Source: an uncultured Pseudomonadales bacterium (lineage in GTDB: Bacteria; Pseudomonadota; Gammaproteobacteria; Pseudomonadales; Porticoccaceae). From it: a stretch of 64,000 nt of DNA. The stretch spans positions 62,001 to 126,000 of the forward strand of contig CALSSA010000006.1 of NCBI GenBank assembly GCA_943788875.1. The letters run 5' to 3'. How positions within the stretch are numbered: position 1 is the stretch's first letter; every line of letters begins with the position of its first letter. The position numbers were made by a program, and so were the translations under genes. This document shows positions 1 through 64,000 of the stretch, piece after piece. Below the pieces are notes generated by a model. It was not told where the DNA came from, searched no databases, and saw only the letters and a list, made by a program, of their open reading frames with translations.

Positions 1-840
1 TGGTGGTACCAGCATGGCCAGATTAGTCTTGCCGCAGGCACTGGGGAATGCCCCTGCCATATAGGTCTTTTTGCCCTCTGGAGACTCGATGCCAACCAGC
101 AGCATGTGCTCAGCCAACCAGCCTTCGTCCCTGCCCATTGCAGAAGCAATCCGCAGAGCGACACATTTCTTACCCAGCAAGGCATTGCCGCCATAGCCGC
201 TGCCATAGGACCAAACAGCACGGTCTTTGGGGAAATGCGCAATATAGCGATTTTCGATATCACAGGGCCATGCCACATCCTCCTGGCCGGGAGCCAGAGG
301 GTAACCCACTGAATGCAGGCATTGAATAAAATCCTTATCTGCCAGTACTTGCAACACGTCCCGGCCCACTCTGGCCATAATATGCATATTGACCACTGCA
401 TAGGGAGAATCGGTAATCTGTATGCCGATCTGCTTTAAATCAGAATCCAGTGGTCCCATACTGAACGGGATAACATAGAGAGTTCGTCCCGCCATGCAAC
501 CGGCAAACAGCTTGCCTAATTTTTCTTTCATTTCCTCAGGTTCGACCCAGTTATTGGTCGGACCAGCCTGGCTTTCTTCGGGACTACAGATAAAGGTGCG
601 CTGCTCAACCCGGGCCACATCACCAGGATCAGAACGACAGAGATAGGAGTTTGGCCTTAGAGCCGGATTCAGAGGGGTAAACACGCCAGCCTCCACCAAT
701 TCACCACAGAGAAAATCATATTCTTCAGAACTGCCATCACACCAATAAACATTCTCTGGAGTACAGGCGTCTATTATTTCGTTCACCCAAGCGTCTACTT
801 TTGCCGGTATTTTCTCTACTGCGGGATTGATTCCAACCAT
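1..840 (-). CDS. pckG: Phosphoenolpyruvate carboxykinase (GTP), N-terminal part
   Basis: GTP-dependent PEPCK converts oxaloacetate to phosphoenolpyruvate in the cytosol, the entry to gluconeogenesis. Reading the minus strand from the ATG at 838-840 gives 280 uninterrupted codons beginning [19 protein letters not shown] and running off the left edge, so only about the first 45% of a roughly 600-residue enzyme is present. Family hallmarks seen are the early [22 protein letters not shown] stretch, an [12 protein letters not shown] block, and the P-loop-like FPSACGKTN motif close to the window edge. This signature separates the GTP enzyme from the ATP-dependent PckA. It is monocistronic as far as visible, with a 380-bp gap upstream. 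The gluconeogenic role fits an organism living on amino acids and organic acids, as the rest of the window suggests. Confidence 0.96.
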
Positions 841-1223
841 TTACAAGGACCTCTAGCCTGAAATAAAACTTTAGAAAGCTTAGCCAATCCAACAGTGCTT
901 TGCTTATTTCTAAAATAATATTTTCGAATACTTTAAGTTAATGGCAGTTTAGGGGAGTGAGAAACCACAGGCGAACGCACATTCTATATGAGCAACAGAC
1001 GGCACTCGAAGGTTAAGCCGTTGACTCAATAAAATTGAAGATTAGCATGTAGCCGGCATCGATCACTGACGCCTGCTAACAGAATCGTCAATGTTGATGC
1101 TCTTCGCTCTCCCCTCGGTCAGCCGTGACCGTCTAAAGTGCGAGCACGCATTATACTCAACGAGGGGTCATCCTCAAAATTTTTTGCCGGCATACCGTAT
1201 ATTGCAGTCTTGAATATAACCCC
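841..1223. other. Intergenic region upstream of pckG, with a palindrome
   Basis: No gene is seen in this 383-bp gap. It lies upstream of pckG and downstream of the amidohydrolase, both on the minus strand, so it should carry the pckG promoter. A perfect inverted repeat CGGTCA-GCCG-TGACCG lies at 1116-1131. On the minus strand it has no T-run after it, so it is a poor intrinsic terminator and may be an operator or a decayed terminator. I could not place a convincing -35/-10 pair. Confidence 0.4.
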
Positions 1224-2711
1224 TCAAAAATTGAGTTTCTGAAGGCCCAGTATTTTTACCCCAGGTGACTGCCCCTTCACAGGCTGGCCATCTTGTACCA
1301 CTCGGGTTCCAGCGACTAGTACATGAATTATTCCCGTGGGTTTTAAATAGGGGTCGCCATAGGCCGCATTGGCGGCAACCGTCCGAGAATCAAAGATCAC
1401 AATATCAGCATCTGCCCCTTGCTGGATTCGCCCTTTCTTCTTAAAAGCCGGCGAAGCCTGTTCCATCCACCGGGCCTGATAGAGACTAAGCTTGGCCAGC
1501 GCCTCATTGAGATCAAGTATATTGCGATCGCGCACATAATGTCCCAGTACCCGAGAAAAAGTACCTGCCACATTAGGGTTAGTGGGCAAATTGACATCTA
1601 TTGCTGGCAGGGCATCGGTCGACACCATCATACCTGGCCACTGCAGAGCCGTTTCCACCCAATCCTCTTTGATATAATGATGATTAACCATACCACTGGG
1701 CTCATCCGCCGCGTACTTTTCCCAAGTCTCTTTGGTGAGCCATTCACCGGTGGCAACCCACTGCACATCTTCATAACTAATATCAAATATCGCTCGCCAG
1801 TCGCGACGTCTGAAAACATCCGCAGAAATACTGGTGCCACCAGCAGCATAGGACAATGTCTCAGTGGTTATATTAGCTCCGGCGCGATTGGCCTCATCGA
1901 TCATTTGCAGCCAATCACCAATACGGCCCATAGCATTATGAGTGATATGGCAGACAAACAAGGCGGCCCCCGTTTCTAAAGCCAGATCAATTACTTCGAT
2001 TAAACCAGCCGGATCACCTGTATGGCCGCGACGCACATGAACATACAAAGGCACCTCACGGGCAGAGGCAACGTCAAACAGCATACGCAACTCAGCGTCA
2101 GAGACGGCCTCTGTCATGTAGTCCAACAAAACACCAATACCGAGACCACCCTGATCCAGCCCTTGATTGAGCAGTACTCGCATCTGCTCAATTTGCGCCG
2201 CTGTCGCTGTTTGCAGCCAGGTAGCGCCGCTCATTGTCAGCACCTCGTTGCCGGCAAAAATATAGGGCATGCTGCGCCCTTCAATCACCTGAGTTCTGAC
2301 CGCCCAATGACCCACAGATGACCCATAGTTAATTTGCGCACCAGCCCTGAAGTGCTCGCCATAAAAAGTCACCGGAAAAGAACCGGCCTCCAAATCTAAT
2401 TGAGTAGTGACACCATCGAGCAAATTAACCTGTTGGCCGAGCAATGTCGGTGTATGGCTGTGCACATCAATAAATCCGGGAGCCACCACTAGCCCCTCAG
2501 CATCGATGATTTTGCGCCCCAGTAATGGTTGCTCAGATACAGCACTAATAGAGCCATCGATAATGCCTACATGGGCGATCTGATCAAAACTGGTCTCTGG
2601 ATCAATAACCCTGCCGTTGACAATAACCAAATCATATTCCGCGGCAAACAGATTGCCAGCAGCAAACGGCATAAGCGTCATCAAGACCAGTAAAGCTCTG
2701 GTAGCATTCAT
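1224..2711 (-). CDS. Exported D-aminoacylase-type amidohydrolase
   Basis: A 495-residue amidohydrolase-superfamily protein of the N-acyl-D-amino-acid deacylase/dihydroorotase-like branch. These metalloenzymes hydrolyse amide bonds, often of N-acylated D-amino acids. An N-terminal signal peptide (MNATRALLVLMTLMPFAAG..FAA) predicts export. The strand of YDLVIVNGRVIDPET is followed near residue 80 by the metal-binding PGFIDVHSHTP (HxH), then further His residues (VHVRRGHTG, FVCHITHNAMG) and a C-terminal GADADIVIFD strand typical of the family's outer beta-sandwich. A GAGGG-type Shine-Dalgarno precedes the ATG at 2711. It sits 36 bp downstream of the PuuD-like amidotransferase on the same strand, so the two probably form an operon for scavenging acylated or gamma-glutamyl amino compounds. 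The substrate is not determinable from sequence alone. Confidence 0.88.
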   Translation of the reverse strand: MNATRALLVLMTLMPFAAGNLFAAEYDLVIVNGRVIDPETSFDQIAHVGIIDGSISAVSEQPLLGRKIIDAEGLVVAPGFIDVHSHTPTLLGQQVNLLDGVTTQLDLEAGSFPVTFYGEHFRAGAQINYGSSVGHWAVRTQVIEGRSMPYIFAGNEVLTMSGATWLQTATAAQIEQMRVLLNQGLDQGGLGIGVLLDYMTEAVSDAELRMLFDVASAREVPLYVHVRRGHTGDPAGLIEVIDLALETGAALFVCHITHNAMGRIGDWLQMIDEANRAGANITTETLSYAAGGTSISADVFRRRDWRAIFDISYEDVQWVATGEWLTKETWEKYAADEPSGMVNHHYIKEDWVETALQWPGMMVSTDALPAIDVNLPTNPNVAGTFSRVLGHYVRDRNILDLNEALAKLSLYQARWMEQASPAFKKKGRIQQGADADIVIFDSRTVAANAAYGDPYLKPTGIIHVLVAGTRVVQDGQPVKGQSPGVKILGLQKLNF

Positions 2712-2747
2712 AACTTAACCCTCAACAGTATTTTTGGACCCGCCAGA

Positions 2748-3506
2748 TTAAAGCTTGCCGGCCTGAACCCGACAAGCATCACCAAAAGCTTTAAAGATGG
2801 ACAAATAAAATGAATTATTCTGCACCTGCCATTCAGGATGCCATTGCACAGCTACAGCGAATTGCTGGGCATCAGTAACGGACACTGCCTCAACCAGACC
2901 ATCGTCAGCAATAGCTTCAATACGCAACCCATTGGCCAACCGGTCGATACCCTGACCATGGACAGAATTAACCATAGGATTTTGCTCATCCTGTAAACCG
3001 GACAAAATACCCCCGGCTTGCAGACTAACCCTGTGGGACAGCCCATATTGCCCGTCCACAGATGCAGACTTGTCTTCACGATGATCCTGCATGCCCCCCA
3101 CCTCATGGACAAGCTGGTGCAGACTTCCACCAAGTGCAACATTGAGTTCCTGCAGCCCCCTGCAGATACCCAAGAATGGCACTCCGGCATCAATAACCTG
3201 CGGAATTAGAGCCAGATTAGTTCTGTCTCGTTCAGCATCCCTCTCGTCTTTATCTGAGGCCGGTTGCTGGCCGTAATGATGGGGTTCAATATTGCTGTAT
3301 CCGCCAGTGATAAGAACACCATCAACCCGGCGAAGAAGATCATCCAGGTCAATCTCATCTACCAGCGCAGGCAAAACAAGCGGCGTGCAGCCGGCGCCAA
3401 GGCTAACAGCGGTTAAATATTTTTCTCCCGCAGAATGGCTGTAATGCAGCCCGGTAAGGCTGCGATCAGCAGTAACTAACACCAGCGGTGAATCAATAAT
3501 GGGCAC
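2748..3506 (-). CDS. PuuD-like gamma-glutamyl-GABA hydrolase (class I glutamine amidotransferase)
   Basis: A 252-residue class I glutamine-amidotransferase-like hydrolase of the peptidase C26/PuuD group. In the Puu pathway PuuD cleaves gamma-glutamyl-GABA to glutamate and GABA. Visible features are the LVLVTADRSLTG strand at the N-terminus, DGVLITGGYSNIEPHHYG, the nucleophile elbow GICRGLQELNV containing the catalytic Cys, and VQWHPEWQ with the catalytic His near the C-terminus. The start is a GTG at 3506 with a strong GGAGG eight bases upstream. It is the first gene of a probable two-gene minus-strand operon with the amidohydrolase. A PuuA-like ligase lies far away (46.1 kb), so a linked Puu operon is not present. 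The substrate may differ from that of E. coli PuuD. Confidence 0.85.
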   Translation of the reverse strand: MPIIDSPLVLVTADRSLTGLHYSHSAGEKYLTAVSLGAGCTPLVLPALVDEIDLDDLLRRVDGVLITGGYSNIEPHHYGQQPASDKDERDAERDRTNLALIPQVIDAGVPFLGICRGLQELNVALGGSLHQLVHEVGGMQDHREDKSASVDGQYGLSHRVSLQAGGILSGLQDEQNPMVNSVHGQGIDRLANGLRIEAIADDGLVEAVSVTDAQQFAVAVQWHPEWQVQNNSFYLSIFKAFGDACRVQAGKL

Positions 3507-3754
3507 AGCTCAAACCTCCAATAAATCTTTAAAGAAGCACAGACTAACAGAGCAATATAAGATCACCAATAACCCTTATTTGGGAGGGGCAAATCGATCT
3601 TAACTAATAAAATCTGGTTAGTACGCGCAGTAGTGGCATGACGTGAATTTAACATTTAATATGGCGCGCTGATAAGCGTTTACCCACCGGTTTGAGTATA
3701 ATCATTCCAAAAATAGAAATATCATTAGTAGCAAGACGGCAGAGAGAGAACAGA

Positions 3755-4617
3755 ATGAATATTGACGGCAAAGCCGTAGCCCAGGAACTGCGACAATCAC
3801 TGGCTATTGAAGTAAAGCAACTTCAGGACGAACGCGACATCACCCCAGGTTTAACCGTTATTCTGGTAGGTGAAGATCCCGCTAGTCAGGTCTATGTGCG
3901 CAACAAAGTGCGTCAGACCGAGGAAGTGGGCATGATCAGTAACGAAATTCGTATGCCAGCAGAGACCAGCCAGGAAGCTCTTTTAGCCGAGATTGCATAG
4001 GCTCAATACTGACCCTGCCGTGCACGGTATTCTGGTGCAACTGCCACTCCCCAAACATATTGATGAAGCCTTGATTATTGATACCATCCTGCCGGAAAAA
4101 GATGTCGATGGCTTTCACCCCATGAACTCAGGCCGTCTGGCTAATGGCGACCCATCCGCATTAGTGCCATGCACGCCTCAGGGCTGTGTAATTCTGGCCA
4201 AGCAACATCTGGGTGATAATCTGTCTGGCAAGCACGCAGTGATTATTGGCCGCTCTAATATTGTCGGCAAGCCAGTGGCACTGTTATTGCTGCAAGAAAA
4301 CTGCACAGTCACCATCGCTCATTCTCGTACTCAAGACTCTGCAGGCACTCTGTGCCACTGCCGATATTCTGGTAGCCGCCGTAGGTCGCCCTGAGATGGT
4401 TAAAGGGGATTGGGTCAAGCCGGGTGCCACAGTGATCGATGTGGGCATTAATCGTATTGCTACAGAAGATGGCAAAGGCCGTCTGGTCGGTGATGTCGAC
4501 TTTGCCGATGCTGAACCTGTAGCCGGCGCGATTACCCCAGTCCCCGGTGGTGTCGGCCCAATGACTATCGCCTGCCTGCTAAAAAACACTGTCGAGGCCG
4601 CTCGACGCTTCGGCTAA
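3755..4617 (+). pseudogene. folD: folD, bifunctional methylene-THF dehydrogenase/cyclohydrolase, broken by two frameshifts
   Basis: FolD interconverts methylene-, methenyl- and formyl-tetrahydrofolate with NADP. The reading begins at ATG 3755 (MNIDGKAVAQEL) and covers a full-length family match, but in three frames. Removing the C at 3996 turns GATTGCATAGG into GATAGG and restores [16 protein letters not shown]. Removing one base near 4337 (GACTCTG to GATCTG) restores [16 protein letters not shown]. All diagnostic blocks survive: YVRNKVR with the catalytic Lys, [17 protein letters not shown] and [12 protein letters not shown]. The only damage is two single-base insertions about 340 bp apart, so the lesions are very recent or are sequence errors. 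FolD is normally indispensable, which favours an error or a second copy elsewhere. The oxidoreductase starts 18 bp downstream. Confidence 0.9.
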
Positions 4618-4635
4618 ATCGCCCAGGGGAAACCT

Positions 4636-6236
4636 ATGCCCTCCAACACTGCAACTACAGACGCCGTTATTATTGGCGGCGGGCACAATGGTCTTGTGTG
4701 CGCCTATTATTTAGCGAAAGCAGGCTTAAAGGTTCGGGTCTGCGAGCGCCGATCTGTCGTCGGTGGCGCTGCCGTTACCGAAGAATTTCATCCGGGTTTT
4801 CGAAACTCCGTAGCCAGCTATACCGTTAGCCTGCTCAACCCGGAAGTTATTGCCGATATGCAGCTTAAAGAATACGGTCTTGAAGTCGTCAAGCGTCCTA
4901 TTTCAAACTTTTTGCCCATCGACAATACACAACTATTTAAAACTGGGTGGCGGACTGGAGCGAACCCAGGAGGAATTCCGCAAGTTTTCCACTCGCGATG
5001 CAGAGCGCCTGCCCGAGTATTATGATCGCATTGAAGCTGTAGCCGATGTACTGCGTGATATCAGCACCAAAACCCCACCCAATCCCAAGCGCGGCATTCG
5101 CGCGGCATTGCAAGCAGCAGTGCAACTCTGGCCCGTCGCCAAAGGCAGCAACCAGTTGCATCGGGATGTCTACGATCTGTTCACCAAGAGCGCCCGCAGT
5201 TTTCTCGATGGCTGGTTTGAGAATGAACATATTAAAGCAGCATTCGGTTTTGATGCCATTGTCGGCAACTATGCCAGCCCGGACACCCCCGGCTCCGCCT
5301 ATGTGCTGCTGCACCATGTATTTGGTGAAGTAGATGGTGAGAAAGGTGCTTGGGGTCATGCGATTGGCGGCATGGGAGCAATTACCCAGGCAATGAAACA
5401 GGCCTGCGAATCTGTAGGCGTTGAAATAGCCACCGATGCCCCAGTGGATAAAGTGATTGTGGACAATGGCACGGCTACAGGGGTGACCCTGGCCAATGGC
5501 GAAACCATTGCCGCCAAGCGGGTAATTGCCAATGTTAACCCCAAGATGCTCTATGGCCAGATGTTTAATGAAGGGGACCTGGATCCAGAATTTGCCCGCC
5601 GTATGGACGGCTATAAAAATGGTTCCGGCACCTTCCGCATGAATGTGGCCCTGTCTGAGCTGCCAGACTTTACTGCTCTGCCCGGCAAAGACAGCGCAGA
5701 ACACCATCAGTGCGGCATTGTCATTGCCCCAACATTGGATTATATGGATCGTGCCTATGTAGATGCCAAAGCCAATGGCTGGTCCAAGGCACCCTATTGT
5801 AGAAATGCTGATTCCCTCAACTCTGGATGATTCATTGGCACCAGAGGGCCAACATGTGGCCTCATTATTCTGCCAACAGTTTTCACCAGAGTTACCCGAT
5901 GGCCAATCCTGGCACGATGCCCGCGAAGCAGCGGCCCAAACCATTATTGATACAGTCACCGCTCATGCCCCCAACTTCAGAGATGCTGTGGTAGGCAAAA
6001 TGATCTTGTCGCCACTGGATCTGGAAGAAAAGCTCGGCCTGATCGGCGGCGATATTATGCACGGCGTAATGACATTGGATCAGATGTGGGCAGCACGTCC
6101 ATTGATGAATCACGGTGACTATCGCGGGCCTTTAAAAGGTTTGTATATGTGTGGCGCCGGCAGTCATCCCGGCGGCGGCGTTACCGGGCTGCCTGGGCGC
6201 AATGCCGCCCGCGAAATACTCGCCGACGGTAAATAA
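4636..6236 (+). pseudogene. PYROXD2/phytoene-desaturase-like FAD oxidoreductase, two frameshifts
   Basis: A flavin-dependent amine-oxidase-fold protein of the phytoene desaturase/CrtO/PYROXD2 group. The substrate is unknown. It starts at ATG 4636 behind AGGGGAAACCT and shows the Rossmann dinucleotide motif VIIGGGHNGLVCAYYLAKAG, then ERRSVVGGAAVTEEF. Near the end is a GLYMCGAGSHPGGGVTGLPGRNAA block, the C-terminal FAD-binding signature of the family. Two extra G residues interrupt it: at about 4945 (ACTGGGTGG should read ACTGGTGG, giving TGGGLERTQEEF) and at about 5788 (CCAAGGCACCC should read CCAAGCACCC, giving SKHPIVEML). The second is confirmed by the downstream duplicate, which lacks the extra base. 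Repaired length is about 533 residues, normal for the family. It is probably co-transcribed with folD. Confidence 0.88.
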
Positions 6237-6258
6237 TTTTTATTGCACTGCCCGCGCC

Positions 6259-6367
6259 CTGAATAGAATCGTTGTTTGATTTAACGCAAGGCGCCGCGTC
6301 AATTATCTGCCAAACTAACTCCTGTAACAATGGTTTACCAAGCAAAGCAGTTATTCCAACTTATAAC
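6259..6367. repeat. 109-bp exact direct repeat, copy 1
   Basis: This block is identical to 7102-7210, 843 bp downstream. It holds the intergenic spacer between the oxidoreductase and bkdB, and its last seven bases are a remnant of the bkdB 3' end (including the complement of its stop codon). Just after it the sequence jumps back into the middle of the oxidoreductase gene (6373 corresponds to 5529). It is therefore the junction of a tandem duplication. Confidence 0.95.
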
Positions 6368-6372
6368 CATTT

Positions 6373-7079
6373 CCAATGTTAATCCCAAGATGCTTTATGG
6401 CCAGATGTTTGATGAAGGCGATCTGGACCCAGAATTTAGCCGCCGTATGGATGGTTATAAAAACGGCTCCGGCACCTTCCGCATGAATGTAGCGCTGTCA
6501 GAGCTGCCAGACTTTACCGCCCTGCCCGGCAAAGACAGCGCGGAACATCACCAGTGCGGCATTGTGATTGCTCCAACACTGGATTATATGGATCGTGCAT
6601 ATGTAGACGCCAAAGCCAATGGCTGGTCCAAACATCCCATCGTGGAAATGTTAATTCCCTCGACATTGGATGATTCTTTGGCTCCCGCCGGTCAGCATGT
6701 AGCTTCATTATTCTGTCAGCAGTTCTCACCAGAACTGCCCGACGGCCAATCCTGGCACGATGCCCGTGAAGCTGCTGCGGAAACTATTATTGATACAGTG
6801 ACCGCCCATGCCCCTAACTTTAGAAATGCGGTGGTAGGCAAAATGATCCTGTCACCTCTAGATCTGGAAGAAAAACTGGGTTTGATTGGCGGCGATATTA
6901 TGCACGGTGTAATGACCTTAGATCAGATGTGGGCCGCTCGCCCGCTAATGAACCATGGCGATTATCGCGGTCCCTTAAAAGGCCTGTATATGTGCGGTGC
7001 TGGCAGCCATCCCGGCGGCGGCGTTACCGGTTTGCCTGGGCGCAATGCGGCCCGCGAAATACTGGCCGACGGCAAATAA
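6373..7079 (+). pseudogene. Duplicated 3' half of the FAD oxidoreductase
   Basis: A second copy of the last ~235 codons of the oxidoreductase, starting at NVNPKMLYGQMF and ending with the same ...REILADGK stop. It has no own promoter or 5' end. An ATG at 6330 inside the duplicated spacer could open the frame but is not homologous. Against 5529-6236 there are only about five amino-acid differences (for example FNEG to FDEG, EFARR to EFSRR, APEG to APAG, FRDA to FRNA), yet many third-position nucleotide changes. The flanking 109-bp spacer copies are identical. Mostly synonymous divergence in the coding part beside an identical spacer is not what a simple recent tandem duplication gives. It suggests the two halves derive from two strains. 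Confidence 0.9.
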
Positions 7080-7101
7080 AATGTTTAGCACTGGCGGCGC
7101 T

Positions 7102-7210
7102 CTGAATAGAATCGTTGTTTGATTTAACGCAAGGCGCCGCGTCAATTATCTGCCAAACTAACTCCTGTAACAATGGTTTACCAAGCAAAGCAGTTATTCC
7201 AACTTATAAC
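7102..7210. repeat. 109-bp exact direct repeat, copy 2
   Basis: Identical to 6259-6367. This copy is in its natural position, because its right end (7204-7210) is the true 3' end of bkdB. Confidence 0.95.
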
Positions 7211-8424
7211 TGCAACATAGCCAACAACATTGTCTGCGGCTGTTCTAAATATTGCTTCCACAGTTTATTGAAGCGCGCGATAGTGCCACCATCAATAATC
7301 CGGTGATCACCAGACCAGCTGACGGTAAGTATATTGCGTGAGATAACATTATTGTTGGCATCAAAACGAGGCAACTTCTGAATTTTTCCCAGAGCCACAA
7401 TCGCCACTTCCGGTTTATTGATAATAGGCATTGCAGCAGTGCCACCGATCACACCAATATTGGAAATAGTAATACTGCCACCCGCAAGATCCGCTGGATT
7501 AATAACACCGCTGCGAGCCGATTCGGTCAGGCGGTTGACTTCCCGCGCTACATCAAGCAATCCCAGTTGCTGGACATTTTTAATATTGGGCACCAGCAGG
7601 CCGGTTTTGCCATCCACTGCCATGCCAATATTATGGCTGGCCAAATAGGTGAGTTCGGTAAACTCAGTATTGGCACGGCTATTAACAATAGGAAATTCAT
7701 TGAGCGCCAGCGACAACGCTTTAATAAATAATGGCATCAGGGTTATTTTTAAATCATCAGAGCCATGGTTTTTTACCAGATCGCTGCGCAAGCCCATCAA
7801 CTCGGTAATATCGAATTCATCGATAAAGGTAAAGTGAGGAATCGTAGCCACAGAATCAGCCATGCGCTCGGCCATTATCTTGCGCACGCCTTTTATGGGT
7901 TCGCGACGATCCTGAATACTATTCACCTGCACCGTTGCTGTTTGCTTGCCGGCCTTTTGATTCAGATAGGCCAGCACATCCTCTTTTAGCACTCGGCCCT
8001 GTTTGCCAGTACCGGCAATTGTCGCTAAATCTAGGCTGTGCTCCCGGGCCATCTTGCGTACCGCCGGCGTAGTTAACACCTTGTCTGAAGTGGCTGCGGC
8101 ACTGATAACGGGCACTTCCATGACAGGTACTGCCACAGTTGCCGCTTGTTTATTATCTTCCGGCTGCCCCCTAGACTGTTCCTCACCCTCTACCTCGATG
8201 GCAAACAGAGGCTTGTGAACCTCAGCAGTATCCGACTCTTGATAATAGAGTTTGGTCACACGGCCGTTATACATTGAGGGGATTTCTACAATAGCTTTAT
8301 CGGTACTCACATCCACCACAATCTGATCTTCTTCGATCAGATCGCCCTCCTTAACCTTCCACTCAATCACTTCGCATTCCACAATGCCTTCGCCAATATC
8401 CGGCAATATAAAATCTTTATTCAT
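7204..8424 (-). CDS. bkdB: Branched-chain 2-oxoacid dehydrogenase E2 (dihydrolipoamide acyltransferase)
   Basis: E2 core of a 2-oxoacid dehydrogenase complex. It passes the acyl group from E1 via a swinging lipoyl arm to CoA in the cytosol. Order seen: one lipoyl domain at residues 1-80 (LPDIGEGIVECEVIEW, with the lipoyl Lys in VSTDKAIVEIPS), an Ala/Val-rich linker, a peripheral subunit-binding domain at about 115-155 (TPAVRKMAREHSLDLA..GRVLKEDVL), and a catalytic domain ending in SWSGDHRIIDGG, with the DHRxxDG active-site motif. At 406 residues the length is normal. The order E1alpha-E1beta-E2 on one strand with a 12-bp gap to bkdA2, and a divergent Lrp-type gene, supports the branched-chain (bkd) assignment over pyruvate dehydrogenase. 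No E3 (lpdV) follows. The oxidoreductase duplication abuts its stop codon. Confidence 0.93.
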   Translation of the reverse strand: MNKDFILPDIGEGIVECEVIEWKVKEGDLIEEDQIVVDVSTDKAIVEIPSMYNGRVTKLYYQESDTAEVHKPLFAIEVEGEEQSRGQPEDNKQAATVAVPVMEVPVISAAATSDKVLTTPAVRKMAREHSLDLATIAGTGKQGRVLKEDVLAYLNQKAGKQTATVQVNSIQDRREPIKGVRKIMAERMADSVATIPHFTFIDEFDITELMGLRSDLVKNHGSDDLKITLMPLFIKALSLALNEFPIVNSRANTEFTELTYLASHNIGMAVDGKTGLLVPNIKNVQQLGLLDVAREVNRLTESARSGVINPADLAGGSITISNIGVIGGTAAMPIINKPEVAIVALGKIQKLPRFDANNNVISRNILTVSWSGDHRIIDGGTIARFNKLWKQYLEQPQTMLLAMLQL

Positions 8425-8436
8425 GGTGATCTCCGG

Positions 8437-9456
8437 CTAGTAGTTGCAGGTCGCAACAATGGCTTCAAAAATTTTAAGATGGTCAGGCAGATAGTGCTTT
8501 TCTTGGATCAGTGGAAATGGCGTATCCAATCCGGTCACTCTGTTGATCGGTGCCTCCAGGCTAAGGAAACAATGCTCCTGAATACTGGCCGAAATTTCGC
8601 CGGCATAGCCGCCAGTGCGCGGGGCTTCATGACTGATCAGCAGGCGTCCGGTTTTAGTGACCGACTGTGCCACGCAGTCGCGATCCCAGGGCAGCAGGCT
8701 GCGCAGATCAATCACTTCACAGGAAATACCTTCAGCTGCCGCCAGCTCGGCCGCTTTAATTATCTGCACCATCTGCGCACCCCAACCCAGCAATGTAATA
8801 TCCGTGCCCTGCTGAACTACCTCGGCCACTCCTAGAGGAATTTCATAATCCCCCTCTGGAACCTGGCCGACAGAGGCGCGATAGATGGCTTTGGGTTCAA
8901 AAAAGATCACCGGATCTGGGTCGCGGATGGCCGATAGTAAGAGTCCTTTGGCCTGATAGGCATTACTGGGAATCACCACTTTGAGGCCCGGGGTATGACA
9001 GAAATAGGCCTCCGGGGACTGGGAGTGATAGAGACCGCCATCAATACCACCGCCATAGGGCGTGCGGATGGTCAGGCCGCCGCAGTTAAATTCATCACCA
9101 CTGCGATAGCGAAACTTGGCGGCTTCATTAACAATTTGATCAAAGGCAGGAAAAATATAATCGGCAAACTGGATTTCGGCGACAGGTACAGAGCCCTGAG
9201 CGGCCAGGCCAATAGCAAAGCCGGCAATACCCTGCTCGGTTAATGGGGTATTAAAACAGCGCTCGCGACCATACTTTTTTTGCAGATTGCTGGTGGCTCT
9301 AAACACACCGCCAAACTGACCTATATCTTCACCCAGACAAATCACCCGCTGGTCCGTGGCCATGGCAATATCCAGCCCATTATTGACGGCTTGCAGTAGA
9401 TTCATTTTGCTGGATTTAGGGGGGTTGCCAATCTCAGGCACTGTAGCTTTAGTCAT
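8437..9456 (-). CDS. bkdA2: Branched-chain 2-oxoacid dehydrogenase E1 beta subunit
   Basis: Beta chain of the thiamine-diphosphate-dependent E1, which decarboxylates branched-chain 2-oxoacids from Val, Leu and Ile. The 339-residue protein shows the transketolase pyrimidine-domain landmarks: [21 protein letters not shown] near residue 35, [32 protein letters not shown] and RTPYGGG. The C-terminal domain carries [10 protein letters not shown] and [14 protein letters not shown]. The start at 9456 follows a strong GGAGGTG. It lies between bkdA1 (14-bp gap) and bkdB (12-bp gap), so the three are co-transcribed and made in stoichiometric amounts. Confidence 0.94.
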
Positions 9457-9470
9457 CTCAGCACCTCCAA

Positions 9471-10634
9471 TTACGCTGAATAGCGATCCGGGTACTTGGC
9501 AATATGAGCCTCTAACTGCTCAAACTGCTCAAGCAGATGACTGGGGACAGTTTTATACACATCAGTAATCATATCCCTCAGAGGCGGCTTATCACGCTGT
9601 TCTGCCAGCTTAAGTTCAGCCAGTATCTCAGTGCGATAGGATTTCTGCAGGTCGCTGTCTAACGCCTCATTCCACCAGCGCTGGGCAATCAGCCAGCTCT
9701 TCATGCGTTGGATTGGGTCTTTATCCCGCCACGTCTGTTCCTCTTGTTTACTGCGATAGCCACTGGGGTCGTCGGAAGTGGAATGGGCGCCAAGACGATA
9801 GGTCATGGTTTCAATCAGTACCGGACGCTGCTCTTGGGTGGCAATTCTGCGGGCTTCTACCGAAGCGGCGTAAACCGCCAGGATATCATTGCCATCTACG
9901 CGAATGGTTTTAATGCCATAGCCCAGACCTCGAGGGGCAATACCGTCACCGGCAAACTGTTCGCTACAGGGCGTGGAGATAGCATAGCCATTATTACGCA
10001 CCACAAATACCACTGGGCTGTTCAGTACAGCAGCCATATTCAGACCAGCATGAAAGTCCCCTTCCGAGGCGGCGCCTTCGCCGAAATAGCAAAGCGTGCA
10101 GGCATCCTTACCTTTAAGCTTTTGCCCATAGGCATAGCCAGCGGCCTGAGGTATCTGGGTGGCCAGTGGCGAACTAATGGTCATGATATTGAGTTCGCGG
10201 GAGCCGTAATGGACCGGCATCATGCGGCCTTTACCTAGGTCTTCCACATTGCTAAATAACTGATTCATAAACTGTGCTGTGGTGAAGCCACGATAGCGCA
10301 GCGCTAGCTGTTCGCGGTATTGGGCCATGACCATATCCTGAGCCTGAAATGCCGCTATGGTGCCGGCCACTGCAGCCTCCTCGCCGGTGCAGGTTAAATA
10401 AAAGCTCAGCCGACCCTGACGCTGCGCTCCCTGCATACGCTCATCGAGCATTCTGGTGTAGAGCATATCGCTGTAAATTTTTATCGCTTGATCTCGGGAC
10501 AGGTCGGGCACTGTGGCACCGGCAATCACTGAGCCATCCTGATTGAGAATTTGTAAGCTGGGAATCCTGAGAGCGGATCCATCCTGAAAGTCTGGTGCCC
10601 GTTTTGCAGGGCTGATTTTTGCAGCGCTTTTCAT
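9471..10634 (-). CDS. bkdA1: Branched-chain 2-oxoacid dehydrogenase E1 alpha subunit
   Basis: Alpha chain of E1, carrying the thiamine-diphosphate site. The start is taken at ATG 10634 ([11 protein letters not shown]) with GAGGTG upstream, not the TTG 18 bp earlier, giving about 387 residues. The ThDP motif is visible as [32 protein letters not shown] (GDG-like start to NN end). The phosphorylation-loop-like region [16 protein letters not shown], typical of E1 alpha chains, follows. It is the first gene of the bkdA1-bkdA2-bkdB operon. The 336-bp region upstream separates it from bkdR on the other strand, the arrangement found in Pseudomonas, where BkdR activates the operon in response to branched-chain amino acids. 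Confidence 0.94.
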
Positions 10635-10970
10635 AGTCACAGAACACCTCAAATAGATTTATTTTGGAGCCTGATTATTTTTATTTGATGGCCCTTTATT
10701 GAGACCTTAAGTTAGCATGTAAATCCGAGGCGAATCCTGCCAAATTAGCCAGAATAGGCTGCCCTAAATAAAAATGTATTGCGCACAATTACAGATTTAT
10801 AGCTTTTTATTGCGCCTGTTGATCTACGCTGTTGTAAAACACCAATAAATAGTACACTTATGGCGTTTATTTTATATCAGCGACTATTCTGTATGCTGCT
10901 GATAGACAGGGACTGTCTTCTTTTCACAGATGGGTAAGAAGCGGATATTGATTGATAGAGAGAGGTAACT
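10635..10970. promoter_or_regulatory. bkdA1-bkdR divergent intergenic region
   Basis: An AT-rich 336-bp spacer between two divergently transcribed genes must hold both promoters and, by analogy with Pseudomonas, multiple Lrp-type BkdR binding sites. I see AT-rich tracts around 10660-10690 and 10770-10870 but cannot assign individual sites. A strong AGAGAGG ribosome-binding site immediately precedes bkdR. Confidence 0.55.
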
Positions 10971-11450
10971 ATGAGCGAGTACAATCTGGATAATATTGAC
11001 TGGAAAATCCTCAATATCCTGCAATCTGATGCAGGTGTTTCTAATATTGAACTTGCAGATCAAGTCTGCCTGTCACCCTCGCCCTGTTCCCGGCGAGTCA
11101 AAAATCTTGAGCGCCTAGGATTTATCAGCCGTCGCGTGACATTGATTGACCCGCAGCGGGCTGGTCTTCCAGTTACTGTGTTTGTGCAGGTCACATTGCA
11201 CCATCAGGTTAAGAAAGATCTGGATCGTTTTGCCCAGCAGGTGCTGGAATGGCCCGAAGTAATGGAGTGCTATTTGATGACTGGCGACTTTGACTATCTG
11301 ATGCGGGTGGTTATTCCAGACCTGCAGGCCTACCAGACATTTCTCGATGAAAAGCTTACCGCCGTGGATGGTGTTGAGCATATTAAAAGCAGCTTCTCGC
11401 TGAAACCAATCTGCTACAAAACCGAGCTGCCCCTCGGACATCTTATCTAA
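10971..11450 (+). CDS. bkdR: Lrp/AsnC family regulator of the bkd operon
   Basis: A 159-residue feast/famine regulator. The N-terminal winged helix begins LDNIDWKILNILQSDAGVSNIELAD, with recognition helix LSPSPCSRRVKNLERLGFI. The C-terminal RAM (effector-binding) domain contains EVMECYLMTGDFDYLMRVVIPD, the usual small-molecule sensing strand. By position, divergent to bkdA1 with 336 bp between, it is very likely the activator of the bkd operon, sensing branched-chain amino acids. Its stop overlaps by four bases the stop of the convergent RimK-like ligase gene. It has a strong Shine-Dalgarno. Confidence 0.9.
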   Translation: MSEYNLDNIDWKILNILQSDAGVSNIELADQVCLSPSPCSRRVKNLERLGFISRRVTLIDPQRAGLPVTVFVQVTLHHQVKKDLDRFAQQVLEWPEVMECYLMTGDFDYLMRVVIPDLQAYQTFLDEKLTAVDGVEHIKSSFSLKPICYKTELPLGHLI

Positions 11451-12433
11451 TAAATATCCAGAGCCAACTGCGCTCGCGCCTGTTTAGACTGAGTGAACTG
11501 TTTGCGCGCCAGACTTATTTTCTGCTCCTGATTATCAGTGCTATCGGCAATCTTATCCGCCTGAGCAAGCCGATGACGCAGCCCGGCCTGATTGGCCACC
11601 TGAATAGCCAGACCAGGTCTCGCATTGAGCTCCAGGAGCATGGGACCCCGCAGCCGATCGAGGACAATATCTGCCCCCAGATACCCCAGCCTGGCCATAT
11701 TGGCGCAACCAGCAGCCAAATTTAATACCTGAGACCAAGAGGGCACTTCCAGCGCATCAAAGCCTATGCCAGTGTCCGGGTGCTGTGCAATTAGTGCACT
11801 CTGCTGCACCGCCGCGACCGCCTGCCCAGAACCAATATCAATACCCACACCCACAGCGCCCTGATGCAGATTGGCCTTACCATCGGAGGCTTTGGTAGCA
11901 CAGCGCATCATTGCCATTACCGGCACACCGCGAAAGACAATAATGCGAATATCAGGCACCCCTTCAAAACTATAATCTTTAAGACCAGGGTCAAAATCAA
12001 TCAGTGTCTCAATCATGGCCACATCATTTCGACCGCCAAGACTGTGCAGGCCAGCAAGAATATTGGAGATATGGCGTTTTACTGCACGGATACTAATCAG
12101 TGCGCCACTGGATTTAACAAACCGATCTCCATCTCTACCAGTGATCACCAAAATACCTTTACCGCCACTCCCCTGAGCCGGCTTGATCACAAAGCTCGTC
12201 AGAGCCCGTATTTGCTCGCCCACAGACCGCACCTGAAATTGATGCTCGACAGTTCCATATAATTCAGGCACTGGAATACCCCGACTTATAGCTGCGCTTT
12301 TAGTGGCCAATTTATTGTCGGCAATACTGTAATTAGATCGCTGGTTGTAACTGCCAATCAAACCGATATTGCGCCGATTCATGCCCAGAATACCGAGCTT
12401 GCGCAGCTTGAATGGTGAGATCAGTTTTATCAC
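11447..12433 (-). CDS. RimK-like alpha-L-glutamate ligase (ATP-grasp)
   Basis: A 328-residue ATP-grasp ligase of the RimK-related glutamate-ligase group. The N-terminal RKLGILGMNRRNIGLI is family-typical. The ATP-grasp core has SFVIKPAQGSGGKGILVI near residue 90 and the C-terminal LLELNARPGLAIQVANQ, which carries the metal-binding Glu/Asn. The known relative RimK adds glutamates to ribosomal protein S6; the substrate of this branch is not established. The chosen start is GTG 12433, immediately after the stop of the 7TM gene; an internal ATG at 12382 is an alternative. It is the third gene of a three-gene minus-strand operon with the inactive transglutaminase and the retropepsin-like lipoprotein, a set that recurs in marine gammaproteobacteria. 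Confidence 0.88.
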   Translation of the reverse strand: MIKLISPFKLRKLGILGMNRRNIGLIGSYNQRSNYSIADNKLATKSAAISRGIPVPELYGTVEHQFQVRSVGEQIRALTSFVIKPAQGSGGKGILVITGRDGDRFVKSSGALISIRAVKRHISNILAGLHSLGGRNDVAMIETLIDFDPGLKDYSFEGVPDIRIIVFRGVPVMAMMRCATKASDGKANLHQGAVGVGIDIGSGQAVAAVQQSALIAQHPDTGIGFDALEVPSWSQVLNLAAGCANMARLGYLGADIVLDRLRGPMLLELNARPGLAIQVANQAGLRHRLAQADKIADSTDNQEQKISLARKQFTQSKQARAQLALDIY

Positions 12434-12435
12434 TA

Positions 12436-14034
12436 TTAAAGCTTTTTCTTGGATTTTTTAGGTTGAGAGCGAGCTTTTTGCTGAGGAAAATTTTGCTCAG
12501 AAGCCAAATCACGGAAACGATAAAGTTCAGAGAGCCTAAAGCCGGTATATTTACCCAATAGTAAAATCACACCCAACAGGCTCAGCATTAACTCGGGGAA
12601 GTTAAACGTCAGATGTGAAACAATCTGACTAGACATGGCGATATACGCCAGCACCGCCACCAGCAAACTGCCACTGCCCTGAATCAGCACCTCATGGCCG
12701 CCCTCCTCTTCCCAAAGAATCGACATGCGCTCGATGGTCCAGGCAATAATGACTGTGGGAAAAAAGGTTACAGTAAGAGCTTGATCCAGACCCATGCGAT
12801 AGCTAATAACGGCCAGCACTGCCATCAGCAGAATCACCACAATAATCACCGCTGCCACTCTGGATACCAGCAACAGATTAAGACGGCTAAGATAGGAACG
12901 AATCCACAGGCCCACCCCCACCAGACCAAGAAAAATAATCAGCCCCACCAACAGAGTAGTTTGAATAAAGGCCAGTGCAATCAGCACCGGCATAAAAGTA
13001 CCAGAGGTGCGAATACCCACCAGCACGCGCATCAAAACCACTACCAGCGCCGCCACAGGTATTAGCAGCAGTCCTTTAAAGATCCCCTGCTGCTCAACCG
13101 GCAGTGCGTACACCGAGAAATCCAGCAGATCCACCTGCTCAGATCGCTGACCCATACTAACCACAGTTTTAACCGGCAGACTATTGCTGACCAGCGCAAA
13201 CTCAAGGCTGGAGTCGCGGCCACCCACCACATTTAGCACAGCACCGTCGCCCCGCTGCCAAATAAAGAAATTATCCGGCAATCCAATATTGGCGTTTTGC
13301 GGGTCGAAGACAACCCATTTTTCACCATTATGAATTTCTATCAATGCACTCAGCGTCTGACGGCGGCGGCCATCCTCCAGTACAATGCCGCGAAGCTGAT
13401 GGGCAGGAATACCTTTATAAGCAAGCACATCCATCATCACCACCAGACTGCCTTCCTGATAGGACCCCAACAAAAACAGACTGTCTTGATCTGGCGACTG
13501 ACGCAAAAATTCCTGCAGCAGCAGACTGGTAAAACTTTCTCTGTCGGAGGACTGTTGCGACAGACGATCGACCAGTCTGGCCATTGCCGCCTGTCGATCA
13601 TTTTCTAACAGCGGCGGACTGACCTCTAGCACAGGCATATCTGGCAGGTCTTTAGCCTGTTTAGCACGATACATCTGCTGCTTGTAATAAAGTGTTGTGG
13701 GCCGCTCTAAAGTCTGCCGCGTCCAGCGTGCTCGGCGAGCATCAAAGCCATTATCTCTAGAGGGCGCAATAACGGAGAAGCCGAAGCCAGAAGATGCAAA
13801 GTATTCATCCACATTAGACCAGCCTGCCAGCATGGCCGGCAGCTTAAGTTCGACTTCTACCACATCGCCTTTAGAGGGCTTAAAGCTGACTTTGGACTCA
13901 ACAGTCCATACGTCCCTATATTCACCCGGGACAAGAGGAAAACCCAAATTAACTGCCTTATACAGGCACAGCCCGAGCCCCAAAACAAGCAGGCCGGTTG
14001 CAATAAGACTAACCTGAACTCTGGAGCTGACCAT
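12436..14034 (-). CDS. Inactive transglutaminase fused to a 7TM domain
   Basis: A 532-residue membrane protein. Residues about 8-30 form an N-terminal anchor. A long periplasmic region of about 280 residues contains a transglutaminase-like fold whose core (SLFLLGSYQEGSLVVMMDVLAYKGIPAHQLRGIVLEDG) has Gly where the catalytic Cys would be expected, hence 'inactive'. From about residue 330 come at least seven hydrophobic helices (for example GLLLIPVAALVVVLMRVL, AFIQTTLLVGLIIFLGLVGVGLW, VAAVIIVVILLMAVLAVISY). The tail is Lys/Arg-rich and cytoplasmic. A clean AGGAG precedes the ATG at 14034. Two bases separate its stop from the ligase start, indicating translational coupling. It probably links a periplasmic substrate-recognition domain to the cytoplasmic ligase; this is inference. 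Confidence 0.86.
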   Translation of the reverse strand: MVSSRVQVSLIATGLLVLGLGLCLYKAVNLGFPLVPGEYRDVWTVESKVSFKPSKGDVVEVELKLPAMLAGWSNVDEYFASSGFGFSVIAPSRDNGFDARRARWTRQTLERPTTLYYKQQMYRAKQAKDLPDMPVLEVSPPLLENDRQAAMARLVDRLSQQSSDRESFTSLLLQEFLRQSPDQDSLFLLGSYQEGSLVVMMDVLAYKGIPAHQLRGIVLEDGRRRQTLSALIEIHNGEKWVVFDPQNANIGLPDNFFIWQRGDGAVLNVVGGRDSSLEFALVSNSLPVKTVVSMGQRSEQVDLLDFSVYALPVEQQGIFKGLLLIPVAALVVVLMRVLVGIRTSGTFMPVLIALAFIQTTLLVGLIIFLGLVGVGLWIRSYLSRLNLLLVSRVAAVIIVVILLMAVLAVISYRMGLDQALTVTFFPTVIIAWTIERMSILWEEEGGHEVLIQGSGSLLVAVLAYIAMSSQIVSHLTFNFPELMLSLLGVILLLGKYTGFRLSELYRFRDLASEQNFPQQKARSQPKKSKKKL

Positions 14035-14049
14035 AACGACTAACTCCTA

Positions 14050-14724
14050 CTACTTATCGAGTGTATGGTGGCGACTGACATCAACAATCAGGCTGTCAGT
14101 AAGAAAATTGCGGCCAATTAACATGGGGTATTCAAAGTTGGTCCGGTCGGTCAGATTGACATCAATACGCGAGCGCGTCTTCCCCAGAGTCACCCACATA
14201 CGCACCACATAGCGGCGGTCATAGGGGCCGCCCGCTTGCTTGATCAACACCCGCCGGCGCAGACGCAATTCCTGAGGGTGCCTAAATCCTGTTGTTGCGT
14301 CGACCAGCAAAAAGCGTACATAGCGGCGGCCATCTTTTTCGATCAACTGGATAGCCTCCGCATGAATAGAGGTTGTATCAGCGCCGGTATCAATGCGCGA
14401 CTCCAGCATCAGGTCGGTCTTTCCTGGTCCAGCCTTGCCAATTTTGGCCCATTCAACCGCCCCAACAATAGGCAGATGCATTTTACCTGCGGTGGTTGCC
14501 ATAGGCGGCAGCTTTGCCGGCACCGTTTTGGTCACTATTCTCTCGATAACCTGTGGCGCAGGGCACTGCTGTTCAGTTCTGATAGTCTCTTGGGGAGCCG
14601 GGCAAGAACTGGCAGACATTTGCTTTGGGGATATCAATGAGCAGCCTGATACCAACAGCAACAGCAACCCCCGACTGATGAAAGTCACAGGCTTTATATA
14701 TCTGGATAGATTAATTGTCAGCAT
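14050..14724 (-). CDS. Retropepsin-like 'ATP-dependent zinc protease' lipoprotein
   Basis: A member of the family annotated as putative ATP-dependent zinc protease. The sequence actually shows a retropepsin-type motif, ESRIDTGADTTSIHA (DTGA), with a single copy per chain, so an active enzyme would have to be a dimer. The start at ATG 14724 gives MLTINLSRY and a short hydrophobic segment ending LLLLLVSGC, a lipobox; the mature protein would be a lipoprotein. A longer start at 14766 would put the signal too far in. The C-terminal domain ends NFEYPMLIGRNFLTDSLIVDVS, typical for the family. It leads the operon and lies 15 bp upstream of the 7TM gene. Peptidase activity is inferred from the motif only. 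Confidence 0.85.
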   Translation of the reverse strand: MLTINLSRYIKPVTFISRGLLLLLVSGCSLISPKQMSASSCPAPQETIRTEQQCPAPQVIERIVTKTVPAKLPPMATTAGKMHLPIVGAVEWAKIGKAGPGKTDLMLESRIDTGADTTSIHAEAIQLIEKDGRRYVRFLLVDATTGFRHPQELRLRRRVLIKQAGGPYDRRYVVRMWVTLGKTRSRIDVNLTDRTNFEYPMLIGRNFLTDSLIVDVSRHHTLDK

Positions 14725-14794
14725 GGCGCCGAGTATAACGCTGAAAGTCACCGGAAGCATTACCACAAAAATAACAGAAAAGGCTAACCCGGGG

Positions 14795-15157
14795 CTACTC
14801 TAGGCCCGCTGTTGACCAAACAGCGTACTCATTGCCATTGGGATCAGCGAAATGAAAGCGCCGACCACCGGGAAAGGGGAAAATAGCCTTTACGACAGAG
14901 CCTCCAGCAGACAGAACATTGGCCTGCGTCTGCTCCAGGTTATCGCTGTAAAATACTATCAGAGCACTGCCATTGTCAGTCGACACCGTTTTGTCCGAGA
15001 GGAAGAACCCGCCCTCAAGTCCCGCATTCGTAAAAGCCGTATACTCCGGGCCATAATCGGTAAACGCCCAAGCAAATACCTGAGTAAAAAATGCTTTGCT
15101 GGCACTGATATCAGTGGAAGGAAACTCAACATAATCTATTTTTTCATGGTTGCTCAT
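14795..15157 (-). CDS. VOC-family (glyoxalase/bleomycin-resistance fold) protein
   Basis: A small 120-residue vicinal-oxygen-chelate fold protein. The start is taken at ATG 15157 (MSNHEKIDYVEFPSTDI) behind AGGA, not at 15178. Visible landmarks are YVEFPSTDISASKAFFTQVFAW, the typical first VOC helix, and FHFADPNGNEYAVWS at the C-terminus, where the metal-ligand Glu of the fold normally sits. The family includes glyoxalases, dioxygenases and resistance proteins, and this sequence does not allow a choice among them. It is a single gene on the minus strand. Confidence 0.85.
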   Translation of the reverse strand: MSNHEKIDYVEFPSTDISASKAFFTQVFAWAFTDYGPEYTAFTNAGLEGGFFLSDKTVSTDNGSALIVFYSDNLEQTQANVLSAGGSVVKAIFPFPGGRRFHFADPNGNEYAVWSTAGLE

Positions 15158-15259
15158 AGGTGCTGTCCTGTGGGGCATAGTGCATAGCCGATTAATTTAT
15201 AAGAACGTAATCTCTGTATAAAAGTAGCACACAATTGCAGTATTTTTATGGTTGCAGCA

Positions 15260-16567
15260 CTACTGACTCAACGAAACCGCTAGCTTGCGCGCAGCTTGCA
15301 ATTTAGCCCTGAAATTTGCATTCCCCGGCGCCGCAGCCCCGGGCTGACTTGAGAACCAAACCATCACCGTATCGGCCCTGCGATTGATATAGATAACCTG
15401 ACCATGAATACCCACAGCGCAGTACTCTCCAGCAGTGGCATCCAGAATCCACCACATATTGTGATAGGCAGACCAGGACTCATTCTGGTATCTGCTATTA
15501 GCCTTCATATTAGCCAAAAGCTGGTCACTGACATCCAGAGTAGAGTCGATCCAAGATGCTGGAATAATCTGCTGGCCATTATATTCACCCTGGTCCCGCA
15601 CCATCATGCCAAAGCGCACTGCATCTCGAGTGGTGCTATTCATACCGCCGGTAACAGCAGGCATATAGGCGCGATCCACCAGCATATAGGCATCATGTTC
15701 AGCACCAATTTTGGACCAGATATTGTCCTCAATATAATCTTGAAACGGCTGCCCGCTTAGTCGGGCAATCAGCCAGCCCAGCACATCCGCATTGCTCGAA
15801 TTGTAATCAAAATTATCACCGGGAACCCTGCCTGGGTCAGGCTTGATAAATCGACCGAGAAAATCATGCACACCATATATCTCAGTATTGTCAGGCTGCA
15901 CATCCGCAGCACCTGGCAGCCATCCCATATTTAGTGCCGGGGCATAGTAGCGGGCAAAATCAGAGTCAAGGTCAGTATAGGTTTCATGAAAGTCGATTGA
16001 TGTTGCATGATCAAGCACCTGCTGAATGCTCACCCGCTCAAAACCACTGCCCACCAGCTCGGGAATATACTTGGCTGGCGAGGCTTGAAGATTCACCAGC
16101 CCCTGATCAACTAAAAGACCAAAAGCAGTGCTGGCCAATGACTTGCTCATGGAAAACCAGATATGGGCATCATGCTCAGAAAAGTCGCCAAAGTAGCGCT
16201 CATGCAGCATTTTTTGGCCCTGGACAATTACCAGCCCATCGGCATAGTTATCTTTAAAAAGCTGATCAAACCCCTTGTCCTTGCCCTGCAGATCTGCAAC
16301 TTTAAACTCACCAAGCTCAGGCCTGCTGGGCTTAGCAAACTGACTGATATTGCCTGCCCGAGGAATCATCACAGAATGCATTGGCGCACCAGCATTACGG
16401 AACGCCCAACGGCTGGCTGGATAGTCCCGATAATTGGCCATAGTCACCTGGGACTCGCGGGTGGGCGGGACCCCCTGCATAGGCTCTTGGTCATTGTGCT
16501 GGGAAAAAGAGAGATTACTGGCAGCCATTAATAATAAGGCGCCTAGCACTGAATAGGATGGTTGCAT
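15260..16567 (-). CDS. Exported serine hydrolase (class C beta-lactamase-like)
   Basis: A 435-residue penicillin-binding/beta-lactamase-fold serine hydrolase. The signal peptide (MQPSYSVLGALLLMAASNLSFS) directs export. The active-site SxxK is SMSKSLAS around residue 143, the YxN motif is YNSSN, and the third element is near GIHGQVIYI. The family includes esterases, 6-aminohexanoate-dimer hydrolases and peptidases more often than true beta-lactamases, so resistance should not be assumed. The start at 16567 has GGAG upstream. It stands alone between the VOC gene and secF. Confidence 0.9.
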   Translation of the reverse strand: MQPSYSVLGALLLMAASNLSFSQHNDQEPMQGVPPTRESQVTMANYRDYPASRWAFRNAGAPMHSVMIPRAGNISQFAKPSRPELGEFKVADLQGKDKGFDQLFKDNYADGLVIVQGQKMLHERYFGDFSEHDAHIWFSMSKSLASTAFGLLVDQGLVNLQASPAKYIPELVGSGFERVSIQQVLDHATSIDFHETYTDLDSDFARYYAPALNMGWLPGAADVQPDNTEIYGVHDFLGRFIKPDPGRVPGDNFDYNSSNADVLGWLIARLSGQPFQDYIEDNIWSKIGAEHDAYMLVDRAYMPAVTGGMNSTTRDAVRFGMMVRDQGEYNGQQIIPASWIDSTLDVSDQLLANMKANSRYQNESWSAYHNMWWILDATAGEYCAVGIHGQVIYINRRADTVMVWFSSQPGAAAPGNANFRAKLQAARKLAVSLSQ

Positions 16568-16703
16568 AACTCAACTCCGCGGCAATTAATTGCTCTTATT
16601 AGTCAGAGCCACCCCTGAATATCAGGCCTGACTCCAGGTCAAAGAAGAGTATAGATAAAAACAGAAACCGGGCATACCTCTGAAGAATGCCCTGACAAAA
16701 TCA

Positions 16704-17618
16704 CTACGGCAAGTCGTCGACCAACTCCCCTTCAACCGGCTCAAGCAGGTCTTCACGATCAACATTCATTGCCAGCATAACGGTTGCCGCCACATAGATA
16801 GAGGAATAGGTACCAATACCCACGCCGATCATTAGCGCGATAGCAAAGTTATGGATCAACTCGCCGCCGATAAAGAACAAGGCCAACAACACCAGCATGG
16901 TGGTTACAGACGTATTAATGGTGCGCCACAATGTCTGTGACAGAGATTCATTGATCACTTCAACCGGGGTGGCCTTGCGAATTTTGCGGAAGTTCTCTCG
17001 AATTCTGTCGGACACCACAATGGTATCGTTGAGGGAGTATCCCACCACAGCGAGCACAGCCGCCAGCACAGTGAGGTCAAACTCCAGCCTGGCCAAAGAG
17101 AATACACCCAGGGTAATAAGCACATCATGGACCAGCGCTAACACAGCGCCCACGGAGAACTTAAACTGGAATCTGATGGCCACATAGAGCATCACAATGG
17201 CCAGAGCCATCAACATGCCCAGACCACCATCATCACGCAATTCTTCACCAATTTGCGGCCCAACAAAATCCACCCGACGCAGCTCAACCTGCTCGCCGCC
17301 CTCCTGCAACACAGAGTAAACACGGTCAGATAGAGACTGCTCTGGCTGACCCTGCAGGCGAATCAGTACATCGGTCTCGGAACCAAAATGCACGACCACA
17401 GGGTTATCGAATCCCGCCGCCTCAAGTTTTTTGCTCAAACGTCCTACATCGGCAGGTTGTTCATAGCCCACTTCAATCTGGGTACCACCAGAAAAATCCA
17501 ACCCCAGCACCAGACCCTGAACTGAGAGCGACCAAATAGATACAACCAGCATAATGCAGGAACAGACCACCGCAATTTTGCGCAGCCCCATAAAGTCATA
17601 GATTTTTAAATCAGTCAT
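16704..17618 (-). CDS. secF: Protein translocase subunit SecF
   Basis: Inner-membrane partner of SecD; it uses the proton-motive force to pull secreted proteins through SecYEG. The start is set at ATG 17618 (MTDLKIYDFMGLRK) behind GGGAGAG, 10 bp after the secD stop, giving 304 residues; a longer reading would overlap secD. Six membrane segments and a periplasmic P1 domain are expected. Seen are VLGLDFSGGTQIEVGYE near residue 40, VDFVGPQIGEELRDDGGL, and the late VVGYSLNDTIVVSDRIREN with NTSVTTMLVLLALFFIGG, all SecF signatures. It is co-transcribed with secD. Confidence 0.97.
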   Translation of the reverse strand: MTDLKIYDFMGLRKIAVVCSCIMLVVSIWSLSVQGLVLGLDFSGGTQIEVGYEQPADVGRLSKKLEAAGFDNPVVVHFGSETDVLIRLQGQPEQSLSDRVYSVLQEGGEQVELRRVDFVGPQIGEELRDDGGLGMLMALAIVMLYVAIRFQFKFSVGAVLALVHDVLITLGVFSLARLEFDLTVLAAVLAVVGYSLNDTIVVSDRIRENFRKIRKATPVEVINESLSQTLWRTINTSVTTMLVLLALFFIGGELIHNFAIALMIGVGIGTYSSIYVAATVMLAMNVDREDLLEPVEGELVDDLP

Positions 17619-17628
17619 GGCGCTCTCC

Positions 17629-19476
17629 CTAAATCCAAAGCTTTTCAATTTTGCGACCACCGACAATCAGGTTGACTAACCCGCGCGTCATCACAATTGA
17701 AGTAAACATCGATGTCAAAATACCCAGTGACAATGTCACAGCAAAACCCTTAACCGGACCAGATCCAATCAGGAACAAAATAACTGCCACAATCAATGTA
17801 GTGATATTGGCATCCAGAATCGACACAAAGGCGCGGTCATAGCCTGCACTAATGGCACCCTGATTAGAGGCTCCAGAGGCCAGCTCCTCCCGAATCCGCG
17901 AAAAAATCAGCACATTGGCATCCACCGCCATACCCACCGTTAACACTATGCCGGCAATACCAGGCAGAGTCAGAGTGGCTCCCAGCAATGACATAAAAGC
18001 CACCAGCAACACTAGATTCATCATCAACGCCACATTGGCAAAGACACCAAAGCCTTTGTAAACCACCAGCATAAACAGCAATACCATAGCCATACCCAAG
18101 GTTACAGACTTGACCCCCAGCTGAATATTTTCTGCTCCCAGCGAAGGCCCAATAGTGCGCTCTTCAACAATATACATAGGTGCTGCCAGCGCACCGGCCC
18201 GCAATAGCAGGGCCAACTCAGATGACTCGCGCTGACCATCGAGGCCAGTGATGCGGAATGAAGTACCCAGCTGCCCACGAATGGTAGCCAGACTAATAAT
18301 ATTTTTCTCAACAAAGGGCACCGGCGTAATGACAAGCTCGCCGTTTTCATCAATAGATTTGTCCAGTCTGGTTTTATATTCAATAAACAACACACCGAGA
18401 GCGCGACCAATATTATCTCGAGTGGCATAGCCCATCTGCCAACCACCTTTGGCATCCAGATCAATACTCACCTGCGGACGGCCATTTTCATCAAAACTGG
18501 CGCGAGCATCAGTAACATTCTCACCAGTGATTACGGCTTTGTTTTCAAGACGCGCATCGGGACCCTGACCAGAGGGAGTGCGAAAGTCAAAGGTTTCACC
18601 ACTGCGCCCATCAGATTCCAGACGGAATTCAAGATTGGCGGTTTTACCAATAATACGTTTGGCCTCTGCGGTGTCCTGCACACCAGGCAGTTCTACTACG
18701 ATTCGGTTTTTGCCCTGACGAGACACCAAAGGTTCAGACACACCCAACTCATTTACTCGATTGCGCAGGGATGTGAGATTTTGTTTGATGGCATTGTCTT
18801 CAATTTCACTAGTTGCAAGATCGCTGAGATTAAGTACCAGCGAAAGCGCACTTTGCCCCTGCCCAGGTTGGAGCCGCAGATCACGATAATTGGCGCGGAT
18901 TAAGGCAGTGGCTCGCTCGACCTGATCTTCATCACGGAACCGGCCAACAATCTGACGGCCCTTAAGGGATAAACTGCCATAACGAATACGCTCTTCACGC
19001 AGTTCTGTTTTGATATTGAGCAAATCAGCTTCGAGCCTATTGGTCAGTGCCGAATCCAGATCCACCTCAAGCAAAAAGTGCACACCGCCGCGCAGATCAA
19101 GCCCTAGCTTCATAGGCGTGCCACCCAGACCAACTAGCCAGTCCGGCGTAGTAGGCGCCAAATTTAAGGCAACAATATATTCACCCCCCATCTCCGCCTG
19201 AATCACCTCTTTGGCACGCAGCTGCAGTTTGCCATCACGCAGACGAACAAGTGCAGTGCTACCGTCAGCCTCACCAGCAAAATATTCAATACCTGCCTCA
19301 TCCAGAGAGGATTCGATCTTATCCAGAACGGTCTGGTCAATCACCATGGCACCACTCTGACCAGATAGCTGAATTGCTGAATCCGGTGGATACAGGTTGG
19401 GCGCGGCAAAGATAAATCCGAAAGCAACGACAAGAAGAATCAGTACATTCTTCCACAGAGGAAATTTATTTGGCAT
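17629..19476 (-). CDS. secD: Protein translocase subunit SecD
   Basis: A 615-residue membrane protein that with SecF drives late steps of protein export. One N-terminal membrane helix (WKNVLILLVVAFGFIFAAP) is followed by the large periplasmic domain with LGLDLRGGVHFLLEVD. The C-terminal five-helix domain contains GIAGIVLTVGMAVDANVLIFSRIREE, the hallmark proton-path segment. The length is normal. The upstream gene is tgt, with a gap of only 98 bp; the usual yajC is absent there. A GCGCGCATTATAGCG stretch in that gap may belong to a promoter. Confidence 0.97.
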   Translation of the reverse strand: MPNKFPLWKNVLILLVVAFGFIFAAPNLYPPDSAIQLSGQSGAMVIDQTVLDKIESSLDEAGIEYFAGEADGSTALVRLRDGKLQLRAKEVIQAEMGGEYIVALNLAPTTPDWLVGLGGTPMKLGLDLRGGVHFLLEVDLDSALTNRLEADLLNIKTELREERIRYGSLSLKGRQIVGRFRDEDQVERATALIRANYRDLRLQPGQGQSALSLVLNLSDLATSEIEDNAIKQNLTSLRNRVNELGVSEPLVSRQGKNRIVVELPGVQDTAEAKRIIGKTANLEFRLESDGRSGETFDFRTPSGQGPDARLENKAVITGENVTDARASFDENGRPQVSIDLDAKGGWQMGYATRDNIGRALGVLFIEYKTRLDKSIDENGELVITPVPFVEKNIISLATIRGQLGTSFRITGLDGQRESSELALLLRAGALAAPMYIVEERTIGPSLGAENIQLGVKSVTLGMAMVLLFMLVVYKGFGVFANVALMMNLVLLVAFMSLLGATLTLPGIAGIVLTVGMAVDANVLIFSRIREELASGASNQGAISAGYDRAFVSILDANITTLIVAVILFLIGSGPVKGFAVTLSLGILTSMFTSIVMTRGLVNLIVGGRKIEKLWI

Positions 19477-19574
19477 GACTGGTGCGATCCTTTAATTCAA
19501 GCGCGCATTATAGCGACATTAGGTAATAAATAGGGGCACAAATAAGGATTTAAACCCTGTTGGCAATTTAACGA

Positions 19575-21750
<2,176 letters not shown>

Positions 21751-21857
21751 AGGGCTGATTAACGGTGTTTTAGCTGGTTAAAGGTTACAAGCCCGCAAGG
21801 GTATAGAAAATAGCCGCAAACACCAAACCATTTAAACCCAATTCCAACCGAGATCAG

Positions 21858-21885
21858 TTGACCAGCCATTGATCACTGCTATAAT
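21858..21885 (+). promoter_or_regulatory. Sigma70 promoter of tRNA-Leu
   Basis: TTGACC at 21858-21863 and a perfect TATAAT at 21880-21885, separated by 16 bp. The tRNA begins 31 bp after the -10 box. A GC-rich stretch (CCCCGCCCTGCCCGCGC) immediately follows the -10 box, the discriminator composition seen at stringently controlled stable-RNA promoters. Confidence 0.85.
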
Positions 21886-21916
21886 CCCCGCCCTGCCCGC
21901 GCTAGAGCAGGCAAAT

Positions 21917-22003
21917 GCCAGTGTGATGGAATTGGTAGACATAGGGGATTCAAAATCCCCCGCCCTTAAAAGCGTGCCGGTTCGAGTCCGGCCACTGGTA
22001 CCA
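21917..22003 (+). tRNA. tRNA-Leu (anticodon CAA)
   Basis: A long-variable-arm tRNA of 87 nt with encoded CCA. Acceptor arm GCCAGTG pairs with CACTGGT (first pair G-U). The anticodon stem GGGGA/TCCCC encloses loop TTCAAAA, so the anticodon is CAA, reading UUG. The long variable arm (GCCCTTAAAAGCGT region) and T-loop GGTTCGAGTCC confirm a class II leucine tRNA. Its 3' end is the integration site of the mobile element that follows. Confidence 0.96.
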
Positions 22004-22004
22004 A
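21982..22004 (+). repeat. attL: 23-bp tRNA 3'-end repeat
   Basis: Starts TCGAGTCCGGCC and ends GGTACCAA. It is identical over 23 bp to 29174-29196 and marks the left boundary of the integrated element inside the T-arm/acceptor end of tRNA-Leu. Confidence 0.93.
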
Positions 22005-22015
22005 GCATACTTTGA

Positions 22016-22050
22016 AGCCCTTGTAAGCACTAGACTACAGGGGCTTTTTA
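22016..22050 (+). terminator. Intrinsic terminator after tRNA-Leu (element-borne)
   Basis: A 10-bp stem AGCCCTTGTA/TACAGGGGCT (one G-U pair) around a 10-nt loop, followed by TTTTTA. It lies just inside the left end of the element and replaces the tRNA's original terminator. Confidence 0.8.
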
Positions 22051-22063
22051 GTTCTTAAGCTAG

Positions 22064-22089
22064 TCATTTGTAGTCACATTTGTAGTCAC
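22064..22089 (+). repeat. 26-bp arm-type repeat, left copy
   Basis: Contains two tandem ATTTGTAGTCAC units. It is identical to 29091-29116 and in the same orientation. It begins 60 bp inside attL. Probable binding site for the integrase N-terminal domain. Confidence 0.75.
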
Positions 22090-22287
22090 GCAGGGGCTTC
22101 TTTATACCCCACGGGGGAGTCTGCTGAGTCCTTGTGATTGTTACTGTATCTCGCACAGATACAAAGTAGGCAAATTCTAGACTCCTCAACTCGTACAACA
22201 TCCCTCCAAAATCACAGACTGTCTACTCAAAAACTTTCATCAGTTTTGATTGTCATAAACGCTGACACCATGACTGTAAGTTTTACA

Positions 22288-22620
22288 ATGAAAAAACACC
22301 TCTTTGCTCTAATGCTTGTCAGCCCAGTCACGTTTGCAGAAATTGACCAAATATGCCCAATCTACGTCAAGACCTATGGGTGGGACATAGTTGCAAAGCA
22401 AATTAAGAGAAATGGTTGTAGCCGAAATGACATACTGCAAATCTTCTATGGGATGGACAAACCCATCAAGGAGATGATGCTGATCGCGTCTAATAGATGG
22501 TGTCGATTCGATAGAAATACTGACATTGTGGGGATATCGCTAAGCTGCGTACTAAATTCAACAAAACCACGAATTCGCTTGGATTCTGCTAAGCGTAGAA
22601 ATATGCCAACGCAGTCTTGA
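22288..22620 (+). CDS. Small secreted hypothetical protein (element cargo)
   Basis: A 110-residue protein starting at ATG 22288 with a clear signal peptide (MKKHLFALMLVSPVTFA). An upstream extension to a TTG at 22138 would place the signal internally and is not accepted. The mature part holds several Cys residues (QICPIYV, NGCSRNDI, RWCRFDR, LSCVLN), suggesting disulfides in the periplasm. No family is recognised. The Shine-Dalgarno is weak. It lies at the left end of the tRNA-Leu element, about 70 bp before the Sel1 gene. Confidence 0.55.
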   Translation: MKKHLFALMLVSPVTFAEIDQICPIYVKTYGWDIVAKQIKRNGCSRNDILQIFYGMDKPIKEMMLIASNRWCRFDRNTDIVGISLSCVLNSTKPRIRLDSAKRRNMPTQS

Positions 22621-22691
22621 TTATCTATTCACTATTGCACAAACGTGCCTGTGCTATATAGTTGTAAAATAAATTAAAGGACTTATAGCTA

Positions 22692-22991
22692 ATGAGATAC
22701 CTCCTACTACTTGTAGCTTTAATTACTTCTAATGCTTTTGCTGCGCCAAACTTTGAAGAAACTATGGCAGCAGCTAAGCAGGGTGATGCAGATGCTCAAT
22801 CGCGTATGGGGTATGCTTATGCCGTGGGAGACGGTGTTCTGCAGGATCAATCCAAAGCTCTAAAATGGTTTAAAAAAGCAGCCTACCAAGGACAGTGCCA
22901 GTGCGATAGTTCCGTAGAATTTCATGATTTTTATCTCTCTGCTTACCGAGTAAAACATTTAATAATCGAGGCAAAGCTAGTTATACCCTAA
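22692..22991 (+). CDS. Truncated Sel1-repeat secreted protein
   Basis: A 99-residue reading with signal peptide MRYLLLLVALITSNAFA and one good Sel1-like (TPR-like) repeat, AAKQGDADAQSRMGYAYAVGDGV..ALKWFKKAAYQG. Right after that the protein departs from the repeat pattern (QCQCDSS). Dropping the single G at 22895 would give YQGHASA, the expected start of the next repeat, but then a stop follows within a few codons. The gene is therefore probably a decayed remnant of a longer Sel1 protein. AAAGGA provides a ribosome-binding site and a strong terminator follows at 23001. Sel1 proteins mediate protein-protein contacts, and no role can be assigned here. Confidence 0.65.
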   Translation: MRYLLLLVALITSNAFAAPNFEETMAAAKQGDADAQSRMGYAYAVGDGVLQDQSKALKWFKKAAYQGQCQCDSSVEFHDFYLSAYRVKHLIIEAKLVIP

Positions 22992-23000
22992 AAGTAAAAA

Positions 23001-23025
23001 AACCCAGCCGGGCTGGGTTCTTTTA
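23001..23025 (+). terminator. Intrinsic terminator
   Basis: AACCCAGC-CGG-GCTGGGTT stem-loop followed by CTTTT, 10 bp after the Sel1 stop. The A-run before it lets it act weakly on the other strand too, where the 628-aa lipoprotein gene ends at 23088. Confidence 0.85.
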
Positions 23026-23087
23026 CTCTGACAATGCCTACGTGAACGGAGTAATAACCCCATTCACACACTTAGCCTCAACTATAA

Positions 23088-24974
23088 CTATTCTGCCGCC
23101 AAAAAGTCATCATAGGGAAATGCTGGCATACCGGTCTGTTCAAAAACAAAGTCAACAAGGACTCTAGAAGCGAAAATCGAGTAATCAACACTGCCATTGA
23201 AGGGCAGAGAAACCTTGGTCCCCGAGGAGTAAAAACGACCACCAAAGATACCAATGTCCCCTAGGGTATTTTTAGCCTTACCAAACATTATAAAGCTTGC
23301 CATTTCGCCAGGATTGTTTGCTCTAAGCAGCCGCGGTGTTGGGGTCTTAATTATTTCTTCATTGCCAACAGTGACAATAGAAAACTCCGATTCTTCAATG
23401 ACCGCATTTTCCTCCCAACCCCAATTTGAGTTGCACCCGCCATCACGAGATGTCCATTCAAATATTCCAGTTTTCGCGTCAGCATCGTAGCTTTTTACGC
23501 GAAAGGGAGAGTTACAGCCTTCTCCCATGGAAGAGTGGTTAAGAGGAGCTTGGTGATACGCTATGAAGCCAGAAAGCGTTGTTTCATAGGCATCGTCACA
23601 GACGTACCCGCACCAGCTGTCAAACCATAATTCGTAATACCCACCAAGATCATTGTCGACAGCTGAGTACACGGTGTCATAAGCATACGAGCCTTCGGGC
23701 GCAGGTAGCTCAGGATTGCACCCTGGAACGGGAATATCATCATCGCCGTCCGAGCATAAATCCGGGATAACATCTCCGATACGCAGCCCTGAAAGATCTT
23801 TGCGAATGAAACAGTATTCTCTCGAGGCAGTAATCCCGTCATCGTAAAACGTGGCACAGTTTTCAACGAGTTTTGTGCCCGCACCTTCATTTTCGCTAGC
23901 AAGACTCCAAACACCCTCTGGCCCTAAAAAGTAATCCTCTCCGAGTTCAATCGAAACCCAACGACCTACCTCTTCGTCGTACGGATGGAACGCTACCTTG
24001 TCAGCACTTCCAGAGGTAATGTCCACGATCTTACCTTCCTCTGCCTCTGGGAAGTACACAAACTCCATCATCAGCCCTTCTACATAGTCCCCGCCCTCAA
24101 CAATTCGCTCTTCCTCCTCGGATAAGATTATCAACTCCCCCGATTTGATTACGTCGACTAGACTAACAACCTCACCATCTCCAGATTTCGTGGCGGCTAC
24201 AATGTTTTGCACCTGGCCTTCAACACGCTGCGTAACTGCATCCGTCACCTCTTCCAGGGTCAGTGCCGCTTGCCCGCCAACAATCAGTTCTGCTGCGATC
24301 ACATTTTTGACGGTAGCGATGGCTGCCTTCGTCACCTCTGCTGCACTCAAAGTGGACGCCCCTTCGCTGCTCTCCAATGTCGCCTTTGTGGCGGCTAAAG
24401 CTTCAGCCAAAACCTCGGCAGTATCCTGCAAATCTTCATCCACCACTGAAATGAAGTCGTTACCCAGTAGATCGGTATCCGAATCAATTCCCAATGCCAG
24501 TTTTACAGAGAGTTCCGCCTGTTCAGCGGTTATCTCTCCGCCCGAGGAAACAATTTCCTGTGAAACAAGCGTTGTCAAAGGGGTAACAACCTCAGGATTA
24601 TCATGAGGAGCCATCATGTTGTAGGCTTTCTGAATAGGACCAAGGTCCTGATCCGTGGCAGTGATAGGGATATCAGCGAGAATTTGCGTGCCAGCGGGGA
24701 TATCCCCGGTAACTTCAAATGTATAAGCACCATCTACTCCTGACACGGCAGAGGGCTCCGTGACATCACAAGCGTAGTTGTTGTTGAGGTCAAGACATAC
24801 TGTCGCACCTACAATGTAGCCGTCAATGACCGCTCCTGCCATCGTAACTGCATTGGTGGCTGTAGATCCACCAGCCGGCGCTCCCCCAGCAGTTTCGCCA
24901 CCACCGCCTCCGCCACATCCAGTCAAACTGACCAGCAGTGCTGCGCTATAAAAAAAAGTTTGTTTTAATCTCAT
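23088..24974 (-). CDS. Large lipoprotein of unknown function (element cargo)
   Basis: A 628-residue lipoprotein: signal MRLKQTFFYSAALLVSLTGC followed by a Gly run and a Gly/Ala/Ser/Thr linker. A repeat-like module at about residues 45-140 (GAVIDGYIVGATVCLDLNNNYACD..DGAYTFEV) resembles the carboxypeptidase-regulatory/prealbumin-like beta-sandwich of surface proteins. Then comes an Ala-rich helical stretch (about 140-260: AEQAELSVKLALG, AEVLAEALAATKATLES). A Cys-containing acidic C-terminal half (FYDDGITASREYCFIRKDL, WFDSWCGYVCDDAYETT) matches nothing I recognise. CGGAG precedes the ATG at 24974. It is the largest cargo gene of the tRNA-Leu element and presumably sits on the outer membrane surface. 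Confidence 0.8.
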   Translation of the reverse strand: MRLKQTFFYSAALLVSLTGCGGGGGGETAGGAPAGGSTATNAVTMAGAVIDGYIVGATVCLDLNNNYACDVTEPSAVSGVDGAYTFEVTGDIPAGTQILADIPITATDQDLGPIQKAYNMMAPHDNPEVVTPLTTLVSQEIVSSGGEITAEQAELSVKLALGIDSDTDLLGNDFISVVDEDLQDTAEVLAEALAATKATLESSEGASTLSAAEVTKAAIATVKNVIAAELIVGGQAALTLEEVTDAVTQRVEGQVQNIVAATKSGDGEVVSLVDVIKSGELIILSEEEERIVEGGDYVEGLMMEFVYFPEAEEGKIVDITSGSADKVAFHPYDEEVGRWVSIELGEDYFLGPEGVWSLASENEGAGTKLVENCATFYDDGITASREYCFIRKDLSGLRIGDVIPDLCSDGDDDIPVPGCNPELPAPEGSYAYDTVYSAVDNDLGGYYELWFDSWCGYVCDDAYETTLSGFIAYHQAPLNHSSMGEGCNSPFRVKSYDADAKTGIFEWTSRDGGCNSNWGWEENAVIEESEFSIVTVGNEEIIKTPTPRLLRANNPGEMASFIMFGKAKNTLGDIGIFGGRFYSSGTKVSLPFNGSVDYSIFASRVLVDFVFEQTGMPAFPYDDFLAAE

Positions 24975-25695
24975 GCCAATGCTCCGAAGGTTGATGAAAA
25001 AAAAAGTGTAGTATGTAAACGTGCATATTACAATTTATTTCCCTCTAGCCCCCGTATCGTGCCCACCAGTTAATCGAAATACACTAAACGAGCCTGACGA
25101 GATATGAGTTCCCGTCACACCGATGTGGGCAACCAAATTTAAGAATAGATAACTGCAGGGTACTCCCCTCGACCGATCCCTGAAAGAGATCAGGCTGTGG
25201 ATATTGCGATCAATAGTAGCTCTTTGCCGCGTTAAAAAATATCTGCATGGGCTAAAGAAACTGTTGGAGCGCGGATGGGACAAGCATTGGGTCAAATGTG
25301 ATTAAAGTAGATAACCCAGAAAGCTAAAACATGGGCTTGGGTTATTTGCTCTGTACAGTAGCTCAAGCTCTAGCAGCCCAATGCTACGAGTCTAATTACA
25401 AAGACTGTGATTGATATTTTCTTTACAGGACACAAAGAAAAAGTAGCTTGCCAAGTCTCTAGCACTACTTCCTTAGCCCAGTTCTGATGTTGCTGTTGCA
25501 CAGCTATGACATCGTGTGCTGATGGGTATTCTAATTAAGTACTGGTAATGTAAGAGGTGCTAGTTCAGCCTTCACACCTTTAGCGGCTATAGCATACAAC
25601 TACTACTAGCCATTAGCAGCTAGCCCCGCAGGGTTCCTATACAGTCCCTAGTTCCTTTCTATTGTGTATAGTCTCTAAGCACTAAAGAGAGACCA
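24975..25695. other. Non-coding stretch in the element
   Basis: 721 bp without a convincing gene. An 86-codon minus-strand open frame (25035-25295) has no signal, no ribosome-binding site and no recognisable composition. I see no strong hairpin, array or repeat here. It may be remnant sequence of the decaying element plus the lipoprotein promoter. Confidence 0.5.
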
Positions 25696-27192
25696 TTAAT
25701 TATTAACCTTTAACAACCACTTATTATGTTGTTTCAATCTGTTGTTATAGCCTTCAGTTCTGTTGTAAGTGACTCTTTGGTTGTGGTTGTAGTCTAAAGC
25801 ATTGGCTCTATCCATGTTCATAAAGGCTTGTATTTGATCTCTTCCAATACCTTCTTGATCTAGATTGATTTTGAATCCATTGAGTTCTTCTGTTACCGCT
25901 TTGTTCATTATGGTTCTTAACTCTCCAGAGTGTATGTCTGGGATTACGTAAGAATCATGTATTGTTAATACTGGAATGTTTTTCTTGGTAAAGTGGTTAA
26001 TAATCTTCGTTGTGATCCTACCATCTACATTCATTAACTCTACACCCTTATCTGTTCCTAGCGAGTCTCCCAGTGTTGGATGTTTTTCTTTGAACGCATC
26101 TAGCAGGAGGTGTAGTTGTTTGTGTTTTAGCTTTCTTTCTTTACTCTTACTAGGCTGATCTACTTGATAAGCTTGAAAAGCTTTTTTAACTGTTGCAGCA
26201 TTAATAGCATTTAGGACTATCCCTTTAACAACTTTCCTTTGTTCCCCTGCTGTAAAATCTAAGAGTAGGTGTTCCAATGCATAGTGGTCTTCCAGCGGTG
26301 GTTGTATCCCTTGTAAACCATAAAGTAAGTTTACGTGTAGCCCTGAGTAGTCTACCTCTATCGTTGTCTCGTCATTGATATATATCTGCTTACGCCAATC
26401 TTCCTTAATACTCTGCCACCATCCTCCGTGAAACCTACCTCCAAGATTCCAATCAGCCCTGTAGAAGACTCTTCTGACAAACTTGTTGTCCTGTGTCAGT
26501 TTTACTCTCCTAATCTTTTCCTTTCCCGCTTTCTTGTCCCAGTAGGGTTGCTCTATAACTGGCTCTTCTCTTGTTGGTATGTCTATAAAGGTTCGCCAGA
26601 GCAAGGCGTTGTATTGCTGTACCTGCTGTCTCATTGACTACTATTGGTTCAAAGTCTGTGTCTTCGTAGTCAACCTGAATACGTTTCTTCTTGTCGTTGA
26701 TGTAGTCATAGTTACTTAGGATAATCACTTCTTGGTTAGGCTGTTCTTCTACAAGGTCAAACAATGTTAGATTAGTATTATTAAAGATTCTTACCAGCTT
26801 GGCTGAAGCTCTAATGCGTGTAGTCATACCTGACCACTCAGAGCCAGTCTCTTTATCTATTAAACCTGTTTCGTAGGCTCTGTTGACTATTTCAATCATC
26901 TTGGCTGAGATGAATAACTCGTTGTATCTGGAGTTCTTTTTGTAGGCTGAGTTAGTCATGCCCACGCCAATAGATAACTCTGGATCGTCTAACCAAGCTA
27001 CATAGAGGTCTAGTAGCAGTGTTTTGAATTGCTTCTTGGGTTCTGACTTGGCTTTGTTGCCTTTGCCCCCTCTGGAAATGCTTCTTTAAAGTATTGATTC
27101 CAGACAGTGTCACGTAGCTTTGTTGCTTCAGGATGGTGTGACCATCGGTGAACGTCTAGTGGTCTGGAGTGGTAACGGTTGATTTCAGTCAT
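25696..27192 (-). pseudogene. Family-A/T7-like polymerase-palm protein, frameshifted
   Basis: One gene in three frames, about 495 codons. N-terminal piece from ATG 27192 (MTEINRYHSRPLDVHRWSHH); middle piece continues as KKQFKTLLLDLYVAWLDDPELS after a slip in a G5 run near 27068; C-terminal piece begins MRQQVQQYNALLWRTF at 26634 after a second break near 26636. The C-terminal 312 residues show a conserved RFHGGWWQSI block and then three motifs spaced as in DNA polymerase I/T7 RNA polymerase palms: EVDYSGLHVNLLYG (motif A, Asp), RKVVKGIVLNAINA (motif B-like helix with Arg/Lys) and VLTIHDSYVI (motif C, HDS). I recall similar uncharacterised proteins in integrative elements. A replication or priming role is inferred. 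Composition is AT-richer than the flanking chromosome. Confidence 0.6.
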
Positions 27193-27640
27193 AGAGCTAT
27201 TGAAGCACAGGATTTGATCAGTTTATATCTGGGATGTCGTTGGTTTGGATATAATTTAGCCATCGAATAAAGGTCACTTTCAATCTCGCTTAAAACGCAA
27301 CACAGAGCCTCTCAGCGCCATCCTCAGCGCACCCTATACGAACCGAAAGCCCAGCAATATCGTGGCTTGCAGGGCGATCTGAGGTGTTCTGTGGCGTGCT
27401 ATGGCGCAGGGTTTGTTGGGGAGGCTGAGGAGTGGATAAATAGGGTGATTTAGTACCTGTGTAGACGCTCTCTCTTGCTGTTTTAGGCATGGCAGAAAAA
27501 AAGATTCAGACCGAAATGAACTTTCCATCACATAGCTGTCTTAGTAAGCGTGAATGATTCTCCCCCTAGAACACGATCAGTTACATCTCTCCGAAGAAGC
27601 CCTGTTAACGCAGGGTTTTCTTTTGTCTGAGCATTTCAAT
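27193..27640. other. Intergenic region with a hairpin between integrase and polymerase-like gene
   Basis: No gene is supported here; two short overlapping minus-strand frames (27290-27531) are Pro/Ser/Thr-rich and have no ribosome-binding site. A hairpin CCCTG-TTAACG-CAGGG flanked by AA/TTTT lies at 27597-27624, just beyond the integrase stop. It is nearly symmetric, so it could terminate in either direction. The remainder should hold the promoter of the polymerase-like gene. Confidence 0.5.
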
Positions 27641-29094
27641 CTAGGAGCGACTGTTGATGCTGACTACGTTGCTAGCGAGACCATACTCAATATCAATAAG
27701 GTGCTGGTGAATCTTCAGTGAGTCTTGATAAAGAGTCTGAACAATCTCTGACTGAGAGATAGCAGTAGAGCCGTAATTTAACAGGTGTCTGCTAGCCTTC
27801 CTTTGCTCATCTGACCAGCCAGCAATGGATGCTATTGTCAGCAAAGACACTCCTGCACGCTGCCCATTGATCTTAAAGCTATGCCGCAGGCAGTGAGGTG
27901 AGGTTTGCGGACTGTCGATAGTCCTGCGCATGATCTTCTTTAAGGTGGCACTTGGCGCTGACTCTGTGCAGCCTTGCAGCCACTTAATCGTGTCTTCAAT
28001 ATTGTTTCTGATAAGTTCTAGGCCCAGCACTATTGGAACGATACGTTTCCTATCGTCAGTCTTTGTATCATTCACAATCTTCAGATGAGGAATGTCAGCA
28101 TCTAAAGCAATATCCTCTGGCCTTAATCTTTTAATCTCTGACACCATCATTCCAGCCTGTAGATACAGCAACAGAGTCACACCATACATTGGCTTAATTT
28201 TACCTGCAGGGTCTAGGATTGCTCTCACTAACTCTATTTGCTGCTGAGGCTCTAGAGGGTTTCTTGCGTTGACTGGAGTAGGCTTAATCTCAGGCAGTTC
28301 TATTTGCCATCCTAAACGGTGCTTTCGGCTAGCCTTGCGCAGACACGCTGTCACATCTCCTAACTCTCTGATCAACGTCTGACTGCTCACCTGCCCTTCC
28401 CTATCAAGCACATACGCATCCATACCATCGTTTATGTGCTGAAGCGTAGCTCCACTAATTACCGTGTCGCCTGCCAAACTGATCCATCTATTCCAGTATT
28501 TAAAGGCTTTCTTGCCATTGCGGGACTCAGGATCAATACCTCTGTAATGAACATACTCATCCCAGAGGCTGCCTAGCGTCTTTGGCTTGGCTTTAGCTTT
28601 ATTGACCAGCTTCATACGCGCCTCAGCCACTATCTTATCCTGTAAGGTCAGCGGCTGGCCTGTCTGGTCTTTGTGCAACACATCTTCGAACTCAGGAACT
28701 GCCCAATCAGCATAGTCATGTCCATCAGCTTGCAGCTGTCTTTGCTCCTGCTCTTCCTTGACTGATATATCAGCGTCTTTTAGCTACCTTTACATACTGA
28801 CCTGCCACTAAGCCACGCTTCCTTAGGAAATCTGCAGCTGCTTTCTCCAAGTCTGTTGCAGAAAGTGCGTCTGGGTCAGAGTTACTGATTAATAGAAGCT
28901 GACGCTGATATGCCTCTTCAGCCGTTAATCGCTGCTTTCTGAATCTCTATTACACTAGCGCTGGCAACCTGTAGCTGCAGCGGATATGTGAAGAGACTTT
29001 GCTGTATTAGATGCTTTAGCCTAGTTGGATAGCGTCTTTGATAATGGTACGAACCACGTCTAGGTCTAATGTATTTAGGGAGTGAGATACTCAT
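27641..29094 (-). pseudogene. Tyrosine recombinase/integrase, two frameshifts and a lost catalytic Arg
   Basis: The integrase starts at ATG 29094 (MSISLPKYIRPRRGSYHYQRR, a typical arm-binding N-terminus) inside the right 26-bp repeat. The frame breaks near 28947: inserting two bases (GAGATTC to GAGAGATTC) gives SVIERFRKQRLTAEEAYQ. It breaks again at the A4 run at 28778-28781, where removing one A gives VAKDADISVKEEQ. The remainder to 27641 is open. The catalytic domain has SPHCLRHSF (HxLRH) and a C-terminal HLLNYGS with the candidate Tyr nucleophile. The first catalytic Arg, normally in a TGMRxxEI context, reads AGMMVSEI, one nucleotide change from Arg (AGG to ATG). The enzyme should be inactive. 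Confidence 0.87.
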
Positions 29095-29116
29095 TTGTAG
29101 TCACATTTGTAGTCAC
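29091..29116 (+). repeat. 26-bp arm-type repeat, right copy
   Basis: Identical to 22064-22089, two tandem ATTTGTAGTCAC units, ending 57 bp before attR. It overlaps the integrase start codon, so integrase binding here could also repress its own gene. Confidence 0.75.
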
Positions 29117-29173
29117 ATATGATTCCCATTGTAACATTAAATGCATATATAACAACAACTTAGATAGCATAGG

Positions 29174-29196
29174 TCGAGTCCGGCCACTGGTACCAA
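29174..29196 (+). repeat. attR: 23-bp tRNA 3'-end repeat
   Basis: Second copy of the tRNA-Leu 3' end, identical to 21982-22004, marking the right boundary of the integrated element. The preceding base differs (G versus T), so identity ends exactly there. Confidence 0.93.
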
Positions 29197-29201
29197 ACAA
29201 T

Positions 29202-29229
29202 AAAACCCTGCCGGTAGGCGGGGTTTTTT
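29202..29229 (+). terminator. Probable native tRNA-Leu terminator, displaced by the element
   Basis: Stem AAAACCC-T-GCC / GGC-G-GGGTTTT around GGTA, followed by T residues, six bases after attR. Before insertion it would have directly followed the tRNA. It can also serve the convergent CotH gene ending at 29266. Confidence 0.85.
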
Positions 29230-29265
29230 GTTTGTATCTGATTATCTTTGGCCAACTTTAACTTA

Positions 29266-31602
29266 TTAATACCCGTTTTCTTGTAATTCCTGATAAAGAG
29301 TCGCACTTCGAGTCTCGATGAACTCTTTGACAGACACATCGCTAGCATCACAGAGATCAGTCCCTGCCGCAGCATCGATAGCACCCGGGTTATAAACCTG
29401 ACCGCAGCCACTGGGGGAACCGGCATCGGTAGCCAATATAGATGGTTGCACTAGGGCATTTCGCGTTGCTAGTTTTTGTTCTACGGCAACCCAATTTAAT
29501 TCAAGGTCCAAAATTGACTTAATTTCTAAAAATAGTTGGTTTTTATTTTCTGGTTCCGAGAACACTATTGTCCATAAAATGGGGTTGAGCCCAAGCGCTG
29601 ATGCCCTCCCCGCCCAATCAATCTTATCGGGCGAAGGAAAGGCATAAGTTTCCATAATATCTCTAAATCCCGCAAAATTTGCGTCTAACTCACTGCTACC
29701 TAGCCTGTGACTATCCCTGAAGACAAAATCGAAGTCATTAACAAAGTACGTCCATAGATCAGTTGTAGGGTTAAAATAGAGGTAGTAATTATTTCCAACC
29801 CTTACATAGTGGTCTACGGCGCCCATAACGATCTCTGCCGCCTGCGCCTTAATAAATCCATTTATGTCGAAGTGTTCAGCCAACGCTGATTCAGAGGGAT
29901 TGGACTGTAAGAATTCAATAAAATCCTGCAAAAGCTGTCGACCCTCGGTAATACTTTTCTTTTTAGTTTTAAGGTCGTAAATAGGTCTATACGGGCGAAA
30001 TTGAGAGACTCCTCCTTCATTATTGATATTTGAATTTACAAATGCTGGATCTAGATAATTAGCCGTACCCAACCATTCTTCTCTCGAGTCCGGGTCCGAT
30101 TTCTCAACACCGATATTACAAAAGTCAGTGTTGAAAAACTGATCAGATGTATCGTAAGGCACACAGTTTAGGTCTGCCTCCTTAGGCCCTGCCAACGTTG
30201 CAAAAACGCCGCTTTTGAACAGAAAGCCGTTTTTCCCAAAAAAACGTTTTAAAAAAGGTTTGTCGATTTGTTCAACCATTTGGAACACGCCCATATTATA
30301 TGTTTGGGGTAACGGCTGCCCAAACAAATTCCCAGTGCCTGTTATCTCCAAAATGACATTAGCATGAGCAACACGAGACGCTGGCACCCCGATACTGTTA
30401 AGGACATCGTGGGCTAAAAGCTCTCTCTGATAAGTAGGATCGTCCCGGTTGTATCTGAAGAATACCTTCTCGACACCCATAAATTCCCTACCATCATTGC
30501 CTGGAACCTCTGGATGATTTTTACCTAACCGACTTAGACATGGATATTCAACAACAGAGGCGGGATCCCCGCTGCCATCGATGCATGAATACACACCCTC
30601 GTCTTCATCAAATTCCTCATCAAATTTGAGCCCGAAGCTGAACCGTTTTGGCTTAATGAGCCCGGTATCTGCATCATATTCTTCCGGCCATTGGCGGCTA
30701 GTATTACCTCGCATTTTGAAACCAACCTTTTCCAGACTCTCAATAACGTTATTGTTCTCGTCAAGATATTCGAAATCAACCTGCCGGTATATTTCGCTGT
30801 GGCTCCAATTCGTCCAAAGAGCTGCCGGACCACTAGCCGTACCATTTCTATAGTCAGCCCTTTCTGTGTCTAACACAAAGCGCTGCCACTCACCTCCATC
30901 CATGGTTAGCCGAATTTTATGCATTTTATCCAAGGAGAAAAGTGGCGCTGAGTCATCTGCCTTACACTCAAGATCAATCACCAGATCATTGAATGCTATC
31001 GCGCCCTCTTCAATCGACAACTCGCAATCTTGTCGCCCCGCATCTCGATCAACACTCACCTCAAAGTTACTGCCACCCTTAATACCGAGCGGTATTTTAA
31101 AGACACCATTGCCATCAATGGTCACAATCTCATCGTCAATAGCACAATCCGAATCATTGCTCGTCATGAAGCAGCTATTAATCTCTAGGTCTAAGTCGCG
31201 AAACTCATCAAGTGTGGAGATCTCAAATTCAAGAAAGAAGATTGGCTTTGTGACGGTGAGATCAAAATCTATCGAACGTGAAAACTCTCCATCTGACACA
31301 GACAATGTTATTGAAGACACTGAGTTTAGATCAGCCGTCGAAGGAATACCTGTAATGGACCCAGTTATTGAATCAAAACTCATCCAATCAGACTGGCCCC
31401 TAATAGAAAAACTCAAGGAGTCACCATTTACATCCGAGGCATCAGGTGTAAAATTCAAAGATTCTCCTATTCGTATTGATGACATGGAACCTGATATTTC
31501 TGGCGCTACATTAACGAGTTGAGAACCCCCCGTGCTATCGCCACCACAACTGGCCAGAAGTACAGCCCCAATAACCAACGCCACATTATTTCTTGTCACC
31601 AT
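29266..31602 (-). CDS. CotH-kinase-like lipoprotein with cadherin-like domain
   Basis: A 778-residue surface lipoprotein. The start is set at ATG 31602 (MVTRNNVALVIGAVLLASC), which has a strong AGGGGAGG and gives a proper lipobox; a 15-codon upstream extension is rejected. Residues about 30-120 form a putative Ig/cadherin-like domain (NVAPEISGSMSSIRIGES..LSFSIRGQSDWMSFD..GIP). After a spacer comes a CotH region with HKIRLTMDGGEWQRF, VGFKMRGNTSRQWP, a FFRYNRDDPTYQRELLAHDVL helix, GVFQMVEQIDKPFLKRFFG and WTYFVNDFDFVFRDS. CotH proteins are atypical protein kinases, first known from spore coats and common in marine bacteria on exported proteins. The target is unknown. It lies just outside the tRNA-Leu element. 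Confidence 0.86.
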   Translation of the reverse strand: MVTRNNVALVIGAVLLASCGGDSTGGSQLVNVAPEISGSMSSIRIGESLNFTPDASDVNGDSLSFSIRGQSDWMSFDSITGSITGIPSTADLNSVSSITLSVSDGEFSRSIDFDLTVTKPIFFLEFEISTLDEFRDLDLEINSCFMTSNDSDCAIDDEIVTIDGNGVFKIPLGIKGGSNFEVSVDRDAGRQDCELSIEEGAIAFNDLVIDLECKADDSAPLFSLDKMHKIRLTMDGGEWQRFVLDTERADYRNGTASGPAALWTNWSHSEIYRQVDFEYLDENNNVIESLEKVGFKMRGNTSRQWPEEYDADTGLIKPKRFSFGLKFDEEFDEDEGVYSCIDGSGDPASVVEYPCLSRLGKNHPEVPGNDGREFMGVEKVFFRYNRDDPTYQRELLAHDVLNSIGVPASRVAHANVILEITGTGNLFGQPLPQTYNMGVFQMVEQIDKPFLKRFFGKNGFLFKSGVFATLAGPKEADLNCVPYDTSDQFFNTDFCNIGVEKSDPDSREEWLGTANYLDPAFVNSNINNEGGVSQFRPYRPIYDLKTKKKSITEGRQLLQDFIEFLQSNPSESALAEHFDINGFIKAQAAEIVMGAVDHYVRVGNNYYLYFNPTTDLWTYFVNDFDFVFRDSHRLGSSELDANFAGFRDIMETYAFPSPDKIDWAGRASALGLNPILWTIVFSEPENKNQLFLEIKSILDLELNWVAVEQKLATRNALVQPSILATDAGSPSGCGQVYNPGAIDAAAGTDLCDASDVSVKEFIETRSATLYQELQENGY

Positions 31603-31767
31603 GCTGACCTCCCCTAAAAATTGCGTGTTCGCATAAAAAAGATACATTACATGAGAATTAACTTCAATTATCGGAGCTCATTTTTCATATTTGTAAGTCA
31701 AAAAAAAGCCGGGTACTCTCTGAGAAGGGTTATTACAACCCTCTGACAACAGATTTTGCATTTGAAT

Positions 31768-32166
31768 TTATTTTTTAGGCGTCCAAATGATTGAAACAAT
31801 CATGATGGCTACGATTGCCAAAAACATCATCTGCATTGGCATTGGCGATGTCACTGGCAATTCAGTTGTACCAACATATTCGATAAATTTCTCAGAAAAC
31901 ACTGAACGGGACTCTAAAAGCTCCAAGTTATATGCAGTAATAACCCATGTTGATTTAGCTAGAGTCATTGCCATCCAGGTTCCAGCCACAATCAGCAGGC
32001 CGAAAGCGGTAGAGACTAACTTTTGAACTACATTGGAATCTTCATTTTCTCTGGTCATGTTTGCAACTCTAAGAGCAAGCCAAATTGCAATTATGCTGCC
32101 TATAAAGCTTGTGACACCAACTAATCTGCCGCTGTTAAATAATGTGTAAATCTCATATTCAGTCAT
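31768..32166 (-). CDS. Small hypothetical membrane protein
   Basis: A 132-residue protein starting at ATG 32166 with a good GGGGAAGAG ribosome-binding site. Three hydrophobic segments are seen: LVGVTSFIGSIIAIWLALRV, VSTAFGLLIVAGTWMAMTLA and MQMMFLAIVAIMIVSIIW, with a short charged loop (MTRENEDSN) between the first two. No family is recognised. Alone on the minus strand, divergent to the sterol-desaturase gene. Confidence 0.7.
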   Translation of the reverse strand: MTEYEIYTLFNSGRLVGVTSFIGSIIAIWLALRVANMTRENEDSNVVQKLVSTAFGLLIVAGTWMAMTLAKSTWVITAYNLELLESRSVFSEKFIEYVGTTELPVTSPMPMQMMFLAIVAIMIVSIIWTPKK

Positions 32167-32339
32167 TCTCTTCCCCTTTTATTATTAAGTTTTATTTTCT
32201 TAAATAGCGGTTTAAGTCTATATCTATACAATCATGAATATAAAACTTACTTGCAAGCGTCTCTAATGACATTTAATGTGGTGCCCGCATTGTAACCTGA
32301 TAAGTTTGACCTTTAATATCCAAGGCGACATAACCAGTT

Positions 32340-33581
32340 ATGAACTTTATTCCCTATGCAATCCCAGTGTTTTTATTATTAATCGTTATTGAGCTTTTTT
32401 GGGGATGGTGGAAAGGCAACAACACCTACAGAGTTAATGACAGCATCAACAGTCTCAGTCTCGGATTGCTAAGCACAGCCACCAAGTTTGTATTTCTCAA
32501 TATTGGCTTGCTGGTGTTTTCTGGCATTGAAAAAAATTACGCGGTCTGGGCATTCGACAGCTCCTCTCTTGGCCATTGGCTGCTGGCTATCTTGCTGTAT
32601 GACTTTCTCTATTACTGGTTTCACCGTATTAGCCATGAGCGACAGTTTTTCTGGGGCTCTCATGTGGTCCATCATCAAAGTGAAGACTACAACCTAAGTA
32701 CTGCCCTGCGCCAAACCAGCACCAGCTTTTTCACTACCTGGGTGTTTTATATTCCATGCTTTTTCCTCGGCATGCCGATCTCCATGTATGTGAGCATAGC
32801 CACGGCACACCTGATCTATCAGTTTTGGGTGCACACGCAACATATCTCCACATTGGGGTTTTTAGAATGGTTTATGGTCACTCCCTCAAACCACCGGGTA
32901 CACCATGCCCAAAACGCGGATTATATTGATAAAAATTACGGTGGCCTGCTGATTATCTGGGATAGACTGTTTGGCAGCTTTCAGAAAGAGCATAAAGAAC
33001 AGCCTGCCATCTATGGCATTCGCGCACCACTGGCAAGCTGGAATCCAATCTGGGCAAATCTACATATTTTTATCAACATGGCCCTTGATGCCTGGCGAAC
33101 AGCCAACTGGCTGGATAAATTTCGTGTCCTGTGGTCAAGGACGGGCTGGCGGCCAGCGGATGTTGAGGTGTGGTATCCGGCGCAAAAATCCAATCTCGAC
33201 CAGTTTGAAAAATACAATCCTGATCTAAACCCACTGACTAATAGCGGCATCGTTGCCCAGTATATTTTGTTGTCAGTTTTTCATTTATGGAGTGCCGGGC
33301 AAGTGGACCAGCTTTCCTACGTGCTACTCTGGGCTACCGTTGCAATACAGACTTATACATTAATAGTGATTGGGGCTATTTTAGATGGTAAATCTTTTGC
33401 CCGGCGATTGGAGCAATCCAGACTGCTTGTTCTGGCGGTAGTCCTGTATACCAGCTTCGCACTGAATCTCATTACCATTGATTGGTTCTATTATGGTGTT
33501 GGCTCTCTGCTGCTTAGTGCAGCTGTAATGTGGCTCAGCTTAGCGTCGGCGCCGGTAGCCAGCAAAACTGAACTGGCATAA
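32340..33581 (+). CDS. Sterol desaturase/fatty acid hydroxylase family membrane protein
   Basis: A 413-residue diiron membrane enzyme. The eight-histidine signature is spread over WFHRISHERQFFWGSHVVHHQSEDYN (residues about 94-120) and FMVTPSNHRVHHAQNADYI (about 180), with FWVHTQH between. Several hydrophobic helices flank it (residues 4-20, 70-90, 140-160), and the C-terminal third adds another membrane bundle. The family hydroxylates or desaturates lipids, sterols or alkylglycerols using O2. The substrate is not determined. The 33582-33607 terminator follows directly. Confidence 0.9.
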   Translation: MNFIPYAIPVFLLLIVIELFWGWWKGNNTYRVNDSINSLSLGLLSTATKFVFLNIGLLVFSGIEKNYAVWAFDSSSLGHWLLAILLYDFLYYWFHRISHERQFFWGSHVVHHQSEDYNLSTALRQTSTSFFTTWVFYIPCFFLGMPISMYVSIATAHLIYQFWVHTQHISTLGFLEWFMVTPSNHRVHHAQNADYIDKNYGGLLIIWDRLFGSFQKEHKEQPAIYGIRAPLASWNPIWANLHIFINMALDAWRTANWLDKFRVLWSRTGWRPADVEVWYPAQKSNLDQFEKYNPDLNPLTNSGIVAQYILLSVFHLWSAGQVDQLSYVLLWATVAIQTYTLIVIGAILDGKSFARRLEQSRLLVLAVVLYTSFALNLITIDWFYYGVGSLLLSAAVMWLSLASAPVASKTELA

Positions 33582-33607
33582 AAAAGCCCGCTGTACGGCG
33601 AGCTTTT
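33582..33607 (+). terminator. Intrinsic terminator after the sterol-desaturase-like gene
   Basis: AAAAGC-CCGC stem with GCG-AGCTTTT around TGTACG (one bulge), followed by AAA. It lies one base after the stop codon and may serve both directions, since the next gene is convergent. Confidence 0.7.
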
Positions 33608-33630
33608 AAACAGCCTGTCTCAGCACTGAA

Positions 33631-34413
33631 TTACATTCTTACATAGGACTGAGTAACAACTTCACTATTATTGGTAAACGATTGAGTAAAGTGGTTTTCA
33701 TCAACCAGTTCCATTTTCACTTCATTAACCGTGCCTTCGTAATCGGAGAATGAGCTTATCATTGTAGTTTCAATCGCATTTCCATCTGTATCAACTGTAA
33801 AGGAGCCAAACCCGAAGTTCTTTGCCTTTTCACCTTCAATAACCACATTCTGTAACCAGATAAAGTGCCCGCCACCAATCATTTTGGTTTCCGAGAATGC
33901 AGTGACATCAGGGTCGGCAGACTCTCGGGCTTCAAGGGTCCAAAGACCATCAAAAGGCGAGGTTGCCGTTGAAGCTGTATTCCATACTTCAACCATATCC
34001 AACAGGCGACCACCTTCATATTCCATACCGATAATGGTTTGTTCAAAACCTGTTTCAGTCTGATCAATCGCAATATCGAAACGATAACCGGACACCGGCC
34101 CATCGTGATTGACTCTAGGGACTTCAACCATCACACCATTTGACCAGTTGGCATCGCCTGCACCCACATCAATACTCTCAGTTTGGGCGTTGTTAAAGGC
34201 ATACATAAAACGACCATTGGAATAGATCTTTATTTGATCCCGGGTATATTGCCTGACCTCACCATTTTCTGTCACGGTAACACCCCCAATTAAGTAGGCA
34301 CCATCTGGCAGAGCAACGCTAACCTCTGATACGGCTGGAAGCGGAGTAGGTTCGCCAGAGCAAGCACCCAGTGCCATAATGGTAGAGATATGAAATAGTG
34401 GTTTAACGCTCAT
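33631..34413 (-). CDS. Hypothetical lipoprotein with two lipocalin-like modules
   Basis: A 260-residue lipoprotein (signal MSVKPLFHISTIMALGAC). Two similar beta-rich modules are visible: LPDGAYLIGGVTVTENGEVRQYTRDQIKIYSNGRFMYAF (about 35-70) and FDGLWTLEARESADPDVTAFSETKMIGGGHFIWLQNVV (about 155-190). Both share a G-x-Y/W strand, a charged turn and an I-GG-F strand, suggesting an internal duplication. No established family is recognised with confidence. The start at 34413 has GAGGGAACC upstream. It presumably sits on the outer or inner membrane, role unknown. Confidence 0.72.
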   Translation of the reverse strand: MSVKPLFHISTIMALGACSGEPTPLPAVSEVSVALPDGAYLIGGVTVTENGEVRQYTRDQIKIYSNGRFMYAFNNAQTESIDVGAGDANWSNGVMVEVPRVNHDGPVSGYRFDIAIDQTETGFEQTIIGMEYEGGRLLDMVEVWNTASTATSPFDGLWTLEARESADPDVTAFSETKMIGGGHFIWLQNVVIEGEKAKNFGFGSFTVDTDGNAIETTMISSFSDYEGTVNEVKMELVDENHFTQSFTNNSEVVTQSYVRM

Positions 34414-34556
34414 TGCAGGTTCCCTCGTGTTTTAGTTGTAATCTCAGGGAATAACCATACTCATTGGGAGATTTTATGTATACATCAGCGGGGACAACTC
34501 ACCGCACAGATAGTCGCCTCATCCTTTTTAACTGTGTATAGATTGGTTTAGAAAGC

Positions 34557-35933
34557 CTAAATCACTCGATTAGGATTGAGAATACCTTTGGCGTCCATTG
34601 CCTGTTTAAGGGTTTTCATCAGCGCAATTTCACTGTCGCTGCGGGACTGATCGAGGAAATCCCTTTTAAGTACACCCACACCATGCTCGGCGGTAATAGC
34701 GCCAGAGTACTCGCCAATCATTAACATAATATCTCTATTGATAGCGGTTTTATCTTCTTCCCTGCCTGTATAAGCGCAGACATGCAGATTGTTATCACCT
34801 ATATGACCAAACAGCAGCACACCAATATTTGGGTATTTTTGCTTCAGGCGCTGGTCCAGATCCGCAGCGAAAATGCCAATATCTGCAATTGGCAGGCTGA
34901 CATCCTGATTGGACACCGGGCCAAGTACTTTAAACAGCTCGCCAATACCGTCTCTGATCTGCCAGAATTTTTCCGCATCCTGATGGGTCTTGGCAATCAT
35001 TGCATCACTAATGAGTCCAGCTTCGAGCTGACCAAAAAGTGCCGACTCAAATCGCTCTGCGCCAGACACAGAATCATTATCTTTGTACTCAACCAGTAAA
35101 TAAAACGGATGGTCTTGAGTAAACGGATTTTGCAGATCGGACTCTACCTGCAAAACCTTGTTGTAGTAGTTATCCCACATCAGTTCAAAACCAGTTAGGC
35201 CGGAACCCAGGGTGCGCTTAAGCTGCGCCAGCAGTTTGGTAACGGAATCATAATCGGGTAAGGCACAGAGAGCAGTGTGGGAACTGTGAGATTTTGGCTG
35301 CAGCTGAAGCACCACTCTGGTAACAATACCCAATGTGCCTTCAGAGCCAATAAACAGATGCTTCAGATCATAACCAGAATTGTTTTTAACCATTTTATTC
35401 ATAGCATTAATAACAGTGCCATCTGCCAACACAGCTTCAAGACCCAGCACCAGAGCCCTGGTCATGCCATAGCGAATCACTTCAGTACCACCGGCATTGG
35501 TCGACACATTGCCGCCAATCTGACAGCTACCCCGAGCACCCAGATCCAGTGGCATAAACAGGCTGTGTTCGGCGGCGGCATCCTGTAGCACTTGCAATGG
35601 AGTTCCAGCACAGGCGCTAATGGTCATGGCAGTGGTATCAATGTCCTCAATGCCATTCATACGTTCCAGAGAGATAGCAAACTCAGCAGCCTGAGGCGTT
35701 GCACCCCCAGCCAGGCCAGTCAACCCCCCCTGCACAACCACAGGCTGATCGAATTCATGGCACAGGGCCATAATTTGCGACAGTTCATCGGTGGTTTTGG
35801 GTTTTAATAATGCACTGGGTTTGCAGGGATCTGCACCACTCCAGTCAGCGGAATACTTTTCACTGATTTCATCGGCGAGCAATAGCGTATTTTTGTCGAC
35901 GACGGCTGCGAGGCGGTCAATTAAAGTTTGCAT
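34557..35933 (-). CDS. FAD-linked D-2-hydroxyacid dehydrogenase-like oxidase
   Basis: A 458-residue FAD-binding (PCMH-type) oxidase of the glycolate oxidase GlcD/D-lactate/D-2-hydroxyglutarate dehydrogenase group. The PCMH domain shows PVVVQGGLTGLAGGATPQ, LDLGARGSCQIGGNVSTNAGG and KNNSGYDLKHLFIGSEGTLGIVTRVVL. The C-terminal cap domain contains VLLFGHIGDNNLHVCAY and the flavin-site ITAEHGVGVLKRDFL. It should oxidise a 2-hydroxyacid and pass electrons to a flavoprotein or quinone. It is 52 bp downstream of a TauD-like oxygenase on the same strand, a probable operon: the oxygenase may make a 2-hydroxyacid that this enzyme oxidises. The pairing is inference. Confidence 0.9.
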   Translation of the reverse strand: MQTLIDRLAAVVDKNTLLLADEISEKYSADWSGADPCKPSALLKPKTTDELSQIMALCHEFDQPVVVQGGLTGLAGGATPQAAEFAISLERMNGIEDIDTTAMTISACAGTPLQVLQDAAAEHSLFMPLDLGARGSCQIGGNVSTNAGGTEVIRYGMTRALVLGLEAVLADGTVINAMNKMVKNNSGYDLKHLFIGSEGTLGIVTRVVLQLQPKSHSSHTALCALPDYDSVTKLLAQLKRTLGSGLTGFELMWDNYYNKVLQVESDLQNPFTQDHPFYLLVEYKDNDSVSGAERFESALFGQLEAGLISDAMIAKTHQDAEKFWQIRDGIGELFKVLGPVSNQDVSLPIADIGIFAADLDQRLKQKYPNIGVLLFGHIGDNNLHVCAYTGREEDKTAINRDIMLMIGEYSGAITAEHGVGVLKRDFLDQSRSDSEIALMKTLKQAMDAKGILNPNRVI

Positions 35934-35985
35934 TTGAACTGCTGCCAGAGAGTTTAATTGCAGTGTAACCTACAACTCAGACTCA

Positions 35986-37053
35986 CTACCACTTGTCCTC
36001 ATAGGTTTCCAAACGGTCAAAAGACTCGCCGATCAGCACGCCCAACTCTCGCTGCTCGCCTTCTTTAAGATGTACGGCTGGGCGGCCATGGGCAAAGCGG
36101 TAGTTACAGATAAGCGCAACGTCACCGACTTCCCATGCAATGGGAATACCATAGTCATCATAGACCTTAAGAAATATCCGTTTCTCTTCCGCAGTCATTT
36201 CTGAGCCATCACCAAAGGTCAGCTTTAACGGACGCTCATCTGCGGCCAAATGCTGTACCAGAGGCCAGGTATCAAACCATGTGCTGTCATCGGCCATACT
36301 GCTGTAGAGTAGATTGCGATCTAAATGAGGGAAGAATTCAAATGCGGAAATATAAAACCTTGTTTTTAACAGGCGATCTGGCCCCCACTCTGCTTCCAGA
36401 CCACGGCTCTGAGCTTCAGCCAGCGCCTCATCTGGATCCTCCGTGAGCATTGACTGCTGCCAATGGTTATAGACACCAATATCAAGGCGATCGACAAAGG
36501 ACTCACGGTCCGACAAATTTCGATGATAGCAAAGCCCCAGCTTCTTCAGCTTTTGGCCAAACTCCGTGGCCAGCAGTGCATCGGTGGCTTGACAGTTATC
36601 AGAGACATAGGTATGGCCGCCCTCACTGGGCATTTTGTGGGCCATAAAGCTGACCATCTTGGTACTTGACCCAATGTAGGCCATCTCATGGTGGTAGTGC
36701 AGCCAGGCTTCTAGCGGCGCTCCCACCTCATAGACATTCTTTTCAATGATTTTGCGCGGGTTGGCGCCGCCTTCGTATTGGCGCTCGTTTTTTAGTACCT
36801 GAGTGGCAATCAGGCGCATCGCCTGCAAATCGTCTAACCCTGTATTGATAACATGAACCAGCCCCACATCATCAAAGGTCTGCTGCATGCGTTCGGCAAG
36901 CTCTTTACTAGCCACCAGGGGCGCACCATTAATCCGGTACTCATTGCCATCAATGACAAACAGTTCTGGAGATATAGCAGGCGTGCCAGTCCACCACTTG
37001 GGCTCAGTGATATTGGGTAATGGCTCAAAGGCTTCAGCTGTAGTGGCAGACAT
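35986..37053 (-). CDS. TauD/TfdA-like Fe(II)/2-oxoglutarate dioxygenase
   Basis: A 355-residue clavaminate-synthase-like oxygenase. The start is taken at ATG 37053 (MSATTAEAFEPLPNI), since the upstream extension (to 37143) is a Phe-rich tail without a convincing ribosome-binding site; ATG 37092 is an alternative. The metal motif is visible as WLHYHHEMAYIG (HxE type) at about residue 130 with the distal His/Arg in VALICNYRFAHGRPAVH near the C-terminus. SEGGHTYVSDN in between is family-typical. It would hydroxylate an organic acid using 2-oxoglutarate and O2. It lies upstream of the FAD-linked 2-hydroxyacid oxidase. The substrate is unknown. Confidence 0.85.
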   Translation of the reverse strand: MSATTAEAFEPLPNITEPKWWTGTPAISPELFVIDGNEYRINGAPLVASKELAERMQQTFDDVGLVHVINTGLDDLQAMRLIATQVLKNERQYEGGANPRKIIEKNVYEVGAPLEAWLHYHHEMAYIGSSTKMVSFMAHKMPSEGGHTYVSDNCQATDALLATEFGQKLKKLGLCYHRNLSDRESFVDRLDIGVYNHWQQSMLTEDPDEALAEAQSRGLEAEWGPDRLLKTRFYISAFEFFPHLDRNLLYSSMADDSTWFDTWPLVQHLAADERPLKLTFGDGSEMTAEEKRIFLKVYDDYGIPIAWEVGDVALICNYRFAHGRPAVHLKEGEQRELGVLIGESFDRLETYEDKW

Positions 37054-37211
37054 CTTTGGTTCTCTAGGGTCGAAATTAAAAAAGTTTGTCATTCTAGCTG
37101 CGAAAATAGCCTCGGACAATAAAAAAATCAGCCTTTTAAACAAGTTTTAAACTGACTTATTGGGCTATACGCATTCAGTCTGCCGGCGGGTCAACATAAC
37201 CCGTGTAAATA

Positions 37212-37829
37212 TCAGCCCATTGCCATCATCAGGAACCCTGAAAAAGCCGCATTGGTTCTCGACAATTCGGGCTCCACAAGCTTTTTAGATTGATTGATTA
37301 AATCTCTGTAGGCTGTATAAAAATGCCAGCTTGGCAATGGTCGATAGACTAAATTTGGCACCTCAAAATGAGCAATAATATTCTTTGCCGTGGTGGGTTT
37401 TACAAACACCTCAGTATTGGGTGAAAAATAGGCAGGAATAATGCTGACCAAACTCCATTTAGCCAATTTTTCAGTCTGCATAAGATCCACCAGAGCCTCA
37501 AAACCAGACTGCTGGTCACCGTGCAGCAACTGGCCCAGAGACTGCACCAAAAACTCACGATCTGCGGCGCTTAGGCAACCGACAAAGTCGCGAAATTTAG
37601 GCTTTTCAAACATAGATACCATGGAGGAACGGGATACTATTTTGACCATATTGTCGGCGCTTTTATTGACATCCTCCAAAGCTGAAAGGCTAAAACTGTC
37701 TTGGGCAAAGGTAATCATCTTATCCATGCGGTGCCGCTTGGCAATCACCTGCATTTCAGGATCATCAAAACCACCGGGGAAGCGCTGTAAAAACATCGCC
37801 TCGGCGGTTTTTAGCTTTAATCTGTCCAA
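37212..37829 (-). CDS. Conserved hypothetical protein
   Basis: A 205-residue, mainly helical protein of unknown function. In-frame stops lie just upstream of a TTG at 37829, so TTG (LDRLKLKTAEAMF) or the later ATG at the MFLQRFPGG position must start it. Conserved-looking blocks are FLQRFPGGFDDPEM, FVGCLSAADREFLVQSLGQLLHGD, WSLVSIIPAYFSPNTEVFVKPTTAKNII and PSWHFYTAYRDLI. No signal peptide and no membrane helix. It is a single gene, divergent from the GH16 region. Confidence 0.7.
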   Translation of the reverse strand: MDRLKLKTAEAMFLQRFPGGFDDPEMQVIAKRHRMDKMITFAQDSFSLSALEDVNKSADNMVKIVSRSSMVSMFEKPKFRDFVGCLSAADREFLVQSLGQLLHGDQQSGFEALVDLMQTEKLAKWSLVSIIPAYFSPNTEVFVKPTTAKNIIAHFEVPNLVYRPLPSWHFYTAYRDLINQSKKLVEPELSRTNAAFSGFLMMAMG

Positions 37830-38108
37830 AGTGAAGCCATTGGTTCCAGTCCTTTATTACTCTCTGATCAAAGCTCTTAATAAGCCGTTTTATGACGCAC
37901 ATGTCGTTACATTTACTGCTGCTGCCAGCCCGCTAGCGTTTTAGTCGCATTTATTAACCCTCTAAACCTATTTTACTAGGGTTCCAGCAGAGACCATTCA
38001 TGGATAATAATCGGTCTTTTCAAGCCTTAAGTGAGGTTCCTAGTGTCGATTTACTTTAACAATCTAACCACTGACAATTAAGGTTTCGCTGCCACTGCTG
38101 CAGCGTCT

Positions 38109-38911
38109 GTGTTTGAGCCTTTTATGTCACCGCAAACGAAACTAAGTATCAGCCCTGTCGATACCAGAAAATGGTTTCATCAAACCCAGCTGCCCAATGG
38201 GCGCTGCCTGGTTCTAGCGGGGAACTTCAGCATTACACCGATCGAATCGCCAATGCCTATATCAGTGCAATGGCACCTTAAAAATTGTTGCAAAAAAAGA
38301 AGCTTTCACCGACCAAGGTAAAACCAAGCAATATACATCGGCCCGATTAAATTCCAAATTTGCCTTTAAATATGGCCGGGTTGAAGTGCGAGCGACAAGT
38401 ACCTGCAGACACGGGCACCTGGCCAGCTATCTGGACATTGGGTAAAAATATCAAAGAGTCCTGGGGCTTATTGGCAAACTGAGGGCTCACGGCACTACAT
38501 CATGGCCCGGATGCGGCGAAATCGATATTATGGAGCACTGGGGTAGCAGACCAAACTTTGTACAGAGCGCCATGCACACTATATCCAGTTCAGGTGACAC
38601 GGTGAATAAAGGCGGCCAAGCCATAGCGACTGCGACAACAGATTTTCATATCTATGCAATGGAACTGGTCAGCGGAAAGCATCGTCTTCAGCGTAGACGA
38701 CAAAGTGCTTCATTACCGCTATCAGCCAAGAAAGAAGAATTCTCGCACATGGCCATTTGATCAAGAGCAATACTTAATTCTCAACCTGGCTATTGAGTCG
38801 GACATCTATAGCAGCTTTAATAGCGCGCAAATGGAAATTGACTATGTAAGAGTCTACGCCAAAGATGCGAGCCTGGGAGACAAGCCTGTTTGGTCAGATG
38901 AATTTGACTAG
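38109..38911 (+). pseudogene. Decayed GH16 endoglucanase paralogue
   Basis: A remnant of a GH16 laminarinase-type domain, clearly homologous to 40070-40849 in the intact gene. DTRKWFHQTQLPNG, FGRVEV-like YGRVEVRA, CGEIDIMEHWGS (the catalytic EIDIME motif) and MEIDYVRVYAKDASLGDKPVW can be read, but they fall in several frames with many indels, for example between 38200 and 38300 and around 38390-38500. There is no signal peptide or linker region preserved upstream. It is a duplicated and abandoned copy about 130 bp before the active gene. Confidence 0.88.
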
Positions 38912-39040
38912 CCTAACGCGGCTCAATTAGCCCGGTTGAAAAGCCTGGCAATGCCTTAAAGGGGCTTAAACTGTCACATTTAAAGCATCGTTTAGAAACC
39001 ACCATTTAAATTTAATAATATGAAATATAAGGGGCGTCAC

Positions 39041-40849
39041 ATGCGAGCTAATTTTCAGGCTGCAACTGCAGCAATAGGAAACTCGGCAATTATTATAATA
39101 ACCTTACTGACATTAACCTCCTGTGGTGGCGGCGGTGGCGGGTCTTCTGACGATGGTGCCGGCACCCAAACAAGCGACAATAGGACTAGCAATGGTGGTA
39201 GTGGTTCAAATTCAGATCCAGATAACTCAACAGACACAGCGGACACCACGAAACCAACTATCACACTGATTGGTGAATCATCGGTTACCCATTTGCAAGG
39301 ACCGGTGTATATTGATGCGGGGGCTTATGCCATTGATGACATCGATGGAGCACTGACACCTATCCAAACCGGCAGTGTAGGCGACTTTGAGGGTATATAT
39401 ATCATTACCCATACCGCGACTGATAACGCGGGCAACACAGCTTCCGTATCGAGGACTGTGACTGTCACCAATAATCCAATGAGCGACAGTGTCGCCCTGG
39501 TGCTAAGCGATGGGACAGTTGGGTCGGTTTGGGATCTCGCCATCCAAGCATTTGATGAGAAATTTAATAACTACGAATCTTGTTCGCAAGATAACGGCCT
39601 TGCCTGCCCCAGCCTCACTTGGGCGGTAGAGACGGATAATGATCGCGGGAATGTACTACAAGTCACCTATGCTGCCGATGCAGGTCATTCAGGAGTTTAT
39701 TTTAAAAGCTCATCGCGTCAGAATCTTGATGACTTCGCTTCTGGCAATATAGTTTTCGATATCAAAGTTATCAATGATGGTACCGACGATTTATCTGGGG
39801 GCTTTCGTTTTAAAATGGAAAGTGGTGACTCATCTGTCGCGGATATTAGTGTTGGGGCAGCCGCTAACTCCCCTATTCTGGCTGATGGTCAGTGGCAAAC
39901 AATCACACTACCAATCTCCAGCTTTTCAGACGCTAACCCAATCAAATTTAACTTGTCAGAGGTCGATGTCGCCATAAGCCTTTATCCCGCCTATCAGACC
40001 GGTGAAAATCTGATTTTCCAGCTTGATAATGTACGATTTGAAGCCGCCCTGGGAGGCAGTGATGGCAATGGAGGTACCGATTACAACGATGCCAATGCAT
40101 TGGATGCCACCAAATGGTTTCATCAAACCCAGCTTCCTAGTGGTGGCGGCTGGTATAATCAGGAACTTCAGCACTACACCAATCGCCTCGAAAACAGTTT
40201 TACAAGTAACGGAACTCTTAAAATTGTCGCCATAAAAGAACCGTTTGAAGATCAGGGCTACACCAAACAGTACACATCCGCGAGATTAAACTCCAAATAT
40301 GCCTTTACCTATGGCCGAGTGGAAGTCCGCGCAAAATTACCCTCTGGAGCCGGTACGTGGCCTGCGATTTGGACATTGGGCAAAAACATAAACGAGTCAG
40401 GTGCCTACTGGCAAACCCAGGGATTTGGGGCGGAGGCTTGGCCAGCCTGTGGTGAAATCGACATTATGGAGCACTGGGGCGACGATCAAAACATGGTCAA
40501 GAGCGCTATGCATACTCCTTCAAGCTTTGGAGGCACGATAAATACCGCCGGCCAGTATATTGCAACAGCCTCATCTGCTTTTCACGTCTACAGTATGGAT
40601 TGGTCTCCAGCTGAAATTGTGTTTGCAGTTGATGGTACTGTTCACTACAGATACGATCCTGCTGTCAAAGATGACAGCACATGGCCTTTTAATGAACCCC
40701 AATATTTATTAATGAACTTCGCCATAGAAGAAGACATGGATCCTAATAGCTTTACTCAGGCCCAAATGGAAGTAGACTATGTAAGAGTTTATGAACTAAA
40801 TGCTGCCCCAGGTGATCAACCGGTCTGGCGAGACGAGTTTAATGATTGA
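39041..40849 (+). CDS. GH16 laminarinase-type endo-beta-glucanase lipoprotein
   Basis: A 602-residue secreted lipoprotein that should hydrolyse beta-1,3-glucan such as algal laminarin. The start at ATG 39041 (MRANFQAATAAIGN) has AAGGGGC upstream and yields lipobox LTLTSC followed by a Gly/Ser/Asp linker. Domains in order: DUF5011/HYR-like Ig domain (about 70-150, TKPTITLIGESSVTHLQG..HTATDNAGNTASVSR), a beta-sandwich carbohydrate-binding-like module (about 155-335, VVLSDG-like start to LIFQLDNVRFE), and GH16 catalytic domain (about 350-600) with WFHQTQLPSGGGWYNQELQHY, GRVEVRAKLPSGAGTWPAIWTLG and CGEIDIMEHWG holding the two catalytic Glu residues. It fits a marine polysaccharide degrader. A hairpin follows at 40905. 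Confidence 0.93.
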   Translation: MRANFQAATAAIGNSAIIIITLLTLTSCGGGGGGSSDDGAGTQTSDNRTSNGGSGSNSDPDNSTDTADTTKPTITLIGESSVTHLQGPVYIDAGAYAIDDIDGALTPIQTGSVGDFEGIYIITHTATDNAGNTASVSRTVTVTNNPMSDSVALVLSDGTVGSVWDLAIQAFDEKFNNYESCSQDNGLACPSLTWAVETDNDRGNVLQVTYAADAGHSGVYFKSSSRQNLDDFASGNIVFDIKVINDGTDDLSGGFRFKMESGDSSVADISVGAAANSPILADGQWQTITLPISSFSDANPIKFNLSEVDVAISLYPAYQTGENLIFQLDNVRFEAALGGSDGNGGTDYNDANALDATKWFHQTQLPSGGGWYNQELQHYTNRLENSFTSNGTLKIVAIKEPFEDQGYTKQYTSARLNSKYAFTYGRVEVRAKLPSGAGTWPAIWTLGKNINESGAYWQTQGFGAEAWPACGEIDIMEHWGDDQNMVKSAMHTPSSFGGTINTAGQYIATASSAFHVYSMDWSPAEIVFAVDGTVHYRYDPAVKDDSTWPFNEPQYLLMNFAIEEDMDPNSFTQAQMEVDYVRVYELNAAPGDQPVWRDEFND

Positions 40850-40904
40850 GCCTAAGGGGGGCAGTTGCCCAAGGCGCCATCTCGGGCCGACCTGATCTTT
40901 AGCC

Positions 40905-40940
40905 GACCCCCAAACCACTGATGGGGGTCAGCTTATTCGC
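40905..40940 (+). terminator. Hairpin after the GH16 gene
   Basis: Perfect 8-bp stem GACCCCCA/TGGGGGTC at 40905-40929 with a 9-nt loop, followed by AGCTTATTC. The T-run is short, so termination is probable but not certain. Confidence 0.6.
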
Positions 40941-41023
40941 CTTGGTAATGTACCGGAGACGTCTCCCCCATTTACAAACTTCAATCACAGTAAATTTAGG
41001 TAATCTGCCATTCAGAAGAGGAA

Positions 41024-41725
41024 CTAATCCCCGAGACTTAAATTAATCTGCTCAAGAGCGGCAAGAGGATTGTCAGACTGTGTAATCGGTCGCCCAATCA
41101 CCAGATAATCACTACCCATCGCAATGGCATCCGCAGGGCTGACAATACGACGCTGGTCATCTGCGGCACTGCCGGGCAAGCGTATTCCCGGCGTGATTAA
41201 TTTAAAATCTTCACCTAAATCTGCCTTGAGAGCACTGGCTTCCTGAGCCGAACAGACTACCCCATGCAGCCCAGAGTTCTTTGCCAGTCGCGCCAAATGC
41301 AGCACCTGCTCAGAAGGGCTGTTAGAAATGCCCACCTGCTGCAAATCGGACTGATCCATACTAGTCAGTACAGTCACAGCAATCAGCAACATATCACTGC
41401 CCTTTTGCTCGAGGCTCTGCTGTGCCGCTTCCATCATACGGCCACCGCCGCAGGCATGGACATTGGCCATCCACACACCCAGATCAGCAGCCGCACTTAT
41501 TGCGTGGGCCGTGGTATTGGGAATATCATGAAATTTAAGATCAAGAAACACGTCAAAGTCGCGCTCAACCAGCGCCTTGACCAGCTGGGGTCCGGCGACA
41601 GTAAACAGTTCTTTGCCGACCTTAAGACGGCACTGGCTGGGGTCTAACTGCTCAGCCAGATTCAAGGCCGACTGCTGATTATCATAGTCCAGAGCAACAA
41701 TAACGGGAGATTCACTGTTAGCCAT
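41024..41725 (-). CDS. pyrF: Orotidine 5'-phosphate decarboxylase
   Basis: Decarboxylates OMP to UMP, the last step of de novo pyrimidine synthesis. The 233-residue TIM barrel starts [21 protein letters not shown] and shows the catalytic [14 protein letters not shown] motif near residue 60 (Lys and Asp), then [10 protein letters not shown] and [24 protein letters not shown] at the phosphate-binding end. The length is normal. It follows lapA by 6 bp on the same strand, a probable operon. In E. coli, lapB lies between lapA and pyrF; it is missing here. Confidence 0.96.
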
Positions 41726-41731
41726 AGAGGA

Positions 41732-41980
41732 TCAATCCTTTTTTGTGGCGCGAGCCAACTTGCGACGGTAACTGGCAATAATCACCGAACTGGCAAAAAT
41801 GCCCAATAGAGTACCTGCCGAGAGAAATAGAAGCAGCCAGAAGCCGAGACTGATCTCTGGACTATTAAACAGGATAAAGCTGATGCTCAAAGGCTGGCTG
41901 TTTTCCATAGCAAATATAGCGCCCAAAAGCGCCACCGCAACCACCAGCAAAAATTTGATAAACCACCAAAGTGAGCCCAC
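41732..41980 (-). CDS. lapA: LapA-domain (DUF1049) membrane protein
   Basis: An 82-residue inner-membrane protein of the lipopolysaccharide assembly protein A family. The GTG start at 41980 has GGAGG nine bases upstream. Two membrane helices (FIKFLLVVAVALLGAIFAMEN and LGFWLLLFLSAGTLLGIFASSVIIA) flank the conserved NSQPLSISFILF. A Lys/Arg-rich tail (YRRKLARATKKD) ends the protein. In E. coli LapA works with LapB in LpxC turnover; LapB is not adjacent here, and pyrF follows directly. Confidence 0.88.
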   Translation of the reverse strand: MGSLWWFIKFLLVVAVALLGAIFAMENSQPLSISFILFNSPEISLGFWLLLFLSAGTLLGIFASSVIIASYRRKLARATKKD

Positions 41981-42119
41981 TTAAAGCCTCCAGCTTAATC
42001 GATGAATAAGTATTGTACCTTCTGAACATCCACTCGACAAAAGATCCATTGTCTTTTGCCAGTTAAATAATCAATACTAAGCGTAGACGTAAAATTAAAA
42101 CAAACGGACATTTAATTGT

Positions 42120-42824
42120 ATGAACATAACCAGACAGATACTTATCATCGCCCTACTCAGCCTGGGTGCAGTCTCCTGCGACGCACAGACCGGTCAGCGC
42201 ACCATTATCACATCCGGTTCCGGGCAGGTTTCTGTGCCAGCCAATATGGCTGAACTCAGCGTGCAGCTGCAGGCAATTAATCGGGACAGCGCTGCGGCCA
42301 AAGAGAATGTCGACAGCAGGGTCAATGACTTTATTCGGGCTCTCAAAAGAATAGGCATAGACAAAACTGATGTAATAGCACCTACTCTCAGGCTTAGCCC
42401 CAACTACGAATATATCAATCAAAAGCAGCGATTTACCGGCTTTAGAGCATCCAGATCAGTGACTGTAACGCTAAATGATCTAGAGCAACTCAACCAGCTG
42501 ATGGATACCGCACTGGATTCAGGCATTGATCAGATTGGTCAACTGCAGCTCAAAGTCAGAGACGAACAGCAGTTTCAGCGGCAGGCGCAGCAGCAAGCGA
42601 TTGAGGATTCCAAACAGAAAGCCCGTACTCTGGCTAAAGCCTATGGTGCCGAACTGGGCCCCATAGTCCAGATCCGCTACCAAGCAGCGGTGACCAATAA
42701 CCCGGCGCCCTATGCCCGCACCACAGCTATGATGAGCAGATCTGCCAGTTCAGATGAAGGTCAATATATTCAGGACAGCATTCAGTTCAGAGACCGCATT
42801 GAGGTTATTTTTGAGCTTGAGTAA
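42120..42824 (+). CDS. SIMPL-domain (DUF541) exported protein
   Basis: A 234-residue envelope protein with an N-terminal hydrophobic export signal (ILIIALLSLGAVSC, possibly a lipobox at the Cys). The SIMPL/DUF541 domain fills the rest: ITSGSGQVSVPANMAELSVQLQAINRDSAAAKENVDSR, LSPNYEYINQKQRFTGFRASRSVTV and AIEDSKQKARTLAKAYGAELGPIVQI. Homologues include YggE, associated with stress tolerance; its biochemical role is uncertain. A strong terminator follows 6 bp after the stop. Confidence 0.9.
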   Translation: MNITRQILIIALLSLGAVSCDAQTGQRTIITSGSGQVSVPANMAELSVQLQAINRDSAAAKENVDSRVNDFIRALKRIGIDKTDVIAPTLRLSPNYEYINQKQRFTGFRASRSVTVTLNDLEQLNQLMDTALDSGIDQIGQLQLKVRDEQQFQRQAQQQAIEDSKQKARTLAKAYGAELGPIVQIRYQAAVTNNPAPYARTTAMMSRSASSDEGQYIQDSIQFRDRIEVIFELE

Positions 42825-42830
42825 TCAGAC

Positions 42831-42864
42831 AAAAAAGCCGCAGACAGTATCTGCGGCTTTTTTT
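42831..42864. terminator. Bidirectional intrinsic terminator
   Basis: AAAAAAGCCGCAGA-CAGTA-TCTGCGGCTTTTTTT: 14-bp stem including the A/T tracts. It serves the SIMPL gene (plus) and rpmE (minus), which converge on it. Confidence 0.93.
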
Positions 42865-42887
42865 AAAACTGTAAAGCTGAGTGCCAA

Positions 42888-43097
42888 TTACTTCTTAGCA
42901 GCACCAAAACGCTTGTTGAAGCGATCGATTCGACCACCGGTATCAACAATCTTCTGCTTGCCAGTGTAAAACGGGTGACATGCAGAGCAAACATCAAGAT
43001 AGATGCCTTCAGCGCGTGTTGAACCGACATTGATAACGTTACCGCAGCTGCAAGTAGCTACTAATTCGTTATAGGTTGGGTGAATCTCTGTTTTCAT
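42888..43097 (-). CDS. rpmE: Ribosomal protein L31
   Basis: Zinc-binding large-subunit protein L31. The start is taken at ATG 43097 ([21 protein letters not shown]), matching E. coli length, with GGAG six bases upstream; a longer frame to 43148 is not family-like. Cys residues in CSCG and DVCSACHPF form the zinc site, so this is the zinc-containing (C+) form. [13 protein letters not shown] ends it. An inverted repeat (TTACTG-CTAT-CAGTAA, 43153-43168) lies 56 bp upstream of the start. Confidence 0.95.
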
Positions 43098-43152
43098 CAT
43101 ATACTCCAATTCGCGAGCCGCCACCTCATCGTGAAACCAAGGTGACACTCAT

Positions 43153-43168
43153 TTACTGCTATCAGTAA
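43153..43168. promoter_or_regulatory. Inverted repeat upstream of rpmE
   Basis: Perfect TTACTG-CTAT-CAGTAA palindrome between rpmE and the divergent priA. It could be a transcript hairpin or an operator; no known box is matched. Confidence 0.4.
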
Positions 43169-43263
43169 GTGGCCCAGCTTCCGAAAGGCACGGTAGGCCG
43201 TTTCTTAAGAGCGCGGATTCTAGCAGAAATAAACCAGGTTACAAAAGGAATTCTGAATTTTTT

Positions 43264-45486
43264 ATGGCCCAGTTCGAGCCTTTAATTATCCGTGTTGCCG
43301 TGCCCTCGCCACTGCGCCGTACCTTCGATTACCTGATTCCCGAAAATCTAGGCCTAACCCTGACAGAGAGTTCAGTCCAGCCCGGATGTCGAGTAATGGT
43401 GCCCTTCGGCAAACGAGAAGTTACCGGGCTGATTATTGAGCTGGGCAACAACAGTGAATTTGCACTTGAGAAACTCAAACCGGTTAGTCAACTGATCGAC
43501 GCCCGGCCACTGTTGCCCGAACCCCTATTCAAACTGTTTATCTGGGCAGCCAACTATTACCAACACCCAATCGGTGATGCCCTTTTTAGCACATTGCCCG
43601 TCTTGCTGCGCACCGGAGCACTGCCACCGCCTCAGGGGCAACATTGCTGGCAACTCACAACCCATGGCAAAGGTCTGGGTGCGGACTCATTGAAACAGGC
43701 GCGCAGACAGCGGGCGCTGGTAGAGTTATTGCAGGACCAGGGGCCGGCAGTTGCAGAAGATCTGATTCTGCAGACTTTCTCCCGAGCAATTGTCAAACAG
43801 CTTGAGCAAAAACAGCTGATTGAAGCGACCTTTGTCAGTTTGCCATCTTCGCCCACCAGCAATATGCTGAAACAGGATCATTTACCTCTGTATCCATCCC
43901 AGCAGGCGGCCATGGATCAGATTGATCATCACGGCTTTAGCAGCTATCTGCTAGATGGCGTCACTGGCAGTGGCAAGACAGAGATATATCTGCAGAGCAT
44001 TGAAAAGATATTGCGCTACGATCGTCAAGCGCTGGTATTGATTCCCGAAATCAGCCTTACCCCCCAGACCGAAAAGCGCTTTCGCGATCGCTTTAATGTG
44101 CCCATGGTCACATTGCATTCCGGGCTCAGTGACCGGCAGCGGCTGGATGCCTGGATGCAGGCCAAAACCGGTCAGGCCAAAATTGTGATGGGCACCAGAT
44201 CCGCCATATTTACTCCATTAAAAGCACCGGGATTAATTATTCTCGACGAAGAGCATGACCAGTCCTACAAACAGCAGGAAGGGTTCCGCTATTCAGCTCG
44301 GGATCTCGCCGTGATCCGTGCCCATCAGGAAAATATTCCAATTATTCTTGGCTCCGCAACACCCTCACTTGAATCACTAAATAACTGTGATAACCAGCGC
44401 TATAAACATCTGGTGCTAAACACCAGAGCAGGCAGTGCAGTGCAACCGGACTGGCGTATCGTCGACCTCAAAGCGGAGCGCATAGAATCTGGTATAGCAC
44501 CATCAACCATGGCCGCTATAGGCACAGCACTGAACAATAAACAGCAAGCTTTGGTATTCCTTAACCGCAGGGGTTTTGCCCCGGCTATGCTGTGCCATCA
44601 ATGTGGCTGGAGTGCAGAATGCAATCAGTGCGACTCCAGATTAACAGTACATCGCGCTCGCCATCGTTTGATCTGCCATCATTGTGACTATCAGCAGCGT
44701 ATTCCTTACCAATGCCCAAGCTGCCAGAGTCAGCAATTAATCCCGGTTGGTGAAGGCACAGAGCGCAGCGAAGCCTTTCTTCAGCAGAGTTTCCCGAACA
44801 GCAAAGTGATCAGAGTTGACCGCGACAGCACCAGGCGCAAAGGCGCTATGCAGGAAGTGTTTGATACGGTTAACAGTGGCGAGCCCTGTATTCTTGTCGG
44901 TACCCAGATGCTAGCCAAAGGCCATCACTTTGCCAACGTCAGTCTGGTGGCTGTACTGGATGCTGACAGCGGGCTGTTTAGTCCAGACTTTCGGGGTCAC
45001 GAGCGCATGGGGCAGTTGCTTACTCAGGTCGCCGGGCGCAGCGGTCGCGGCGAGATTCGCGGCCAGGTATTGATTCAAACCCATCAGCCAGAACATCCAC
45101 TACTGGAACTATTGATGACTCAGGGTTATGGCAACTTTGCCAGACAGTTACTGAGTCAGCGCCAGCTTAGCCAGCTACCGCCCTTTAGGCATATGGCCCT
45201 GATTCGCGCGGAATCAAACCGTGCCGATCAGGCAGAGAGTTTTCTCCGTCTAGCCCGCCAACTAGCCGAGCAGGTCTGTGTACCCAGCCCAAATCTAGCC
45301 TATCTGGGCCCACTGCCAGCTATGATGGAAAAACGTGCCGGCCGCTTTCGCTATGTACTGCAGATTGATGCCGAACAGCGCGCCAGCCTCCAACATTTAA
45401 TCTCTCAGCTGGGACCACAGTTGGAAAATCATCGCGACAGTCGACGACTGCGCTGGTCAATTGATATAGACCCTCAGGAACTATAA
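43264..45486 (+). CDS. priA: Primosomal protein N' (replication-restart helicase)
   Basis: A 740-residue SF2 helicase that recognises stalled forks and reloads DnaB. Visible landmarks: N-terminal DNA-binding region with RVAVPSPLRRTFDYLIP, Walker A DGVTGSGKTEIYL near residue 235, DEEHDQSYKQQEGFRYSARD (Walker B DEEH), eight Cys of the zinc-binding domain (CHQCGWSAECNQCDSR .. ICHHCDYQQRIPYQCPSC, about 440-490), and motifs V-VI in GTQMLAKGHHF and GRSGRGEIRGQVLIQ. The ATG at 43264 opens the frame. Gene order rpmE-priA-ftsN matches E. coli apart from cytR. Confidence 0.97.
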   Translation: MAQFEPLIIRVAVPSPLRRTFDYLIPENLGLTLTESSVQPGCRVMVPFGKREVTGLIIELGNNSEFALEKLKPVSQLIDARPLLPEPLFKLFIWAANYYQHPIGDALFSTLPVLLRTGALPPPQGQHCWQLTTHGKGLGADSLKQARRQRALVELLQDQGPAVAEDLILQTFSRAIVKQLEQKQLIEATFVSLPSSPTSNMLKQDHLPLYPSQQAAMDQIDHHGFSSYLLDGVTGSGKTEIYLQSIEKILRYDRQALVLIPEISLTPQTEKRFRDRFNVPMVTLHSGLSDRQRLDAWMQAKTGQAKIVMGTRSAIFTPLKAPGLIILDEEHDQSYKQQEGFRYSARDLAVIRAHQENIPIILGSATPSLESLNNCDNQRYKHLVLNTRAGSAVQPDWRIVDLKAERIESGIAPSTMAAIGTALNNKQQALVFLNRRGFAPAMLCHQCGWSAECNQCDSRLTVHRARHRLICHHCDYQQRIPYQCPSCQSQQLIPVGEGTERSEAFLQQSFPNSKVIRVDRDSTRRKGAMQEVFDTVNSGEPCILVGTQMLAKGHHFANVSLVAVLDADSGLFSPDFRGHERMGQLLTQVAGRSGRGEIRGQVLIQTHQPEHPLLELLMTQGYGNFARQLLSQRQLSQLPPFRHMALIRAESNRADQAESFLRLARQLAEQVCVPSPNLAYLGPLPAMMEKRAGRFRYVLQIDAEQRASLQHLISQLGPQLENHRDSRRLRWSIDIDPQEL

Positions 45487-45569
45487 CGGCGAAACAAGCG
45501 AGTTTATTTTGCTAAAAAGTTGTGATTTCACCTACAATCATGGCTGGACTCAAGGCAGCGCAAAAACTC

Positions 45570-45617
45570 GGCTCAAGACTACTAATGGCTCAAGACTACT
45601 AATGGCTCAAGACTACT
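45570..45617 (+). repeat. 17-bp tandem repeat at the ftsN start codon
   Basis: The unit GGCTCAAGACTACTAAT occurs at 45570-45586 and 45587-45603, and its first 14 bases at 45604-45617. Each full unit ends in the AT of an ATG, so two start codons (45585 and 45602) result. The first opens a five-codon frame MAQDY ending in TAA that overlaps the second ATG (TAATG). Confidence 0.9.
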
Positions 45618-46141
45618 CAAGAAAATCTAGCAATCGCTCGGGACAGAAAAAACCTGCGCAACAGAAGTCACCGCTGGGGCCGTTTTTTGCCGGGCTAATA
45701 ATAGGTGGACTTGCGGTACAGTTTGGTCCAATGCTGTTGGCAAAAAAGCCCGACAGCTCTATCAAACAATCTGCTGCGACTGAGGGTGCCAAAGTCCCAA
45801 GCCTGACCTTTACCTTCGATGATATGTTTAAGCAGTCAGAGGTCATTATCTCCAAAGACGAACTGGTGGTGGATAAAAAAGCCGCTCCGGACAAAGACTC
45901 TAATTATCTTTTACAAATTGGTTCATTCCAAAACAAAGGCGATGCAGAGAGCCTGCGAGGCCAGGTGACATTATTAAATCTGTCGGCCAATATAGAAACC
46001 TTTGTCGACAATGCAGGAGAGCAGTGGCACCGAGTTCTGGTCGGGCCATTTGCCAATAGCTCAAAGATGGCATCAGCCCAGGCCAGACTTGCGGAAAATC
46101 GTATCAATACATTGTTGATCAAGCGCAATATTCAAAGATAG
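45602..46141 (+). CDS. ftsN: FtsN-like SPOR-domain cell-division protein
   Basis: A 179-residue division protein. The N-terminus MAQDYSRKSSNRSGQKKPAQQ matches the cytoplasmic leader of FtsN, followed by one membrane helix (LGPFFAGLIIGGLAVQFGPML) and a periplasmic linker. The C-terminal SPOR domain (about 100-179) reads YLLQIGSFQNKGDAESLRGQVTLLNLSANIE..WHRVLVGPFANSSKMASAQARLAENRINTLLIKR and binds denuded peptidoglycan. The location after priA agrees with E. coli. The start is set at ATG 45602 from homology. The preceding 17-bp tandem repeat creates a MAQDY mini-frame that ends in TAATG, and no Shine-Dalgarno is visible before either ATG. Translation may depend on reinitiation. Ends converge with the next gene by 10 bp. 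Confidence 0.9.
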   Translation: MAQDYSRKSSNRSGQKKPAQQKSPLGPFFAGLIIGGLAVQFGPMLLAKKPDSSIKQSAATEGAKVPSLTFTFDDMFKQSEVIISKDELVVDKKAAPDKDSNYLLQIGSFQNKGDAESLRGQVTLLNLSANIETFVDNAGEQWHRVLVGPFANSSKMASAQARLAENRINTLLIKRNIQR

Positions 46142-47484
46142 GCGTCATATTCAAGCGCTGTAACACGGCTGTCAAACTCCTGCTTTTCCATGCGCTTGCT
46201 GAGGGCAAAATTGCGCTGAAGTTCTGCGCCAAGATAATCTCTTATAAAAGTCGACTGTTCAAAATGGTTGAGCGCATCATTCCAAAAATGCGGCAACTCA
46301 GGGGCCACATCACCAGCATCCCCCTCCACCGCGGCTGGAGCCACTAGCTTATTCTCAATACCATAGAGCGCCCCAGCAAGCATGGTGGCTAGGGTTAAAT
46401 AGATATTGGCATCAGCACCGGCCACGCGATGTTCAATGCGCCTAGCACTGTTATCACCCCCAGGAATGCGGATCGCTGTGGTGCGATTCTCAAAACCCCA
46501 GTTAGGTGCCAGTGGCGCATAGCAGCCCGGCACCATGCGCCGGTAAGAATTTATATTGGGAGCAAAAATGGCCATGCTGTCAGCCATGGTCACCAGACAA
46601 CCGGCCACCGCTTGATTGAGTAATTCAGAGCCCTGGTCTGTGTTGTTATCAAACAGATTATTGCCCTGATCATCGAGCAGACTAAAGTGCACATGCATGC
46701 CATTACCCACCTGCTCGGCAAACGGCTTGGCCATAAATGAGGCTATCTTATTGTGGCTTCGAGCCACATTGCGAATCGCCCGTTTCAGCATACTTCCCTG
46801 ATCCGCAGCGCGCAGAGCACAGTCCTGATGATACAGGTTAATCTCAAACTGCGAAGGACCAAACTCAGAGATCAGGCTGTCGACTGGCAAGCCCTGTTTT
46901 TGTGCAGCGTCTGTAATCGCATCCAGTAACGGCGCAGTCTCGCGCATGGCATCAATACCATAGGTATGACCGCCCAGAGCAGGCGTGCCATCCAACGCCG
47001 TCTGGCTGTGCTGAGGAATACCAAACTTATCTCGATCCAGTTCTAGCAAATGAAATTCCATTTCACTGGCCACTACTGGTGTCAAACCAAGCTTTTTAAA
47101 GCGTGCCAACACTTTTTCCAGTACGACTCTGCAATCACCCAAGTATTGGTTATCACCACTGAAGTCACCCATGGAAACCACAATCTGGGCAGTGGGTCGC
47201 TCAGCCCAGGGCACCGGTGCCAGGGTTTCAGGGTGGGGCATGCAGATACCATCTGTATCTCCGGTCTCCGCCACCAGCACCTCTAGATCACGACCCCAGC
47301 TATCCAGTGAGCAGCTGCTCTGGGGCATTTTGTATCCGCGCTCAAAGAGCTTACCAATCTGCTCCCGCGGCAGCCATTTGCCACGCTGAATACCATTGAG
47401 GTCATGGAGGATAACGTCGAATACTTCAATATCCGGATTACTGTGCAAAAATGTCTCTAACTGTTGCGCCTGGCTCATGGTCAT
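46132..47484 (-). CDS. Glutamine-synthetase family protein, PuuA-like
   Basis: A 450-residue type I glutamine synthetase relative of the gamma-glutamylpolyamine synthetase (PuuA/GlnA3) group, which joins glutamate to putrescine or a similar amine using ATP. The beta-grasp N-domain (FDVILHDLNGIQRGKWLP) is followed by catalytic landmarks VVASEMEFHLLE, SEFGPSQFEINLYHQ, NGMHVHFSL and RRMVPGCYAPLAPNWGFENRTTAIRI, and C-terminal RRIEHRVAGADANIYLTLA. The start at 47484 or the ATG six bases later (MSQAQ, better spacing from GGGA) cannot be resolved. It is single and converges on ftsN. It could supply gamma-glutamylated amines for a polyamine pathway with the distant aminotransferase. Confidence 0.85.
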   Translation of the reverse strand: MTMSQAQQLETFLHSNPDIEVFDVILHDLNGIQRGKWLPREQIGKLFERGYKMPQSSCSLDSWGRDLEVLVAETGDTDGICMPHPETLAPVPWAERPTAQIVVSMGDFSGDNQYLGDCRVVLEKVLARFKKLGLTPVVASEMEFHLLELDRDKFGIPQHSQTALDGTPALGGHTYGIDAMRETAPLLDAITDAAQKQGLPVDSLISEFGPSQFEINLYHQDCALRAADQGSMLKRAIRNVARSHNKIASFMAKPFAEQVGNGMHVHFSLLDDQGNNLFDNNTDQGSELLNQAVAGCLVTMADSMAIFAPNINSYRRMVPGCYAPLAPNWGFENRTTAIRIPGGDNSARRIEHRVAGADANIYLTLATMLAGALYGIENKLVAPAAVEGDAGDVAPELPHFWNDALNHFEQSTFIRDYLGAELQRNFALSKRMEKQEFDSRVTALEYDAYL

Positions 47485-47576
47485 CCCATTATTTGACTGT
47501 GTGACAATTATCGCACCTTCCCCCCGACTTACTCTAGGGGGCGATGCTACCCCTAGAGGGTATTCAGAACTCGCGT

Positions 47577-49553
47577 TTAGCTGTCTGCCAAATCACCCAG
47601 TGCTATTTTCAACGGCTGCAAATGGGCATCAAAATGCTTCCAGTACGCGAGAGCAGATTTATAGATTGGCTGGCGCACCTGTTCAGAGCTGGCGGTATTC
47701 ACTGCTCGCTCAGTCTCGTGAAAGCGCAGACATTGCTGCTCCATGGGTAGGCCGCAATAGTCCAGCAGCTGTTGCACATTATTGTCGAGATTATTCACCA
47801 CATTTTCATAGTGCACAGAATAAATTTTGTGTGGAAAAACCTGCTGCCAATGGGCCATCAAACGATGGTAGTCCCGGTAGTAACGACCCAAATCTTCCAG
47901 GTCATAGGTAAAGTGCTGCCCCTCTGCCCAAAGCTGTTTAAAACAGCCAAAACAGTTATCGATAGGATTGCGCACTGTATTAATAATTTTGGCATTGGGC
48001 ATGGCCAGCAGTATCAGGCCGACATAGATAAAATTGTTGGGCAGCTTGTCGATAAAAAACCGTGCTTCGGTCTGGCGATGGCGCTGGGCCTGCTGCAAAA
48101 ACTGCTCACCAATAGATTGCCAATGCTGCCGGGTCAACTCTGTGGCACCCTGGGGATAGGCCACTGAAGACATTTTATTGGGTGGGCGATGAAGTCGATT
48201 GGCCAGCCAGCTGATATAGGGCAGTTCTCTGGTGCCTTCTACCTGAGAATGCGAGGCCAGTATCTGCTCCTGCAAGGTGGAGCCAGAGCGGGGCAAACCA
48301 AGAATAAATACAGGCGACTGATCTTCAACTCCGGAACCCTGATTAGCGGCAATAAACTCAGCGCTGAACACCTCGATAATATTATCCACCAGGGCAGAGA
48401 AATTATCCGCGCTCCAGTTTACTAAGGTCTTCTGTACGGTATTGCCCGCCTGATAGCAGGCAAAAGCTCCACCCCAATCTTTGCGGTGCTCAAAGGCCTT
48501 GCCTAGAGCATAATTAAAATAGACCCTATTCTTATCGCTGAGATCGTCGGCCGCCAGTGCCGCTTTAAAGCCCGCCACTTCATCATCACTGAACCTGTAG
48601 GTTTTAAGGTTGGACAATGACCAAGCCGCCTCACCATATTGTGCATCCAGCGCGATACAGCGCTGATAGATGTCGATAGCCTCCTGCTGCTGCCCCAACG
48701 TTTTTAGTGCAGTGGCCTTCTGCGACAGAGCTGATACTCGGTCCGGACTCTTGGCCAGCACCAAATCATATTGCTCAAGTGCTTCAGCAAAGCGGTTATC
48801 CTTGGAGTAAATATCTCCCAGCAACATCAACGCTTCGGGTTTTTCAGCATCTATATTCAGCACATGTTGTACAGTCTCTTCAGCCTCCACTAGCTGGTCC
48901 TGACGGGACAGAGCTGCGCCCAGCCGCAACCACCATTTTGACTGCTCGGGCATTTTTCGTATCAGCGATCGGGCCAGCTCTTCAGCCCAGCGAGCGCGAC
49001 CTGTCTCCAGTGCCCGCTCGATCATCAGCTCCTTGGCACCTGCATTGTCCCCGTCCTCGGCCAATATTTTTCTACACAGCTCCTCACAGGCAACCCAGTC
49101 TCCGGCTTTTGCCAGAGCCCCTGCCTCCATAACATTGTCTCTGGTTTTCTCGCGCTGGCGATTGACTGTCTCAATATCCGCCAGCTGCTTTGCACTACCC
49201 CGAGTTTGCAAAAGCTTTTCCAGCAGCCTGCTCGGGCCCTTAAGCTTGCTGTCCAGATGGATGGCCCGGCGCAGAGATTTTTCACAGGATTCATATTGCT
49301 CCAGAGCAAACTGCACCTTGCCCAGATCAGACCAGGCATGGGCAAAATCAGGGGCGATGGCGATAGCAGCTTCAAACCCGGCGGCCGCCGCATCCAGATC
49401 ACCGCGGCGCTCAAATACCTGCCCGCGCAGGCGCAGGGTATTTACCTCCCGGGAATTAAGCGCCAGCAGACGCTCGCAAATCTGTTCACAGCGATCCAGA
49501 TCGTTTTTGCGCAGGGCGTCCAACGCTTGAAAAAACTGCTGTTGGGGATCCAT
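47577..49553 (-). CDS. TPR-sulfotransferase family protein
   Basis: A 658-residue protein with an N-terminal TPR array (about 1-330, for example QFFQALDALRKNDLDRCEQICERLL, FAEALEQYDLVLAKSPDRVSALSQKATALK) and a C-terminal sulfotransferase domain. The PAPS 5'-phosphosulfate loop is VFILGLPRSGSTLQEQIL; FIDKLPNNFIYVGLILLAMPNAKIINTVRNPIDNCFGCF carries the 3'-phosphate region. TPR-sulfotransferases are common in marine gammaproteobacteria and transfer sulfate to an unidentified acceptor. It lies beside a TonB-dependent receptor, with an intrinsic terminator between them, so it is transcribed separately. Confidence 0.9.
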   Translation of the reverse strand: MDPQQQFFQALDALRKNDLDRCEQICERLLALNSREVNTLRLRGQVFERRGDLDAAAAGFEAAIAIAPDFAHAWSDLGKVQFALEQYESCEKSLRRAIHLDSKLKGPSRLLEKLLQTRGSAKQLADIETVNRQREKTRDNVMEAGALAKAGDWVACEELCRKILAEDGDNAGAKELMIERALETGRARWAEELARSLIRKMPEQSKWWLRLGAALSRQDQLVEAEETVQHVLNIDAEKPEALMLLGDIYSKDNRFAEALEQYDLVLAKSPDRVSALSQKATALKTLGQQQEAIDIYQRCIALDAQYGEAAWSLSNLKTYRFSDDEVAGFKAALAADDLSDKNRVYFNYALGKAFEHRKDWGGAFACYQAGNTVQKTLVNWSADNFSALVDNIIEVFSAEFIAANQGSGVEDQSPVFILGLPRSGSTLQEQILASHSQVEGTRELPYISWLANRLHRPPNKMSSVAYPQGATELTRQHWQSIGEQFLQQAQRHRQTEARFFIDKLPNNFIYVGLILLAMPNAKIINTVRNPIDNCFGCFKQLWAEGQHFTYDLEDLGRYYRDYHRLMAHWQQVFPHKIYSVHYENVVNNLDNNVQQLLDYCGLPMEQQCLRFHETERAVNTASSEQVRQPIYKSALAYWKHFDAHLQPLKIALGDLADS

Positions 49554-49584
49554 AGTCTCAACCAGATAATTTTTGATAGTCTAC

Positions 49585-49614
49585 AAAAAAGAGCCGACAT
49601 TGTCGGCTCTTTTT
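49585..49614. terminator. Intrinsic terminator
   Basis: Stem GAGCCGACA/TGTCGGCTC with a one-base centre (T), flanked by AAAAAA and TTTTT; usable in both directions. Lies between the TonB receptor stop (minus) and the TPR-sulfotransferase start. Confidence 0.9.
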
Positions 49615-49647
49615 CGGTTACAGCAATTTACTGGTAAACCCAGTGGC

Positions 49648-52038
49648 TTAGAACTTCCAGCCTATATCAACACCGACTCTACGCGGCTCGGAGAAGCCAA
49701 AGTAATGGGCACCAATATTAGCATCCGATCCAGCTACACCTTTGTAGTAGAACTCATCAGTGATGTTATTCACCCACAGCGTCATCGACCAATCCTGTGC
49801 ACTGTCGTAACCGACGCGCAAATTAGTGGTAGTAAAACCATCGGCCATCAGTGGATTCTTATCAAAAATGCCGAAACCAGGGGCCTCGTCTTGGTGGAAA
49901 GTCTCCAGTGTTATTGCCAGATCACCGTTATCCATCGGCACTGTATAGGTGGCTACCAAAGCACCACTAAAATCAACGGTGCCGGGGATCTGTGCACCCT
50001 GACAGTCGGCAGGCTCGCAGAAACCTGCGTCAGGATTGGTCAACTCAGTATCAGCCCAGGCCAGACCAAGATAAATATCCAAGTTATCCGTCGGTAACAC
50101 CCGTAAATCTAGCTCAACACCTGAACCCTCTGCATCACCAATATTGGCCACACTATAACGCGAGCCAACATAGTATCCAGACTGCATACCATCAAACTCA
50201 TAGCGGTAAACACTGGCATTAACCTGCATCTGACCATCCCAGAACTGGCCTTTTAAGCCCAACTCAATATTGGTGACTTCCTCTTTATCAAAGCTCTCTG
50301 GTGCGCCCCCCAATGCCACGGCATCCTCGCCATCAATATCATCGATATCAACGTCCTCAGGGAACAGAACAAATAATGTATTAAACCCACCGGCTTTGTA
50401 CCCTGTCGAATAACTTAAATAAGTCGAGACATCATCGTTCAGCCTGTAATTAAGCGCCCCACGCACTGATGTATTGGTCCATTGGCCATCACCACGAATA
50501 AAATCAGAGGAGAAGAATGGGAATGAGTACCATAGATATTTCCGCTCATCACCACTAGACGTCTGGCCGAATTGGCGATCATCATCATTATAATGCAGAC
50601 CACCAAATTTCTGGCCAAAATCACGATTATCCTCGGTGTAACGCGCACCTAGACTTAAATCAATATCATCGGCAATTGTCCAGGTCGCGTCACCATAGAC
50701 ACCCCAACCGTCGTATTCGGCATCAATATCGACCGAATCATTGCGCGAGCCACCAACACCATCGGGGTCGTAGCCATTGTATTCATAGTAGGTTGCGCAA
50801 TCAGTCACCTCTGAAAGAAAGTATTCTGAATCAAACTCTTCGTCATACGCAGCTGCATAACTAGCAGCATAAGAGGCACCATAGGTTACACACATGGTAT
50901 CTTCGTCAAAGGTCTGATTGAAAATAGTTTCAATCTCCTCTTGATACCAAGAAGCACCGACAAACCAACTGACAGCATCAGTCTCTTTATCAAGGCGGAA
51001 CTCCTGACTAAAATAGTCCTGCTTTTGGGTTTGCTCGTAGTTAAAGATAAACTGGTCTTCACCGTCGAAATCTTCCATATAATGGTAATTGTGACCGCGT
51101 AATCCGGTGATAGAGGTGAGGCTGTAGCCATCGCCTAGATCGACCTCAACATTGAGGGTAACACCCCAGATATTGCCTTCATCTACTAGATCGTCTGAGG
51201 GCACATCTGAACTGAATTCTCTCTGCCCTGCATCGGTACTAAACCAGGGGAAGCCGGTATCATCGGCATCAAATACCTGATAAACCGTGGGCGGCCCCTG
51301 TCGGTCTTCATACTCCATCATCAACGTCGCTGCGACGTTATCGTTGTTATAGGCAAGAGTATAACGGGCGGCTAGATTATCGATTGCGCCAACCTGCTTA
51401 CCATCATTGATATTGGTTACCCAACCATCTTTTTGATGCATATAGACTGCCGCTCGACTGGTCCACTGATCATTAATCGGCATATTCATCACACCGGTAA
51501 ACTCAGCATAACCATCTTCACCCAAACCAAAATCTAATGAACCTGATTGCTCATCAGTAGGCCTGGCCGTGGTGATTGAAATAGCCCCTGCAGACGCATT
51601 GCGTCCAAACAAAGTACCCTGCGGGCCTTTGACAACTTCAACCATTTCAAGATCAAAGAAACTGGATAATGCGCCACCGGTGCGACCCAGATAAATACCA
51701 TCCTGATACACACCAATCGATGCCTCAGCACCAACACCAAAGTCATTGGTGCTGATACCACGCACATTCATAGAATCAAGGAAGGAGTCATCTGTATCAC
51801 CAGAGACGCCAGGGGTTAACAGCGCCATGGCTTTGGCGTCAGAGATCTGCGCTTTTTCGATAAAACTGCCGGTAAATGCAGAGACGGAAATTGGCACATC
51901 CTGCAGTGACTGCGCACGCTTTTGCGTGGTCACTATCACTTCTTCAATCTGCGCCGCCGAGGCAAGCCCGGCATTGAGACTCGCTGCAGCCACTGCTGCA
52001 GAAAGTAATGTTTTACGTACTAATCGGTCTGAATTCAT
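49648..52038 (-). CDS. TonB-dependent outer-membrane receptor
   Basis: A 796-residue ligand-gated porin. The start is set at ATG 52038 (MNSDRLVRKTLLSAAVAAASLNAGLASA), which has GGGGGAA upstream and a clean signal peptide. A TonB-box-like IEEVIVTTQKRAQSLQDVPISVSAF begins the plug (about 30-160), which ends with VEVVKGPQGTLFGRNASAGAISI. The 22-stranded barrel fills the rest and ends in the C-terminal aromatic VGVDIGWKF. Ligand unknown. There is no adjacent binding protein or TonB/ExbBD. It sits opposite the class III aminotransferase, 291 bp away. Confidence 0.93.
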   Translation of the reverse strand: MNSDRLVRKTLLSAAVAAASLNAGLASAAQIEEVIVTTQKRAQSLQDVPISVSAFTGSFIEKAQISDAKAMALLTPGVSGDTDDSFLDSMNVRGISTNDFGVGAEASIGVYQDGIYLGRTGGALSSFFDLEMVEVVKGPQGTLFGRNASAGAISITTARPTDEQSGSLDFGLGEDGYAEFTGVMNMPINDQWTSRAAVYMHQKDGWVTNINDGKQVGAIDNLAARYTLAYNNDNVAATLMMEYEDRQGPPTVYQVFDADDTGFPWFSTDAGQREFSSDVPSDDLVDEGNIWGVTLNVEVDLGDGYSLTSITGLRGHNYHYMEDFDGEDQFIFNYEQTQKQDYFSQEFRLDKETDAVSWFVGASWYQEEIETIFNQTFDEDTMCVTYGASYAASYAAAYDEEFDSEYFLSEVTDCATYYEYNGYDPDGVGGSRNDSVDIDAEYDGWGVYGDATWTIADDIDLSLGARYTEDNRDFGQKFGGLHYNDDDRQFGQTSSGDERKYLWYSFPFFSSDFIRGDGQWTNTSVRGALNYRLNDDVSTYLSYSTGYKAGGFNTLFVLFPEDVDIDDIDGEDAVALGGAPESFDKEEVTNIELGLKGQFWDGQMQVNASVYRYEFDGMQSGYYVGSRYSVANIGDAEGSGVELDLRVLPTDNLDIYLGLAWADTELTNPDAGFCEPADCQGAQIPGTVDFSGALVATYTVPMDNGDLAITLETFHQDEAPGFGIFDKNPLMADGFTTTNLRVGYDSAQDWSMTLWVNNITDEFYYKGVAGSDANIGAHYFGFSEPRRVGVDIGWKF

Positions 52039-52329
52039 AATTCCCCCAAAGTGTTTGGTTAACAACAATATCCTAATTCATGGCTGCAATTTCTGAGATG
52101 CAGCAGCTCCGCTACAATGAGATTCTATCCCTACTAAAAACAATTACCTACTTCTTTTTACAACCATTTTTTAATTTGCTCCCCAGAAATCGCACAACCC
52201 ATTTGGGTACATGACTCTGTGTATTTTATATGTTGAGATAATCGCCATTGTAAGCCTTATAAAATATACCCCTTTTGGGTGGCACCAAAGAACAGCTACC
52301 CCCAAACTTGCCAACCGCCAGGACTCAAA

Positions 52330-53700
52330 ATGGACAACAGAACAACAGAACAGTGGCAACAGCTTGACAGCCAACGGCACCTGCACCCCTTCACTGATTT
52401 TAATGCCTACGCCAGCAAGCCCGGTCGAGTAATCAATCGCGCTGAGCATATTTATATCTATGACACAGATGGTAATCAGCTGCTAGATGCCATGTCTGGT
52501 CTCTGGTGCTGTAGCCTGGGTTACAGCCAGCCCAAAATTGCCGAAGCGGTAGCCAAACAGTTTCAGGAACTGCCCTACTACAATAATTTTTTCCAGTGCA
52601 GCAATGCCCCTGCGGTAGAGCTTGCCGATCGCCTGGTGCAGGTTACTCCGGATCAATTTACCCATGTCTTCTTTACCGGTTCCGGCTCCGAGGCCAATGA
52701 TACCAATATCCGCTTGGTACGCCGCTACTGGGATCTAAAAGATCAGCCCAACAAACGCATTATTCTGTCCCGGACCAATGCCTACCATGGCAGCACCATT
52801 GCCTCGGCAAGCCTGGGTGGCTTTGAATTTGTGCACAATCAATTTGAAACCCTGCCCTATGTTCAACATATTGCCGATCCCAACTGGTACTGCAATGGCG
52901 GCGAGCTCAGCGCCGAAGAATTTGGTTTGCAGGCAGCTCGAGAGCTGGAGAAACGTATTGATAAGCTGGGCGCTGAAAATGTGGCGGCCTTTATTGCCGA
53001 GCCCATTCAGGGTGCGGGTGGCGTAATTGTGCCCCCAGACAGCTACTGGCCAGAGGTCAGTCGCATTCTTAAAGAGCGCGATATTCTGTTTATCAGTGAT
53101 GAGGTTATTTGCGGTTTTGGCCGCACCGGCAATATGTTTGGCTGCCAGACCTATGGCACAGAACCAGATTTAATGACCTTTGCCAAAGCAGTGACCAATG
53201 GTTTTCAGCCCCTGGGCGGTGTCATGGTCAGTGATAAAGTAGCTAGCGTGGTTACCGGCTCTGGCGGTGAATTTGGCCATGGCTTTACCTATTCTGGCCA
53301 CCCTATCGCCTGTTCCGCGGCTCTGGCCACCCTCGACATAATTGAAGAACAAAATATGGTCGACCATGTGGCCAATGATATGGCGCCCTACTTGCAGAGC
53401 AAGTGGCAGGCACTGGCAGAGCATCCTATTGTGGGCCATGTGCGCGGTATCGGCATGCTGGGCTCCATTGAACTGGTACGCAATAAAGACACCAAAGAGC
53501 GTCTGGAGCCTGAGCAAAAATCTGGCGGTATCTGCCGTGAATTCTGCATCAGCAATAATTTGGTGATGCGTGCGGTGGGGGACTCAATGATTATTTCACC
53601 ACCTTTTGTCAGCAGCCATGAAGAAATTGATCTATTAATCGAACGTGCAACCAGCGCGCTGGACTCCACCGCGCACCATTATCAAGTCAAGGGTTCTTAA
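52330..53700 (+). CDS. Class III omega-aminotransferase (diamine/polyamine type)
   Basis: A 456-residue PLP enzyme resembling putrescine/cadaverine-pyruvate aminotransferases. The start is taken at ATG 52330 ([24 protein letters not shown]). Visible are [63 protein letters not shown] with PLP-binding Asp, and the Schiff-base Lys in [17 protein letters not shown]. Its stop at 53700 is one base before the gcdH ATG, so they are translationally coupled. In the proposed lysine route it would convert cadaverine to the aminoaldehyde; beta-alanine or GABA are other possible substrates. Confidence 0.88.
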
Positions 53701-53701
53701 T

Positions 53702-54883
53702 ATGGCAGGCGATTGGGCAAAATTTAATTGGCAGGATCCATTTAATCTGGATGACCAACTCAGCGATGAAGAGCGGTTGGTGCGGGATACCGCAGCCAGC
53801 TATGCGCAAGAACGTCTGGCCCCCAGAGTGCGTGATGCGTTTAGAAATGAAGCCACTGACCGCGCCATCTTTAATGAGATGGGCGAGTTGGGCCTGCTGG
53901 GTTCCACGATTGATGGCTATGGCTGCCCCGGGGTCAACTATGTCTGCTATGGTCTGGTGGCCAGAGAAGTAGAGCGTGTCGACTCCGGTTATCGCTCGAT
54001 GATGAGCGTACAGTCCAGCTTGGTGATGTACCCCATCTATACCTACGGGACAGAGCAGCAGCGTGAGAAATATCTGCCCAAACTGGCCACTGGCGAATGG
54101 GTTGGCTGTTTTGGCCTGACCGAGCCAGATGCCGGCTCAGATCCCGGCGGCATGAAAACCCGCGCCAAAACAGTGGATGGCGGCTATCTGTTGTCTGGCA
54201 GCAAAATGTGGATCAGCAACTCACCCATTGCCGACGTATTTGTGGTCTGGGCTAAAACCGATGATGGGATTATCCGCGGCTTTATTCTCGACAAAGGCAT
54301 GAAAGGCTTATCCGCTCCCAAAATTGAGGGCAAGCTGGCACTGCGCGCCTCTATCACCGGCGAGATTGTGATGGACGAAGTGTTTGTGCCAGAAGATCAG
54401 CTAATGCCCAATGTGCAGGGCCTTAAAGGACCATTTGGCTGCCTTAACTCAGCGCGCTATGGCATTAGCTGGGGCGCCATGGGTGCCGCCGAAGACTGCT
54501 GGCACGCCGCTCGCCAATACTGTTTGGACCGCACTCAATTTAACCGCCCACTGGCCGCCACCCAGCTAATCCAGATGAAACTGGCCAATATGCAAACCGA
54601 GATCAGCCTCGGCCTGCAAGGTTCTCTGCGTGCCGGTCGTCTTAAAGATCAGGGCCAACTTGCACCTGAGCTAATAAGTCTAATGAAGCGCAACAACTGC
54701 AGCAAAGCATTGGATATCGCCCGAATGGCCAGGGATATGCACGGTGGCAATGGCATCTCTGATGAATATCCGGTGATGCGTCATATGCTCAACCTAGAAG
54801 TGGTTAATACCTATGAGGGGACCGCCGATGTCCATGCCCTGATTCTCGGGCGTGCGCAAACCGGCATCCCCGCTTTCGGTTAA
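53702..54883 (+). CDS. gcdH: Glutaryl-CoA dehydrogenase
   Basis: A 393-residue acyl-CoA dehydrogenase that oxidises and decarboxylates glutaryl-CoA to crotonyl-CoA, the end of lysine and tryptophan degradation. [98 protein letters not shown] and the catalytic [18 protein letters not shown] are the GcdH signatures that set it apart from other acyl-CoA dehydrogenases. It lies between the aminotransferase and a CaiB-type CoA-transferase (5-bp gap to the latter), the gcdH-gcdG arrangement of Pseudomonas. Confidence 0.95.
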
Positions 54884-54888
54884 ATCAA

Positions 54889-56109
54889 ATGCCTGGGCCG
54901 TTAGCTGGTTATAAAGTACTGGATATGAGCCGTATTCTGGCCGGCCCCTGGGCAGGTCAGATGCTCGCCGATCTGGGTGCCGATGTGATCAAGATTGAGC
55001 GCCCCAGAGCTGGTGATGACACTAGACACTGGGGCCCTCCCTATCTCAGGGACAAACAGGGCAAAAATACTGATGACGCAGCCTATTTCTTTTGCGCTAA
55101 TCGTGGCAAAAAGTCAGTCACTGTAGATATTACTCAACCTGAGGGGCAGGAGATTATTCGTCAACTGGCCAGCCAGTGCGATGTATTAATAGAAAATTAT
55201 AAAGTGGGTGGGCTGGCAAAATATGGCCTCGATTACTCCAGCCTGCAGCAACTCAACCCCCAGCTGGTGTATTGCTCAATCACCGGCTTTGGCCAAACCG
55301 GGCCCTATGCCGAGCGGCCAGGCTATGATTTTTTAATTCAGGGGATGGCAGGGCTGATGAGCCTCACTGGTGAACCGGATAGCCAGGGTGGAAGCCCAGT
55401 AAAAGTGGGGGTAGCAGTAACCGATTTATTGACCGGGCTCTATGCCGCTAATGCTATTCAGGGTGCCTTGCTTGAGCGCAACCAATCCGGCCTTGGCCAG
55501 TATATTGATTTGGCACTTTTGGATGTTCAGGTGGCTGCACTGGCCAATCAAGCCAGCAACTATCTTATCGGTGGGGAAATTCCGCAACGTTTGGGTAATG
55601 CACATCCCAACATAGTCCCCTACCAGGCCTTTGCTACCACCGATGGTCATATTATTTTGGCGGTGGGAAACCAGGGACAATTTGAGCGCCTGTGTCAGCT
55701 ATTAGGCAAACCAGAATGGCTTGAGGATCAGTGCTATAACAGCAATTCAGCCAGAGTAGAAAATCGCCAGCAGCTCTGCACCCAGATCAGTCAACTGTTA
55801 GAACAACGCAGCAGTGAAGATTGGCTGACGGCCCTTGAGCAGCAGCAAATCCCCTGCGGCCCTATCAATAATCTTGAACAGGTATTTGCGGACCCTCAGC
55901 TGCTGGCGCGCAATATGCTGGTGAACATCAAAGATGATCGCAGTGGCGAAATAACACTGCCAGCCAACCCCATCAATTACAGCCGCTCTCAAATCAATTA
56001 TTCAATGCCACCACCTCAACTAGGCAGCAGCACAGAATCAATCCTGGCAGACTATCTGGAATACTCGGCGATAGATATCGCCGAGTTGCGGAACAGATCT
56101 ATTATCTAG
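54889..56109 (+). CDS. CaiB/BaiF CoA-transferase, glutarate-CoA transferase-like
   Basis: A 406-residue family III CoA-transferase. KVLDMSRILAGPWAGQMLADLGADVIKIERP opens it, RGKKSVTVDITQPEGQEI and SITGFGQTGPYAERPGYD follow, and the catalytic Asp lies in SPVKVGVAVTDLLTGLYAAN. Placed directly after gcdH, it should activate glutarate to glutaryl-CoA using succinyl-CoA or a similar donor. It is the last plus-strand gene of the cluster; the convergent decarboxylase ends 7 bp downstream. Confidence 0.92.
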   Translation: MPGPLAGYKVLDMSRILAGPWAGQMLADLGADVIKIERPRAGDDTRHWGPPYLRDKQGKNTDDAAYFFCANRGKKSVTVDITQPEGQEIIRQLASQCDVLIENYKVGGLAKYGLDYSSLQQLNPQLVYCSITGFGQTGPYAERPGYDFLIQGMAGLMSLTGEPDSQGGSPVKVGVAVTDLLTGLYAANAIQGALLERNQSGLGQYIDLALLDVQVAALANQASNYLIGGEIPQRLGNAHPNIVPYQAFATTDGHIILAVGNQGQFERLCQLLGKPEWLEDQCYNSNSARVENRQQLCTQISQLLEQRSSEDWLTALEQQQIPCGPINNLEQVFADPQLLARNMLVNIKDDRSGEITLPANPINYSRSQINYSMPPPQLGSSTESILADYLEYSAIDIAELRNRSII

Positions 56110-56116
56110 GTGAAGT

Positions 56117-57292
56117 CTAATCCACCATACGCATAATTGGTGCGGGGAAACCATTAAAATCACAGGCACAGGTGGTGCAGTAGGCACCCAGGTTGGGCAT
56201 ATAAACATAATCGCCGGTAGCACTGTTAACCGGCAGTAAGTGATTGCCCATAACATCGATAGAATCACAGGTGGGCCCTGCCAACGTCCAGAGCCCAGGC
56301 TCACCAGTGCGTTCACTGACTAGGCTCAGGGGAAAATCCATGGTCAGCTCCATCAATCCACCATAGATACCTGTATCCAGATAGATCCAGCGCGTTTCAT
56401 CGCGGGTAGCAATACCCACCACCTGAGAGACCAGACAGCCAGCGGAACCCACTAGATAGCGGCCCGGCTCAGCCATCACCTGAATAGACTCAGGAATTGA
56501 TTCCAGCTCGCGATTAATTGCCTCGCCAATCTGCTCAATACTAGGCTCATCACCGGTAAATTGCAGCGGGTAACCACCGCCTATATTGAGAAGCTCCGGC
56601 GTAAAGCCATGACTACTGAGCTGTGCAAAAAGTTGTTTTGCCGCGCGAATGCCAGCCACCCAATTATTGATATTGCTGCACTGGGAACCCACATGAAAAG
56701 TCACCCCGCAGAGCTGCATCTTATGCTGCTTGGTGGCCTCAATAATTGCCTCAACAGCAGCTGGCCCAGCACCAAACTTGCCGGCCAGTGGCCAACTTGA
56801 ACCCTCGTTACTCACAGTAATACGCAGATACAACTTGGCATCAGGCTTAATCATAGCAATTTTTGCGACTTCTTCCGGTGTATCTACGCAGTACCATACC
56901 AATCCATGATCCGCCGCATGCCTTATAGCGGCGGGAGATTTAATTGGATTGGAATAAAAAACTGTCTCCATATTCACCTCCAATTCACGCATGGCATCCA
57001 GCTCAGCAATTGAGGCTATTTCAAAGCATGTGCCCTCTTGCTTAAACGTCTGCAAAATTTCTGCGTCCGGGTTGGCCTTAACCGCAAAATGAGGTCGCAC
57101 TCTGGGCATAGCCGACATAAAGCGGCGAGCGTTAGCCCTCAGCCTCTGCTTTGACACCACCAATACCGGACGACGGTAGTTGTCTGTGTGATCAGCGCTG
57201 AAAGCGATCTGTTCACGAATATCATTTTCGATCTGCTGTCGAGCTGCGGTTAGATTATTAATACCCTGCTTATTCGCAGTAGCCTGAGTCAT
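56117..57292 (-). CDS. PLP-dependent ornithine/lysine-type decarboxylase (fold III)
   Basis: A 391-residue alanine-racemase-fold decarboxylase of the ornithine/DAP/lysine family. The start is set at ATG 57292 (MTQATANKQG), with AGGTG upstream. The PLP Lys is in RPHFAVKANPDAEIL, glycine loop in LLNIGGGYPLQFTGDE, phosphate-binding EPGRYLVGSAG, and the dimer-contributed Cys in GPTCDSIDVM. The family forms putrescine from ornithine or cadaverine from lysine. The neighbouring aminotransferase-gcdH-CoA-transferase cluster points to lysine as a substrate; this is inference, and ornithine cannot be excluded. Divergent from an Lrp-type regulator with a clear operator between. Confidence 0.87.
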   Translation of the reverse strand: MTQATANKQGINNLTAARQQIENDIREQIAFSADHTDNYRRPVLVVSKQRLRANARRFMSAMPRVRPHFAVKANPDAEILQTFKQEGTCFEIASIAELDAMRELEVNMETVFYSNPIKSPAAIRHAADHGLVWYCVDTPEEVAKIAMIKPDAKLYLRITVSNEGSSWPLAGKFGAGPAAVEAIIEATKQHKMQLCGVTFHVGSQCSNINNWVAGIRAAKQLFAQLSSHGFTPELLNIGGGYPLQFTGDEPSIEQIGEAINRELESIPESIQVMAEPGRYLVGSAGCLVSQVVGIATRDETRWIYLDTGIYGGLMELTMDFPLSLVSERTGEPGLWTLAGPTCDSIDVMGNHLLPVNSATGDYVYMPNLGAYCTTCACDFNGFPAPIMRMVD

Positions 57293-57344
57293 ATCACACC
57301 TGTTATAAGTCATTTCAATCAGGCAATTTTAGGCATCCGGGCCG

Positions 57345-57415
57345 TCACTTTGTATTGCCATTACTGATAATTTGTTTATTATTACTTTTCAATTTGTAAT
57401 ATAAAGTGACACTTT
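57345..57415. promoter_or_regulatory. Probable Lrp-type operator between the decarboxylase and the regulator gene
   Basis: TCACTTTGTATT at 57345-57356 and AATATAAAGTGA at 57398-57409 form an inverted repeat (11 of 12 matching) about 42 bp apart. The right arm is part of a perfect palindrome AAAGTG-A-CACTTT at 57403-57415, three bases before the regulator's ATG. The separation of the two sites and the AT-rich tract between suit bridging by an Lrp octamer that controls both genes. Confidence 0.7.
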
Positions 57416-57418
57416 GCT

Positions 57419-57841
57419 ATGAAAAACGAATCAGAGCTTCTTCGACTGCTACAGGAAAACAGTCGCCGCACCATCTCCGACCTGGCCAACGAACTGGGAC
57501 TTAGCCGTGCTACGGTGCAACAAACCATGGACCGACTCGAGCGCAAAGGCGTGATTCAGAGTTATACCATTAAGATTAACCCCCACTACCAACAGCAGCA
57601 GGTCAGTGCCTACATTATGATATCCGTGACACCCAAACAGACTGCAGATATCGTTCGCCAGATACAGAAACTCCCAGAGCTGGATATGCTCTGTACGATA
57701 AGTGGCCAGTATGATCTTATTGCCAAGGTCACTGAGGCCACTACCGAAGCGCTGGACGGCATAATTGATGGTATCGCTACTCTTGATGGGGTAGAAAAGA
57801 CCTTGAGCCACATTGTTCTGTCCAGAAAGGTAGATAGATAA
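57419..57841 (+). CDS. Lrp/AsnC family transcriptional regulator
   Basis: A 140-residue feast/famine regulator. The N-terminal HTH contains LLRLLQENSRRTISDLANELGLSRATVQQTMDRLERKGVI; the RAM domain has VSAYIMISVTPKQTADIVRQI, MLCTISGQYDLIAKV and VEKTLSHIVLS. Divergent to the decarboxylase with palindromic sites in between, it probably senses lysine or a related amino acid and controls the cluster and the NhaC-type transporter 62 bp downstream. The ATG at 57419 has no visible Shine-Dalgarno. Confidence 0.9.
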   Translation: MKNESELLRLLQENSRRTISDLANELGLSRATVQQTMDRLERKGVIQSYTIKINPHYQQQQVSAYIMISVTPKQTADIVRQIQKLPELDMLCTISGQYDLIAKVTEATTEALDGIIDGIATLDGVEKTLSHIVLSRKVDR

Positions 57842-57903
57842 CCCAGAGACTGGTACCTTGTCAGCCACAAAAATAATTATTCTAATAAAAATCGAAAAAA
57901 TTT

Positions 57904-59370
57904 ATGAGCACTACATTGAGTAACGCAGCCACAAAACCCAGTCTGCTTGACGCCCTTATTCCCGTTATTGTTTTGATCGCCATGTTGGCTGCTGCAGTCT
58001 ATGCATTTGGTTTGGATTCCTTTGGCCCCAATCAGGTTGCCCTGATTATGGCCGCGGCAGTTGCCGCCTTAATCGGTATCAAAAATGGCATTAGCTGGGC
58101 CGAGATCGAACGGGGCATGATTGACACCATCAGCGTGTCATTGCAATCGATTCTGATCCTGCTGATGGTGGGTTCCTTGATTGGCAGCTGGATACTCTCC
58201 GGAACAGTGCCGAGCATGATTTACTACGGTGTTGAACTTATGTCACCGGACTATTTCTACCTTACCGCCTGTCTAGTTTGTGCCTTGCTGGGCTTTAGTA
58301 TTGGCAGCTCCTGGACTGTGGCCGGCACTCTGGGTATAGGCCTTATGGGTATTGCCGCAGCATTGGATCTTTCTCTGGCCGCAAGCGCTGGCGCTATTAT
58401 TTCCGGCGCCTATTTTGGCGACAAGCTGTCACCATTATCCGAAACTACCAACCTCGCCGCCGCGGTCACCAGCAACAATCTGTTTGACCATATTCAACAT
58501 ATGCTTTGGACTACCATCCCGGCATTTGTGATTGCTCTGGTTTTGTTCTTTTTGCTGGGCATTCGCAGCAGCTCTGATGTGGTGATCGACGATATCGAAG
58601 TATTACAGGCAGCCATGGTCGATACATTTACTATTAACCCTCTGATGCTGGTGCCACTATTATTATTGCTGACCATGGCAGTGCGAAAGCTCCCGGCCCT
58701 ATCAACATTGATCTGCGGCACAGTAGTGGGCTGTCTGTTTGCCGTAATCTTTCAGTGGGATGTGGTAATTGCTCTGGCTGACGATGCCAGCCTGGTTGCA
58801 GGTGCTGCAATCTTTAAAGGTCTTTTCACCTCCATGTTTCTGGGCTACAACTCAGTCACAGGCAATGAAGCCCTGGATACCCTGTTATCCAAAGGTGGTA
58901 TGAGCAGTATGCTGACCACCGTTGGGCTGGTAATCAATGCCATGGCTTTTGGTGGCGCCATGGCAAGAACCGGCCTGCTTGAACGCCTGTTAGAGGCTTC
59001 CCTCAGCCGAGTGAAATCTGCAGGCGGACTTATCAGTGCCACTGTGGGCACCTGTATAGGTACCAATGTTCTCGCTGCCGACCAGTATCTGGCTGTGGTG
59101 ATTCCCGGGCAGATGTTTAATAAATCCTATGAAGACCGCAATCTCAGCACCATCAATCTGGCCCGAACCATTGAAGACTCAGGTACATTGACCTCCGCAC
59201 TGGTGCCCTGGAATACCTGTGGTGCCTATATGTCGGCAACATTAGGGGTCAGTACATTCCTCTATGCACCATTTGCCTTCTTTAATCTGCTCTGTCCTAT
59301 TATTGCCATTATTTATGGCTATTCACACATTGCTCTAACTAAACTAGAGGAACCAGCCGCAGAAGCTTGA
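57904..59370 (+). CDS. NhaC-family Na+/H+ antiporter-like membrane transporter
   Basis: A 488-residue polytopic membrane protein of the NhaC/ArsB-like superfamily with about 12 hydrophobic helices. Landmarks include LGFSIGSSWTVAGTLGIGLMGIA, SGAYFGDKLSPLSETTNLAAAVT and NLARTIEDSGTLTSALVPWNTCGAYMSATLG, which bear the conserved polar membrane residues. NhaC relatives include ion antiporters and lysine/malate-type exchangers; the location after an amino-acid regulator allows a transport role in lysine catabolism. No Shine-Dalgarno is clear. It is likely co-transcribed with the following peptidase gene (15-bp gap). Confidence 0.85.
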   Translation: MSTTLSNAATKPSLLDALIPVIVLIAMLAAAVYAFGLDSFGPNQVALIMAAAVAALIGIKNGISWAEIERGMIDTISVSLQSILILLMVGSLIGSWILSGTVPSMIYYGVELMSPDYFYLTACLVCALLGFSIGSSWTVAGTLGIGLMGIAAALDLSLAASAGAIISGAYFGDKLSPLSETTNLAAAVTSNNLFDHIQHMLWTTIPAFVIALVLFFLLGIRSSSDVVIDDIEVLQAAMVDTFTINPLMLVPLLLLLTMAVRKLPALSTLICGTVVGCLFAVIFQWDVVIALADDASLVAGAAIFKGLFTSMFLGYNSVTGNEALDTLLSKGGMSSMLTTVGLVINAMAFGGAMARTGLLERLLEASLSRVKSAGGLISATVGTCIGTNVLAADQYLAVVIPGQMFNKSYEDRNLSTINLARTIEDSGTLTSALVPWNTCGAYMSATLGVSTFLYAPFAFFNLLCPIIAIIYGYSHIALTKLEEPAAEA

Positions 59371-59385
59371 TAATCAGGATAGGCA

Positions 59386-60300
59386 ATGGCAAGAATTACA
59401 GCATTTATCATCGCGGGCCTCTGGGCCACAGCGCTGGCATCTCAGCCTCAGGCAGAAAAGCCTAAGCTAGAAAAGTCGCAATTTGATGGCCAGCGCGCCA
59501 TGCATCATATTGCCGAGCAACTGGTACAGGGCTCCCGGGAGCCGGCTAATATTAAAGCCAAGCAACATACCCTCAACTATATCCAACAGGTGCTATCGCC
59601 CCTGAGTCACAGCATCCGCAGCCAAACATTCAACGCCTACGGCCTGCATGGCACCAATCTCTGGGCCAGTATCAAAGGCCAGAGTAAAAGTAGAGACAAG
59701 CGGCGAATCATGCTCGGCGCCCATTGGGACAGCCGTCCGCAGGCGGATCGTGATGCAGATCCACTGCTGCGCAATCATCCGGTAATAGGCGCTAACGACG
59801 GTGGCTCAGGAGTTGCGGTACTGCTGGAAATGGCCAGAGTTCTGGCGGCACAGCCACCTTCAATAACTGTCGATCTGGTGTTTTTTGATCTCGAAGATAT
59901 GGGCGATATAGACAATCGGCCCTATTCCATCGGTGCCAGCCAGTTTATTGTGCGCAATCCAGACTACAGACCCAGCGCCGGTATTATTGTCGATATGGTC
60001 TGCGACAAAAACCTGCGCATTCCCCGGGAGCGACATTCCCAAACCCGTGCCCCTGAGGTAATGGACAGGCTGTGGCAGATTGCCCGCCAGCAGCGGGCCA
60101 GTGGTTTTATAGATCGCACAGGTAGCTTCATCAACGATGACCATGTACCATTTTTGGATGCAGGGTTAAAAGTGGTCGATCTGATTCAGTACCCGTTTCC
60201 AGATTACTGGCACAGCACAGGGGACAGTATCGACAAATGTAGCGCCCAGAGCCTGCAGCAGGTAGGCAATGTACTCAGTGAGTTTATTGCTACTTATTAA
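59386..60300 (+). CDS. Exported M28 metallopeptidase (glutaminyl-cyclase-like)
   Basis: A 304-residue secreted zinc enzyme with signal peptide (MARITAFIIAGLWATALAS). Metal ligands are seen in MLGAHWDSRPQ (His and Asp region), IGANDGGSGVAVLLEM, VDLVFFDLEDMGD (Glu/Asp) and YWHSTGDSIDKC (His). The short single-domain form and DDHVPFLDAGLKVVDLI resemble glutaminyl-peptide cyclotransferases as much as aminopeptidases. AGGATAGG precedes the ATG. Followed 36 bp on by an exported M20 hydrolase; the pair probably handles peptides in the periplasm. Confidence 0.88.
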   Translation: MARITAFIIAGLWATALASQPQAEKPKLEKSQFDGQRAMHHIAEQLVQGSREPANIKAKQHTLNYIQQVLSPLSHSIRSQTFNAYGLHGTNLWASIKGQSKSRDKRRIMLGAHWDSRPQADRDADPLLRNHPVIGANDGGSGVAVLLEMARVLAAQPPSITVDLVFFDLEDMGDIDNRPYSIGASQFIVRNPDYRPSAGIIVDMVCDKNLRIPRERHSQTRAPEVMDRLWQIARQQRASGFIDRTGSFINDDHVPFLDAGLKVVDLIQYPFPDYWHSTGDSIDKCSAQSLQQVGNVLSEFIATY

Positions 60301-60336
60301 CAGCCATATAGCTTGATAGACAGCGCGAGAGTAACA

Positions 60337-61671
60337 ATGACAAAGCACAGCTTAATAATCGGCAGCATCCTCCTGATCGCTGCAACATCAATGCAAGCCA
60401 GCGCAGACAGTCTTTTGCAATCTATTCAGCAGGACTACAAGGATCGACTGGGAGAGTTGTTTATTGATTTCCACGCCAATCCAGAGTTGAGTACCGCAGA
60501 ACACAGAACCGCCAAGAAACTGGCCGCTGCACTGCGCATCAGTGGTTTTGACGTCACTGAAGGAGTGGGCGGCACAGGCGTAGTAGCTATGCTTAAAAAT
60601 GGCACCGGCCCATTAGTGATGATGCGTGGCGACATGGATGCCCTGCCGTTAAAGGAAAAATCCGGACTGGCCTACGCCTCCACCGTTACCCAAAAAGACC
60701 CCATAAGCGGCAAAGTATCACCAGTGATGCATGCCTGCGGCCATGATGTGCACATCACTAGCCTGATTGGTATTGCCAAACAGATGGCTGAGCGGCGAGA
60801 TAGCTGGTCTGGCACCTTGATGTTAATTGGCCAGCCCGCAGAAGAACGTATTATGGGCGCCAGATTAATGATGGAAGACAATCTGTGGCAGCGTTTTGGG
60901 CAACCAGACTATGCTCTGGCATTCCACGTTGCGGCCTCCATGCCCACTGGCATGATCAATGTTCAGGAAGGCAGCCCCATGGCTGGCTCTGACAGTCTGG
61001 ATATTATTATCCATGGTGTCGGCGCCCATGGTGCCTCACCCCATGCAGGCAAAGACCCCATCGTACTTGGCAGCCAAATTGTACTGGCGCTGCAGACATT
61101 GGTTTCTCGAGAACTGGCACCGCGACAACCGGGAGTGGTCACCGTGGGTTCATTCCACAGTGGCAGCAAGCACAATATAATCTCAGACCAAGCTGTGTTG
61201 CAGCTAACCGTGCGCAACACCAATCTTGAAACCCGAGAACTGCTGCTCACCGGTATAGAGCGTATCGCAGAAAACCTCGGTCGCGCCGCCGGTCTGCCAG
61301 AAGATAAGCTACCAGAGGTGATCTACAGTCAGGAATCTACGCCACCCACTGTTAACAATGGCCCAATGGTTAAACGACTCAAGGCCCTGTGGCAGCATAA
61401 ACTCGGCCAGCAGACGGTGATGTCTGTAGGTTCTCAGGGTATGGGAGCAGAAGATTTCCCGTTTTTTACCACAGATCCAGCCATTCCCAGCGTCTATTTC
61501 GCTGTGGGCGGCACCAGTATGGCAGATATAGAAGCAGCAGCTCGGGGCACTGGACCAACCATTGCCTCACATCACAGCCCGCTGTTTAAAATAGAACCTG
61601 AGCCAGCCGTAACCACCGGCGTGCATGCCACAGTGCTGGCCTTATTGGATTTACTGCCTGTCGCTGACTAA
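60337..61671 (+). CDS. Exported M20-family amidohydrolase
   Basis: A 444-residue M20 (HippO/IlvE-acylase type) metallohydrolase with signal peptide MTKHSLIIGSILLIAATSMQASA. The start is ATG 60337 with GAGAG upstream. Metal-binding landmarks: VMMRGDMDALPLKEKSGLAYAS, VMHACGHDVHITSLIGIAK, GQPAEERIMGARLMMED and SQGMGAEDFPFF. The dimerisation domain (about 190-310, GVGAHGASPHAGKDPIVLG) is intact. Family members remove N-acyl groups from amino acids. It lies at the end of the lrp-nhaC-M28-M20 run. Confidence 0.9.
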   Translation: MTKHSLIIGSILLIAATSMQASADSLLQSIQQDYKDRLGELFIDFHANPELSTAEHRTAKKLAAALRISGFDVTEGVGGTGVVAMLKNGTGPLVMMRGDMDALPLKEKSGLAYASTVTQKDPISGKVSPVMHACGHDVHITSLIGIAKQMAERRDSWSGTLMLIGQPAEERIMGARLMMEDNLWQRFGQPDYALAFHVAASMPTGMINVQEGSPMAGSDSLDIIIHGVGAHGASPHAGKDPIVLGSQIVLALQTLVSRELAPRQPGVVTVGSFHSGSKHNIISDQAVLQLTVRNTNLETRELLLTGIERIAENLGRAAGLPEDKLPEVIYSQESTPPTVNNGPMVKRLKALWQHKLGQQTVMSVGSQGMGAEDFPFFTTDPAIPSVYFAVGGTSMADIEAAARGTGPTIASHHSPLFKIEPEPAVTTGVHATVLALLDLLPVAD

Positions 61672-61684
61672 CGTCTTACCTTAT

Positions 61685-62800
61685 TTACAGCACTGCCTTG
61701 AGAGAATTGAGGCAGTAATCAATGTTTTTCTGGTTGCTGGCGTGGCCCATCAGGCCAATGCGCCAGACCTTGCCTGCCAGTCCACCCAGACCAGCGCCAA
61801 TCTCCAGATCGAACTCAGTTAACAAGCGAGTTCGCACCTCAGCATCATCGACACCATCTGGAATATACACAGTATTTAACTGCGGCAGACGATCCTGCTC
61901 AGATACCAAAAAGCCGATGCCCATCTGCTCTAGTCCCTGACGCAGCGCCATATGATTGTGCTGATGGCGTGCCCAAGAATTCTCCAGCCCCTCCTCCTGA
62001 ACCATAACCAATGACTCATGAAGGCCATAGAGGCAGTTGACCGGCGCAGTGTGGTGATAGGCGCGTTTACCCTCTCCACCCCAATAGCCCATGACCAAAT
62101 TCAGATCTAAAAACCAGCTCTGTACCCGGCTTTTGCGATTGCGGATTTTTTCAGCGGCACGCTCACTAAAGCTGACCGGTGAAAGCCCTGGAGGCGCCGA
62201 CAGACACTTTTGTGAGCCAGAATAAATCGCATCAATATCCCATTCGTCCACCTTAAGCGGCGTACCAGCAAGACTGGTCACCGCATCAACAATCGTCAGG
62301 CAGTCGTATTTGTGCGCCAGCTCAACTAGTGTTTTGGCGTCAGACTGGGCGCCAGTGGACGTCTCTGCATGCACAAAGGCCACCAACCCAGCATCCGGAT
62401 GAGCCTTGAGAGCCTCCTCCAGTTTCTGTGGATCAACCGCAGAACCCCAGCTGTCTTCAACCATAATGGCCGTGGCACCACAGCGCTCAACATTTTCTTT
62501 CATGCGCCCACCAAAAACACCGTTCTGGCAGACAATCACCTTATCGCCACATTCCACCAGATTGGCAAAACAGCATTCCATACCAGCAGAGCCAGGAGCA
62601 GAAACAGCAAAGGTCAGCTCATTTTTGGTCTGGAAAACATATTGCAGCAGCGCTTTTACCTCATCCATCATGCCTATAAAGCTGGGATCCAAATGTCCCA
62701 CAGTAGGCCTAGCCATAGCCTGAAGTACACGCTCACTTACATCGGAGGGCCCGGGGCCCATTAATACACGTTGCGGTGGCTGGAATGAGGTAATGGTCAT
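61685..62800 (-). CDS. Class V aminotransferase (serine-pyruvate/alanine-glyoxylate type)
   Basis: A 371-residue fold-I PLP enzyme. MGPGPSDVSERVLQAMARPTVGHLDP opens it, SAPGSAGMECCFANLVE follows, TIVDAVTSLAGTPLKVDEWDIDAIYSGSQKCLSAPPGLSPVSF holds the PLP Asp and Lys (SQKCL), and AYHHTAPVNCLYGL is family-typical. The substrate is probably glyoxylate with alanine or serine as donor. It lies 23 bp downstream of a CaiB-type CoA-transferase on the same strand, a probable operon. Confidence 0.9.
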   Translation of the reverse strand: MTITSFQPPQRVLMGPGPSDVSERVLQAMARPTVGHLDPSFIGMMDEVKALLQYVFQTKNELTFAVSAPGSAGMECCFANLVECGDKVIVCQNGVFGGRMKENVERCGATAIMVEDSWGSAVDPQKLEEALKAHPDAGLVAFVHAETSTGAQSDAKTLVELAHKYDCLTIVDAVTSLAGTPLKVDEWDIDAIYSGSQKCLSAPPGLSPVSFSERAAEKIRNRKSRVQSWFLDLNLVMGYWGGEGKRAYHHTAPVNCLYGLHESLVMVQEEGLENSWARHQHNHMALRQGLEQMGIGFLVSEQDRLPQLNTVYIPDGVDDAEVRTRLLTEFDLEIGAGLGGLAGKVWRIGLMGHASNQKNIDYCLNSLKAVL

Positions 62801-62823
62801 AGTCGTCTCTCAGTTAGTCGGTT

Positions 62824-64000
62824 TTATGAATCAGCCACAATGCCTGTGCTCTTTAATTCAGCAATATGGTCCGCGTCCAATCCCAGGCTCTGCAACACTT
62901 CATCAGTATGAGATCCCACCGCAGGGCCAGGCCATTCAGTACCCCCTGGCGTTCCCTGTAGTTTAGGTAGCAGGGCCGGGATTTTGAGGGATTCACCATT
63001 AATTTCAACCGCTTCAAATAATTCTCGGTATTTGAAATGCGCATCTTCCATCATATCTGCAACATTGTAGACCGGCCCAGAGGGCACCCGATGCTCATCG
63101 AGAATGGCCATGGCATCAGCCAAACTATGGGCTGCACACCAATTAGCCAACACCAGATCAATATCCGCCTCGTGAATCACCCGATCAGCATTGCTGGTAT
63201 ATTTTCTGTCGGTAGACATGTCCTCTCGCCCCACCGCCACCATCAGGCGAGCAAAGATGGAATCACCATTGCCACCAATCACTAGAAATTTATCATCCGC
63301 ACATTTATAGGTATTGGTCGGCACAATCCCGGTAACCGTCGTTCCGGATGGCTCGCGAATCACACCAGCACCATCATATTCAGGAACTACCGCCTCCAGC
63401 AGATTGAACATCGACTCATAGAGAGCCACATCAACAACCTGTCCGCCTTCTTTATTGTCCTTAACCGCCTCATCTCTGGAGCGCAGCGCCATCAACACGC
63501 CAATCACCGCATGCAACCCAGACACTGTGTCACCAATACTTAGGTTAGGGCGCACCGGAGCCTCTCCTGGGTAGCCATTCACATAACGGAAACCGCTAAT
63601 GGCCTCGCAGGCAGAAGCAAAGCCAGGCTTTTTTGAATAGGGGCCAGTCTGGCCATAGCCGGAAATACGCGCATAGATAAGGTTTGGGTTGTCCTTGCGC
63701 AGGCTTTCAGGATCCAGCCCCCAGCCTTCCAGCACACCGGGGCGAAAGTTTTCCACCACAATATCAGCGCTTTTCAGTAACTCGCGCACCAGATCGCGAC
63801 CTTTCTCAGTTTTGAGATCCAATGAGATACATTTTTTATTGCGACCCAGACTGCGCCACCAAAGCGAGGTGCCATCTTTTACCTGACGCCAGTTGCGAAT
63901 GGGGTCGCCCCCAGGCGGTTCCACCTTGATCACCTCAGCACCAAAGTAACCCAGCATGCAACCGGCAAATGGTCCGGCCAGCAACTGGCCCAACTCAATA
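62824..64000 (-). CDS. CaiB/BaiF CoA-transferase, 5' end outside the window
   Basis: A family III CoA-transferase, at least 392 residues and open at the right edge; the true start lies beyond 64000 since only ...IELGQLLAGPFAGCMLGYFGAEVIKVEPP is visible of its beginning. SLGRNKKCISLDLKTEKGRDLVREL, ISGYGQTGPYSKKPGFA and the catalytic Asp in LSIGDTVSGLHAVIGVL are seen, and LGLDADHIAELKSTGIV ends it. The acid substrate is unknown. It is the upstream partner of the class V aminotransferase. Confidence 0.9.
   Translation of the reverse strand, partial: IELGQLLAGPFAGCMLGYFGAEVIKVEPPGGDPIRNWRQVKDGTSLWWRSLGRNKKCISLDLKTEKGRDLVRELLKSADIVVENFRPGVLEGWGLDPESLRKDNPNLIYARISGYGQTGPYSKKPGFASACEAISGFRYVNGYPGEAPVRPNLSIGDTVSGLHAVIGVLMALRSRDEAVKDNKEGGQVVDVALYESMFNLLEAVVPEYDGAGVIREPSGTTVTGIVPTNTYKCADDKFLVIGGNGDSIFARLMVAVGREDMSTDRKYTSNADRVIHEADIDLVLANWCAAHSLADAMAILDEHRVPSGPVYNVADMMEDAHFKYRELFEAVEINGESLKIPALLPKLQGTPGGTEWPGPAVGSHTDEVLQSLGLDADHIAELKSTGIVADS

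Follow-up and report, generated by a model that had tools for sequence, protein, structure and literature searches.

The minimal A-superfamily polymerases of mobile elements were named TV-Pols in 2008 by Iyer, Abhiman and Aravind (PMC2579912). These proteins of 400–600 residues have no known domain. They carry an absolutely conserved Arg in the hairpin before the palm, the two Asp residues of the active site, an RxxxK motif, a conserved Asp in the fingers and a two-helix thumb module, and some of them have a further domain at the N-terminus. Their genes neighbour those of a gamma-delta-resolvase or a lambda-type integrase and occur in Paracoccus denitrificans, Rhodobacterales and a marine gammaproteobacterium, among other hosts. 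They are often paired with a helicase, linkage to a D5-like helicase being found in a subset, and were predicted to have primase and polymerase activity (PMC2579912). CcPol of SCCmec, also classed as a TV-Pol, synthesises DNA primers together with MP, its partner protein (PMC7581432), and in the accessible literature this distant relative is the only one for which we found the 2008 prediction tested. Two other kinds of system come close. RNAP2 (gp16) of phage N4 and T7 RNA polymerase have a GR motif, which in N4 sits on the partner protein gp15, together with motifs A, B and C and an HD in motif C (PMC4496689). The PICMI phage satellites are integrated islands of small size, each of which has an integrase and a single replication gene of the primase type (PMC10803314).

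The window, the whole stretch of 64,000 nucleotides of DNA that was analysed, contains on the minus strand at 25696–27192 three ORFs whose matches follow one another along the 508-column profile of the polymerase relatives. The N-terminal piece (60 aa, 27010–27192, minus) matches columns 29–73 (E = 2e-13), the middle piece, in another frame (26510–26965, minus), matches columns 98–197 (E = 2.1e-23) and the open polymerase core of 312 aa (25696–26634, minus) matches columns 202–488 (E = 3.8e-108). Read from stop to stop, the frame at 26513–27085 (minus) covers columns 62–197 (E = 5.3e-38). Since the three ORFs match successive parts of the same profile, they represent one polymerase gene broken by frame changes. 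The 312-aa ORF holds GGRFHGGWWQ, EVDYSGLH, RKVVKGIVLNAINA and VLTIHDS, that is, a GR hairpin, motif A, an R-x3-K-x7-N motif and the HD of motif C, in that order, so that all of the polymerase motifs quoted in the first-pass annotation of this DNA are present. That annotation was also right that the protein lacks a usual annotation: a Pfam and NCBIfam scan of the three pieces gave no match reaching its cut-off, the best being CARF_Card1 on the middle piece (19.7 bits against the 24.6 needed), and the best match in a PDB sequence search with the window protein was not significant (E 0.13). A phage family of unassigned function, phrog_4756, does match the 312-aa ORF (E = 1.3e-37).

The residues expected to form the active site are conserved to a high degree among 102 relatives, a set that includes near-copies and from which the window's own short ORF was left out. 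All of their codons lie on the minus strand. The Arg of the GR hairpin (residue 67, 26434–26436), the Asp of motif A (residue 95, 26350–26352) and the Lys of motif B (residue 137, 26224–26226) are kept in 102/102; the Arg of motif B (residue 133, 26236–26238) is kept in 101/102, as is the Asp of motif C (residue 227, 25954–25956), where the remaining relative has a gap, and the His-Asp pair of motif C is likewise kept in 101/102. An Asp in the fingers, Asp116, is invariant in 16 family members and at least 90% conserved in 63. The relatives are 24–41% identical to the window protein (62 aligned) and are under purifying selection, with dN/dS values of 0.06–0.33 in 20 of 25 close pairs and saturation of dS in the other five. 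The phrog_4756 match, the residues kept in 101–102 of 102 relatives and the low dN/dS together show that the motif set of the window gene is not there by chance.

Two positions of the active site set the family apart. In Pol I the residue five places after the motif A Asp is the steric-gate Glu. A gapless stretch of the A-family alignment described below places His100 (26335–26337) at this position, and the His is found in 94/102 relatives. In motif B, both Pol I and T7 RNA polymerase carry a Tyr where the family has an Asn (residue 145, 26200–26202; Asn in 97 and Gly in 5 of 102 relatives). With these two substitutions the protein fits neither the standard form of DNA polymerase I nor that of a T7-type RNA polymerase. 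It differs from DNA polymerase I also in the exonuclease domain, which Pol I has and for which Pfam scans of the window pieces and of 16 family members gave no match, as the first-pass annotation had noted. The scan of those 16 members gave a single weak match of endonuclease/RT type in one of them (E 0.045) and no other nuclease.

From these features, rather than from a direct sequence match to a published member, the window gene appears to encode a TV-Pol. The family described here and the published TV-Pols share the size of 400–600 aa, the hairpin Arg, the two Asp residues, the RxxxK motif, the fingers Asp and the lack of a nuclease. They also have in common the added N-terminal domain of some members, the integrase or resolvase neighbours and the host taxa. 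The main text of PMC2579912 mentions neither the tRNA-bounded layout seen here nor the occurrence in many large phages. A profile search of the whole record of Ma-LMM01, a phage named in that paper, gave no match at E ≤ 1. When 65 kb of this 162-kb phage record were examined, gp030 scored highest of 31 ORFs by a small margin (27.4 against 26.7 for the second), and it alone among them had the signature D-x4-[HQ], K-x7-N, HD. This signature marks 91/102 relatives and, of 945 ORFs of at least 250 aa in the loci and the window, 119, one of which is not a relative by profile. We infer that gp030 may be the TV-Pol meant in PMC2579912. CcPol–MP of SCCmec shares with the family an A-family core without exonuclease, an integrative island and a proposed role as a replication module. 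In contrast to the family, CcPol is annotated as PolA and has no counterpart of the N-terminal domain found in many TV-Pols; its working partners, MP and a helicase, were not recognised in the elements here (PMC7581432; PMC10061031).

A comparison of profiles bears on whether the motifs reflect a polymerase fold. In hhalign the family profile scored 31.7 over 165 columns against a broad A-family profile of 26 sequences, aligning in order a Gln-Asn after the hairpin, motif A, the R-K helix and the HD of motif C. The background was given by 42 unrelated families, built by clustering ORFs from the neighbourhood that are in part doubtful; the highest score among these families was 23.9. The scores were 40.3 for N4 RNAP2 and 35.4 for N4 RNAP2 plus T7 RNA polymerase. 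When columns were shuffled, 0/60 shuffles reached the observed score with either the A-family or the N4 RNAP2 profile (with 51 of the 102 rows). On an absolute scale hhalign gives low probabilities, 5% for the A-family set, 42% for N4 RNAP2 and 11% for N4 plus T7 RNA polymerase, and of the narrow profiles only N4 RNAP2 stood out, the others lying at background (T7 RNA polymerase 23.0, T7 DNA polymerase 21.2, PolA 21.1); the GR of the family aligned with that of Pol I only in this narrow PolA comparison. The known related pair of T7 RNA polymerase and the A-family polymerases (PMC2579912) scored 26.3 in the same test and aligned in the wrong region. Single-sequence hhalign against N4 RNAP2, T7 RNA polymerase and T7 DNA polymerase gave nothing useful.

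A catalytically dead or non-polymerase protein, having A-family motifs by resemblance only, would fit the low hhalign probabilities and the lack of both a Pfam match above cut-off and a significant PDB match. We regard it as most improbable: both Asp residues, the Arg and the R-K pair persist in relatives that have diverged to 24–41% identity with the window protein, these relatives are under purifying selection, and the motifs align in order with those of Pol I. A compact family-A/T7-like polymerase carried on a tRNA-targeted element, which is what the first-pass annotation had proposed, is well supported as a prediction from sequence.

The profile scores also raise the question of which kind of polymerase this is. 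The top match is that to N4 RNAP2, and with narrow profiles in hmmsearch (102 relatives, E < 1, forward against reversed sequences) N4 RNAP2 gave 18/3 matches, T7 RNA polymerase 0/1, PolA 0/1 and T7 DNA polymerase 2/1. The phage RNA polymerase family phrog_2051 was matched by 9/62 relatives at E ≤ 0.1 (best E 8e-4); phrog_414 was matched by 4/62 and phrog_2573, which also matches this genome's own PolA, by 3/62. The copy in phage KASIA matches PF00940 (E = 0.0024). These matches are further hints of a polymerase, and those to RNA polymerases fall around motif C only. The protein might instead be a minimal RNA polymerase, DNA-dependent as N4 RNAP2 is, that transcribes the genes of the element or phage itself. 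This would account for the top match, to N4 RNAP2, for a motif C that reads HDS as in T7 RNA polymerase, and for the presence of the gene in many phages. It would also suit the Leu found in the family at K+4 of motif B, where Pol I has a Phe. The N-terminal part, too, weakly resembles transcription regulators, which made up 9/10 of its PDB matches in one search (E 0.03 to 1.8, several being one protein) and 8/9 in a second (E 0.04 to 1.7); none of these matches is significant alone, and we take the regulators to be winged-helix proteins.

Several details of the sequence nevertheless speak against an RNA polymerase. The match to N4 RNAP2 spans 78 columns around motif C. GR and motif A lie 28 residues apart, a compact spacing typical of Pol I and unlike that of T7 RNA polymerase, which is less compact than the family proteins. 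Motif A reads D-x-S-G-L-H, to be compared with D-A-S-G-L-E in T7 DNA polymerase, and has a His at the +5 position; the Tyr of motif B in T7-like RNA polymerases and N4 RNAP2 is replaced by Asn in 97/102 relatives, and KASIA already has a T7-type RNA polymerase. We therefore consider the transcription function rather unlikely, and rank it, like the defence function discussed below, lower than a role in replication.

The region around the gene is a decayed integrative element in the tRNA-Leu gene of a relative of the SAR92 clade within the Gammaproteobacteria. The tRNA-Leu (CAA) gene, the target of integration, was located by ARAGORN at 21917–22003 (plus). Its last 22 bases and the base that follows (21982–22004, plus) form the first copy of a direct repeat (att) that recurs as an exact 23-bp match at 29174–29196 (plus), the far end of the element. 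By simple arithmetic, even a 15-bp repeat of this kind is expected by chance in fewer than 1/1000 loci. The second copy is followed by a GC-rich hairpin and a run of T, which read like a tRNA terminator. The repeat bears out the earlier suggestion of a tRNA-targeted element, and places its bounds, for which no position had been given, at about 21982 to 29196, a length of 7.2 kb. Just outside the right repeat, window positions 29266–31647 encode a CotH-kinase domain (PF08757, E 1e-21); the CotH family was first known from spore coats.

Besides the polymerase gene, the element carries a tyrosine integrase (27641–28681, minus; PF00589, 1.6e-7) and two cargo ORFs. One of these (23088–24974, minus), of unknown family, lies between the att copies and is lipoprotein-like to judge from how its start reads (best Pfam E 0.66); the other (22138–22620, plus) is of unknown function (best Pfam E 0.024, below the cut-off). 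The integrase has a Met in place of the first catalytic Arg. Of 40 aligned integrases, one of which is present twice (L044/L057), 36 have Arg at this position and only that of the window has Met; its other catalytic residues look intact. The window integrase has probably lost its activity, and together with the broken polymerase gene this makes the element look like a relic. The tRNA-Leu (CAA) gene lies beside queA/tgt in seven of eight relatives examined, and a search of the stretches from these eight with the window proteins, for an empty site with both flanks, matched only queA and tgt.

A tRNA-bounded layout like that in the window was found in 30/102 loci, with lengths of 2.4–14 kb. The targets are 11 tRNA types (Leu, Gln, Met, Phe, Asn, Ser, Arg, Glu, Gly, Val and Cys) plus tmRNA, and an integrase match of at least 50 bits lies inside 29 of the 30; several are near-copies (L126/L128/L129 and L003/L082), so these are not 30 independent events. 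PICMI satellites, in contrast, are tied to fis and have AlpA and a primase of the DUF3987/DUF5906 type (PMC10803314). A tyrosine integrase is present within 7 kb in 71/107 loci, and in 52 of the 60 loci that have long flanks on both sides, leaving eight of the latter without. With a serine recombinase near 13/107 loci, either type is found in 74/107. The first-pass annotation had called for a survey of homologues beside tyrosine integrases, and in 20 genomes, namely the window's own and 19 of the other 31 with a phrog_4756 match, the best copy has an integrase (PF00589) within 7 kb in 13 against about 0.6 expected, a figure worked out by hand from integrase densities. When any copy is counted the number is 15/20.

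The rest of the cargo is mixed and includes methyltransferases, HNH proteins, serine recombinases, a subtilase, a KAP ATPase and others. In a scan of 69 of the 92 cargo proteins that reach 170 aa, no conserved third gene was seen beyond the serine recombinases (7/69) and HNH proteins (5/69). The methyltransferases, the KAP ATPase and other defence-like genes are among the reasons to consider that the polymerase may itself be cargo that serves defence, acting as a polymerase-like effector to block other phages or elements. Its distribution is patchy, as might be expected of such a gene: phrog_4756 matches 32/390 genomes of the order, its own genome included, and 25/398 of the phylum, with 0/14 controls in each case. 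A role in defence has also been suggested for PolA-SSB primases by the authors of PMC10061031. The polymerase gene, however, recurs with many integrases and targets while the other cargo changes, an association that is partly selection because the loci were chosen by this gene, and it is also present in phages. On balance a defence effector seems unlikely. The first-pass annotation had described the system as a little-described one for replication or defence, which is half right: TV-Pols have had a name since 2008 and CcPol is described as priming with MP (PMC7581432), and the defence half has no direct support.

The reading that we prefer, and consider probable, is that the window holds a decayed tRNA-Leu element with a tyrosine integrase and a TV-Pol which, in intact relatives, primes or copies the excised element. 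The integrase and the TV-Pol would form the core of the element, the latter as a member of the Pol I/T7 RNA polymerase superfamily that lacks an exonuclease and has an additional N-terminal domain. Excision by the integrase would, in intact relatives, release the element as a circle, on which the TV-Pol would then start DNA synthesis, either as a primase-polymerase acting de novo or at a nick or transcript. The excised element would thereby be copied, or an incoming single strand would be made double before re-integration. The analysis shows the gene, its family and conserved catalytic set, the tRNA-bounded element and the pairing with an integrase; we infer polymerase activity, priming and the role in replication, and from the gene content also excision and copying.

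Some observations sit less easily with this reading. The Pfam families listed for the cargo, 25 of 64 from a scan of 69 of the 92 proteins of at least 170 aa, include no helicase, D5-like or other; the published TV-Pols, in contrast, often occur with one, a subset being linked to a D5-like helicase. An iteron-like origin is not a consistent feature: there are three repeat clusters in the 30 elements and none in the window. That in L069, of three copies of a 10-mer, is about 300 bp before the polymerase gene, and the other two are elsewhere. Finally, 36/107 loci have no tyrosine integrase within 7 kb.

Relatives of the polymerase occur in phages, plasmids and bacterial genomes. A tblastn search (E ≤ 0.01) found them in 152 phage records, which include near-copies, all with less than 60% identity; the hosts are Rheinheimera (112), Vibrio (20), Aeromonas (14) and others (6). 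Among plasmids, 3/72,556 records have relatives at the same threshold. A degenerate-pattern scan of genome contigs gave 202 relatives, the best 80 of which are, by their titles, mostly from Rhodobacterales together with a SAR116 set. In the tree the window copy forms a group (support 98) together with two relatives, one from the same order and one from the same family, the latter being the SAR92-clade member LSUCC0057. All nine phage copies included in the tree are placed together in a group of 12 rows, whose support of 90 is below the 95 mark.

The four carrier phages examined all have a DNA polymerase of their own, recognised by PF00476 in three (in one of these below the cut-off, the protein being annotated DNA polymerase I) and by annotation in the fourth, Barba9A. 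KASIA, besides its DNA polymerase, has an RNA polymerase of the T7 type. It follows that the family gene is not the sole replicase in these phages and must do something extra there. In all nine phage records opened (L002, L005, L006, L007 and L365–L369) the gene is annotated as hypothetical, and its presence in many large phages is one reason for its interest. In the open-licence literature we found no description of the tRNA-bounded class or of the phage copies, a negative that is weak because it is limited to open-licence papers.

The window copy is a broken member of a known family, and the intact small elements and the phage copies are more interesting. Many intact, small, tRNA-bounded elements exist in marine bacteria, some of them cultured, and would suit a test of the primase-polymerase prediction; the family could reveal by what means the smallest integrative elements are copied. 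A more speculative and rather unlikely extension is that the TV-Pols described here define a broad class of small tRNA-targeted cargo elements in proteobacteria needing only an integrase and this one polymerase, with an active site (His and Asn) tuned for a primer-free start without a helicase or SSB partner, and that large phages may use the gene or be exploited as helpers of satellites.

Some smaller features of individual loci were also seen. The serine recombinase that recurs near 13 of the loci is a small one (for example L058:4457-5038), and a small serine recombinase has been described near the integrases of marine picocyanobacterial islands (PMC10187409). The polymerase ORF at L054:9478-10494, from the same order as the window, begins with a match to the N-terminal part of integrases (domain E 1.6e-11), and one family member matches DUF6538; this is a fusion or recombination scar. 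Plasmid pBEN of Paracoccus versutus has a second, split copy of the polymerase (L003:5938-6393 and 6467-7090) about 4 kb from the longer one. In LSUCC0057 (G135 contig C6, 272365-310716) there are three family matches within 40 kb, one with an internal stop, suggesting repeated insertion in one region.
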